DNA of 51,492 nucleotides, from contig JASKKI010000009.1 in NCBI GenBank assembly GCA_030154225.1, positions 1-51,492 on the forward strand, in the 5' to 3' direction. Position 1 is the stretch's first letter, and each line of letters starts with the position of its first letter. The notes under the pieces were generated by a model, which did not search any database, was not told the origin of the DNA, and saw only the letters and a program-made list of their open reading frames with translations. This DNA is from Clostridia bacterium (GTDB lineage: Bacteria; Bacillota; Peptococcia; Peptococcales; BICA1-8). Shown here piece after piece: positions 1 to 51,492 of the stretch. Position numbers and translations under genes: made by a program.

Positions 1-1502
<1,502 letters not shown>

Positions 1503-1506
1503 TTAA

Positions 1507-1800
1507 TTAACCAATAATTGCTAAAATGTCTCTTTCTCCAAGGATAAGAACTTCTTCACCATCTAACTTAATTTCAGTACCGGCATATTTGGAGAAAATA
1601 ACTTTATCTCCTACTTTCACTTCCATAGCGGATTTTTGACCATTTTCTAAAGTTCTACCAGTACCTACTGCTAGTACCTCACCTTGTTGTGGTTTTTCTT
1701 TAGCAGTATCAGGTAATACAATACCGCTTTTTGTTTTTTCTTCTTGAGCAAGTGCTTTCACAACTACTCTGTCACCTAATGGTTTAATATTCATAAACAA
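1507..1800 (-). CDS. groES: Co-chaperonin GroES
   Basis: 97 aa, [44 protein letters not shown]; adjacent to groEL. Confidence 0.98.
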
Positions 1801-1833
1801 ACCCTCCTTTATTAATTAGAGTGTTATTTATTG

Positions 1834-1860
1834 TTAGCACTCACTGGAGGTGAGTGCTAA
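1834..1860. promoter_or_regulatory. CIRCE element (HrcA operator)
   Basis: TTAGCACTC-N9-GAGTGCTAA perfect inverted repeat upstream of groES. Confidence 0.97.
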
Positions 1861-2054
1861 CATCTACTAATAATAATAGTCAACGTTAGCTTCTTAATCA
1901 AGACCTTTTTTTAAAAAAATTTTTGTTTTATTGTTTATTTAATGTAAAATATTATTTAATATCTCCTTTTTTCACCATTACATAAAAAATATTTCCCTTT
2001 AATAAAAGCTTTTATACACATTTCATAAAAAAGATACATTATGTGAGGTGTAAC

Positions 2055-2642
2055 ATGAAAAATGAAATAAGAAAACATTTTAAAAACTTAAGAAACAGTC
2101 TTACTGAAAAGGAAGTTAAAGAAAAAAGCCTTGCTATTTTACAAACATTAACATCATACCCTTTCTGGCAGAATGCTAAACATATAATGTGTTATTTATC
2201 CTTTGGTAAGGAAGTTTATACTAAACCCATAATCGAAGAAGCTTGGAAAGCAAATAAACAGGTAGTAATACCTGTTTGTAAACGGGAGACATGTGATATT
2301 GAGCCCAGTCAACTTTTTTCATTTGCTGATCTTGAACCACGCACTATGGGAATCTTAGAACCTAAAGAAGGAAAACTAATGGAAGTTGACCCTAAAGTAA
2401 TTGATCTTTGCCTGATACCGGGATTAGCTTTTGACCTGATGGGTCATCGCATAGGCTTTGGAGCTGGCTATTATGATCGCTTTTTACCTTTATTGAGATC
2501 TGACACCCCCAAAGTAGCCCTGGCTTATGAATTACAAATTAGCCAGGAACCCCTCCCTTCTGAAAATTTTGACGTATTAATGGATTATATTTGCACAGAA
2601 AAGGGTCTTTACCAATCTACAACATTACTACAGGAGATTTAA
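2055..2642 (+). CDS. 5-formyltetrahydrofolate cyclo-ligase
   Basis: ORF 2043..2642; likely ATG at 2055 after gaggtg RBS; GxGxGYYDRFL motif (RIGFGAGYYDRFL). Confidence 0.9.
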   Translation: MKNEIRKHFKNLRNSLTEKEVKEKSLAILQTLTSYPFWQNAKHIMCYLSFGKEVYTKPIIEEAWKANKQVVIPVCKRETCDIEPSQLFSFADLEPRTMGILEPKEGKLMEVDPKVIDLCLIPGLAFDLMGHRIGFGAGYYDRFLPLLRSDTPKVALAYELQISQEPLPSENFDVLMDYICTEKGLYQSTTLLQEI

Positions 2643-3957
2643 CAAATTGTTCTAATTTCCAGAATCCTGCACCTGTTAGATCCCTTTCCCCCATGTCAAA
2701 GGCTAGGGAAGGGACTAAAATTAAGTCTGGTGCAGGATTTTCTCTAACATAATTCTGATAGCTTTCTTTAAAATCTTCAATAGTTAACAAACCGGCACAC
2801 TGGATATTTCCACCAAAGTAATTGTTTTTAACAGGTACAATGTGCAAATTATTAATTTTAGCCAGACTTGTTTTTAAAAGATGATAACCTAATTGTGAAG
2901 CTAAAAGCAAAGGCCTTAACGGTTTCAATTTTGTCAATATACTTTTTATTTGCTCCACTTTACTTTTAGAGATATCATAATCAAAAACAAGACCACTTTT
3001 ATTATTTGTTATGTCTATGTTTAATACAATTACTTGTTTATCCCTTTCTATTTCCAGCATGTATTTTCCATTTTCCTGTAAAGTTAAAAATGCTTCCACC
3101 CTGGAAAAAGGCTTTTGGCCATTTATAGCAGTAATTATGTCTCCTGACCTTAGCCCTGCACGAAAAGCCGGACTCCCCTTTATTACCCCTATAATTTCTG
3201 CCTTTAAATCACTCAAATATGGGGGTTCTAATGTTATAGGGCAAAAATCTTTTCGCCATTTTATTATTTTTTCTTCCAGATGTTCCAACATTTTCTTATC
3301 TATCTGTAAATGAGAGGGTGCGAATTTAGTAAACCCCGGTTTAAATACCCTAATTGTCAGGGCATTATTACAACTTAAAGTTTTAATTGTATCATATAAA
3401 ACTGACCACCCCGTAATATGGGGCATAGCTACAATACTGCCATGATATTTAATATCCCATTTTTTTAATAATTCAGGTGCTTTATAAGCAATCATTGCCT
3501 TTTTATCATTCATTAATTTTTGCCGTAAATTTACATCATAGATGTTTAGTGATAGATTTAATTCTATGGGTTCAAATTTTTTTAGTATGTTTATGGTTTC
3601 TTCATTTAGATAAGAACCATTTGTTGTAATTTGAATTAGTGTCTGGGGAAACCTTTTTCTTAGTAATTCCAAAGATTCAAAAAAATACGGATGAGTAAAG
3701 GGCTCACCCTCCATAATTAAACTGGCTGACTCACCAATCACTATTTTCCTATTTTCATCAAGATAAGTAATAAGATCTTTTATAATATCCATTGCCAAGG
3801 GCGGTACATTTATAGCTTTAACACCAGGTGGATTTTGCCGATGACTACAAAAAAGACATCTAACATTACAAAATGAAGTAATAGGTAATATATTATAGTT
3901 TTGGACTGTATGGTATAGAACCTGCATTAACCTAGTATCCATTATTTCACTCTCCAA
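2617..3957 (-). CDS. Radical SAM protein with internal PDZ-like domain and DUF512-like C-terminus
   Basis: CNVRCLFC (CxxxCxxC-type cluster motif), PDZ-like GSPAFRAGLRSGDIITAINGQ, C-terminal VKNNYFGGNIQCAGLLT resembling DUF512 proteins. Confidence 0.75.
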   Translation of the reverse strand: MESEIMDTRLMQVLYHTVQNYNILPITSFCNVRCLFCSHRQNPPGVKAINVPPLAMDIIKDLITYLDENRKIVIGESASLIMEGEPFTHPYFFESLELLRKRFPQTLIQITTNGSYLNEETINILKKFEPIELNLSLNIYDVNLRQKLMNDKKAMIAYKAPELLKKWDIKYHGSIVAMPHITGWSVLYDTIKTLSCNNALTIRVFKPGFTKFAPSHLQIDKKMLEHLEEKIIKWRKDFCPITLEPPYLSDLKAEIIGVIKGSPAFRAGLRSGDIITAINGQKPFSRVEAFLTLQENGKYMLEIERDKQVIVLNIDITNNKSGLVFDYDISKSKVEQIKSILTKLKPLRPLLLASQLGYHLLKTSLAKINNLHIVPVKNNYFGGNIQCAGLLTIEDFKESYQNYVRENPAPDLILVPSLAFDMGERDLTGAGFWKLEQFVKSPVVML

Positions 3958-3974
3958 CGATTATCTTCTGAGTT

Positions 3975-4155
3975 AATGTTTTTGGTCAGACATACTTTTG
4001 GGCTAGACTTTTGCGTCTGACAATGGCTTATAAGTTAGCTTTCAGGTCTGACATTTCCCACGAAGTTAATTTACTAGGTCTGACGTACCAGGCTAGTAGT
4101 CTTTTGCATCTGACACAAGCTTACTGGACACTGGGCACGGGGCACGGGTTTTTCA
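3975..4155. repeat. Intergenic GTCTGAC/GTCAGAC modular repeat array, locus 1
   Basis: Recurrent ggtctgaca, ttttgcgtctgaca units ending in ggacactgggcacggggcacggg. Confidence 0.85.
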
Positions 4156-4165
4156 GGAGGCAATT

Positions 4166-4459
4166 CTATCCAAATTTATACTGAATCCCAAATCCCCCCC
4201 GGGGGTTACGCCAGTCAATAACATGAGGGGGACAGGCATACCTGCAAGTACCACATTCCACACACCCTTCATAGGCTGTTAAGATACGATTTTCTTCTTC
4301 ACTCCAGGCATAAACTTTAGCTGGGCAAACATAAGTACAGGGTTTATAGTCACATTTTAGACATTGATCCCTATCAACAATACGAATATGGCTGTGTTTA
4401 TCTGACTGATACCTATTTAAAAATAATTTATCTTCCAGTCTCATCCTAAAACCCTCCAT
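4166..4459 (-). CDS. fixX: FixX ferredoxin-like protein
   Basis: CxxC...CxxxCP cluster motifs (CLKCDYKPCTYVCPAKVY, CVECGTCRYACPP); downstream of fixC. Confidence 0.92.
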   Translation of the reverse strand: MEGFRMRLEDKLFLNRYQSDKHSHIRIVDRDQCLKCDYKPCTYVCPAKVYAWSEEENRILTAYEGCVECGTCRYACPPHVIDWRNPRGGFGIQYKFG

Positions 4460-5745
4460 AACTTATAGAGATCTTTAACTAAATCCCACTTTGACCGTTG
4501 TTCAAATATCTTCCTCATGATGATCCTTTGTTTTTCTTTCTTAGGTATGTTATCTACAGTAAAAAATTCTTTACCTGCAATACTAGCCAGACGGGGATAC
4601 AAATAAAATAATTCTGGATGTTCTTCAAAGTACCCGGATGCATGCTGGTATTTTTGCAAGTCTTTGATTACAAAAGTTTCAGATAAACGCTGCTGGTATT
4701 CCGCTAAAGAGTTAATGGTGAAATCTCCTTTTTCAAAAGCTTTAGTTATTACCTCCCCCGCTACTTTCCCAGAAATTAGAGCCAGATTGGAACCCTCTCT
4801 ATGAAGTCCATTAACAAATTGGGCAGCATCCCCAACTATTACCACACCATTACCATACAGTTTAGGAATAGCTTTATAACCCCCTTCGGGAATCATATGG
4901 CCCAAATATTCCTTGATTTCTCCACCTTCTATTAGTGGCTTAACAGCTGGATGAGCTTTTAAATTTTCTAATAAATCATTAGGATTTAACTTTCTGTTAA
5001 TAAGATGGGACATTAAGGCCCCCACACCAATAGAAATACTTTCGTAATTGGTATAAATAAAGGCTGTACCCACCATTCCTTTAGTAGCTTCCCCGATAAT
5101 CTCAATAGTTGCACCCTGACCGTCTTCTAAACCAAACCGATCCTCAATTTTTTCCTTGGGTAAAGCTATTACTTCTTTGACTGCTACCGCCAGATAATCC
5201 CAGGCCAAGTAACCTTTCTGCATACCTAAAGCTTCTTGGGTCAACATGCTGTTTACACCTTCAGCGATTACTACAACATCTGCATAAACTTCCCCATTTG
5301 GACGTCCCGTTTTAACTCCAATTACTTTACCATCTTCCTTGATAATATCTTCTACCACTGTTTCACAAATGAGTAGTGCTCCGGCCTGTTCCACCTGCCG
5401 GCCCATCCAACGATCAAATTTAGCTCTTAACACAGTAAAAGCATTATAAGGTTCTATACCAAACTCCTGGGTCCGAAAGCCAATTTTAGAAACAGCCCCA
5501 TCGGTAGTAAACCAATAATTGGATTCTACCACTGGTCTTTCTAAAGGAGCTTCCTCCCAAAATTCAGGGAAAACATCTTCTGTTGCCCGGCGATAGAGCA
5601 CTCCACCCATTACATTTTTTGCTCCAGGGTATTCACCCCGTTCAAAAACAATAACCTTTAAACCATTATTAGCCATGGTATAGGCTGCAGACAGCCCAGC
5701 CGGACCTGCTCCCACAACAATAGCATCAAATTTTTCTTGAACCAT
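4441..5745 (-). CDS. fixC: FixC, FAD-dependent ETF-quinone oxidoreductase-like flavoprotein
   Basis: ORF 4441..5787; likely start MVQEKFDAIVVGAGPAGLSAAYTMA (Rossmann GxGxxG). Confidence 0.92.
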   Translation of the reverse strand: MVQEKFDAIVVGAGPAGLSAAYTMANNGLKVIVFERGEYPGAKNVMGGVLYRRATEDVFPEFWEEAPLERPVVESNYWFTTDGAVSKIGFRTQEFGIEPYNAFTVLRAKFDRWMGRQVEQAGALLICETVVEDIIKEDGKVIGVKTGRPNGEVYADVVVIAEGVNSMLTQEALGMQKGYLAWDYLAVAVKEVIALPKEKIEDRFGLEDGQGATIEIIGEATKGMVGTAFIYTNYESISIGVGALMSHLINRKLNPNDLLENLKAHPAVKPLIEGGEIKEYLGHMIPEGGYKAIPKLYGNGVVIVGDAAQFVNGLHREGSNLALISGKVAGEVITKAFEKGDFTINSLAEYQQRLSETFVIKDLQKYQHASGYFEEHPELFYLYPRLASIAGKEFFTVDNIPKKEKQRIIMRKIFEQRSKWDLVKDLYKLWRVLG

Positions 5746-5758
5746 AATAATCCCCCCC

Positions 5759-7006
5759 TTAAGACCCCAATTTCTGGCGGAAAACATCCGTCAGGAGGGG
5801 TAAAATTTTTTGATAATCTCCAACTATACCATAAGTAGCTATTTTAAAAATAGGTGCTTCTGGATCTTTATTAATGGCTACAATGACATCAGCTGTTTGC
5901 ATACCTACCAAATGTTGAATGGCTCCAGATATGCCTACCGCTATGTAAACTTTGGGCCTTACAGTAGCCCCAGTTTGCCCTACTTGATGGGCTACATCAA
6001 TCCACCCAGCTTCCACGGCAGCCCGGGATGCTCCAACAGTACCGCCTAAAACTTCTGCCAAGTCAAATATGTATTTAAAATTTTCTTTTGTTCCTATTCC
6101 CCTACCCCCGGCAACTATGATATCAGCCCGGTCTAAATAAACAGCACTACCACCTTGAGGTATAAATTCCAATATTTTAGTTAAAACATTTTCTTCTTTA
6201 ATATTAATTGTTTCTTCAATTAGAGTACCGCTACGCCCTTCTTCTTTATTAGGCATAGGCATAACTCTAGGTCGCACACTGGCCATTTGGGGCCGGTGGT
6301 TCCGGCAAACAATAGTTGCCATTACATTACCACCAAAAGCCGGTCTGGTCTGTAAAAGCAATCTGGACTCCTTTTCTATTTTCAATTCAGTACAATCAGC
6401 TGTTAATCCAGTACCAACTTTGGTAGCTACATGTCCGGCCAGATCCCGCCCTTGAGTAGTTGCTCCCATTAAAACAATTTCCGGTTTGTATTTTTCTATT
6501 AATATGGCCAGGGATTGGGAATAAGGTTCAGTACGATAATCTTTTAAAACAGGGTCATCGATTAAATAGACTTTATCAGCCCCATATTCAAATACAAGTT
6601 TGGCTTTATCCTTTATGTTGTGTCCTAATAATACACCACAAAGATCTACTCCCAACTCATCTGCTAACTTCCTTCCTGCACCTAAAAGCTCCCACGACAC
6701 ATCAGCTATTTCTCCATAGCTTTGTTCAATTAACACCCATACTCCGAAAAAAGCATTCACTTTTTCATCTTTGGGCTTGAATTCTTTTATTTTTTCTTCA
6801 GCTTTTTTTGGGGTTTCATCGGGTTTTCTTCTATCTTCCAGTGTTAGGGCCATTGTTGGACATACTCCTACACACGCGCCACAATCAGTACATTTCTCAG
6901 GATTGACTACAGCTATTCCATCTACTAAATCTAACGCATCAAATGGGCACGTTTGCACACACGCCCCACAACCTATACAATTCTTCTTGATTACTTCAAC
7001 GGTCAA
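5759..7006 (-). CDS. fixB: FixB/EtfA with N-terminal 2x[4Fe-4S] ferredoxin domain
   Basis: CIGCGACVQTCP and CTDCGACVGVCP followed by ETF alpha domain ending VAINKDPEAPIFKIATYGIVGDYQKILP. Confidence 0.93.
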   Translation of the reverse strand: MTVEVIKKNCIGCGACVQTCPFDALDLVDGIAVVNPEKCTDCGACVGVCPTMALTLEDRRKPDETPKKAEEKIKEFKPKDEKVNAFFGVWVLIEQSYGEIADVSWELLGAGRKLADELGVDLCGVLLGHNIKDKAKLVFEYGADKVYLIDDPVLKDYRTEPYSQSLAILIEKYKPEIVLMGATTQGRDLAGHVATKVGTGLTADCTELKIEKESRLLLQTRPAFGGNVMATIVCRNHRPQMASVRPRVMPMPNKEEGRSGTLIEETINIKEENVLTKILEFIPQGGSAVYLDRADIIVAGGRGIGTKENFKYIFDLAEVLGGTVGASRAAVEAGWIDVAHQVGQTGATVRPKVYIAVGISGAIQHLVGMQTADVIVAINKDPEAPIFKIATYGIVGDYQKILPLLTDVFRQKLGS

Positions 7007-7044
7007 CCTATTTGACCTCCTTTCTTTGCCTCTGGGTGAATATT

Positions 7045-7492
7045 CATAGACTGACAGTTGCTACTGGGCTAACATTTTGCGTCCGATTTACTTCTTAGTT
7101 AACATTACACGTCTGACATACTTCAAGGACAGCTTTTCTGTCTGACATTACTTTTGGGTGAACATATTACGTCTGACATATTTCGGAGTAAGATTACGCG
7201 TCTGATATACTTTAATGTGAACATAGTGCGTCTGATATACTTCAGAGTTAGTATTACGCGTCTGAAAAATGTGTGCAGGTGAATATTTTGTGTCAGACGT
7301 AAATGCTAGACTTGTGAGTAGTTGTCAGACGCAAAATGTTAGCTACCTGTTTTATCTGACCAACAAACTAAACCCTTAAGAAATTGTCTGACACAAAATT
7401 TTACGAAGAAGTATATCTGACCTTAAGCTAAACCCTTGAGTAGTTGTCAGACGCAAAAACTTGACCCTTAAGTATTTCTGACCAATTAGCTT
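7045..7492. repeat. Intergenic modular repeat array, locus 2 (largest; inside fixAB)
   Basis: Over ten GTCTGAC/GTCAGAC-type heptads; left half cgtctgaca orientation, right half gtcagacgcaaaa orientation. Confidence 0.92.
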
Positions 7493-7502
7493 ATCCCGCT
7501 AG

Positions 7503-8318
7503 CTAATTTGGTATTACATCTAAAGGAATAAGTTTATCAACCAATGTTTTAACAGCTTCTTCAGGTTTATCTTCACCACCGGGAATTATTTGGCCACCAC
7601 CTCTTCCGGGAGGTGCAAAAATATTCCGAACCATTGTTGGCGAACCTTTTAGCCCTAGTTTATCCGTCTCAAAATCCATCTGATTTTTATCCCAGATTTT
7701 ACACTCATAACGGGCAGCTCTAATCAAATTATCCAAACTGGCATATCTTAACTCATTTATATCTTTTACCACTGTTAATAATGCTGGGAAACGGGTTTCT
7801 GCTAATTCTTTACCGTTTTTAACTTTACGATATACTTGTATTTTTTTATTCGTTATATCTAAATTAACTATTTCCATAACATAGGTTAATTGAGGAATAT
7901 TCATTCTCGCTGCTATTCCTGGTCCTACCTGGGCAGTATCACCATCAATGGCTTGTTTTCCACATAACACTAAATCTACACCTTCTTGTACATTTAATTT
8001 TTCTATAGCCTTTGTTAAGACATAACTTGTAGCTAAGGTATCCGCCCCGGCAAAAGCTCTATCACTTAAAAGAATGGCTTCATCAACTCCAAAGCCAATA
8101 GCTTTTTTTAAGGCTTCCAAAGCCATAGAAGGGCCCATAGTTATTACAGTAACTTTTCCACCATATTTATCTTTTAATTGTAAAGCGGCCTCTATAGCAT
8201 GAATATCATAAGGATTAATAATTGCAGGAACACCTTCTCTAACCAAAGTATTTGTTTCGGGATCAATTTTAACTTCTGTTGTATCCGGAACTTGCTTCAT
8301 ACAAACTACATAATGCAT
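7503..8318 (-). CDS. fixA: FixA/EtfB electron transfer flavoprotein beta subunit
   Basis: MHYVVCMKQVPDTTEVKIDPETNTLVREGVPAIINPYD; head of fixABCX. Confidence 0.95.
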   Translation of the reverse strand: MHYVVCMKQVPDTTEVKIDPETNTLVREGVPAIINPYDIHAIEAALQLKDKYGGKVTVITMGPSMALEALKKAIGFGVDEAILLSDRAFAGADTLATSYVLTKAIEKLNVQEGVDLVLCGKQAIDGDTAQVGPGIAARMNIPQLTYVMEIVNLDITNKKIQVYRKVKNGKELAETRFPALLTVVKDINELRYASLDNLIRAARYECKIWDKNQMDFETDKLGLKGSPTMVRNIFAPPGRGGGQIIPGGEDKPEEAVKTLVDKLIPLDVIPN

Positions 8319-8437
8319 ATACTTCCCTCCTATATATATAATTTTTCTTCAATTTTGATAGTTTTATGTAGTAAAAAAGGTATATTTATTTATACCCAGC
8401 ATATATTTTTATAAAACAACTGTTCCCAAATTTCCTG

Positions 8438-8621
8438 CTATCCACAGTATCCACAAATTTATCCACAGAAAAAACTTGAAAATTTCTCTAATCCCCCAGT
8501 TTTTCCACATTATCCACAAGGAAATGTGGCTTTTCCTGTGTAAAGAATTCCACATCCAAAAAACCCAATCTCATGGGTTATACACAGATTTATCCACATT
8601 ATCCACAGAAAAAAATCCACA
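8438..8621 (+). promoter_or_regulatory. Cluster of DnaA boxes
   Basis: Perfect TTATCCACA at 8459, 8510, 8590 and 8599; TTATACACA at 8578; near matches CTATCCACA 8438, GTATCCACA 8447, TTTTCCACA 8501, AAATCCACA 8613; all same orientation. Confidence 0.75.
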
Positions 8622-8689
8622 AAACACTTGTTCTTTTATTTTGTTAACTACTTTACTCCAAAACAAAATGTGACAATATTAGAACTTGA

Positions 8690-8727
8690 CAAAAAAAATC
8701 CAGGTTAATTAGTCCTGAATTTTTTTG
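8690..8727. terminator. Terminator-like hairpin downstream of XRE gene
   Basis: aaaaaaaatcCAGGttaattagtCCTGaatttttttgc. Confidence 0.5.
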
Positions 8728-8766
8728 CTAAAAAAGGCCTATATCTGTTTAGGTTTTTAGTCCTAT

Positions 8767-9153
8767 TTATTTGTTTTTATAAAGTATATTAATTAAAGCT
8801 TTCATATCATCTTCTGAAATATTCTTATCTTTTATTTCTTTAGCCAATTTTAAATAACCTATGTTTTCTTCCCTTAGAAGAAATGACTTTAAATCTTCAT
8901 CAAGTATATGGTAAAGAAAGATAGGAGTATCATTCCATCTGTTATCATCTATTAAAATACTTGGAGTAGATTCTAAAGCACTGGCTATTTTGTACAGGCT
9001 TTTTAAGGATGGAGTAGTTTTGTTATTTTCAACCAGGCTTATGTATTGCTGGCTTAAACCCGTCAATTCAGCCAAGTATGATGCTGATAAACCCTTTTGC
9101 ATCCGAACTTTTTTAATCCTTTCCCCAATTTTTATTTCTTTCAAGTTATCCAC
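8767..9153 (-). CDS. XRE-family HTH transcriptional regulator
   Basis: IGERIKKVRMQKGLSASYLAELTGLSQQYISLVENNKTTPSLKSLYKIASAL, classic HTH_3. Confidence 0.93.
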   Translation of the reverse strand: MDNLKEIKIGERIKKVRMQKGLSASYLAELTGLSQQYISLVENNKTTPSLKSLYKIASALESTPSILIDDNRWNDTPIFLYHILDEDLKSFLLREENIGYLKLAKEIKDKNISEDDMKALINILYKNK

Positions 9154-9185
9154 CCCAAATTCTACAAGTATTACTAAAATAAATA

Positions 9186-9215
9186 TTGCTATTCTACAAG
9201 TATTTCTTGTATAAT
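9186..9215 (+). promoter_or_regulatory. Sigma-A-type promoter overlapping palindromic operator
   Basis: TTGCTA-N18-TATAAT with TACAAG-TATTT-CTTGTA palindrome (9195-9211) in the spacer; partial copy ATTCTACAAGTATTACT at 9159. Confidence 0.65.
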
Positions 9216-9299
9216 ATTACATATCTTTTAAATATTAACATTAATATTTACTTCAAATTGCAAAACCTATTGTCTGGTTATTTATAAGGAGCTAAAAAT

Positions 9300-9482
9300 A
9301 TGAAAAAAAGTATCCAGTTATTAAAAGAAATTGAGCTTTTACGAAGTCAATTACACAAGGTTATTGAACTGGTAGACGGTAATTTAATTTCAGAAGATGT
9401 CATACAAATAAGCCAAAAACTTGACCAACTATTAGTAGAATACTTAAAGACTATCAAGGAAGAGAAAGAAAAACCTTTTTAA
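9300..9482 (+). CDS. Spo0E-like aspartyl-phosphate phosphatase
   Basis: 60 aa, IELLRSQLHKVIELVDGNLISEDVIQISQKLDQLLVEY; SQxLD signature motif; RBS aaggag. Confidence 0.88.
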   Translation: MKKSIQLLKEIELLRSQLHKVIELVDGNLISEDVIQISQKLDQLLVEYLKTIKEEKEKPF

Positions 9483-9599
9483 TTATATCAAAATATTATT
9501 ATTCAACTAATAATTAGTAAATTTATTTACAATTATAACACATGGTTTCACTATTATATTTCAAGTGTTTTATTTAAACAAAAATAGGACTCAATTGTC

Positions 9600-10409
9600 C
9601 TATTTAAAACTAATTAGTTGAGGTTTTCCTTTTTCAAAAGTCCAGATACCCCTAAACCCTAATTCCCTAGCAATTTGTATTCCTTTATCTAAATCCTGAC
9701 CTAATTGCTGTAAGTGATGGGCATCTGAACCTATGGTAATAATCTCTCCACCTAATTCCCGGTACCATTTTAAAATATCTATTGTCGGTAGTGGTTCACC
9801 TAGACCCTGTCTATATCCTGAAGTATTTATTTCTATACCTTTGGAATTGTTAATTACATTTTTTAAAATTTCTCTAATTATTTCTTCATAATCTCTTGCC
9901 GTAAACTTTTGAAAATGTCTCGGTACATATCTTTTTAAAACATCTAAATGACCCAAGACATGAAAATCACCATTTTTAGCTGTTTCTAATACTTCATTAA
10001 AATACTTAAAATATACATCTCTATCTTCTTCATCATTGTAAGTACGATGTAAAACCTGGTTACCTACATAATGAATCGAACCGAGAAAAAAGTCAAAATC
10101 TTTATCTTTTAAAAAATCAGAATGTTGTTTTTGATAGAGATGCGGTTCTCCCAATTCCAAACCTTTTTTTATAGATAACTTCTTCCTAAATTTTTCTCTA
10201 CATTCCTCTATTTCTTGGGAGTATTTACTAAAGTTAAAATGACCTAATCCTTGATCAAAGGGATTAAGATCAAAATGTTCAGTAAAAACAACCTCTTTTA
10301 AACCAAGTTCTACCGCCCTCTGGCAATAATCAATCATTTTTACTTTACTATCAAAAGAATTATTAGTATGTATATGATAATCAACTAAGTAGTTCATTGT
10401 GACCTCCAC
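9600..10409 (-). CDS. PHP-domain histidinol-phosphatase family protein
   Basis: VDYHIHTNNSFDSK, FTEHFD, LGHLDVLKRY, ITIGSDAH PHP motifs. Confidence 0.85.
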   Translation of the reverse strand: MEVTMNYLVDYHIHTNNSFDSKVKMIDYCQRAVELGLKEVVFTEHFDLNPFDQGLGHFNFSKYSQEIEECREKFRKKLSIKKGLELGEPHLYQKQHSDFLKDKDFDFFLGSIHYVGNQVLHRTYNDEEDRDVYFKYFNEVLETAKNGDFHVLGHLDVLKRYVPRHFQKFTARDYEEIIREILKNVINNSKGIEINTSGYRQGLGEPLPTIDILKWYRELGGEIITIGSDAHHLQQLGQDLDKGIQIARELGFRGIWTFEKGKPQLISFK

Positions 10410-10424
10410 ATCGCTTTTAGGGTA

Positions 10425-10692
10425 ATTTTATTGTTAGACAATGGCTTACAAGCCCAGACTATTTGGTTAGATATACCAAGTAGTTAACTTATTGTGTCAG
10501 ACAAAGCTAAAGTGCTAGGCTTTTTGGTTAGTCGTACCAAGTAGCTAACATTTTTCGTCTAACACAAGCTTAAAGCTAGATTTCTAGGTTTTTTCCGGGC
10601 ACTGAGCACTGGGCACTGGGCACGTTCTTTTGTCAGACGCAGAATGTTAGCCCAGAAATATTGTCGGACGGAATATATTCACCCGGAAGTAT
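10425..10692. repeat. Intergenic modular repeat array, locus 3
   Basis: gtcagac/gtctaac units plus gggcactgagcactgggcactgggcacg tandem module; extends into tsaD stop. Confidence 0.85.
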
Positions 10693-11734
10693 AATCACTA
10701 AACTTCAGGTTGGGAACTGCATTTAAATTCAACCCGGCAAATTCTCCTCTTAGCACCTTATAGTGGGCGGCGGCACCAATCATAGCAGCATTATCAGTAC
10801 AATACTTCATTGGTGGATAAACTAATCTGAAACCCTTTTCCTCTGCTCTTAAGGATAATCTTGTCCGTAATACACTATTAGCTGCTACTCCACCTGCCAG
10901 TAAAATTGTTTTTACTTTTTCTTTCACTGCCGCTCCTACAGTTTTTTCTACTAAAACTTCTACAACAGCTTCCTGAAAACTGGCCGCTATATCAGCCTTA
11001 TTAATGGGTATATTTTTCATTTCGCATTGATTAAGATAATTTAAAACAGCAGATTTAAGACCGCTAAAACTAAAATCATAACTTCCTTCCTCAAGCCAAG
11101 CCCGGGGTAAATTAACAGCTTTAGGGTTACCTTCTTTGGCTTTTAATTCAATCTTAGGACCTCCCGGATAACCCAAACCTAGAGCCCGGGAAATTTTATC
11201 AAAAGCCTCCCCGGCAGCATCATCTCTAGTTTGTCCCAAAAATTCATATTTACCGTGTTCCAATATTTTTATCAGAGTAGTATGTCCACCCGATACTATT
11301 AAGCAGACCACTGGAAATTCAATATCACTATGGGTAAGGAAGTTTGCATAAACATGTCCCTCAATATGATGAACACCAATCAGCGGTTTTTCGGCGGCAA
11401 AGGACATAGCTTTAGTAGTAGCAACTCCCACTAGTAAAGCCCCTACCAATCCCGGACCATAAGTAACTGCAAAATGAGTTAAATCGGGAATTTTTAAATT
11501 AGCTTTATTTAAGGCTTCCTCTATAATTATATTAATAAGTTCTAAATGCTTACGGGATGCCACCTCTGGTACAACCCCACCAAATTTTTGGTGGGTAGAG
11601 ATTTGTGAAGCGACAACATCAGCTAAAACCTCTTTCCCGTCTTTAACTATGGCGACAGCAGTTTCATCACAGCTGGTCTCAACTGCTAGTATAATTGTTT
11701 TATCCAAATACATCACCCCCACATAAGAACTCAT
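10679..11734 (-). CDS. tsaD: tRNA N6-adenosine threonylcarbamoyltransferase TsaD
   Basis: ILAVETSCDETAVAIV, GGVVPEVASRKHLE, HHIEGHVYAN; likely start MYLDKTIILAVETSCDE. Confidence 0.97.
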   Translation of the reverse strand: MSSYVGVMYLDKTIILAVETSCDETAVAIVKDGKEVLADVVASQISTHQKFGGVVPEVASRKHLELINIIIEEALNKANLKIPDLTHFAVTYGPGLVGALLVGVATTKAMSFAAEKPLIGVHHIEGHVYANFLTHSDIEFPVVCLIVSGGHTTLIKILEHGKYEFLGQTRDDAAGEAFDKISRALGLGYPGGPKIELKAKEGNPKAVNLPRAWLEEGSYDFSFSGLKSAVLNYLNQCEMKNIPINKADIAASFQEAVVEVLVEKTVGAAVKEKVKTILLAGGVAANSVLRTRLSLRAEEKGFRLVYPPMKYCTDNAAMIGAAAHYKVLRGEFAGLNLNAVPNLKFSDYTSG

Positions 11735-11744
11735 TGACCAGAAT

Positions 11745-11950
11745 TACAAGCTTTTAAGCTAGACCAATGGGTCAGACGTACCAGGCAACTAACATATTGC
11801 GTCTGACACAAGCTTACTGGGCACGGATTTTGTCAGACGGGATATCTTCGCCTTTTAGCAATTGTCAGGCGCAAGATGTTCACCCTGAAGTATGTCGGAC
11901 GCTCAATGTTCACCTGTTAGCATATTAAACACATAATGTTCATCCAGAAG
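11745..11950. repeat. Intergenic modular repeat array, locus 4
   Basis: gtcagacgta, gcgtctgacaca, gggcacggattttgtcagacgg, gtcggacgctcaatgttcacc units. Confidence 0.85.
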
Positions 11951-12440
11951 CCTTTTCCCGCAAGTCTTTCCACATAATAACTGCATCTTCATTAGCATCT
12001 ACGTAATAACCTTTGCGGAGCCCTGCTGCTTTAAATCCTAAACGTTCATAGAGCTTTCGGGCACTGGTATTAGAAACCCTTACTTCCAGGGTTATCCTTT
12101 CTGCACCTTTTTTCAAGGCCATTTCCATCAGATTTTGTAAAAGTATTTCACCCAATCGCTTCCCCCGGTGTTCAGGAGCAATTGCAATATTAGTAATATG
12201 GGCTTCGTCTAAAATAACCCACATTCCCCCATAGCCTATTATTTTATCCTGGTCATCTTTGGGAATTACTACTAAATAGTAGGCAAAATTATTATCTAGA
12301 ATTTCACAACTAAAAGCATAGGGTGACCAGGGAGTAGGAAAAGATAGTTTTTCAATTTCGACAACTTGAGGGACATCTCCTAACTCCATTTTTCTTAAAA
12401 GAACTTTGGAGCTTATCTCTGACATCTTGCTGCCTCCCAT
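11940..12440 (-). CDS. rimI: Ribosomal protein S18-alanine N-acetyltransferase RimI
   Basis: GNAT motif ITNIAIAPEHRGKRLGEILLQNLM; LEVRVSNTSARKLYERLGF; adjacent to tsaB. Confidence 0.92.
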   Translation of the reverse strand: MGGSKMSEISSKVLLRKMELGDVPQVVEIEKLSFPTPWSPYAFSCEILDNNFAYYLVVIPKDDQDKIIGYGGMWVILDEAHITNIAIAPEHRGKRLGEILLQNLMEMALKKGAERITLEVRVSNTSARKLYERLGFKAAGLRKGYYVDANEDAVIMWKDLREKASG

Positions 12441-13120
12441 TTTATTTCCGCTTCTGATTTTCTTAAATAAAATGGTTCCAGTGCAAATAGATCATTTTCC
12501 TGCCCTTTTTCTAATTGTTTAAGGCCTAACACTGCTACAGAAGCTGCCCTGGGTAAAAGATTATTTAAAGGAGCCCAGAGAGCTTTATTTAAAAGTTTAG
12601 AATTGATTACTTCTTTATATTCAAAAACCCCGTCACCAAGAAAGGTAACAGGTTTTTCTTGAATACTTAATTCTTCCGCAAGTTTTTCTGGACTTATGGC
12701 AAGATAGTCACTGATGCGAATCAGATCATTATCATGCATTTCATAAAGAGCTGTATAAACTTCTTGCTTTCTAGCATTAAGAATGGGGCAAATAATTCCG
12801 GGAATACCAAAAAGATTTTGAGCCAAAGCGTCTAAAGTTGGAATTCCAATTAATTTAATTCCAGTTACTTGAGCTAAACTTTTAGCTGTGGCTAAGCCAA
12901 TTCTCAATCCTGTAAATGACCCCGGACCCTTAGTAACAGCAATTCCCGTTACATCCTTAAGCCTTAATCTGGCTAAATCTAATGTTTGTTTTATTAAAGG
13001 CAGTAACTGCTCCGAGTGGGTGTAACCGGTATTTAAAAAATTTTCCACCCAGATTTTTTCCTTATCAACAATAGCTACTCCCGCTACCGGCGTAGAACTA
13101 TCTATGCTTAGTATAATCAT
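12413..13120 (-). CDS. tsaB: tRNA threonylcarbamoyladenosine biosynthesis protein TsaB
   Basis: ILSIDSSTPVAGVAIVD...GPGSFTGLRIGLATAKSLA. Confidence 0.95.
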   Translation of the reverse strand: MIILSIDSSTPVAGVAIVDKEKIWVENFLNTGYTHSEQLLPLIKQTLDLARLRLKDVTGIAVTKGPGSFTGLRIGLATAKSLAQVTGIKLIGIPTLDALAQNLFGIPGIICPILNARKQEVYTALYEMHDNDLIRISDYLAISPEKLAEELSIQEKPVTFLGDGVFEYKEVINSKLLNKALWAPLNNLLPRAASVAVLGLKQLEKGQENDLFALEPFYLRKSEAEIKWEAARCQR

Positions 13121-13574
13121 AACCGGTCAACTCCTCTACTAACCTTTCATAATGCTCTCCCCGGGGATAAAAACAAATTTCTCTTCCTTCAGGATTTTGT
13201 TTAAATTCCAAAACTAGAAATTCAGAAGGAAAAATATCGACAATTAAATTCCCCCATTCCACAAGGGTAATACCTTTTCCGTAGAAATACTCTTCATAAC
13301 CTAATTCTTCCATTTCATTTATAGAATTAAGTCTATATACATCCAGATGATAAATAGGTAATCTCCCGTCATGATATTCATGAATAATTGTAAAGGTAGG
13401 ACTAGTTATATTTTCTTCTACTCCCATTCCTTTGGCAACTCCCTTAACAAAGACCGTTTTCCCAGCACCTAACTCTCCATTCAGGGAAATAAAGTCACCA
13501 GGTCTAAGAAATTTTGCCATTCTTTGGCCGATATATTCTGTTTCTTCCGGATTTTTTGTTATTAGACAAACCAA
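13098..13574 (-). CDS. tsaE: tRNA threonylcarbamoyladenosine biosynthesis ATPase TsaE
   Basis: LNGELGAGKTVFVKGVAKGMGVEENITSPTFTI, HLDVYRL. Confidence 0.95.
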   Translation of the reverse strand: MVCLITKNPEETEYIGQRMAKFLRPGDFISLNGELGAGKTVFVKGVAKGMGVEENITSPTFTIIHEYHDGRLPIYHLDVYRLNSINEMEELGYEEYFYGKGITLVEWGNLIVDIFPSEFLVLEFKQNPEGREICFYPRGEHYERLVEELTGYDYTKHR

Positions 13575-13645
13575 TTTATAAATCCTCCTTGTATTTTCCT
13601 AACCTAGTCTGTAGTATATCCTAATATAAGTTAGGAAAAACAGCA

Positions 13646-13675
13646 ATAAAAAAAACTGAGCAAGCTCAGTTTTTT
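13646..13675 (-). terminator. Rho-independent terminator
   Basis: aaaaaaACTGAGCaaGCTCAGTtttttt between receiver gene and tsaE. Confidence 0.85.
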
Positions 13676-13724
13676 CCGCTTCACTAGATTAAGATTTCTC
13701 TCCAATTCCTTCGTTAGGTAGATA

Positions 13725-13873
13725 TTCCAGGCAGCCAGCATTTTGCCTCTGACAACTACTCAAGGGTTAGATTAAAAGATTAAAGTTAGATTTCTAGGTT
13801 TTTTCCGGGCACTGGGCACTGGACACCGGGTACGGTTTTTTTCAGACGCCCAATCTTCACCTGTAAGTATTAT
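13725..13873. repeat. Intergenic modular repeat array, locus 5
   Basis: tttgcctctgacaactactcaagggttag, gggcactgggcactggacaccgggtacgg, cagacgcccaatcttcacctgtaagtat. Confidence 0.75.
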
Positions 13874-14262
13874 GCATACGCTTTTTCTTGTTTTCCTCTT
13901 ATTAGGTTGTTCACATACTTAATAAAAGATTCTATATCAAAGGGTTTTAAAAGAAACCCAACAGCCCCACCTTTTTTAATTTGTTCAATAGTTTCAACTT
14001 CACCATAAGCAGTCATCATTACTACCATAATATCAGGAAACTGATCTTTAATTTCATAAAGAGCAGTAATCCCATCCTTAACAGGCATTTTTATATCCAT
14101 TATTATTAATTTTGGTCTTAATTCTTTAGCTAACAGCACACCTTCGTCACCATTGGATGCAGTAACTACCTTGTAGCCAATATCTCCTAAAACAGTGGTT
14201 AATAATGACCTTACCCCCAATTGGTCATCAACAACAAGTATGTCAATTTCAGTCTTGTCCAT
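13870..14262 (-). CDS. Stand-alone response regulator receiver, Spo0F-like
   Basis: ILVVDDQLGVRSLLTTVLGDIGYKVVTASNGDEG...MMTAYGEVETIEQIKKGGAVGFLLKPFDI; likely start at MDKTEIDILVVDDQ. Confidence 0.8.
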   Translation of the reverse strand: MDKTEIDILVVDDQLGVRSLLTTVLGDIGYKVVTASNGDEGVLLAKELRPKLIIMDIKMPVKDGITALYEIKDQFPDIMVVMMTAYGEVETIEQIKKGGAVGFLLKPFDIESFIKYVNNLIRGKQEKAYA

Positions 14263-14318
14263 CAATTGTACCTCCGAAAATAATGTCATAAAATAGCTAT
14301 TATTTTTATTCTAGGAAC

Positions 14319-15497
14319 TTATTTTTTATCCTTTGAAGAATTATGACTAATTTTGACAATGTTTGTCGTTTGGTTATAAACTTCAATTCCATTGATGAAA
14401 ATTCTAAGAGGTTTACTTCTTATATCTAGGGGATGTCCATCCCATACTACTAAATCTGCATCTTTCCCCTTTTTAATACTTCCAATACGATCACCTAATT
14501 GCAAAATTTTCGCTGGAACTATTGTTAGAGCTTTTAAGGCATCTAGTTCCTCCATCCCTTCTTTAACAGCTAATGAGGCACATAAAGGTAAATATTGAAC
14601 GGGGATAACGGGGTGATCTGTCGTCAAAGCCACCGGAATCCCGGAAGCGGCTAAAACAGCCGGAGTTCTAAAAGATCTTTCACCTAATTCAACTTTTGCT
14701 CTACTGGTTAAGGAAGGCCCTACTACAGCACTAATCCCGGCATTTAGTAACTCATCAACTATTTTGTGCCCTTCAGTACAGTGTTCAATAATTATTTTCA
14801 CGCCAAATTCCTTGGCAATTCTTATAGCTGTTAAAATGTCATCAGCCCGATGGGCATGAGCCCTGAAAGGTATTTCACCATTTAATACTTTTACTAAATT
14901 TTCTTTTTTTAAATCCCTGTCTTTCTCTTTTTTATTACGGTATGTTTCTGCTTCAATTAAGGCTTGTCTTAACATTGCTGCAGTAGCCATGCGAGTATGG
15001 GGCATCTTTTTTCGTTCACCATATACCCGCTTAGGATTTTCACCAAAAGCAATCTTCAAACCTGCCTCCGGATTAATAACCATGTCAGAAAAGGTTTTCC
15101 CCCATACTTTTAATACACTAACTAAACCTCCTATAACATTGGCACTTCCAGGGGCTATCATTACCGTAGTTACTCCACCTAGTAACGCATCCTTAAAACC
15201 CAGATCATTAGGATTTATAGCATCTAGGGCACGTAACTGGGGAGTAACGGGGTCTGTTATTTCGTTAGTATCATCACCTTCAATTTGGTAGATTTCTTCA
15301 GCTATACCAACATGGGTATGGGCATCAATAAAACCTGGCAAAATATAATTACCCTGTACATTAACAACTTGAGCATCATCAGGGATACTTACCATTTCCC
15401 CTACTTCTAAGATTTTTCCATCGGCAACTAGAACTGTTCCCTGCTCATAATCCTGTTCTTCCATAGTTAAAATTTTACCATTAGTTAAAGCTAGCAT
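14319..15497 (-). CDS. Amidohydrolase (imidazolonepropionase-like)
   Basis: VLPGFIDAHTHVG type motif (YILPGFIDAHTHVGIAEE), AHAHRADDILTA, TTDHPVIP. Confidence 0.85.
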   Translation of the reverse strand: MLALTNGKILTMEEQDYEQGTVLVADGKILEVGEMVSIPDDAQVVNVQGNYILPGFIDAHTHVGIAEEIYQIEGDDTNEITDPVTPQLRALDAINPNDLGFKDALLGGVTTVMIAPGSANVIGGLVSVLKVWGKTFSDMVINPEAGLKIAFGENPKRVYGERKKMPHTRMATAAMLRQALIEAETYRNKKEKDRDLKKENLVKVLNGEIPFRAHAHRADDILTAIRIAKEFGVKIIIEHCTEGHKIVDELLNAGISAVVGPSLTSRAKVELGERSFRTPAVLAASGIPVALTTDHPVIPVQYLPLCASLAVKEGMEELDALKALTIVPAKILQLGDRIGSIKKGKDADLVVWDGHPLDIRSKPLRIFINGIEVYNQTTNIVKISHNSSKDKK

Positions 15498-16315
15498 GGC
15501 TCAATTACTCCCGATAACCTGACAACTTCCAGGCCTTTTTCTTCAAAGGCTTTAATCACTAAATTAACACCTATAGAATCACTAGCCATATGTCCAGCCA
15601 CAATGATATTACCGATATTTTGTTTCTTAACAGCTTCTACAACATCATCGGGAACATGCATGACAACCAGGGTACCTATACCTGCTTCGAAATATGCTTT
15701 TATAACATCTTTACCGCCACTAGTGCCTCCAGCCATAGTTACAAATACTTTACCGGCATAGCTTTTTTCCGAACCTACCCTAACTTTCGGCTGAGCACAG
15801 GTATTTTGATATTCAGGAATTTCTAAAAGTACATCTAAAACATCCTTGATTAAAGCCATGGGTTTATCCCTCAATCTGTCGTCTAAATACTGTTGTAAGT
15901 AATCCTCAACTAGTAAGTCAGCAGGAGAGTGAATGGCAATAAAAGGCATATTCAATAATTTTGCGGCATTAGCAGCCTTATCATAATTTGTGACATGCAT
16001 ATTTCGGTCAACCTGTTCTTTTCTTTCAGCCAGTGCTTTCTGAGCCTTATTTACAGGTACTCCTGCCTCTACCATCCTTTCTATTTGATTATCCATGACT
16101 TTATATAAATCTACTTTATGTACAGAATGGGGATGATGGGTTATAACACAGTCAAATCCTAATTGTTTGGCTAGCATTATCTCTGCTGTATCAATATCTA
16201 TCCCAAAGGCAATCTTCTTAATATTATCACCGGGAACAATAACTCCACTATCAGCAGGAGCTTCAGATAAACCGGCGGCTTTTAAAGCTAAATCAAAAAT
16301 TTGTTCCGTATTCAT
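15491..16315 (-). CDS. Nif3-like dinuclear metal-centre family protein
   Basis: FDCVITHHPHSVHK, VDRNMHVTNYDKAANAAKLLNMPFIAIHSPAD; NIF3-like motif arrangement. Confidence 0.6.
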   Translation of the reverse strand: MNTEQIFDLALKAAGLSEAPADSGVIVPGDNIKKIAFGIDIDTAEIMLAKQLGFDCVITHHPHSVHKVDLYKVMDNQIERMVEAGVPVNKAQKALAERKEQVDRNMHVTNYDKAANAAKLLNMPFIAIHSPADLLVEDYLQQYLDDRLRDKPMALIKDVLDVLLEIPEYQNTCAQPKVRVGSEKSYAGKVFVTMAGGTSGGKDVIKAYFEAGIGTLVVMHVPDDVVEAVKKQNIGNIIVAGHMASDSIGVNLVIKAFEEKGLEVVRLSGVIEPC

Positions 16316-16409
16316 TGTAGTACCTCCCTCAGTTTTTATTAATGTGTTGGTGTGTTATAAGTAATTTATTGGGTTGCCACACGGACCGAAAATGCAACCG
16401 GGAAGCAGA

Positions 16410-18557
16410 TTAGAGGCGCATTGTCAACGAAATCCGCCCTCTATGCACATCCACTTCTAAAACTTTAACCTTAACTATATCTCCAACAGCCACAACCTCC
16501 ATGGGATGTTTAATATATTTTTCCCCTAGTTGAGATATATGCACTAAACCATCCTGCTTAACACCGATATCTACAAAAGCACCAAAGTCAACTACATTTC
16601 GTACTGTACCCTGTAATTCCATGCCCGGTTTCAAATCTTCCATGGTTAAGACATCGGTACGGAATAATGGAGGTGGTAATTCCTCCCTGGGGTCTCTACC
16701 CGGTTTTTGCAAGGCTTCTACAATGTCCTTTAAAGTCGGTTCACCAACATTCAATTTTTCCGCCATTAATTTAATTTCTACTTGGGCTAATGCTTTGCGA
16801 ATTTGTGATATCTTTTGGGTGTATAAGTCATTTAAATCAAAACCTATTAAAGCTAACAATCTTTCTGCGACTGCATAGGATTCAGGATGAACGGGTGTAT
16901 TTTCCAGGGGATTTATGCCATCGGTAATACGAATAAAGCCCGCACACTGTACAAAAGCTTTTTGTCCTAACCGGGGTACCTCTAATAACTGTTCCCTTTT
17001 AGTAAATTTTCCATTTTTTTCTCGATATTTTACTATCCCATCAGCTGTAGATTTAGTTAACCCCGCAACGTATTGTAATAATGCACTAGATGCTGTATTT
17101 ATCTCTACCCCCACCGAGTTAACACAAGATTCTACTATACCTTTTAAAGCTTCATCCAGACGTTTGGTCGTAACATCATGCTGGTACTGTCCTACCCCTA
17201 CTGCTTTAGGTTCAATCTTGACCAATTCCGCTAAAGGGTCCTGTAAACGGCGGGCAATAGAAATTGCACTTCTTAAAGATAAATCATATTCGGGAAATTC
17301 TTCTTTAGCCAGCTTTGAAGCAGAATACACAGAGGCACCTGCTTCTGAAACAATAATATATTGGACAGAAACATCTAAATCCTTTAATAGATCGGCCACC
17401 ATTAATTCTGTTTCCCGGGAAGCAGTGCCATTACCAATAGCAATTATATCTACTGACCATTTACTTAGCAAACCGGCGACCAAGGATTTGGCCTCTTCCA
17501 CTTTATTCTGAGGTGAATGGGGATAGATAACACCTATATCTAAAACCTTTCCTGTCTCATCAACAACAGCAAGTTTACAGCCTGTTCGGTATCCGGGGTC
17601 AATACCTAAAACCACCTTATCTTTTACCGGGGGCTGTAATAATAAATTATGTAAATTCTTGGCAAAAACTCTAATAGCTTGCTCCTCAGCTAGTGAAGTC
17701 AATTCATTTCTGATTTCCCTTTCGATAGCTGGAGCAACCAATCTTTTATATCCATCTTTTATGGCCTCTGCTACCAAAGCATGATAGGCTAAAGCCGTCT
17801 GAGGCAGATACTTTTCTTCGATCTTTGGTAATATCTTTTCCTCCGGTTGTATTACTTTTACCTGTAATGCTTTTTCTTTTTCCCCTCTATTTACAGCTAG
17901 TACTCTATGGGGTGGTATCTTTCTAATTGGTTCTTGATAATCATAATACATCTCATAAGGAGTAACTGCTTCACTATCCACAGCTCTAGAGTAAATAATC
18001 CCCTCCTGCCAGACCAGATTGCGAACTACCTTTCTTGTCTCAGCATCATCAGCAACAACCTCTGCTATAATATCCTGAGCTCCCATGAGGGCTTGGTCAA
18101 TATTTTCAACACCCAATTCCGAATTTACAAATTCCTTAGCCAGTATTCCCGGTTCTCCTTTGGTTTTTATATCCAGGAACATTAAAGCCAATGGTTCCAA
18201 TCCTTTCTCCTTAGCAACACTGGCCCGGGTTTTCCTCTTGGGCCTATATGGTAAGTAAAGGTCTTCTACCTCCTGAAGGACCTGAGCTTCATTGATGGCT
18301 TTTTCCAGTTCCGGAGTAAGTTTGCCTTGTTCCTTTATAGATTTAATAACTTCTTCTTTTCTTTTCGCAAGGTTTCTTAAATAACCTAAACGGTCCACCA
18401 GCTGGCGTAAAATAGTCTCATCCATTTCACCCGTTACCTCTTTACGGTAACGGGCAATAAAGGGTATGGTATTACCTTCATCCAATAATTCGATAGTTTT
18501 TGCTATTTTACTATGCGGCCAATTTAACTCTTGGGCCAACTGTTCAACATGTGTCAT
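16410..18557 (-). CDS. tex: Tex-family S1 RNA-binding transcription accessory protein
   Basis: 715 aa; GIDPGYRTGCKLAVVD, YQHDV, C-terminal S1 domain GTVRNVVDFGAFVDIGVKQDGLVHISQL. Confidence 0.96.
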   Translation of the reverse strand: MTHVEQLAQELNWPHSKIAKTIELLDEGNTIPFIARYRKEVTGEMDETILRQLVDRLGYLRNLAKRKEEVIKSIKEQGKLTPELEKAINEAQVLQEVEDLYLPYRPKRKTRASVAKEKGLEPLALMFLDIKTKGEPGILAKEFVNSELGVENIDQALMGAQDIIAEVVADDAETRKVVRNLVWQEGIIYSRAVDSEAVTPYEMYYDYQEPIRKIPPHRVLAVNRGEKEKALQVKVIQPEEKILPKIEEKYLPQTALAYHALVAEAIKDGYKRLVAPAIEREIRNELTSLAEEQAIRVFAKNLHNLLLQPPVKDKVVLGIDPGYRTGCKLAVVDETGKVLDIGVIYPHSPQNKVEEAKSLVAGLLSKWSVDIIAIGNGTASRETELMVADLLKDLDVSVQYIIVSEAGASVYSASKLAKEEFPEYDLSLRSAISIARRLQDPLAELVKIEPKAVGVGQYQHDVTTKRLDEALKGIVESCVNSVGVEINTASSALLQYVAGLTKSTADGIVKYREKNGKFTKREQLLEVPRLGQKAFVQCAGFIRITDGINPLENTPVHPESYAVAERLLALIGFDLNDLYTQKISQIRKALAQVEIKLMAEKLNVGEPTLKDIVEALQKPGRDPREELPPPLFRTDVLTMEDLKPGMELQGTVRNVVDFGAFVDIGVKQDGLVHISQLGEKYIKHPMEVVAVGDIVKVKVLEVDVHRGRISLTMRL

Positions 18558-18579
18558 AATATCCTTTCACAACTCCTTC

Positions 18580-18895
18580 TCTACTGACTTTTGGGTGAAC
18601 ATCTTGCGTCTGACAATTGCTTAAGGGCAAAGATATCCCGTCTGACAATACTCCCGGGTGGACATTACACGTCTGACAAAAGAATGTGCCCAGTATTTTA
18701 GTGTCAGACGCAAAAGCTTAACTACCTGGTATATCTGACCAAAAAGCTAAACCCTAAAGAAATTGTCTGACACAAAATTTTACTAAGAAGTATATCTGAC
18801 CCTTAAGCTAAACCCTTGAGTAGTTGTCAGACGCAAAATATTAGCTACCTGGTACGCCTGACCAAAAAGCCTAGCTCTCTAGTTTTGTCAGAGCT
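18580..18895. repeat. Intergenic modular repeat array, locus 6
   Basis: Core aagaaattgtctgacacaaaattttactaagaagtatatctgacccttaagctaaacccttgagtagttgtcagacgcaaaa, near-identical to loci 2 and 9. Confidence 0.92.
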
Positions 18896-18896
18896 T

Positions 18897-19607
18897 TTAC
18901 TCCTTTCGTTCTCTGGCCATATATATCAAAAATTCAAAAAGGGACTTGGATGTATTATCCCTATCCCAGGAGCATTCAGGATGCCACTGGACACCGAGAA
19001 TTAATTTCTCAGGGTTAGTACTTTCAATAGCCTCAATCAACCCATCTTCGGTCCAGGCAACCTTTTTTAACCCCAACCCTACATCTTTTACTGACTGGTG
19101 ATGAAAACTATTTACTTTTACTTTAGTCTTACCTATTATATTAAAAAGTAATGAATTATTTTCGATTTGAATTTCATGATAGGGAACCCACTTAGGTGCT
19201 TTTTGATCGTGTTCCAACCTAGTAACCTCCCCAATATCCTGATAGATGTTTCCACCTGCTGAAATATTTAAAACTTGCATACCCCGACAGATACCTAAAA
19301 CGGGTTTTTTTCCATTTAAGGCCTTTTTGGCTAAGTATAACTCAAATCTATCTCTAAGAGGTGTGATTTCCTTTATTCCTTTCAAAGGGCTCTGCCCGAA
19401 ATAACCTGGATCAACATCACCGCCACCGGAAAAAATAAGTCCATCCACTTGCTCATAAAGACTTTCCACGAGGCTAATTCCTACAGAAGGTAAAATTACA
19501 GGAATACCCCCTAAAGTTTCAATAGCCTGCACATAATAATCAGTCAAATAATGTTTCTCATTAGAATTACTAAAACCAGCGGTAATACCAATAACGGGCT
19601 GAATCAT
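18897..19607 (-). CDS. Class I glutamine amidotransferase / gamma-glutamyl-GABA hydrolase-like (peptidase C26)
   Basis: GGDVDPGYF, PVLGICRGMQVLNISAGGNIYQD, GVQWHPE. Confidence 0.9.
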   Translation of the reverse strand: MIQPVIGITAGFSNSNEKHYLTDYYVQAIETLGGIPVILPSVGISLVESLYEQVDGLIFSGGGDVDPGYFGQSPLKGIKEITPLRDRFELYLAKKALNGKKPVLGICRGMQVLNISAGGNIYQDIGEVTRLEHDQKAPKWVPYHEIQIENNSLLFNIIGKTKVKVNSFHHQSVKDVGLGLKKVAWTEDGLIEAIESTNPEKLILGVQWHPECSWDRDNTSKSLFEFLIYMARERKE

Positions 19608-19687
19608 CTAGTCATCTCCCCCTAAATTAAACATTCTATATTTTTAATTATCCTTTTTTATACTATATTTACTTTATTATTTTTACA

Positions 19688-19718
19688 ATAAAAAAGCTGC
19701 AAAGTTATTGCAGCATTT
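19688..19718 (-). terminator. Rho-independent terminator
   Basis: aaaaaGCTGCAAagttaTTGCAGCattttt overlapping the end of the HlyD-like gene. Confidence 0.7.
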
Positions 19719-20940
19719 TTACCTTTACTCTCTGACCGGGTTTTAGCTCATCCGCAGGGTCACTTACCACAACATCTCCTTCTATTAACCCTTCTTTAAC
19801 TTCAATAATATCCTTCCCTTTAAGTCCTGTAACAACCTTTTGTAAATGAATCCTGCCTTTGTTTACGATAAAAACAAAATCCTCTCCGTTTAAGGTAAAT
19901 AATGAATTCTTGTTTATAGTTATTACATCATCTTTTTTCTCTTTAACTATTCTAATATCCATCTCACTTCCAGGTATTAATCTTCTATCCTGTCGATCAA
20001 TAGAAACAGTAAGCGGCACCCTGAACTCCTCCGCCCCCAAAAGGGAATGACTTAATACAGCAACAGGTGCAATTTCAGTAATTTTTCCCTTAATAATTTC
20101 ATTTTTCTCCAAAAGATCACCATAGATTTCTACCTCTAATCCCGGTTGAGCATCCATTATTTTATCTGCTAAAATATTTGCTTTCAATTCCTTTGTTGTT
20201 AAATCGCCAATTTCTAATACCACACTACCAGGTGGAGCTACCTGATTTTCCTTAAAATAGATTTGAGTTACAGTCCCTTCCATATTTGTAATTAGTTCGG
20301 CATCTACGAGTTTCTCAGTTATCATTAAAAGGTTGGCTTGAGCATTAGCCAATTGAAACAATACATCCTTTTCTTGACTACCCAACTCTAAGCTGTTTAC
20401 CTGACTTTTTACCGCTGCCAGGTTTTTTTCCTGATAGAAATAAGTGTCTTCTAAATCATAGAATTCTTCTTTACTTATGGCTCCCATTTCATAAAGTACC
20501 TTACCCCGCTCATAAGACCTTTTAGCTTTTTCATAGCTGGTTTGGGCTTGAAGCAAATTAGCTTTTAGCAATTTATATTCGGGTTTTTCGGTAATTACAA
20601 TTTCTGCTTGTGCCTTTGCAGCTTCCAAGGCATATTGAGCTGCTTCTTTTTGCTTCAAAAGAGTATTTCTTTGGCTTAACCAACCTAACAATTGGCCTGG
20701 TTCAACCCGGTCGCCAACCTCAACATTTAATTTCTGTATTTTGCCTCCCTGGTTTGTAGATATTAAATGTTTTTCCCTGAGCTCAATTCTACCTGTATCT
20801 TCAATTACTGATTTTACTGTATCCCTTTTTACTTTATAGACCTTTACTTCTTCCCTCTTTAAAAAATAATAATTAAATACCATAAAACTTATAGTAAAAA
20901 TGATACCCGTAAATATTAATAATTTTCGCCATTTAAACAT
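19705..20940 (-). CDS. HlyD/MacA-like efflux adaptor subunit
   Basis: N-terminal TM, VEVGDRVEPGQLLGWL, coiled coil, C-terminal GLKGKDIIEVKEGLIEGDVVVSDPADELKPGQRV. Confidence 0.88.
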   Translation of the reverse strand: MFKWRKLLIFTGIIFTISFMVFNYYFLKREEVKVYKVKRDTVKSVIEDTGRIELREKHLISTNQGGKIQKLNVEVGDRVEPGQLLGWLSQRNTLLKQKEAAQYALEAAKAQAEIVITEKPEYKLLKANLLQAQTSYEKAKRSYERGKVLYEMGAISKEEFYDLEDTYFYQEKNLAAVKSQVNSLELGSQEKDVLFQLANAQANLLMITEKLVDAELITNMEGTVTQIYFKENQVAPPGSVVLEIGDLTTKELKANILADKIMDAQPGLEVEIYGDLLEKNEIIKGKITEIAPVAVLSHSLLGAEEFRVPLTVSIDRQDRRLIPGSEMDIRIVKEKKDDVITINKNSLFTLNGEDFVFIVNKGRIHLQKVVTGLKGKDIIEVKEGLIEGDVVVSDPADELKPGQRVKVKMLQ

Positions 20941-20953
20941 AGGCTTCCTCCTA

Positions 20954-23320
20954 TCATTCCCTGTCTTTTAATACCTCTACCAGATTTAATTTTTTAATAA
21001 ACCTAATATTTGGTAAACGTAGTAAAAACATGAAAATAATAATTACAAGTCCAGCAAATAAATAGGTCCTGGGGTAAATAATTACGGGTATAACCATTAT
21101 CTCCTCAGGTATGCTTTGGACAATACCTTCGGCCAGAAGTCTCCCCAGGGGAAAACCAAAAACTATACCCAATAAATTAACAATGGTATTTTCTTTAAAA
21201 ACCATATCGGCTAGTTGATTATTACTATAACCCACTGTACGTAATAATGCCAGTTCTGAGCGTCTTTCCAATAAAGAAATACTATTGGTAACATAAACAA
21301 TACTGACAGCTATTGCTCCTCCAAAAGAAACAATTATACCCAGGAATAAATACGTCAATCCAAGGTACTCTTCAAATTTTTCTCTTAACGTGTTCCCTGT
21401 TTCAACAAAAGAAACATTAGGTAATCTCATTAATGTCTTTCTAACATCATCTTTTTTTTGGTACTCAACCTTTAATAAAACATTATTAATAATCTCCTCT
21501 TCCCCTATTAATTCATTAAGCTTTGACAAGAGCATAAACCCGTTAAATTCCATATATTGTTTGGTAAACCCTTGAACCCTAACTTCCTTCTCCTTAAAAT
21601 CACCTGCATATGGCTTGACTTTTATAATGTCCCCCTTACTAATACCTAATTTTTTCTGCCATATCTGTGATAATATGATACCTTCATCAGACAGAGGAAT
21701 GACATTTCCCTGATTATCATATATATTGTAAAGCTTACTATCTCTTTTAATTCCTACCAAGACCAGATTTTCTTCCTGCCAGCCATGAATTGCTTTTACT
21801 GGAACTTCCAAATATGGTTCAGCAATTTGAATATTCCCATTATTTTCAAGTTCTTTAAGAACAGTGCTTTCCTTTAAATGTTTATCCAGTATTACTCGTA
21901 GCTCGTAATCCTGGGTTTCTTTAAAATGTTTGTTTAAAAGGAAATCCAGAGCATCTAGAAAAAAGACTGTAGAAATCATCAGGGCTACAGAAATGGTAAT
22001 TCCGGAAATAGTAATAAATGTTCGAGAATTGTTTCTTAGCAAATTTCTTAAAGCATAATGCCAGCTAAGACTCAACTTTTCCCAAACCGGTGTTATTTTT
22101 TCCAACCACAACCTCTTTTTAAAATCAACAGGTACTGCTGGTCTTAAGGCTTGAGCAGGGGTCAATAAGTTAATTCTTTTAACCGCCTGCCATCCACCTA
22201 ATAGGGCAAATATCAGGGATAAAAAAATACCTGACAAAAAAATTGACCAATATATTTTAAATTTTAAAAAAGGAATATTAAAAAACCGGGTGTACATTTC
22301 AGTGATTTGTACCCCTAGGTATTGTCCAATAGTCCCTCCTAAAATACCCCCTGTAATACAAACCAGGATTCCATAAGATAAATAATGGGTTACAGTCTTA
22401 AATTTAGAAAAGCCAAGGGCTTTCAGAAGTCCTATTTGACTACGCTGGTTTTCAATTATCCTTTTTAAGACAATATAAATTATGATTGCTGATACTCCCA
22501 AAAAAATCAGCGGAAAAATAATAGCCATATTTTCTAACTGTTTCAGTTCATTATTTAACATCAAATTAGAAGGCTGGTTTTTTCTTTTTATCGTACTGAA
22601 TAAACGGTAGTTTTGCAGCTTATTCTCAATATTTTTTATTACTTCATCCTCATCAGCATTCTTTTTCAAGACCACAAGTACTTCATTGATACCTTCTCCT
22701 TTGCCCCAGATACTCTTGACCAAGGAAGGGGAAGCAAACATTATTGCAAAATTAGCGGGATTAGGTATAAGATCTTTTCCGCTCCGCATAGGATAAATAT
22801 ATTCGGGACTAGCAATTAAGCCTGAAACTATAAATGTATGTCTCTCCCCATTATAAACCGCCGATATTTTATCTCCAATCTTAATCCCTCTCAATTCCGC
22901 GAACTGTTTTTCTAAAAGTATTTCGGAATAAACATCCTTGGGAAAATAGCCTTTTAAAATGTGAACCTTGTTAATTTTCTGCTTTTCCATGTCATAAGAA
23001 TGGATCCTCCCATATACACGGTCTTGACTCTGGGAAAGATTTATGGAAACATCCAGGCTAATTCTCCCGGCAGCCGTTTCTACCCCTTTTATTTCAGCAA
23101 CACTATTGATAACATTAGGGGAAGCCTTTTCTAAATAAAACCACAAATCAGCAAAACCTTGTTTTGCATAATAGAAGTCTTTAGAATTATTTAAGTTCTG
23201 AAAAGATACATATGAACTGTTAAAAGCAATAAGACCTATGGCCACTATTACAATAACTGCTATCCACTGCCCTTTGGCCATAACAATTTCCCGTCTCAGC
23301 TTTTTGCCCAGTATACCCAT
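20954..23320 (-). CDS. ABC transporter permease, FtsX/MacB-like
   Basis: 788 aa with two FtsX-like TM modules (LKALGFSKFKTVTHYLSYG, LALLRTVGYSNNQLADMVFKENTIVNLLG). Confidence 0.9.
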   Translation of the reverse strand: MGILGKKLRREIVMAKGQWIAVIVIVAIGLIAFNSSYVSFQNLNNSKDFYYAKQGFADLWFYLEKASPNVINSVAEIKGVETAAGRISLDVSINLSQSQDRVYGRIHSYDMEKQKINKVHILKGYFPKDVYSEILLEKQFAELRGIKIGDKISAVYNGERHTFIVSGLIASPEYIYPMRSGKDLIPNPANFAIMFASPSLVKSIWGKGEGINEVLVVLKKNADEDEVIKNIENKLQNYRLFSTIKRKNQPSNLMLNNELKQLENMAIIFPLIFLGVSAIIIYIVLKRIIENQRSQIGLLKALGFSKFKTVTHYLSYGILVCITGGILGGTIGQYLGVQITEMYTRFFNIPFLKFKIYWSIFLSGIFLSLIFALLGGWQAVKRINLLTPAQALRPAVPVDFKKRLWLEKITPVWEKLSLSWHYALRNLLRNNSRTFITISGITISVALMISTVFFLDALDFLLNKHFKETQDYELRVILDKHLKESTVLKELENNGNIQIAEPYLEVPVKAIHGWQEENLVLVGIKRDSKLYNIYDNQGNVIPLSDEGIILSQIWQKKLGISKGDIIKVKPYAGDFKEKEVRVQGFTKQYMEFNGFMLLSKLNELIGEEEIINNVLLKVEYQKKDDVRKTLMRLPNVSFVETGNTLREKFEEYLGLTYLFLGIIVSFGGAIAVSIVYVTNSISLLERRSELALLRTVGYSNNQLADMVFKENTIVNLLGIVFGFPLGRLLAEGIVQSIPEEIMVIPVIIYPRTYLFAGLVIIIFMFLLRLPNIRFIKKLNLVEVLKDRE

Positions 23321-24049
23321 TTACCATTCAACCCTTTCTACAGGTAGCGGCTCTGGATTTATTTTATCTTCAACAATTTTGCCGTCAGCCATTCTGATTA
23401 CCCTTTTGGCCATTTTAGCAATATCTATATTATGGGTAATAATTATCACTGTTTTATCCCAATTTTTATTAATATCGTGTAATACTTTCAGTACTTTTTT
23501 ACCTGTGGTGCTATCCAGAGCACCAGTTGGTTCGTCACACAATAACATTTCAGGATTTTTCACTATTGACCGGGCAATGGCTACCCTTTGTTGTTCGCCT
23601 CCGCTCATTTGAGAAGGAAAAGAATCAGCCTTTTCTTTAAGTCCCACTAGGGCTAAAGTTTCATTTGCAGAAAGGGGCTTTTCTACTAATTCTCCGGCAA
23701 TTGCCACATTTTCCTCTGCAGTTAGACTTGGAATTAAATTATAAAATTGAAATATAAATCCAATACTATCTTTTCGGTAATTAGTCAGCTCTTTTTCATT
23801 GAAAAGAGAGATATCTTTTCCTTTAAAAAAGACATGTCCCTGGGTAGGAGTATCAATTCCACCTATAATATTCATTAATGTACTTTTCCCTGAACCACTA
23901 GGGCCTAAGATAACAATTAACTCCCCTTTTCTTACAATAAGGTCTATACCATCCAGAGCCTTAACTTTTACATCTCCCATTACATATTCTTTAGTTACAC
24001 CCTTAATTTCAATTAAAGTACTTCCTGTTTTATTTTGGGTATTTACCAT
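23321..24049 (-). CDS. ABC transporter ATP-binding protein, LolD/MacB family
   Basis: Walker A GPSGSGKSTLMNIIGG, signature MSGGEQQRVAIARSIV, Walker B MLLCDEPTGALD. Confidence 0.95.
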   Translation of the reverse strand: MVNTQNKTGSTLIEIKGVTKEYVMGDVKVKALDGIDLIVRKGELIVILGPSGSGKSTLMNIIGGIDTPTQGHVFFKGKDISLFNEKELTNYRKDSIGFIFQFYNLIPSLTAEENVAIAGELVEKPLSANETLALVGLKEKADSFPSQMSGGEQQRVAIARSIVKNPEMLLCDEPTGALDSTTGKKVLKVLHDINKNWDKTVIIITHNIDIAKMAKRVIRMADGKIVEDKINPEPLPVERVEW

Positions 24050-24083
24050 CTCTTTTCACTCCACAATTCGACGAAAATGACTC

Positions 24084-24115
24084 AAAAAGCAGGCCAATGC
24101 CTGCTTTTTCTATGA
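24084..24115 (-). terminator. Rho-independent terminator downstream of mazF
   Basis: aaaaAGCAGGCcaatGCCTGCTtttt. Confidence 0.8.
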
Positions 24116-24150
24116 ATAATAATAGCAACTATGTACTAAGATTTAAGTAC

Positions 24151-24504
24151 TTATATATCAATTAATCCTAAACTTATTTCTAAAGCATGGTTAACTTTTC
24201 CCATTAACTTTTCATCAACACTACTAACTTTTTCTTTTAAACGTTTTTTATCAATGGTTCTGACCTGTTCTGTCAGCACTACAGAATCTTTAACTAAACC
24301 ACTTTCCTGGGCAGATATCTCAACATGGGTAGGAAGTTTAGCTTTACTAATTTGACTGGTGATAGCAGCAACAATTGTAGTTGGGCTGTATTGATTTCCT
24401 ATATCATTCTGAACTATTAAGACAGGTCGGATCCCACCCTGCTCCGACCCAATAACAGGACTAAGTTCTGCAAAAAAAATATCCCCACGCTTTACTGTAA
24501 CCAT
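24151..24504 (-). CDS. mazF: MazF/EndoA-type endoribonuclease toxin
   Basis: [48 protein letters not shown]. Confidence 0.96.
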
Positions 24505-24509
24505 ATCAT

Positions 24510-24785
24510 CTACACTCCAAGAGCTTTATCAAATAAAACTTGTACTTCTTCTTCACTATTTAATCCTTCCTGGGCAAGTGCTAAATTTATTGAAGCCATT
24601 TCCTGATAGCCAATACGCATTTGTTCTCTCAAGTATCTTCTTTTCCTTTCTTCTATATATAATTTCATAGCCTCTCTAATAAATTCACTGCGATTTTTTT
24701 TCTCCAAGGCTACGATGCCATCAACTTCTTCTAATAAATTATCCGGTAATGAAATCATAATTCGTTTCAATTCCGACACTAGTAC
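24510..24785 (-). CDS. mazE: EndoAI/MazE-type RHH antitoxin
   Basis: ORF 24510..24875; likely start near [23 protein letters not shown] motif; next to mazF and alr. Confidence 0.88.
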
Positions 24786-24923
24786 CCCTCCCAAGCAATT
24801 AAGAAACAGTACTCCTATTATAACGTACATACTTAATGCTATATCATTATATATATTATTTACTCCACATGTCAATGAAATACCTGCAATACTTTAGACT
24901 GTCAACTATGGTATTTTATGACA

Positions 24924-26048
24924 TCAGTTTATATATATTCTAGGTACCCTACTTGATATCATACAAACTACTTCATAATTTATAGTACCCAGCTTATGGG
25001 CTATTTCATCCACACTTATATTATATTTTTGCCCGTTTCCTATCAAAATAAATTCATCTCCCGGTTTAATTTCAGGCCCGAAAGTTACATCAACCATGCA
25101 TTGGTCCATACAAATCTTACCTATTACAGGAAACCTCTGATTTTTATATAAAACTTCTGCTTTCCCCGTTAATAATCTAGTATAACCATCAGCATAACCG
25201 ATGGGTAAAGAGGCTACAATTGTTTCCCTTTCCGCAGTAAAAATTCCACCATAACTTACTTGTGTACCTTTTGGAAACTTTTCTACACGGGAAACTCTAG
25301 CTTTTAGTGCTAAAGCCGGCCATAAATCAACTTTAGATAAATTAACCTCAAAAGAAGGTTTTAAGCCATAAAGCATTATCCCGGGTCTTACTAAGTCTAA
25401 ATGGGCCTCAGGCAAATCAATAATAGCAGCACTATTTGCTACATGTTTTAAAGGTATTTTATAATTTGCTGCTCGTTCCAGTTTATTAACAAATTCCAAA
25501 AATCGTTCTAGCTGCCAGTACGAATATGACTTATCCAGTTCATCAGCTTTAGCTAAATGAGTAAATATTCCCTCTACAATAAGATTGGAAAGATTAATAA
25601 TTTCTTGGGCTTTATTGACGTTTTCTCCATTAGCAACCAATCCTATTCTGGTCATTCCCGTATCAACCTTTAAATGAATTTTAATTTTTTTCCTTAAAGC
25701 ACGGGCAGTTTCATTTAACTTTTTGGCTTCTTCCAGGTTAAAAATGGTCAAAATAATATTATTTTCTATAGCCCGGGGATAATCTTCTACAGGTGTCCAT
25801 CCTAAAACCATAATAGAACTAGCTATACCTTTACTCCTTAATTCAACTGCTTCATTTAAAATAGCTACAGCTAATCTTTCTGCACCGGCCTCTAAACAGG
25901 CTCTGCTTACTTCAAATGCACCATGCCCATAAGCATTGGCTTTAACCACAGCCATAATTTTTTTTTCGCCAACAAGCCTGCGAACTTCAAGCAGGTTATG
26001 TTTAATAGCTTTAAGGTTTATTTCTGCCCAAACCGGTCTACTTTTCAT
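24924..26048 (-). CDS. alr: Alanine racemase
   Basis: RPVWAEINLKAIKHNL, AVVKANAYGHGA, ICMDQCMVDVT. Confidence 0.97.
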   Translation of the reverse strand: MKSRPVWAEINLKAIKHNLLEVRRLVGEKKIMAVVKANAYGHGAFEVSRACLEAGAERLAVAILNEAVELRSKGIASSIMVLGWTPVEDYPRAIENNIILTIFNLEEAKKLNETARALRKKIKIHLKVDTGMTRIGLVANGENVNKAQEIINLSNLIVEGIFTHLAKADELDKSYSYWQLERFLEFVNKLERAANYKIPLKHVANSAAIIDLPEAHLDLVRPGIMLYGLKPSFEVNLSKVDLWPALALKARVSRVEKFPKGTQVSYGGIFTAERETIVASLPIGYADGYTRLLTGKAEVLYKNQRFPVIGKICMDQCMVDVTFGPEIKPGDEFILIGNGQKYNISVDEIAHKLGTINYEVVCMISSRVPRIYIN

Positions 26049-27595
26049 AGACTAAACTCCTTTTTCAAAATTTTAGGTACAGCTTCTACTACATGACTAG
26101 CTTTACTACTTATCTCACCAATTTCCCGGGATACAAACTGACCTGCTAAGCCGTGTAAGTATACCGAAGCACAAATAGCCCTGGTAATATCACCAATTTG
26201 GCCTATCATAGCTCCTATCATACCGGTTAAAACATCTCCCGTACCTGCAGTAGCTAAAGCGGGACTTCCACTGGTATTAATAAATAAATTTCCCTTAGGA
26301 GTTGCAATTACAGTCTTATACCCTTTTAATACCACCCAAACTCTATATTTTACAGCTAGACTTCTTGTTGCTTCCAACCGGGCATCCTGTATTTCCTTAG
26401 GAGACATGTTTAAGAGTCTAGACATTTCACCGGGATGAGGTGTTAGTATTACCGGAGCTTTGGCGGCACTCAAAATACCCAGGTCCTCAGCAAGGACATT
26501 TAAACCATCGGCATCAATAACTACCGGTATTTCCAACTGGTCTATAAGCCATTTTAATAAAGGCTGTAGCTCGTTATGTTTACCAACCCCGGGACCAAAG
26601 ACAAGAGCAGTTTTTCTCGGTAAGTATTTTATTATTTCCGGCCCTGAAATAAAACCAAAGGTACCTTGGGGTGTTTCTGATACAGGCTGGGTGATTAATT
26701 CGGGAAAGGAACTTGCTAAACTAGGTTGTATTGAGCGAGGCACAACGGCTGTAACTAAACCTGCACCTAGTGCAAAGCCTCCACTTGCAGCTAAATGAAC
26801 AGCTCCCATCATACCTAAAGAACCACCTACTATCAAAAGATGACCATAGCTACCTTTATGGCTATCCTCTTTACGCCGGGGTAAACTTTTTTCTACCTCG
26901 TTTTTGGTAATTAAGTTTTTATCTATATCTAACTTATTAATTAAGTCAGATGGAATACTGATATCAACAATTTTTAATTGACCTGCAAAATTACAACCAG
27001 GCTGAATAACCAAACCTAGTTTAGGTAAAGCAAAGGTAACAGTAGTATCTGCTTTAATACAAGGACCAAATACTTTACCTGTATCTGCATCCAGTCCTGA
27101 TGGAATATCTACTGAAAGGATAAAGGAATTACTTTCATTAATAATTTCAATAACTTTTGCCGCTAATCCTTGTACAATCCCTTTAAAACCTGTACCGAAT
27201 AAAGCATCAACAACAATGTCTGTATAATGTAAAGATAATTTCAAAAGGTGTAAACTATTTTCATTTTCAAGTAATTGCCATTTTATTGGTAACTTTTGGG
27301 CAATTTTATAGTTTACTAAAGCCGCACCTTTATACTCTTTTGTCCCCAGCATAAATACCTTTACATCTGCACCAAGATTAGAAAGATGACGGGCAATAAC
27401 CAGTCCATCTCCACCGTTATTACCCCTACCGGCAACCACTATCACTTTTTTACCGATTAGTTGTTGAAAACGTTCCTTGATTTCTTCAACAACTTTCAAA
27501 CCTGCATTTTCCATGAGAATTAATTCTGGGATACCCCATTCATTAATGGCCATTTTATCAATCAGTGCCATTTCTGTTCCGGTAACCACAAACAT
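26045..27595 (-). CDS. Bifunctional NAD(P)H-hydrate epimerase / ADP-dependent dehydratase
   Basis: N-terminal YjeF epimerase (VVAGRGNNGGDGLVIARHL) plus carbohydrate-kinase-like domain (PVILTPHPGEMSRLL, GSPALATAGTGDVLTG). Confidence 0.95.
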   Translation of the reverse strand: MFVVTGTEMALIDKMAINEWGIPELILMENAGLKVVEEIKERFQQLIGKKVIVVAGRGNNGGDGLVIARHLSNLGADVKVFMLGTKEYKGAALVNYKIAQKLPIKWQLLENENSLHLLKLSLHYTDIVVDALFGTGFKGIVQGLAAKVIEIINESNSFILSVDIPSGLDADTGKVFGPCIKADTTVTFALPKLGLVIQPGCNFAGQLKIVDISIPSDLINKLDIDKNLITKNEVEKSLPRRKEDSHKGSYGHLLIVGGSLGMMGAVHLAASGGFALGAGLVTAVVPRSIQPSLASSFPELITQPVSETPQGTFGFISGPEIIKYLPRKTALVFGPGVGKHNELQPLLKWLIDQLEIPVVIDADGLNVLAEDLGILSAAKAPVILTPHPGEMSRLLNMSPKEIQDARLEATRSLAVKYRVWVVLKGYKTVIATPKGNLFINTSGSPALATAGTGDVLTGMIGAMIGQIGDITRAICASVYLHGLAGQFVSREIGEISSKASHVVEAVPKILKKEFSL

Positions 27596-27599
27596 ATCC

Positions 27600-27974
27600 T
27601 TACCCCCTTTCTAAAATCACCATAGCAACAGCATATTCCCGACAATGACTTATACTAATATGGATGTTAGCCACCCTTAGTTCTTGAGCTTTTTCCCGGG
27701 CTTTGCCATGCATCTCCACAGAGGGTTTTCCCAAGTGATTATTAATTATCTCTATATCCTGCCATTTATAATCTCTAAAACCAGTCCCCAAAGCCTTAAC
27801 CACTGCTTCTTTGGCCGCAAATCTAGCCGCTAAAGAAGCAAACAAATTTCCTGTTCCCTGGCAATAATCCAATTCTGCACGGGTGAAAATTCTTTCCACC
27901 ATTTTCGGCCTGGTTTGAATGGCTTTCTTTATTCTACCAATTTCAATAATATCTGTACCGATACCAATAATCAT
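27600..27974 (-). CDS. acpS: Holo-[acyl-carrier-protein] synthase
   Basis: IIGIGTDIIEIGRIKKA, ARFAAKEAVVKALGTG, HISISHCREYAVA. Confidence 0.96.
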   Translation of the reverse strand: MIIGIGTDIIEIGRIKKAIQTRPKMVERIFTRAELDYCQGTGNLFASLAARFAAKEAVVKALGTGFRDYKWQDIEIINNHLGKPSVEMHGKAREKAQELRVANIHISISHCREYAVAMVILERG

Positions 27975-27989
27975 ATCATCACTCTCTCG

Positions 27990-28376
27990 TTAACTTAGGG
28001 GTCTGACATACTTCTACGTCGAGCTTTTGCGTCTGATAACTGCTCAAGGATTTAGCTTAAGGGTCAGATATACTTCTCCGTGACATTTTGTGTCTGACAA
28101 AGCTAAAAAGCCAAACTTTTTGGTCAGATATACCAAGCAATTAACATTTGGCGTCTGACAATGCCCAAGAAGTTAATTTGTTAGGTCTGACATACCAGCC
28201 TGTCAATCTTTTGCGTCTGACACAAGCATTGCATGCTAAATAATTATCAGACGGAAAATGTTACCCGGAAGAGTTGTCAGACGCTCAATATTTGCCCTAA
28301 AGTACATCAGACGGAATATATTAACCCTTGAGTAATTGTCAGACGCGTAATGTCCACCCAGAAGCTAATTAAGAAG
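27990..28376. repeat. Intergenic modular repeat array, locus 7
   Basis: Core in reverse orientation relative to loci 2/6/9 on the left, gtcagacg-oriented units on the right. Confidence 0.9.
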
Positions 28377-29717
28377 CTAATTGAGTTCTTCTGTAATTAC
28401 CTTTGCTATATCCCGTGTAATTTTATCAAGCTCTTTCAGGTCATTACCCTCAGCCATAACCCGGATTAAAGGTTCTGTGCCAGAGGCCCTTACTAAGATC
28501 CTGCCTCTTTTTCCCAACTCTTCTTGATATCTGGTAATTATATTTTTTATGTTCCCATTATTTTCCCAGGAACCTTTATCTTCTACCTTTACATTCACTA
28601 GTATTTGCGGGAGCTTTTCCATTTGATTGGCCAGTTCACCTAGAGATATACCGTTTTTTTTAATAACTTCCAGTAATTTGAGGACAGTTATAACCCCATC
28701 TCCAGTTGTATTATAATCTAAAAAGATAATATGGCCCGACTGTTCTCCACCCAAAACAGCACCTGTTTCTTGCATTCTTTCTAATACATACCTGTCCCCA
28801 ACCTTGGTTTCTTCCACCTGAATCCCGTGTTTTTCAAAAGCCTGTTTTAGTCCTAAATTACTCATTACTGTGACAACTACTTTATCACCTTTAAGCTTTC
28901 CTTGTTTTTGTAATTCTAGACCACAAATAACAAGTATCTGGTCTCCATCAATAACATTACCTTCCTGGTCAACTGCTAGCATCCGGTCGGCATCTCCATC
29001 GTGGGCAACACCTAAATGGGCACCATATTTTAAAACTGCCTCCTGAAGAGCTCCTAAATGGGTTGAACCACAATTAACATTAATATTTAGACCATTAGGT
29101 TTATCAAAAATACTAATAACTTCCGCACCTAAATCTCTTAATAAGGGTGGTGTAATCTGGTAGGCAGAACCGTTAGCACAATCAACTACAACCCTCAGTC
29201 CTTTTAAATCAACATCAATTACTTTTTTTAGAAACTCTATATACATTTCCTTACCATTTTGGATATACTCTACCTTACCAATACCAGCACCAGTAGGATA
29301 AGGTATTTCCTCCAATCTATTTAGCATTGTGAATTCAATGTCTTCTTCAATTTCATCAGGAAGTTTAAATCCTTGATGATTAAAAAACTTAATGCCATTA
29401 TCACTAGCAGGGTTATGGGATGCCGAGATAACAATTCCTGCCATGGCTTGTAATTTTCTAGTAAGAAAAGCAATTCCGGGAGTAGGCATTACCCCTACTT
29501 TATATACATTAACTCCAGTTGAACAAATCCCTGCAATCAATGCACTTTCTAACATATCACCGGAAATACGGGTATCTTTTCCAATTACAAAAGCTTTTTG
29601 TCTAGTCTGTGGTTTTAAGACAAATGCTGAAGCTCTTCCTAATTTATATGCTAACTCTGGTGTTAGCTCTGAATTAGCTTGACCTCTAATACCATCAGTA
29701 CCAAAAATTTTTACCAC
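28377..29717 (-). CDS. glmM: Phosphoglucosamine mutase
   Basis: KIFGTDGIRGQAN, VISASHNPASDNGIKFF, DGDADRML. Confidence 0.97.
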   Translation of the reverse strand: MVKIFGTDGIRGQANSELTPELAYKLGRASAFVLKPQTRQKAFVIGKDTRISGDMLESALIAGICSTGVNVYKVGVMPTPGIAFLTRKLQAMAGIVISASHNPASDNGIKFFNHQGFKLPDEIEEDIEFTMLNRLEEIPYPTGAGIGKVEYIQNGKEMYIEFLKKVIDVDLKGLRVVVDCANGSAYQITPPLLRDLGAEVISIFDKPNGLNINVNCGSTHLGALQEAVLKYGAHLGVAHDGDADRMLAVDQEGNVIDGDQILVICGLELQKQGKLKGDKVVVTVMSNLGLKQAFEKHGIQVEETKVGDRYVLERMQETGAVLGGEQSGHIIFLDYNTTGDGVITVLKLLEVIKKNGISLGELANQMEKLPQILVNVKVEDKGSWENNGNIKNIITRYQEELGKRGRILVRASGTEPLIRVMAEGNDLKELDKITRDIAKVITEELN

Positions 29718-29744
29718 ATTTATCTCTCCTATCTTTTAATCTTT

Positions 29745-30012
29745 AGGGTTTAGTTTGTTGGTCAGGTAAACCAGGTAGTTAAGCTTTTGCGTCTGACAAC
29801 TACTCAAGGGTTTAGCTTAAGGGTCAGATATACTTCTTCGTAAAATTTTGTGTCAGACAATTTCTTAAGGGTTTAGTTTGCTGGTCAGATATACCAGGTA
29901 GTTAAGCTTTTGCGTCTGATACAAAAATACTGGGTACTGGGCACGTTCTTTTGTCAGACGCGTAATGTTTACCTGTAAGGATATTAAACGCATAATGTTC
30001 ACCCTTAAGTAT
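29745..30012. repeat. Intergenic modular repeat array, locus 8
   Basis: gttaagcttttgcgtctgacaactactcaagggtttagcttaagggtcagatatacttcttcgtaaaattttgtgtcagacaatttcttaaggg: reverse complement of locus 2/6/9 core. Confidence 0.92.
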
Positions 30013-31240
30013 TCTTCCCTACTGATTGAGTTTCTGGTTTTTCTTCTAAATGTTTAATCTCTACTTTTAGTTTAACCGGTTCTATTTTTAATACCTGAAT
30101 ATCACTAGGTGCATCAACCTGTACTTCTAGTTCATGTGTCCCTAACTCTAAACCGGAAACATCTACAAAAGCTTGAAAATCTTTAGGTAACAACTTTTCA
30201 ACTATTTCTTTTTTCCCTTCAATTTTAATTTTTACAGTTTCTGAAGCTAATACTACTTTTTGAGTGCTTTTATTGTTATGAATATTTACCGGCAAATCAA
30301 AGTTCATCTGCACTGCCCCTTCTTCTATTTGGATCATTACCTTAACTTTAGTTCCATATAACAAAGTAACACCTGAGGGAACACTTAAATCGACTTCTTT
30401 AATAATATCTTCTTTAGCATCGGTTAAAGATATAGGTAAAGTTTGTACACGATCGATAGTATCTAATTTATTAAAATGACCTAAAATTTTCACAGTTTCA
30501 GGTTCTACCAGTATTCTAGTAATTTGATAACCTTGAGCCGGTGTTCCTTCAAAAATAGGCTTAACCGGGACAGTCTTACTGGGGGTATCTTGTATTATGG
30601 GAATAAAAACTTCAACTGTATTGGGTATAATATTCAAAGAGTCGGGGCCATACCAATTTCCCCAGCGGTCTTGGATTTTAATAGGTAGGTTTAAAACTAA
30701 GTTTGATTGAGCATTATTTAGATTCACATCAGCCCTTGCTTCAACTAGATTCTCTAGAATATTCCTGGGACCCCTGATAACAACTTGAGAAGGTTTTACT
30801 GAAGCTTTAAAGCTGGAATAACCATGTGCCGTTTGCCCTAGTAAGGCAACTTTTACAGGAACCTGTTTTTCGGAAATTTTATCTACATTAACCTTTACCT
30901 CTTTAGGAGATATTTCTACAATTTCAACACCTAAAGGATTTACTATTTTTACAGGTAGAGACTGCTCACCCATCTTTACTTGGGATAAATCAACACTTGC
31001 TTTGAAATCTTTTAAACCCAAGCTGTTAATTATTTTTTGGTCTCCGCGAATTTTAACGTTAACGGAATTCCCTTTAGAAGTAAGAGTCAAATCATCCCTC
31101 AAATTATCGTAATTTACAGTTAAATTCAGTGTCTTTTCTATAGGAGGATTTTGATCCGCTGAAACATAGAGCCACAGTAATATAGCAAGTAAAATTGCAA
31201 TCATTTTATAAATCAAATTATCTTTCCATGTTTCTCCCAT
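30005..31240 (-). CDS. cdaR: YbbR-domain protein, CdaR (diadenylate cyclase regulator)
   Basis: N-terminal TM, repeated YbbR domains (PVKVALLGQTAHGYS, PVKPIFEGTPAQGYQI); between cdaA and glmM. Confidence 0.94.
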   Translation of the reverse strand: MGETWKDNLIYKMIAILLAILLWLYVSADQNPPIEKTLNLTVNYDNLRDDLTLTSKGNSVNVKIRGDQKIINSLGLKDFKASVDLSQVKMGEQSLPVKIVNPLGVEIVEISPKEVKVNVDKISEKQVPVKVALLGQTAHGYSSFKASVKPSQVVIRGPRNILENLVEARADVNLNNAQSNLVLNLPIKIQDRWGNWYGPDSLNIIPNTVEVFIPIIQDTPSKTVPVKPIFEGTPAQGYQITRILVEPETVKILGHFNKLDTIDRVQTLPISLTDAKEDIIKEVDLSVPSGVTLLYGTKVKVMIQIEEGAVQMNFDLPVNIHNNKSTQKVVLASETVKIKIEGKKEIVEKLLPKDFQAFVDVSGLELGTHELEVQVDAPSDIQVLKIEPVKLKVEIKHLEEKPETQSVGKNT

Positions 31241-31243
31241 TAG

Positions 31244-32044
31244 TTAAGACCTCCAGTTCCAGAAATGGGTAGATTTTTGCTGTGGCTCAATTCTATTTAG
31301 CAATAACTCTTTTAAAGTAATCTCATCTAAATAACGGGTAAGCTTTCCATCTTCTGCAACGGAAATAACGCCGGTTTCTTCAGAAACCATCACAACAAGA
31401 GCATCGGAAACTTCAGTTACACCCACAGCAGCCCGGTGCCTTGTTCCCAGTTCTTTACTAAGATTAGGGTTTTCTGATAATGGTAAAAAGCAACTTGCTG
31501 CAAGCAAACGATCTCCTCTAATGATTACGGCTCCATCATGTAAAGGAGTTTTAGGAACAAAGGTATTAATTAATAGTTCACTGGTAACAAATCCATCTAT
31601 TTTTATACCGGTTTCAACAAAATCGGCTAACCCTGTTTGTCTTTCAATAACTACCAGAGCACCTATTTTTTTCTTGGCCATTACTTTAATAGCCCTAACA
31701 ATTTCATTGACTAACTTGTCTACATCTTCTTGGGCTAAATAGCCTGACCGGACGAATAGTTTACCCCTTCCTAACTGTTCTAAAGCTCTGCGCAATTCCG
31801 GCTGAAAAACGATAGGAATAGCAATAAAAAATACGGTTTGTGCTTTTTCTAAAAGCCAATTAATGGATTTAAGTCCTAAAATTTCACTAGCTACAGTAGC
31901 AATTAAAAGGACAACTAAACCTTTTATTAACTGGACCGCCCGTGTTCCTTTTAAAATCATCATTAATTTATAAATAACGAAAGCTACTATGGCTATATCC
32001 AATAAGTTTATGGGATTCAGTATTTTTAAAAACTGGTCAAACAA
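31244..32044 (-). CDS. cdaA: Diadenylate cyclase CdaA
   Basis: DAC domain: PLHDGAVIIRGDRLLAASCFLPLSENPNLSKELGTRHRAAVG (DGA and RHR motifs), N-terminal TM segments. Confidence 0.97.
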   Translation of the reverse strand: MFDQFLKILNPINLLDIAIVAFVIYKLMMILKGTRAVQLIKGLVVLLIATVASEILGLKSINWLLEKAQTVFFIAIPIVFQPELRRALEQLGRGKLFVRSGYLAQEDVDKLVNEIVRAIKVMAKKKIGALVVIERQTGLADFVETGIKIDGFVTSELLINTFVPKTPLHDGAVIIRGDRLLAASCFLPLSENPNLSKELGTRHRAAVGVTEVSDALVVMVSEETGVISVAEDGKLTRYLDEITLKELLLNRIEPQQKSTHFWNWRS

Positions 32045-32384
32045 GGCGGCACCACCTTTCTGTTATTTAAATTCAATATATTTTTCGATAATTTAGATAA
32101 AAAACCCTGTTTTTCCTTGGTAAGAACCAAAAAAAATTTACTTATGTAAGATTGATTACTTAAACAAAAAATTATCTGCTAAACATTTTTCCTTTGTAAT
32201 AGTAATAGTTACATTTATTCAATTTTAGTTTCCAATAAATGTACTATCAACTATTTTACCATTTACCATCGTTTCTCTTTGTTATTATTTTGACAGCATC
32301 TTATATCTTTTAATTATATCAGTCTATGCTATAATATAGTGAAGGATTGGTATAGATTAATTCATGTAAAAGGGGTAGCTAACA

Positions 32385-33101
32385 GTGAGAAAATGGGTAT
32401 TACCAATTACTATAGTATGTATTATATCCGGTTTATTATTATCTTTACAATTTAAAGCACAGGCTTCACTGTCTTCTAACCCGATAGGTCAAAGAAATAA
32501 AGCTTTAGTTGAGCTCATCCAAAACTTAGAACAAGAAATTGTTAAATATCAAAATGAGTTAACATCTTTACGGGAAGAACTAGAAAATATAGAAAATAAT
32601 AAAGCCAGCGGGCAAGAAGATATCCAAAAACTACAACAAAAAGTCCAAAAAGCAAAGCTTAAAGCCGGTTTATTGTCTGTAAAAGGCAGGGGTATTAAAA
32701 TTATTTTAGATGATAATAAAGCAGGACTTAATGCTAACCCCAATGATGATCCTAACCGTTATATCATTCATTATGAAAATATCCTTAATATTATTACCGA
32801 ATTAAAATTAGGTAGAGCTGAAGCGATCAGTATTAATGGTCAAAGAATTGTTACTCCATCAGAGATTAGGTGTGTAGGAAATGTTATTTTAGTTAATACT
32901 ACCCGGCTAGCACCTCCTTTTGAAATATCTGCTATTGGAAATCCTGATTTTCTGGAGGAGGTCTTAATATCGGGCGAATATGACCTATTAAAAGGCGCCG
33001 GTTTTCCAGTGAGTTATACCAAGTATACAAAGGAAAATCCCTTAGAAATTCCTGCATATACAGGAACCTTTCAATTTAATTATGTGAAAATAAATGAGTA
33101 G
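32385..33101 (+). CDS. DUF881 family protein
   Basis: N-terminal TM, coiled coil, KGRGIKIILDD, ELKLGRAEAISINGQRIV. Confidence 0.88.
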   Translation: MRKWVLPITIVCIISGLLLSLQFKAQASLSSNPIGQRNKALVELIQNLEQEIVKYQNELTSLREELENIENNKASGQEDIQKLQQKVQKAKLKAGLLSVKGRGIKIILDDNKAGLNANPNDDPNRYIIHYENILNIITELKLGRAEAISINGQRIVTPSEIRCVGNVILVNTTRLAPPFEISAIGNPDFLEEVLISGEYDLLKGAGFPVSYTKYTKENPLEIPAYTGTFQFNYVKINE

Positions 33102-33109
33102 GTGATATT

Positions 33110-33472
33110 ATGTGGCTTCCACTATTAGGATTACTTTTTGGCGCCATTATCGGTTCGGCAATATCATTTCAAATCCCACTTATCTATGCTAAATATATGT
33201 CAGTTGCTGTACTTGCCTCTTTAGACTCCGTATTTGGTGGTGTAAAGAGTGTCTTGGAAGAAACATTTGATGGAACTATCTTGTTAACGGGATTTTTTAC
33301 CAATACTTTGCTTGCTGCACTACTGGCTTATTTAGGAGATAGATTAGGTGTTGACCTTTATCTGGCTGCCGTATTTGCCTTTGGAGTAAGGTTATTCCAA
33401 AATTTAGCTACTATCAGGCATTATTTATTATGTAGAAGCTTGAAAAATTACAAAGGCTGCCCTAGGAAATAA
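33110..33472 (+). CDS. Small basic protein (DUF1290/Sbp family)
   Basis: LLGLLFGAIIGSAISFQIPLIYAKYMSVAVLASLDSVFGGVKS. Confidence 0.88.
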   Translation: MWLPLLGLLFGAIIGSAISFQIPLIYAKYMSVAVLASLDSVFGGVKSVLEETFDGTILLTGFFTNTLLAALLAYLGDRLGVDLYLAAVFAFGVRLFQNLATIRHYLLCRSLKNYKGCPRK

Positions 33473-33482
33473 CCTGCTGGGT

Positions 33483-33795
33483 AAATTTATTGGGTTAGAA
33501 AATACTTCTGGGTGGACATAATGCATCCGACAAACCCGTGCCCAGTATTCTTGTCTCAGACGCAAAAATTAAACTACTTGGTACGTCAGACCAGGAAGCT
33601 AAACCCTTAAGAAATTGTCTGACAAAAAATTTTACGAAGAAGTATATCTGACCCTTAAGCTAACCCTTGAGTAGTTGTCAGACGCAAAAGATTGGCTGCC
33701 TGGTATGTCTGACCCACTAGTCTAGCTTTGCAGCCGTGTCAGACGCAAAAATTTTTACTACTTGGTACATCAGAGCCCAGAAGTTATCTTCTTGG
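33483..33795. repeat. Intergenic modular repeat array, locus 9 (between plus-strand genes)
   Basis: aaacccttaagaaattgtctgacaaaaaattttacgaagaagtatatctgacccttaagctaacccttgagtagttgtcagacgcaaaag. Confidence 0.92.
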
Positions 33796-33805
33796 ATATT
33801 GAAAG

Positions 33806-34510
33806 TTGGTGATACAAATGCAAAAAAAGAGCTGGCAACTTCCCATTACTATAGTATTAGTTTTTCTAGGCATTTTATTGTCCGCCCAACTCCAAACTCA
33901 AACCCGGGTCCTTTCTGACCTCTCCATGCAAAAAACCGAAGATTTAATAACTATGGTTAGAAATCTTACTGAAAAAAGATTTCAGTTGGAAAAAGAATTA
34001 GAAGATATTGAAGGTAAACTCATTGCTCTTAAAAATTCTAATTCAGATGAACTTAATATTATAAATAATCTTAGAGCAGAATTAAATAAATTGGAAATTA
34101 TTAATGGTACAAAAGAAGTAAAAGGTCCAGGACTAAAGGTTATAATCAGTAAAGATTCGCCCATACTTTATATTGATATTGTTAGCATTATAAATGAGCT
34201 CTGGGCTGCAGGAGCAGAAGCAATTTCTGTTAATGACACTAGAATTGATTACAGTACTGTTTTCTTTTACACAGAAACTGAAAATTCTATGTTTATAACT
34301 TTAAACCATAAACCTTTAACTTTCCCCATAATTATTAAAGCAATTGGTAACCCCAATACTTTAGAAAAAGGTCTAACTTTACCGGGAGGTATTATTGATA
34401 ATTTAGCTTTATTCCGTGCTTATCCCTATTTAGAACAGGAAGAAGAAATAATCATCCCACCAATAGAAAATGAACTTGTCTTATTAGAAGCAGAATTAGT
34501 TAGAAAATAA
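33806..34510 (+). CDS. DUF881 family protein, second copy
   Basis: N-terminal TM, coiled coil, KGPGLKVIIS, AAGAEAISVNDTRID; start could be 33806 (TTG), 33809 (GTG) or 33818 (ATG). Confidence 0.85.
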   Translation: MVIQMQKKSWQLPITIVLVFLGILLSAQLQTQTRVLSDLSMQKTEDLITMVRNLTEKRFQLEKELEDIEGKLIALKNSNSDELNIINNLRAELNKLEIINGTKEVKGPGLKVIISKDSPILYIDIVSIINELWAAGAEAISVNDTRIDYSTVFFYTETENSMFITLNHKPLTFPIIIKAIGNPNTLEKGLTLPGGIIDNLALFRAYPYLEQEEEIIIPPIENELVLLEAELVRK

Positions 34511-34534
34511 AGCTTCACCACTGGGTGAAGCTTC
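34509..34534. terminator. Hairpin between convergent genes (probable terminator)
   Basis: aAGCTTCACCcactGGGTGAAGCTT-type inverted repeat. Confidence 0.6.
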
Positions 34535-34542
34535 TCAAGATT

Positions 34543-36351
34543 CTACACTATTAAACCCAATCTACGGGCAATTTCCTTTTTGGAACAACCTGGAACATAA
34601 ACACTAGTTACAGGTTCCTGCTTTAAATTATTAATTAACTTTAAATAATTCCATTTATTAACACCATAGGTTACATCCAACATATTAGTAATAGTTAATA
34701 TTTCCGTTTGAGGAATATCTAAATACTTCTTAACATCTTCTAATGATGTATTAAAGGAACAGATAAAGGCATGGTCTTTATGAAAAATTACTTCCAAGAT
34801 TTTGTTATCATTTCTAATTTGAAATGCTCTAATATTTTTATCTAGAACATAAACTTCATTATGATAATCTTTACAGTATTTATACCACTTTTGATACCCT
34901 GAAGGGGGTATATAATAAATATAATTTTTCTTCAGGGATTCCGAAAGTAATAGTTGAGAATTTTCCACCACCTGGTAAACTTCCCGGACTGTACATAGAT
35001 TTCTCATTGTTAGCTCAAGATTTATCCCTTTTATATCCTTAATATTTTTTACAAGGTAATACCCTATTTCTGTTACATTTTTTAAACTGCCCCCGAAAAT
35101 TATCAGTTCATGATTAGTTAAAATGAACTCACCATAAACTTCTTTACTTATATCTATGCCTTCTTCTATGGGGTCACTGGTTTTAAACCATTTATAACAT
35201 ACCCCTCCTTCTAATTCCCCGGTCAAATGTACTAACTCCCAGTTGTCAAAAAAATTCCTTAGAGTACTCAAAGAATTTATCTTATAAATATTGGTATATA
35301 CTTTATAGTTTAGAGGATTTAAAGGGTCTGTATTATCCAGTGTACTAAAACCGCTAACTATTACATTAGAAATGAACCAGTTATCTTCTATTTTAAGAAG
35401 TTCAAAATCCAAATCAATTTTTTTTAATTCGTCATTTTCATTACATGCTACAAGTTGCATTTGGCTGGTAATTTTATTACCATTTTTTTGCCATTTTTTC
35501 GGAATTGATTTAATAAAAGTATATTTATCAAAGGGATGAACCCAATTCTTTAGAAATTCATTTCTTTTACCAAATTTCATCTGTAAAACCGGTGCTGATA
35601 TATCATAAATTAGTGTTGCATCCATATTTTTTAAGGCCAATAAATAAGCATTAATTAATCTCCAGGGTGAAAGTTTATTCCTGGATAGCTTAGTTAAACA
35701 GTCATAATAGCATTTTGAGGTAGAGTCAAAGTTTTTATTTAATAAATGCTGATACTGAGAAAATCCATTAGCTACTTTTGTACCAAATTTTCGATTTTGC
35801 TGGTAAGCATCTAGTAGAAGCTGTTGGGCTTCAAAAAAATTTAGAGTAACCAAATTGTGCTTTTCAATACCATTTAATATTTCTGATTTAGAAACACTCC
35901 TGTGTTGGAAATATTCCTTAATTCCTAAATGATTAAAAGCTAAAACAAAATAGTGGGCCTGAAATTCATTTTTACCTTCTATTAAAAAAAGTAGAACACA
36001 GGTACCCTCAAGCCTTGATTGAGAGGCAAAAGCCAGTAGATTTTTCATAGGTAATTGTTCAGTATCTAATGGTTTTATCTCATAACCCAAGTATTCATAT
36101 TTTTTTAAAACTCTACACGCAGCTTTCTTTATTTCTCCCTCCATTTCTTTAGCAACCAATTGAAAAAAAGGTATCAATTTGGGGTTATTAGCTCTGGCTA
36201 AATCTATAATTATCTTATGCTGAATGTCAAAAGGTAAATTTCCAATAATATTTAAACATGTTGCCTGAGCTCCATCAAGTTCTGCTAAGAATATTAATTC
36301 CTTAGCCAATTCACTATAAACACCCTTTTTAGAAAAACTTCTCTTAAGCAC
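34543..36351 (-). CDS. Uncharacterised 602-aa protein
   Basis: Long ORF, no motif recognised with confidence; N-terminal HEAT-like helices and possible NTF2-like middle segment. Confidence 0.85.
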   Translation of the reverse strand: MLKRSFSKKGVYSELAKELIFLAELDGAQATCLNIIGNLPFDIQHKIIIDLARANNPKLIPFFQLVAKEMEGEIKKAACRVLKKYEYLGYEIKPLDTEQLPMKNLLAFASQSRLEGTCVLLFLIEGKNEFQAHYFVLAFNHLGIKEYFQHRSVSKSEILNGIEKHNLVTLNFFEAQQLLLDAYQQNRKFGTKVANGFSQYQHLLNKNFDSTSKCYYDCLTKLSRNKLSPWRLINAYLLALKNMDATLIYDISAPVLQMKFGKRNEFLKNWVHPFDKYTFIKSIPKKWQKNGNKITSQMQLVACNENDELKKIDLDFELLKIEDNWFISNVIVSGFSTLDNTDPLNPLNYKVYTNIYKINSLSTLRNFFDNWELVHLTGELEGGVCYKWFKTSDPIEEGIDISKEVYGEFILTNHELIIFGGSLKNVTEIGYYLVKNIKDIKGINLELTMRNLCTVREVYQVVENSQLLLSESLKKNYIYYIPPSGYQKWYKYCKDYHNEVYVLDKNIRAFQIRNDNKILEVIFHKDHAFICSFNTSLEDVKKYLDIPQTEILTITNMLDVTYGVNKWNYLKLINNLKQEPVTSVYVPGCSKKEIARRLGLIV

Positions 36352-36608
36352 TTAATGACTCCCTTTCTAAAAAATTTGTTTCTCTATACCGTTTTCGATT
36401 TATATATTAAATTTCCTCTAGTTTTTTTCCGTATTTTTCCATCATGTTTCGCCATTAAACAACAGTTTTTACACAAGATGTAGTATTTAATCAGTATATG
36501 TTGACTATATCTAGTAATAATTAGTATATTAAATTCCTTTCTCATTAGACTAGATAAGAACAAGGACGACTTGTAGTGATTAGTGAATTTAATGTTTCCT
36601 ATAGGGTA

Positions 36609-36630
36609 AGAAAAACCGACTTCGTCGGTC
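36609..36630 (-). terminator. Rho-independent terminator-like hairpin
   Basis: Minus strand: GACCGACgaaGTCGGTttttctt. Confidence 0.6.
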
Positions 36631-36727
36631 TTTCAGAACCTGCAGTAGCTACAGTGCTATCGTGCTACAGGAATTAAAAAATTAAGATTGAAGGTTAGCC
36701 CAAAAGTTATACTTTCTTTACGCTAAA

Positions 36728-36763
36728 AAAAAGACTTAGTTCTATTGAAACCAAGTCTTTTAC
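36728..36763 (-). terminator. Rho-independent terminator of the D-aminoacylase-like gene
   Basis: Minus strand: AAAGACTTGGTTtcaatagAACTAAGTCTTTTTTTT. Confidence 0.75.
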
Positions 36764-36800
36764 ACCACTAGCCACAACCAAGTGGCGCTATTATGAACTA

Positions 36801-38162
36801 TTAACTTCTAAGTACGGGCTCCCCTGCCATTAAACCAGTATATTGACCATTTTTAATAACCCATTTTCCATTAAGCCATACTTCTGAAATACCTTCCGAA
36901 AGAAGGTTAGGATTTTCAAAAGTGGCTAGGTCTTTAACTTTTTCAGGATAAAAAGCAATTATATCAGCTTTCATTTTGGGTTTTAACAAACCCCTATTTG
37001 CTATTTTAAATCTTTGGGCGGGATATCCTGTCATTTTATAAATAGCTTTTTCTAAAGGCATTATTTTCTGACCAGTTATACCTTTAATAATCCGGGGGTA
37101 GTTTCCATAGGCTCTGGGATGAGTAGCTCTCCCCCCTGACTTTAGCCCGGAATCACTACCGAAAAAGACCAGATCGTGAATTATCGCTAGTTCAATATTC
37201 TCCTCTGAAATAGAGTGTCGTAAAGGTTGAGTACCGATATCCCAACCAGAAAAAGTATAGTAATATGTATCTGCCGTAATATCGACACCAGAGCTTTTAG
37301 CCTGGGAAAGCATGTCCAAAACCCGGGGGTATTTTTCCCAATTTCTAACAAAAGATGCCTTAGTATGGCTGTATTGTACTTGTACCGAAGTTTTTTGCCC
37401 AATAGTAACCGCTTCTTCAAAAGCCTCTAACAAGTCATCGGATTCACTTCTTAAATGGGTTGCATATAAACCATTATAATCTTTGACAACTTTACATAGT
37501 TCAATGAGTTCGTCAGTAGTTGCAAAATTCTGAGGATAATACTCTAGCCCTACTGAAAGACCAAAAGCTCCAGCAGAAAGTTCTTCAGCCAGTTTTTTTT
37601 GCATTTGACTAACCTGTCTGGGCGAAGCTATCCCGGAGCGTTGTCCACCCATTACTAAGTAACGTATTGACTTATAACCGGATAATAAACCTATGTTTAC
37701 ACCAATATCTCCCAGGGAAGCAAAATACTCCTTAGTTGAAAAAGGTGATGTGCCGCAATTACCACCTATCTGTGTTGTAACACCCTGTGCCAAAATCATT
37801 ACAGGATTACCACCACTATGTATATAATTTTCCGTATGAGTATGAATATCAATAAAACCGGGACAAACTACCATACCCTTTGCGTCAAATTTTTCGGCAA
37901 ATCTACTTTTGGGAAAGCTACCAACTGCTACAATTTCATCTCCTTTTATAGCTAAAGAGCCTATAAATCCCGAATTACCAGATCCATCAATAATATAAGC
38001 ATTTTCAATAATCAAATCACAATCAATAGGTTTTAGTAATTGGGAGTCTGGTTTTTCTAAAATAGGATAAGCTAAATTTTTAGCATCACTTAATATGTAT
38101 ATACCTGTTATAGCTAGGGAAGCTGCCCCCAACAAAAAATGACGTCTTGTTATATTTTTCAT
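36801..38162 (-). CDS. N-acyl-D-amino-acid deacylase-like amidohydrolase with Tat-like signal
   Basis: TRRHFLLGAASL; VVCPGFIDIHTHTENYIHSGGNPVMILAQGVTTQIGGNCG; ADTYYYT; GSDSGLKSGGRATHPRAYGNYPRI. Confidence 0.88.
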   Translation of the reverse strand: MKNITRRHFLLGAASLAITGIYILSDAKNLAYPILEKPDSQLLKPIDCDLIIENAYIIDGSGNSGFIGSLAIKGDEIVAVGSFPKSRFAEKFDAKGMVVCPGFIDIHTHTENYIHSGGNPVMILAQGVTTQIGGNCGTSPFSTKEYFASLGDIGVNIGLLSGYKSIRYLVMGGQRSGIASPRQVSQMQKKLAEELSAGAFGLSVGLEYYPQNFATTDELIELCKVVKDYNGLYATHLRSESDDLLEAFEEAVTIGQKTSVQVQYSHTKASFVRNWEKYPRVLDMLSQAKSSGVDITADTYYYTFSGWDIGTQPLRHSISEENIELAIIHDLVFFGSDSGLKSGGRATHPRAYGNYPRIIKGITGQKIMPLEKAIYKMTGYPAQRFKIANRGLLKPKMKADIIAFYPEKVKDLATFENPNLLSEGISEVWLNGKWVIKNGQYTGLMAGEPVLRS

Positions 38163-38360
38163 GACAAATCCCTCTTATTATGACATTATTTTTTTAGCTA
38201 CGAGAGATTTCGTCATTAACGGTCTGAATTCCTGTTTAAATTATCCTTTAAATTTTAAAGGACAATATTAATAATTTAATATATTCTATAAATTAAGAAG
38301 GAGGATTTAATAATTTAAGGAAATTATTATTTGAAAATGGTAAATAAAGGAGGACGGAAA

Positions 38361-38807
38361 ATGAAAAAATTAAACTTAAATTATGAACCGGCTTTTCCCC
38401 GTACTGAAGAAGAAATCATAGAAATATTTAAAGATAGTGAAAAACCTTTAATAAGAAAGGGATTATTACAGGCAATATTAGATAATCTGCCCTTCAATAT
38501 TCTAGTTTTAAATGATAAATCTACTTTAGCCTATGTTAATTCTCATTTTTGTGATTTAATCGGCTATTCCAGAGATGACCTCCTGGACCTTACCTTAAAT
38601 GAATTTGCTGATCTTTTAGTTGTTAATGATCCCTATGATTATACCCGTTATCCCAGAATACTTGCTGGCGAAACAATTAACAATTATACCTATACCTTTA
38701 GACATAAAAAAGGGTATGAATTTAAAGTAAGATATAATTCTTACCCTTTACGTGTGGACTCGGAATCTAAACCTATTGGGTGCCTTTGTATTATTGAATC
38801 TTTATAA
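38361..38807 (+). CDS. PAS-domain protein
   Basis: ILDNLPFNILVLNDKSTLAYVNSHFCDLIGYSRDDLLDLTLNEF; likely ATG after aaggaggacgg. Confidence 0.85.
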   Translation: MKKLNLNYEPAFPRTEEEIIEIFKDSEKPLIRKGLLQAILDNLPFNILVLNDKSTLAYVNSHFCDLIGYSRDDLLDLTLNEFADLLVVNDPYDYTRYPRILAGETINNYTYTFRHKKGYEFKVRYNSYPLRVDSESKPIGCLCIIESL

Positions 38808-38928
38808 CTTTTTAAGTATACCTGGATTTCTTACTTACATATAAATATATTAATGATAAGGTTTTTACTAAGTAGTTTATGGTTAAATTACTATTAATTT
38901 TATTTCTTGCCACTACCAGAGGTGAACA

Positions 38929-39078
38929 GTGGTGAAAGATTATTTAGTTTTGTTTTTATTAACATTGGGATTGATAATCTGGTTAAAATTAACTTCAATA
39001 ATAAAAAGGTTTTTATTGAAAATTAGTAATCTTCTTGTGAAAAGAAGGTATGGCGAAAAGCCGTTTTCCTCCAAATAG
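38929..39078 (+). CDS. Small predicted membrane protein (about 49 aa)
   Basis: GTG start(s) after agaggtg; VVKDYLVLFLLTLGLIIWLKLTSIIKRFLLKISNLLVKRRYGEKPFSSK; not in ORF track because shorter than 60 aa. Confidence 0.4.
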   Translation: MVKDYLVLFLLTLGLIIWLKLTSIIKRFLLKISNLLVKRRYGEKPFSSK

Positions 39079-39082
39079 ATAA

Positions 39083-39123
39083 AAAATTAAAGCACAACTT
39101 TAAAGCTGTGCTTTAATTTTTTA
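39083..39123. terminator. Bidirectional terminator between convergent genes
   Basis: aaaaaTTAAAGCACAactttaaagcTGTGCTTTAAtttttt. Confidence 0.85.
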
Positions 39124-39133
39124 TCTAATTTCA

Positions 39134-39346
39134 TCAACAACCCGAACAAGTGCTACAACTTCCACTACTGCAAGCAGAAGATCCGGCATTACCACCTGAA
39201 ATACCACCTAGATTTACTCGAGTAAATCTCTGTTGTATTTCCTTGGAACCACATTTAGGACAATTTACATTTGATTTATCCTTTATACTAACTTGAACTG
39301 TAAAATTCTCGTTACATTTTTTGCAGTTAAAATCATAGGTTGGCAT
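39134..39346 (-). CDS. FmdB-family zinc ribbon protein
   Basis: MPTYDFNCKKCNENFTVQVSIKDKSNVNCPKCGSKEIQQRFT; Cys/Ser-rich tail. Confidence 0.9.
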   Translation of the reverse strand: MPTYDFNCKKCNENFTVQVSIKDKSNVNCPKCGSKEIQQRFTRVNLGGISGGNAGSSACSSGSCSTCSGC

Positions 39347-39667
39347 ACCATTCACCTCCAAAAAAAGTATAACTCTGAAATTAAAATTAATCAATATTAC
39401 AGGTTTTATTTTAATTAATCCAGACCATTTAAATTTTGGTATTCAAACACCTACAGGTCAATGGATTAATCCCTTTAACTTTTAAGTCTACTGGGCGAAA
39501 TATACCACAAATTAGGTATGCAGGAAAAACTCACCGTTCTATAGAAATATACATAAGTAAAACTGGCTTGGCCAGTGGCTAGTTGACTAACAATTATCTT
39601 GTTACACCAGCTAGGCATTATTATACCAGTACCTAGTCAATAATAACCAGTAACTAACTAGAGGTAG

Positions 39668-40762
39668 GTGTCAGTATTGCTTAAAGTAAATCAAACTATA
39701 AAGCTTGAACCCCAGTCCCTAATATACAACAGGTCTTATGAGAGTACTATTTTTAATATAGCTGATACTACCTTTACCATTAAGATGCCTTATGACAACG
39801 GTAAATTGGTTTTATTAAGTGTAGGAACCATGCTTAAAGTTACTATAGAGGAAAATCAAACTTCCTTTATTTCTGAAGTACTTGGCCGGACTTTTAGTCC
39901 CGAACCTTCCTTAACCCTGGCATTACCGGTAAATCTCCTTGATAAAAAAACCCAGAAAAGCACTAAATTCATTTCTATAACAAGTGGTAAAGGTGGTGTT
40001 GGAAAAACCAGCTTTACTATTAATTTAGGTATAACTTTAAGCCAAATGGGTTACCGTACTTTTATCATTGATGCAGATTTAGGAACTGCTAATGTAGATG
40101 TTCTTCTTAATTTACAGCCTAAATATAATTTGAAACATATTCTTAATAGGGAAAAGGATATACTAGATATAATAATAGATGGCCCTGGAGGAATTCATTT
40201 AATTCCTGGTGGCTCCGGACTGCAAAACCTGGCTGACCTGGATGAGTGGCAGTTTAACAGATTAATTAATAGTTTTCAGGTTCTGGAAAAATATGCTGAT
40301 GTTATATTAATAGATACCGGCGCAGGACTTTCCAAAAATGTTATTAATTTTATTTTAGCCAGTGATGAGGTTATAGTAGTTACAACCCCCGAACCACACG
40401 CCATTACTGATGCTTACGCCATAATTAAAGTCATGGATGAACGGGATACTACTCTTAATCCCAAACTAATACTCAATAGAGTGGAAAGTCCGGAAGAAGC
40501 TAAAAAAATTTCCGAGAAAATGATAAAAGTAACAGATCATTTTCTAAGTCTAAAACTGGAAAGTCTTGGCTATATTTTAGAAGATAGCAATGTTTTAAGA
40601 GCAATTAAAAAATTACGCCCCTTTGTTTTGACAGATCCCTTATGTCCAGCAGCCCAATGTGTTAAAAATATTAGTCAGAGGCTGATAAAACCAGATGCAA
40701 ACTATGAGTTTGAAGTTCGGAAAAACTTCTTTCACCGGGTGAAGGAGCTGTTTAATAGATGA
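39668..40762 (+). CDS. MinD/FlhG-like ATPase with N-terminal PilZN/YcgR-N-like domain
   Basis: Deviant Walker A SGKGGVGKTSFTINL, DADLGTANVDVLL, LIDTGAGLS; N-terminus LKVNQTIKLEPQSLIYNRSYESTIFNIADTTFTIKMPYDNGKLVLLSVGTMLKVTIEE. Confidence 0.85.
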   Translation: MSVLLKVNQTIKLEPQSLIYNRSYESTIFNIADTTFTIKMPYDNGKLVLLSVGTMLKVTIEENQTSFISEVLGRTFSPEPSLTLALPVNLLDKKTQKSTKFISITSGKGGVGKTSFTINLGITLSQMGYRTFIIDADLGTANVDVLLNLQPKYNLKHILNREKDILDIIIDGPGGIHLIPGGSGLQNLADLDEWQFNRLINSFQVLEKYADVILIDTGAGLSKNVINFILASDEVIVVTTPEPHAITDAYAIIKVMDERDTTLNPKLILNRVESPEEAKKISEKMIKVTDHFLSLKLESLGYILEDSNVLRAIKKLRPFVLTDPLCPAAQCVKNISQRLIKPDANYEFEVRKNFFHRVKELFNR

Positions 40763-40905
40763 TCTCTATTGACCATTACCGGGATAAAAGCCGGGAAAAG
40801 CAAGTTCTTCATAATTCCAAAATAGATAACATCTGTCCCGAATGCCAAATTGAACAGGATCTTCCTGCAAGGAATACCAGTCAAATCAGAAATTTCTTGA
40901 GTTGA
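40759..40905 (+). CDS. Small ORF (48 aa) overlapping the MinD-like stop codon
   Basis: ATGA start/stop overlap; MISIDHYRDKSREKQVLHNSKIDNICPECQIEQDLPARNTSQIRNFLS; CPEC motif; RBS-like aaggag inside upstream gene. Confidence 0.5.
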   Translation: MISIDHYRDKSREKQVLHNSKIDNICPECQIEQDLPARNTSQIRNFLS

Positions 40906-40944
40906 TATTCTTAAATCAACAAATCCCCAAGGTTTATTTGTAAT

Positions 40945-40982
40945 TTTTTAAAAGCACCAACAAATGTTGATGCTTTAGACTC
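40945..40982 (-). terminator. Rho-independent terminator of the ilv-leu operon
   Basis: Minus strand: AAAGCATCAACatttGTTGGTGCTTTtaaaaaatt. Confidence 0.75.
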
Positions 40983-41036
40983 TTTACAAAATATTAATAT
41001 AAAAACACGAAACCGAGGCGGATACGGTAACAATCA

Positions 41037-42089
41037 CTATTTTATAATATTAGCTATCAGCTCTGCCATCTCTTTGGTTCCTACAACTTTCTTTCCTGGA
41101 CCAGCAATATCAATTGTGGCATAACCTTGGGCCAGTACTTGGTCTACGGCTACTTCAACAGCTTGGGCTGCTTCTTCATGCTGACAGGTAAAACGTAGCA
41201 TTAAGGCTACGGAAAGAATGGTAGCAATAGGGTTAGCTTTATTTTGTCCGGCAATGTCAGGGGCAGAACCGTGGGCCGGTTCATACAAATTAACCTTTCC
41301 ACCCAGGCTGGCCGATGGTAGCATTCCCAAAGAGCCGGCAATGCTGGCCGCCTGGTCGCTTAAAATGTCACCAAACATGTTTTCTGTCACTATTACATCA
41401 AACTGCCTAGGATTAATAACCAATTGTAGAGCTGCATTATCTACATAAAGGTGTTCCACCTTTACTTCGGGGTATTTCTGGTTTATTTCATTTACTACCT
41501 CCCGCCATAAGCGGGAAGTTTCTAAAACATTAGCTTTATCTATTGAATGAAGAATCTTCTTCCGCTTTTGAGCCAGCTCAAAACCTCGCTCTGCCAGTCT
41601 ATATACTTCTTCTCGGGAGTAACTGATAGTATCATAAGCCTCCTGTTCAGTTCTACCTTTAGTTCCGAAATAAGCTCCTCCTGTTAATTCCCTGAAAACT
41701 ACTACATCTACACCCTCTAAATAACCCGGTTTCCAAACAACTTTATTTTCCAAAGCATTATAGTATTTAACAGGTCTAAGGTTACAGTAGAGTCCCAGCC
41801 TTTTTCTCAATTCCAGAAGAGCAGATTCCGGCCTTAATCCTCTTTCCAGATTATCCCATTTAGGACCGCCTACCGCACCTAAGAGTACCGCATCACTTTC
41901 TTCAACTAACTTCTTGGTATCTGTAGGAAAAGGTGTACCTGTGGCATCATAGGCTGAACCACCAAAAAGTCCCTTTTGAAAACTGAAATCTATTTCAAAT
42001 ACTTCTTTTACCTTGTTGACAACGAGCATAGAGCTCTCTATTATTTCCGGTCCTATACCATCACCTGGCAGTACTGCTACTTTAACCAT
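41037..42089 (-). CDS. leuB: 3-isopropylmalate dehydrogenase
   Basis: VLPGDGIGPEIIESS, YEPAHGSAPDIAGQNKANPIA. Confidence 0.97.
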   Translation of the reverse strand: MVKVAVLPGDGIGPEIIESSMLVVNKVKEVFEIDFSFQKGLFGGSAYDATGTPFPTDTKKLVEESDAVLLGAVGGPKWDNLERGLRPESALLELRKRLGLYCNLRPVKYYNALENKVVWKPGYLEGVDVVVFRELTGGAYFGTKGRTEQEAYDTISYSREEVYRLAERGFELAQKRKKILHSIDKANVLETSRLWREVVNEINQKYPEVKVEHLYVDNAALQLVINPRQFDVIVTENMFGDILSDQAASIAGSLGMLPSASLGGKVNLYEPAHGSAPDIAGQNKANPIATILSVALMLRFTCQHEEAAQAVEVAVDQVLAQGYATIDIAGPGKKVVGTKEMAELIANIIK

Positions 42090-42585
42090 TAAATTTCACC
42101 CTATTCTTGACATAATTTAAGAGGTTTCCCGCTTTAATGATTTCCTGAATAAAAGGAGGAAAGGTTTCTGTTTCATATTCCTCACCGGTTTCCATATTAA
42201 AAATATAACCTTGATTAACATCTACTTCAATCCGGTCACCTGTTGAAATACCCCAAACCGCTTCTTCGGAAGTAATAATGGGTAACCCGATATTAATGGC
42301 ATTACGGTAAAAAATTCTGGCAAAGCTCTGGGCAACAACACAGCTTATACCAGCAGCTTTAATGGCTAAAGGTGCATGTTCCCGGGAACTACCACAACCA
42401 AAGTTTTTACCAGCTACTAATATATCCCCCTTTTGTATTTTTCCAATAAAATCTGGAATAACATCTTCTAAACAATGTTTTTTCAAATTTTCCTCACTGG
42501 CATCATTTAAATAGCGGGCAGCAATTATTAAATCTGTATCAATATCATCGCCAACTCGCCAAACTTTACCGATATACTTAGTCAT
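42082..42585 (-). CDS. leuD: 3-isopropylmalate dehydratase small subunit
   Basis: [38 protein letters not shown]. Confidence 0.96.
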
Positions 42586-43861
42586 TTTCCATTACCTCCT
42601 CAGGAGAACATATTTTTCCTTTAATGGCCGACGCTGCTGCTACTGCTGGATTGGAAAGATAAACTTCACTTTCTGGGTCTCCCATCCGTCCTACAAAATT
42701 GCGGTTTGTTGTGGCTAAAGCTTTCTCTCCTTTAGCCAGAATGCCCATGTAGCCTCCTAAGCAGGGGCCACAGGTAGGTGTACTGAAAACTCCTCCTGCT
42801 TCAATAATAATATCAACTATTCCTTCATTAATACATTGTTGGTAAATTGCCTGGGTACCTGGTATCACAATTAACCGTAAGTATGGATGGACCTTTTTTC
42901 CTTTAAGCACCTGGGCAGCAATCCGCATATCTTCCAATCTGCCGTTGGTACAAGAGCCAATTACAACCTGGTCAATAAGAACAGTTCCTACCTGGTCAAT
43001 ATTTCTAGTATTTGATGGTAGATGGGGAAAAGCCACTTGTGGTTTAAGTTGGCTTAAATCCATTTCAATCTCATTAGCATAATGGGCATCGGGATCACTG
43101 TGATAAAATACAAATGGTTTGTTGACCCTACCCTTTACATAATCCCTGGTTTTTTCATCAAAGGCCATAATACCGTTTTTAGCCCCGGCTTCAATTGCCA
43201 TATTAGCCATACTGAACCGACTATCCATGGATAAGTGTTCTAACCCTTCCCCGACAAATTCTAAAGCCTGGTACCGGGCACCATCCACTCCTATTTTACC
43301 GATTAGAGCTAAAATTACGTCTTTACCAACTACCCATGGTTGGGTAGGTTTACCCTTTAACACTACTTTTATTGTTTCGGGAACCCTTAACCAAACTTCC
43401 CCGGTGGCCATAGCCGCTGCCACATCTGTACTACCTACTCCGGTAGCAAAGGCCCCTAACGCTCCATAAGTACAGGTATGGGAGTCTGCCCCTATTACCA
43501 AATCACCTGGTGCTACAATGCCTAATTCAGGTAATAGACAGTGTTCAATCCCCATTTGTCCTACTTCATAATAGTGAGTAAGTTCCTGCTCCCGGGCAAA
43601 ATCCCGGATTGCTTTACACTGTTCAGCTGATTTTATGTCTTTGGCAGGGGAAAAGTGATCAGGAATCATTACGACTTTACTTTTATCAAAAACCTTTTTT
43701 GCACCCAGTTTATTAAATTCATTAATTGCTACCGGCCCCGTAATATCGTTACTTAAAACAACATCAACTTTAGCGTTGATTAACTCTCCTGAGCGAACTC
43801 TTTCTATTCCGGCATGGGCCGCCAAGATTTTTTCTGTAATTGTCATTCCCACTATAATCAC
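42578..43861 (-). CDS. leuC: 3-isopropylmalate dehydratase large subunit
   Basis: [51 protein letters not shown]; likely start [13 protein letters not shown]. Confidence 0.96.
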
Positions 43862-45396
43862 ATCCCTTCAACTTTTGCTTTTTCAATGATTTTTGTCATA
43901 TTTAAAGCTTTATTAATAGCATTTAAATAGGCTCTAGCACTGGATTCAATTACATCAACACTAATACCCCTACCTGTAAATGATTTCCCCTGGTATAACA
44001 CCTTAACAACCACTTCTCCCTGGGCGTCCCGACCTGAAGTAACAGAGTTTATAGCATAATTTTCTAAAATAAATTCTTGTTCTACAATATTATTAATGGC
44101 TGCATAGGTTGCCTCTACAGGACCTTTACCAATAGCCGCTTGTTCATGTAGTTGGCCGTTTACCAGCACTCCTACTGTAGCAGTAGAAACTATATTGGTC
44201 CCAGATGAGACGTGGATATAAGAAAATTGATAAGTTTCCGGACCTTTTAAAATTTCCGTATCAACTAAAGCAATTAAATCTTCATCCAAAACATTTTTCT
44301 TGCGGTCACATAGCTCCTTAAATCTTTTAAAGGCTTTGTCCAGTGCTTCACCATCCAGTTCATAACCTAGTCCTTTTAAATGAAGTTTAAAGGCATGCCG
44401 TCCAGAATGTTTTCCTAAGTACAGGTTGTTTCCAGGTACACCAATCATAGCCGGATTCATAATTTCATAAGTTTCCCGTTCTTTTATTACACCATCTTGG
44501 TGAATTCCAGATTCATGCACAAAGGCATTTTTACCTACTATAGCTTTATTAGGTTGAATTACCATACCGGTCAAAGTACTTACCATTTTACTGGTTCGAT
44601 AAATTTCTTCTTTATTTATCTTAGTATCTGCATTTAAATAATTACGGCGGGTATAAAGAGCCATAACCAATTCTTCTAAAGAGGCATTACCGGCCCGTTC
44701 ACCTATACCATTAATAGTAACTTCCACCTGAGTTGCCCCGTTTTTAATTGCTGCCAAAGAATTGGCCACAGCCAGGCCAAGGTCATTATGGCAGTGAACA
44801 CTGATTGCTGCCTGGTGAATATTAGGTACCCTTTCTTTAATGGCATAAATAAACTCACCAAACTCCCAGGGAGTTGCATAACCTACAGTGTCGGGGATAT
44901 TTACAGTTTTAGCACCGGCCTTAATTACCGCTTCAAATAGTTCACACAAAAAGCTTAATTCACTGCGAAATGCATCTTCTGCCGAAAATTCAACATCATC
45001 AGTATAGCTTTTAGCCAATTCTACTGCTCGAACGGCACTTTTTAGAACCTCATCAGGTGTTTTCTTTAATTTGTGTTTCATATGAATATTTGAAGTAGCA
45101 ATAAAAGTATGAATTCTTGGTTTCTGTGCATCTTTCAGGGCTTCCCACGCTCTTTTAATATCTGCCTCATCGGTTCGGGCCAATCCGGCAATTATCGGCC
45201 CTTCTACTGATTGGGCAACTGCCTTAACAGCTTCAAAATCACCGGTAGAAGCGATAGGAAATCCCGCTTCAATGCAGTCCACACCTAACTTAGCCAGTTG
45301 TTTAGCAACTGCAATTTTTTCCTTAACATTCAAACTCACCCCAGGAGATTGCTCTCCGTCTCGCAAAGTTGTATCAAAGATAAATATATTTTGCAT
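43858..45396 (-). CDS. leuA: 2-isopropylmalate synthase
   Basis: [40 protein letters not shown]-terminal regulatory domain. Confidence 0.96.
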
Positions 45397-45487
45397 CTTT
45401 TTTTCCTCCTTTTAATTATTTTCTAGGACTTATTCTTCGGGTTTAACATGACTTTTGAAATCTTACTGCCTCTTACTTCCGGAAAAT

Positions 45488-45790
45488 TAAAAAACCTTTC
45501 ATCTCTTAAATAGAGACGAAAGGTTTAGCTTCCGCGGTACCACTCTAATTGATGCAAAAAATTACAATTTTGCATCCACTTTTTCGGGTACAATCATACC
45601 CTATCCCTGATTACGGTGGGCTTCCGGCCAAATCTACTTTTCATAAGAATTTCGGTTGGCAACTCCAGGGTGAGTTTCAGCTTTTATATTTACCGCCTTG
45701 CACCAACCGGCGGCTCTCTGCAAAATACTCCAGCTTACTGATCCCTATCACAGTTTTTAAACAATATTATCTCTTACTAATAATTATATA
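45488..45790 (-). promoter_or_regulatory. T-box leader, probable tRNA-Leu specificity, upstream of leuACDB
   Basis: Minus strand has T-box AGAGTGGTACCGCGG, terminator AAACCTTTCGTCTCT...AGAGATGAAAGGTTTTTT, stem I with GAAA-CUC-ACCCUGGAGUUGCC (candidate CUC specifier at 45672-45674). Confidence 0.95.
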
Positions 45791-45850
45791 ACACTAGTGT
45801 ATTTTTAATGCGTATTATATACTACCAAGATCCTCCTGTCAACAAAAATT

Positions 45851-47491
45851 TTAAACCATTTCTTCCAGGCCATTACCTGCTAAAACAATAGGATTGACCA
45901 GATCCCGGCTATTAATTGGACACTCCACTATAGTAAATTTTCTGTTGGCAAATGTTTCCTTGAAAACATCTGTGACATCTGCCTCTTTTTCTATCCGTAA
46001 TCCTTCTGCACCATAAGCTTTGGCTAACATCATGAAATCTAAAGTCTTTTTAAAATCAACAAATGAATAACGCTGTCCACAATAATAATGCTGCAACTGG
46101 CGAACCATACCCAAAGTATTATTATTAAAAATCACTATTTTTATGGGGAGTTCTAGTTCGGCAATAGTTCCCAGTTCCGGCATTCCCATCTGAAAACTGC
46201 CATCACCGGTAATAGCCACAACTGTACTTTCGGGCATTGCCAACTGAGCCCCTAGAGCTGCAGGGATGCCGTAACCCATCGTACCCAGGCCACCTGAAGA
46301 AATAAAGGTTCTGGGCTGGTTGAATATATAATGCTGAGCTGTCCACATTTGATGTTGACCAACATCGGTAGTAACTATAGTATTTGAGGGGGCAACCCTT
46401 TGCAGGTTACGTAAGACCCAGGGTGCATTTAAACCTTCGTTAATTTGAATGTTCCTATTGGGAAAATTAATAGTTTTTCGAACTTTATGATCTTTCTTAA
46501 GCAGTTTAATTATATCTTGTAATACATTTTTAAGGTCACCAACTATAGGTACATCTACAGGAATATTTTTACCAATTTCCGCTGGATCTATATCAATATG
46601 AATTATTTGAGCTTCGGGAGCAAATTTTTCTGGATTTCCTACAACCCGATCATCAAACCTCATCCCCAAAGCTAGAAAACAGTCACAACTTTGAACAGCC
46701 AGGTTGGCAGCTTTATTCCCATAAGTACCGAGCATTCCTTGAAAAGTTTGAGAATTACCCGGATATGCTCCCAACCCCATTAAGGTGGACACTACCTTAG
46801 CACCGGTTAGTTCTACAACCTCCTGTACTTCAGCAGAACATCCGGAATTAATTACTCCTCCACCGATACAAATAACTGGGCTACTAGCTTCCCCTAATAT
46901 TTTAACTGCTTTCTTGATCATGGTGGGGTGTCCTTTAAGAGTAGGTTTATAACTTCTTATGTCCACATTCCTATATGGATTATACTGACATTTAGCCATG
47001 GATACATCCCGGGGGATATCTATTAAAACAGGTCCCGGCCTTCCGCTTTTTGCAATGTAAAAAGCCTCAGCAATAATTTTGGGTAAATCCTGTACATTTT
47101 GTACTAAATAATTATTCTTGGTTATAGGTGAGGTTATTCCGGTAATATCTACCTCCTGAAAAGCATCAGTGCCCACCATTGCTTTGGCAACCTGACCGGT
47201 AATAAATACGAGAGGCACAGAATCCATATAAGCTGTAGCAATTCCCGTAACCAAATTAGTAGCACCAGGTCCGGAAGTAGCAACACATACCCCCACTTTT
47301 CCCAAAGCCCGGGCATAACCGCTGGCTGCATGGGCACCACCCTGTTCATGTCTTACTAAAATTTGCCTTATTGAACTTTCCCGTAGAGCATCAAAAATTT
47401 CTAATACTGCTCCCCCGGGGTAGCCAAATATAGTATCAACACCTTGCTCTTCTAAAGCCTTTACTAAGATCTGTGCCCCATTTAATTCCAT
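45851..47491 (-). CDS. ilvB: Acetolactate synthase large subunit, second paralog in operon
   Basis: ILVKALEEQGVDTIFGYPGGAVLEIFDAL, TDVGQHQMWTAQHY, GDGSFQMGMPEL. Confidence 0.95.
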   Translation of the reverse strand: MELNGAQILVKALEEQGVDTIFGYPGGAVLEIFDALRESSIRQILVRHEQGGAHAASGYARALGKVGVCVATSGPGATNLVTGIATAYMDSVPLVFITGQVAKAMVGTDAFQEVDITGITSPITKNNYLVQNVQDLPKIIAEAFYIAKSGRPGPVLIDIPRDVSMAKCQYNPYRNVDIRSYKPTLKGHPTMIKKAVKILGEASSPVICIGGGVINSGCSAEVQEVVELTGAKVVSTLMGLGAYPGNSQTFQGMLGTYGNKAANLAVQSCDCFLALGMRFDDRVVGNPEKFAPEAQIIHIDIDPAEIGKNIPVDVPIVGDLKNVLQDIIKLLKKDHKVRKTINFPNRNIQINEGLNAPWVLRNLQRVAPSNTIVTTDVGQHQMWTAQHYIFNQPRTFISSGGLGTMGYGIPAALGAQLAMPESTVVAITGDGSFQMGMPELGTIAELELPIKIVIFNNNTLGMVRQLQHYYCGQRYSFVDFKKTLDFMMLAKAYGAEGLRIEKEADVTDVFKETFANRKFTIVECPINSRDLVNPIVLAGNGLEEMV

Positions 47492-47503
47492 AAGATCAAC
47501 CCC

Positions 47504-48496
47504 TTATTTCTTCAACCAGGGCATATGTGCCCGTAATTCCTTGCCAACTTTCTCGATCAAATGATTTTCGTCCCTTCTCTTTAAGGCATTATATCTAGGA
47601 CGTCCTACCTGGTTCTCCAGTAACCATTCTTTAGCAAACTGTCCATTTTGAACTTCCTCTAACATCTTCTTCATTTCTTTTCGCACATCTTCATTAATAA
47701 CTCTGCGACCGGATATCAGGTCTCCAAATTCGGCGGTATCACTAATGGAATGCCTCATCCAAGTGATTCCACCTTCATACATCAAGTCTACTATTAGCTT
47801 CAGTTCATTAAGACACTCAAAATAGGCAATTTCCGGCTGATATCCGGCTTCTACCAAGGTATCAAAACCTGCTCTAACTAATTCGGTTACTCCTCCACAA
47901 AGTACAGCCTGTTCTCCAAAAAGATCAGTTTCTGTTTCCTCTTGGAATGTAGTTTCCAGTACTCCTGCTCTAGTACAGCCAATAGCTTTGGCATATGCTA
48001 AAGCTTTATCCCAGCACTGACCAGTAGCATCCTGGTAAACTGCTGCCAATCCGGGTACACCTTTTCCTTCTACATAAAGCCTGCGTAACAAATGTCCCGG
48101 AGTCTTAGGAGCAATCATAAATACATCAATATCTGCTGGTGGAACTATTAATCCATAGTGAATGCTAAAACCGTGGGAAACTACTAAAGTTTTACCTGCT
48201 TTTAGATTTGGCTTGATATATTTTTCATAAACATTTTGATGATGTTCATCTGGTAACAGAATTTGAAAAACATCAGCCTGCTCACAAGCTTCTTCTATAG
48301 TTAGGGCCTTTAAACCATCTGCTTCTACCTGGGCAAATGATTTACTACCCTGTCTAAGACCTACAATAACATCTAAACCACTATCCTGTAAATTTTGAGC
48401 CTGGGCATGACCCTGACTACCATAACCGATAACTGCAATCTTTTTGCCTTTCAGAACTTCTAAATTTGCATCTTTGTCATAATACATCTTTGCCAT
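47504..48496 (-). CDS. ilvC: Ketol-acid reductoisomerase
   Basis: [45 protein letters not shown]. Confidence 0.98.
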
Positions 48497-48524
48497 TTAT
48501 ATAAACCTCCTTTTAGTTACTTAG

Positions 48525-48560
48525 GTTGCTGGACACTAGGCACTGGAAACTGGGTGCAAG
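48525..48560. repeat. Remnant of GGGCACTGG-type tandem module, locus 10
   Basis: tggacactaggcactggaaactgggtgc, similar to ggacactgggcacgg modules of other arrays. Confidence 0.5.
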
Positions 48561-48588
48561 ACCCTAAAATCAACCATAAAGCATAAAA

Positions 48589-49068
48589 TCATTTGGCTCC
48601 CCTAACCATGGAAATAGTACCTGTTTTAACTATCTCCAAAATACCAAAAGGCTGTAGGGATTTAATTATTGCATCTATTTTCTCTTCACTACCAGTGGCT
48701 TCCACAATGAGGGACTTTTTACCTATGTCAATAATCCTAGCTCGAAAGATATCCATTAATTGAGCAATTTCACCTTTAGCAGAATTATCTGCATTTACCT
48801 TAACCAAAAGTAATTGTCGATCTACAGTTTCATCATGGGTTACATCACTTACTTTAATAACATCAATTAATTTATTAAGTTGTTTAGTTACTTGTTCAAT
48901 TATTTTTTCGTCTCCATCCACTACTATAGTCATCCGGGAAACAGAACTATCTTCTGTTTCACTAACAACCAGGCTGCTAATATTATAGCCCCTTCTCGAG
49001 AAAAGACCTGAAACTCTGGAAAGAACACCGGGATGGTTTTCAACCAAGACTGCTAACGTGTGCTTCAT
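48589..49068 (-). CDS. ilvN: Acetolactate synthase small subunit
   Basis: HTLAVLVENHPGVLSRVSGLFSRRGYNISSLVV. Confidence 0.97.
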   Translation of the reverse strand: MKHTLAVLVENHPGVLSRVSGLFSRRGYNISSLVVSETEDSSVSRMTIVVDGDEKIIEQVTKQLNKLIDVIKVSDVTHDETVDRQLLLVKVNADNSAKGEIAQLMDIFRARIIDIGKKSLIVEATGSEEKIDAIIKSLQPFGILEIVKTGTISMVRGAK

Positions 49069-50734
49069 TTTTCCAACTCCCCCATATTTGGTCTAAACTA
49101 CATCCCGCTGGTACCATAGGAAATACATTAGCACCAGGGTCAACTTTAATATCCATTAACCAAGGTTCCCTAGAGGATATGGCTGTATTTAAACTTTCCT
49201 TGCACTCATAGGGAGTCCTAAGGGTCTTACCCTTAATACCATAAGCTTGAGCTAGTTTTTCCCAATCGGGCCCAGCTTCCAAACTGGTCTCTGCGTAATT
49301 CTCATTAAAGAATAGCTCTTGCCACTGGCGTACCATTCCTAAATAACCGTTATTTATTAAAAAAATCTTTATAGGTAAATTCCACTGTTTTATTAAGGCC
49401 AGTTCCTGGATATTCATTTGTAAGCTACCATCCCCGGTGATAAGTACAACTTTTTTTTCTGGGTTGGCCATTTGCACCCCAATTGCTGCCGGTAAGCCAA
49501 AACCCATTGTCCCCAATCCACCTGAGGTAATAAAACCTCTGGGGTAATGAGGATGAACAAATAACGCAGCCCACATTTGATGCTGGCCAACATCTGTAAC
49601 AACAATCGTTTTTTCATCCACAAGACTATTTATGGTTGCCATTACCTCCTGGGGATCCAGGTGGCTATGGGAAACTTTTTGAATTGATTTATTAAGCTCA
49701 ATTTGTTTGAGCCAGTCCTTATTTATTTTGATTCCCCTTAATTTTTGACTTAACATTTTCAGAAAATCATAACTATCAGCACAAATTGGCACATCAACAG
49801 CACAGTTTTTACCTATTTCGGCAGCATCAATATCAACATGAATTTTTTTAGCTTTAGAAGCAAATTCTTCTAATTTACCTGTTACTCTATCGTCAAAACG
49901 AATACCGATTGCTAACAAACAATCACAATTTTGGATTGCCCAATTAGCTTCTGTAGTTCCATGCATTCCTACCATACCTAAGAACAAGGGATTATCGGCC
50001 GGGAATACACCTTTACCCATCAGTGTTACAGCAACAGGTATTTCATTATTCATTGCAACCTGTCTTAAAAATTCATAACTGCCCTCTGCCTGGGTAACTC
50101 CACCCCCTGCTAAAATCAAAGGTCGTTTAGAATGCTTTAACAATTCTAGAGCTTTACCCAACTGAATTTCATTGAGTACAGGTTTCTCGAGTTTGGTTAT
50201 GATATGTTTACGTATTTTAGGTTCTCTAATTTCTGAAACTTCCTGGGTAAAAACATCTTTAGGAATATCAATTAAAACAGGTCCAGGTCTGCCATGGGTA
50301 GCAATATAAAAAGCTTCAGCTACAATATCAGGAATTTCATTAGCATCCCTAACTAAGTAGTTATGCTTAGTAACAGGTTGACTTAAACCTACAGTATCTG
50401 CCTCCTGAAAGCTATCTTTACCTAAAAAGGCCTTTGCAACCTGGCCGGTTATAGCTACTACCGGTGAGGAATCCATATAGGCCGTAGCAAGCCCGGTCAA
50501 CAAATTAGTAGCACCAGGTCCAGAAGTTGCAAAACATACTCCTACCTTTCCAGTAGATCTTGCATATCCATCGGCAGCATGGGCTGCTCCTTGTTCATGG
50601 CGGGTAAGAATGTGTTTGATATTGCTTTTTTTAAGTACATCATATAGAGGGATCACAACTCCGCCAGGTATACCAAAAACAAGTTTCACTTGCTTTTCTT
50701 CTAAACATTTTAATAAGAGCTCAGAACCTAACAT
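49040..50734 (-). CDS. ilvB: Acetolactate synthase large subunit, first paralog
   Basis: LLLKCLEEKQVKLVFGIPGGVVIPLYDVL, TDVGQHQMWAALF, GDGSLQMNIQELA. Confidence 0.96.
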   Translation of the reverse strand: MLGSELLLKCLEEKQVKLVFGIPGGVVIPLYDVLKKSNIKHILTRHEQGAAHAADGYARSTGKVGVCFATSGPGATNLLTGLATAYMDSSPVVAITGQVAKAFLGKDSFQEADTVGLSQPVTKHNYLVRDANEIPDIVAEAFYIATHGRPGPVLIDIPKDVFTQEVSEIREPKIRKHIITKLEKPVLNEIQLGKALELLKHSKRPLILAGGGVTQAEGSYEFLRQVAMNNEIPVAVTLMGKGVFPADNPLFLGMVGMHGTTEANWAIQNCDCLLAIGIRFDDRVTGKLEEFASKAKKIHVDIDAAEIGKNCAVDVPICADSYDFLKMLSQKLRGIKINKDWLKQIELNKSIQKVSHSHLDPQEVMATINSLVDEKTIVVTDVGQHQMWAALFVHPHYPRGFITSGGLGTMGFGLPAAIGVQMANPEKKVVLITGDGSLQMNIQELALIKQWNLPIKIFLINNGYLGMVRQWQELFFNENYAETSLEAGPDWEKLAQAYGIKGKTLRTPYECKESLNTAISSREPWLMDIKVDPGANVFPMVPAGCSLDQIWGSWKNEAHVSSLG

Positions 50735-50911
50735 AAAGCACCTCCAAAATTTTGCTTTTAGAATGTTAGAATAACTGGCTCTACAATGCTACCCAGAAAT
50801 TGGTATCCCACTACCTGATTTCTGGGAGCTATCACCCCCACTAAGGGGTGGGACTTTTCTGTAGCACCCACACCTATCACCCCATTATTTAGTTCGTTAA
50901 ATGCTAATATC

Positions 50912-50960
50912 AAAACCCGACGCAAGTTTCCCAATTTTCTTTGGAACTTGCCGCCGGGTC
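50912..50960 (-). terminator. Intrinsic terminator/attenuator abutting the ykkC-family aptamer
   Basis: Minus strand: GACCCGGCGGCAAGTTCCaaagaaaattGGGAAACTTGCGTCGGGTTTTG. Confidence 0.85.
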
Positions 50961-51057
50961 TTTTATTCCCACGGTGTACCAGAAGCCAGTAACCATAGTC
51001 ACTGAAGGCTGAGGTTCTGGTTGTACCGCTCGGTCACAGACCTACAAGGGTTTAGAA
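50953..51057 (-). ncRNA. ykkC-family riboswitch aptamer, probably subtype 2a (ppGpp)
   Basis: Minus strand: CTAAACCCTTGTAGGTCTGTGACCGAGCGGTACAACCAGAACCTCAGCC...GGCTTCTGGTACACCGTGGGAATAAAAGACCCGG; matches the ykkC conserved GGUCxGxGACCGAG and ACACxGxGGGAxAAAAGxCCCGG blocks; upstream of ilvB. Confidence 0.78.
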
Positions 51058-51334
51058 AAGATGTTAATAAAAATTGATTTGAATGTTTTATAACTTCAAG
51101 TAGCGGAACCCTAGGTACACTTCCATTATTTTATATAACAGTTTATATGTAATTTTTTTATTATGCAACAGGTTTGGATTAAGTATACAAAATTCATTTC
51201 TTTTAGTCAATACGTAAATTCAATTTTCTTGGTAAATATTTTGTAAATTGTTGTTATATAATTAAAAAATCAAAAAAAAATTTATTAATTAAGCAGGAAT
51301 TTCATTTACCATAAAGAATATAAATCTATAGAAG

Positions 51335-51345
51335 TGGTCATACCA
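51335..51345. promoter_or_regulatory. Candidate GntR/FadR-family operator
   Basis: TGGTCATACCA palindrome (core of GTGGTCATACCAC) upstream of partial SAF-domain gene. Confidence 0.45.
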
Positions 51346-51377
51346 CCGACCTCTTACCTGAGCTTAAGAGGTTGGTG
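51344..51377 (+). other. Stable hairpin in leader of the partial 3' gene
   Basis: CACCGACCTCTTA...TAAGAGGTTGGTG, 13-bp stem with one G-T wobble position, just upstream of aaggagg. Confidence 0.6.
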
Positions 51378-51409
51378 TATATTATTTAAAATTAAGGAGG
51401 TAAAGAACA

Positions 51410-51492
51410 ATGGCAGTAAGAGTTGCCTATGTCGTTGATGAGGTAAAAGATAATGTGGCAACAATCCTCTCCAATGACATCAAAAAAGGGAT
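51410..51492 (+). CDS. Partial CDS, SAF-domain / UxaA-like N-terminus
   Basis: ATG after aaggagg; MAVRVAYVVDEVKDNVATILSNDIKKG; truncated by window edge. Confidence 0.6.
   Translation, partial: MAVRVAYVVDEVKDNVATILSNDIKKG

Follow-up and report, generated by a model that had tools for sequence, protein, structure and literature searches.

The window, by which we mean the whole 51,492-nt stretch of DNA that was analysed, carries a ykkC-family aptamer of 186 nt on its minus strand (51125-50940), placed before ilvB at the head of a branched-chain amino acid (BCAA) operon. We consider it likely that this aptamer belongs to a singlet ppGpp riboswitch (subtype 2a), which switches on transcription of ilvB-ilvN-ilvC-ilvB2 and, jointly with a downstream leucine T-box, of leuACDB. 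This reading is the best one for the element, the ON direction, the response to ppGpp and the use in vivo being what we infer. As ppGpp riboswitches are an established feature of BCAA operons, the element itself is ordinary, and it stands in its usual genomic setting. The positions of all features are collected in Table 1.

Table 1. Features of the ilv-leu leader and operon in the window.
Feature	Position	Strand	Evidence
Sigma-70-type promoter TTGACT-17-TATACT	51182..51210	-	consensus scan, 10/12 matches (5 sites found, 3.1 expected by chance)
ykkC subtype-2 aptamer, probable ppGpp (2a) type	50940..51125	-	RF00442 39.3, R3 74.7, R2 63.0 bits
P0 5′ strand	51124-51121	-	by eye from alignments
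P1	51119-51114 with 51027-51022	-	by eye from alignments
C49-equivalent	51028	-	by eye from alignments
C75-equivalent	50976	-	by eye from alignments
P3	GGG 50970-50968 with CCC 50958-50956	-	by eye from alignments
G96-equivalent	50955	-	by eye from alignments
P0 3′ strand	50946-50943	-	by eye from alignments
Intrinsic terminator, AAGACCCGGCGGCAAGUUCC...GGGAAACUUGCGUCGGGUUUU	50962-50912	-	fold -26.4 kcal/mol, then U tract
Conserved segment between terminator and ilvB	50735..50886	-	70-84% identity in four other family genomes
ilvB, acetolactate synthase large subunit	49040..50734	-	TIGR00118, 743 bits
ilvN, acetolactate synthase small subunit	48589..49068	-	TIGR00119, 220 bits
ilvC, ketol-acid reductoisomerase	47504..48496	-	TIGR00465, 466 bits
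Second ilvB (ilvB2)	45851..47491	-	TIGR00118, 737 bits
T-box leader before leuA	45509..45760	-	RF00230, 139.4 bits
leuA, leuC, leuD, leuB	41037..45396	-	NCBIfam matches

An earlier note on this DNA had placed a ykkC-family element at 50912-51057. That interval holds the 3′ part of the aptamer but leaves out the 5′ part (51058-51125), which carries GGAAGTGTACCTAGGGTTCCG, a stretch with the conserved CUAGGGUUCC and with the 5′ strand of each of the helices P0 and P1; GGAAGUGUACCUAGGGUUCCG, on the 5′ strand of the aptamer, likewise lies outside it. Both strings quoted in the note are present on the minus strand, and the proposed family membership was borne out. In a cmscan of 1.5 kb, RF00442 (Guanidine-I/ykkC) was the single family matched in the leader, with 39.3 bits (E = 3.6e-5), which is significant but below the gathering score of 63 bits. 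Custom subtype-2 models found the aptamer with E values of about 1e-14 to 1e-15 over 86 kb, and on the strength of these E values a chance match can be dismissed.

Taken at its Rfam label, the sole Rfam match of the leader would make the element a guanidine-I riboswitch, a reading to which we give almost no credence. Guanidine-I aptamers are marked by an A at position 49, and subtypes 2a and 2b by a pyrimidine (PMC6031431; PMC5912903). The corresponding base (C49 of the T. mathranii aptamer) is a C in the window, whereas each of the eight guanidine-I loci that we collected has an A or a G. The element is therefore assigned to subtype 2 and not to subtype 1, which is the answer that the note's subtype check against guanidine-I had anticipated. 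In addition to the marker base, the score stays under the cut-off (39.3 versus 63 bits), and on these two grounds the guanidine-I identity was rejected. Also against it are the conserved P0 ends, which guanidine-I aptamers lack and which are present here as GGAA pairing with UUCC, as subtype 2 has them, and the BCAA genes downstream.

To separate the ppGpp (2a) from the PRPP (2b) type, ykkC hits were gathered from related genomes and labelled by their downstream gene (from the protein sequence, by eye). ilvD, ilvE, ilvB, liv, gltB-like, natA-like and peptide-transport genes counted as BCAA-type, and purine genes and NCS2-type permeases as purine-type. A column classifier that made one error in 72 leave-one-out assignments put the window in the BCAA group, and did so again when the sister sequence L036 was removed (-43.8 versus -57.0 log units). 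Two structure-matched covariance models of 29 pairs each, R3 (BCAA-type) and R2 (purine-type), both built with the window excluded, scored the window at 74.7 and 63.0 bits, respectively. Nine out of nine held-out controls fell on the expected side: the four BCAA-context loci (R3/R2: L226 93.6/84.9; L237 92.0/63.2; L241 90.7/70.2; L240 73.2/56.0) and the five purine-context loci (L001 69.6/97.1; L189 64.2/87.6; L205 61.1/83.3; L210 59.4/84.8; L217 54.6/79.2). The margin of 11.7 bits in the window lies towards the bottom of the range spanned by the positive controls (8.7 to 28.8), and R3 was made with the same helices as R2 after the result of a first BCAA/ppGpp model, R1, was known, which is a weakness of the comparison. 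R1, with an automatic structure of 14 pairs, had scored the window at 54.6 bits, under the 63.0 of R2; it was replaced because 14 and 29 pairs are not comparable and because P2, the site of the long insert in the window, was not modelled. L157, L162 and L174, in which the aligner misplaced a one-base bulge, were among the sequences left out of R3, and the scores of L036 are uninformative, as the models split it at its very long P2 insert. In both sequence and structure, the aptamer as a whole is nearer to BCAA-context aptamers than to purine-context ones, and the note's view that its nearest relatives are of the 2a type was upheld by both the models and the classifier.

Compared feature by feature with the ppGpp riboswitch (Sherlock, Sudarsan and Breaker 2018; consensus taken through PMC5912903 and PMC6031431), the window agrees in the core sequence, the P0 extension, the C at position 49, a terminator that shares the 3′ strand and the BCAA genes downstream. 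It differs in having a G at the discriminator base, in a one-base bulge, and in its P1 and P2 loops, whose long inserts bring it to 186 nt as against about 110. With the PRPP riboswitch (PMC5912903) it has in common the fold and, in a gapless alignment, the G at the G96 position; unlike that riboswitch, it has GUG and not a GAA-type sequence after CACC, GACCC and not GCCC, and a P0 that ends in GGAA/UUCC, and it scores lower on the corresponding model.

The gene context was followed with the 3′ signature CACCGTRRGDANARAAGAYYC-N1-3-GCGG. Of the 399 genomes of the phylum, 31 contain it, while the same signature read backwards gave no match among the genomes listed in the same search. That 2a RNAs lie upstream of BCAA genes, as the note had stated, is known from the literature (PMC5912903; PMC7266159). 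In our set, 26 of the 30 fetched signature loci, the window included, precede ilvE, liv, ilvB, leuA-like, natA-like or peptide-transport genes. The first gene was ilvE-like in 13 loci, a liv-type binding protein in six and ilvB in three; the leuA-like, natA-like and peptide-transport classes accounted for one to two loci each, and four loci (L221, L222, L231 and L247) start with another frame. Separately, a ykkC-type aptamer with a terminator was seen directly before a NUDIX hydrolase gene in another genome of the comparison (L199; G004:C144:26321-26427, minus strand). NUDIX hydrolase genes are a known context of subtype 2c ((d)NDP) riboswitches.

PRPP and ppGpp aptamers are discriminated by G96 of the T. 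mathranii aptamer (PMC6031431; PMC5912903), which in ppGpp aptamers is replaced by A, C, U or nothing (PMC6031431). The region around this position is hard to align and some ppGpp aptamers lack the nucleotide altogether (PMC6031431), and a filter that accepts only ppGpp aptamers without this G may drop some true ones (PMC10687018). When aligned without gaps, the equivalent base at 50955 is a G in the window; when P3 (GGG/CCC) is shifted by one, a single bulged G remains (GACCC-G-GCGG). From the alignment, the bulged G can thus be read either as G96 being present or as A96 being deleted with G95 kept and P3 in register. Among the 32 signature matches, the base before the invariant GCGG is A in 29, U in one and G in two, namely the window and L241 of genome G396, an ilvB leader from an unrelated family that reads AGGCGG; outside the window, 30 of the 31 comparable matches have A or U. 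A G at this place was also found in the sister genus (L036 of G005, which the signature pattern does not catch), by eye in L028, L150 and L154, and in all labelled purine-context aptamers. Of the subtype positions that the note wanted checked, position 49 fits subtype 2, and 50955, by the G96 rule alone, would indicate PRPP. Because 50955 is ambiguous, the ligand, which is probably ppGpp, was assigned from overall similarity and gene context and not from this base.

The same G gives weight to a different reading, in which a PRPP riboswitch, or an aptamer that answers both PRPP and ppGpp, stands before a BCAA operon. G96 would then form the cis pair with C75 that PRPP aptamers have, and exclude the ppGpp base. 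In its favour, the 3′ string CCCGGCGG is also present in several purC-linked aptamers (L152, L167, L195 and L196), and the single change G96A swaps specificity about 40,000-fold (PMC6031431). We nevertheless regard it as unlikely: apart from this base the aptamer is closer to the BCAA group, the NCBIfam matches place no purine synthesis or transport gene downstream in the operon, and the G also occurs in other aptamers linked to BCAA or peptide genes (L241 before ilvB; L150; L154). Moreover, the genome of the window contains a second ykkC aptamer, which is of the PRPP type (L001:1501-1639 on contig C79 of G000; R2 97.1 bits) and precedes a gene for an NCS2-type purine permease. It is doubtful, though conceivable, that a 2a-like aptamer with this G answers PRPP, or PRPP and ppGpp, in which case the BCAA operon would be wired to PRPP or the aptamer would stand, as a natural intermediate, between the two specificities. 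With its PRPP-diagnostic G, this BCAA-linked aptamer of the 2a type offers a natural test of single-base specificity.

Returning to the ppGpp riboswitch, its switching would rely on the terminator downstream of the aptamer. The 5′ arm of this terminator includes the 3′ strands of P3 and P0, which confirms the strand sharing described in the note, and the same aptamer/terminator overlap is known from the Cba ppGpp riboswitch (PMC10687018). When the whole 223-nt leader was folded, the terminator formed and P0 did not; this predicted structure is what an ON switch would adopt in its ligand-free, off state. In the free RNA, the aptamer 3′ strand GACCCGGCGGCAAGUUCC would pair with the downstream GGGAAACUUGCGUCGGGUUUU to build the terminator. 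Binding of ppGpp would stabilise P0 and P3 and so block the terminator, and upon amino-acid starvation the polymerase would read through into ilvB, the ligand-ON direction that the note had proposed.

An R3 search of the six genomes of the family located the aptamer before ilvB only in the genome of the window (G000) and in G005, which amounts to two of the five ilvB leaders of the family. In G001, G003 and G004 the promoter and the segment next to ilvB are kept, and the aptamer and terminator are missing. G005 (L036), with a ppGpp-type aptamer and terminator, and G003 (L037), without both, belong to the same genus and have kept flanks, which places the gain or loss of the switch inside that genus. 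Such switches thus come or go inside a genus while the promoter and the downstream leader persist. The absence from three genomes is also what one might see if the aptamer had decayed into a poor binder of any ligand, leaving mainly a constitutive attenuator, and the P2 insert of about 190 nt in the sister aptamer would suit such a decay. We hold this to be very improbable, as the core (CUAGGGUUCC, CACC, AUAAAAG, GCGG and P0) is intact in both carriers and the G005 terminator, despite a different sequence, makes the same use of the P0 side of the aptamer. The insert in L036 (contig C81 of G005) consists of short repeats (AAGGTTAAGG, TTTCGCTTCGC and similar).

The gene order ilvB-ilvN-ilvC-ilvB2-leu given in the note agrees with the NCBIfam matches, which give leuA-leuC-leuD-leuB for the leu part and place all genes on the minus strand, and the TTGAC-17-TATACT motif of the promoter is kept in the same place in G001, G003, G004 and G005. 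Control of the entire ilv-leu operon by the riboswitch, as the note had it, is in keeping with the placement before ilvB, but the leu half also has its own T-box, and the riboswitch is therefore not the sole control of the leu genes. This T-box is the sole Rfam match at gathering level in the whole window; its specifier is CUC (Leu) at 45674-45672, where the alignment shows UGAAACUCACCCUGGAG (by eye). As in the tandem T-box(Leu)/ppGpp arrangement (PMC9481103), both elements serve one ilv-leu gene set. Unlike that tandem, the two elements of the window do not share one leader: the ppGpp-type element is upstream of ilvB, and about 5.2 kb separate it from the T-box upstream of leuA, so that only the leu genes are exposed to both. 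The operon contains two complete genes for the acetolactate synthase large subunit (45851-47491 and 49040-50734) and one for the small subunit.

The conserved segment between terminator and ilvB (50886-50735) is separate from the riboswitch proper, and better conserved and commoner in the family than the riboswitch. It contains an SD-like GGGGTGATAG, hairpins at 50850-50833 and 50826-50792, the ilvB ribosome-binding site and a 37-codon frame with a GTG start (50871-50758). A frame of 37-47 codons is open in all five genomes and ends 16-23 nt ahead of the ilvB start; a 10-codon leader peptide (MWVLQKSPTP) in another frame was dropped for this reason. The segment had no match in Rfam, Pfam or NCBIfam, and a protein profile of the frame found nothing convincing outside the family. 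Over the five sequences, codon statistics gave no third-position excess for the differences in the frame, and covariation in the hairpins was not clearly above shuffles. The segment may encode a leader peptide, constitute a small gene or be a structured RNA.

On the other side of the leader, before a divergent plus-strand frame that starts at 51410, positions 51334-51377 (plus strand) hold AGTGGTCATACCACC, a TGGT-N3-ACCA palindrome, and a terminator-like 13-bp hairpin lies at 51344-51377. The palindrome, which resembles operators of the FadR/GntR family, is kept in G003, G004 and G005.
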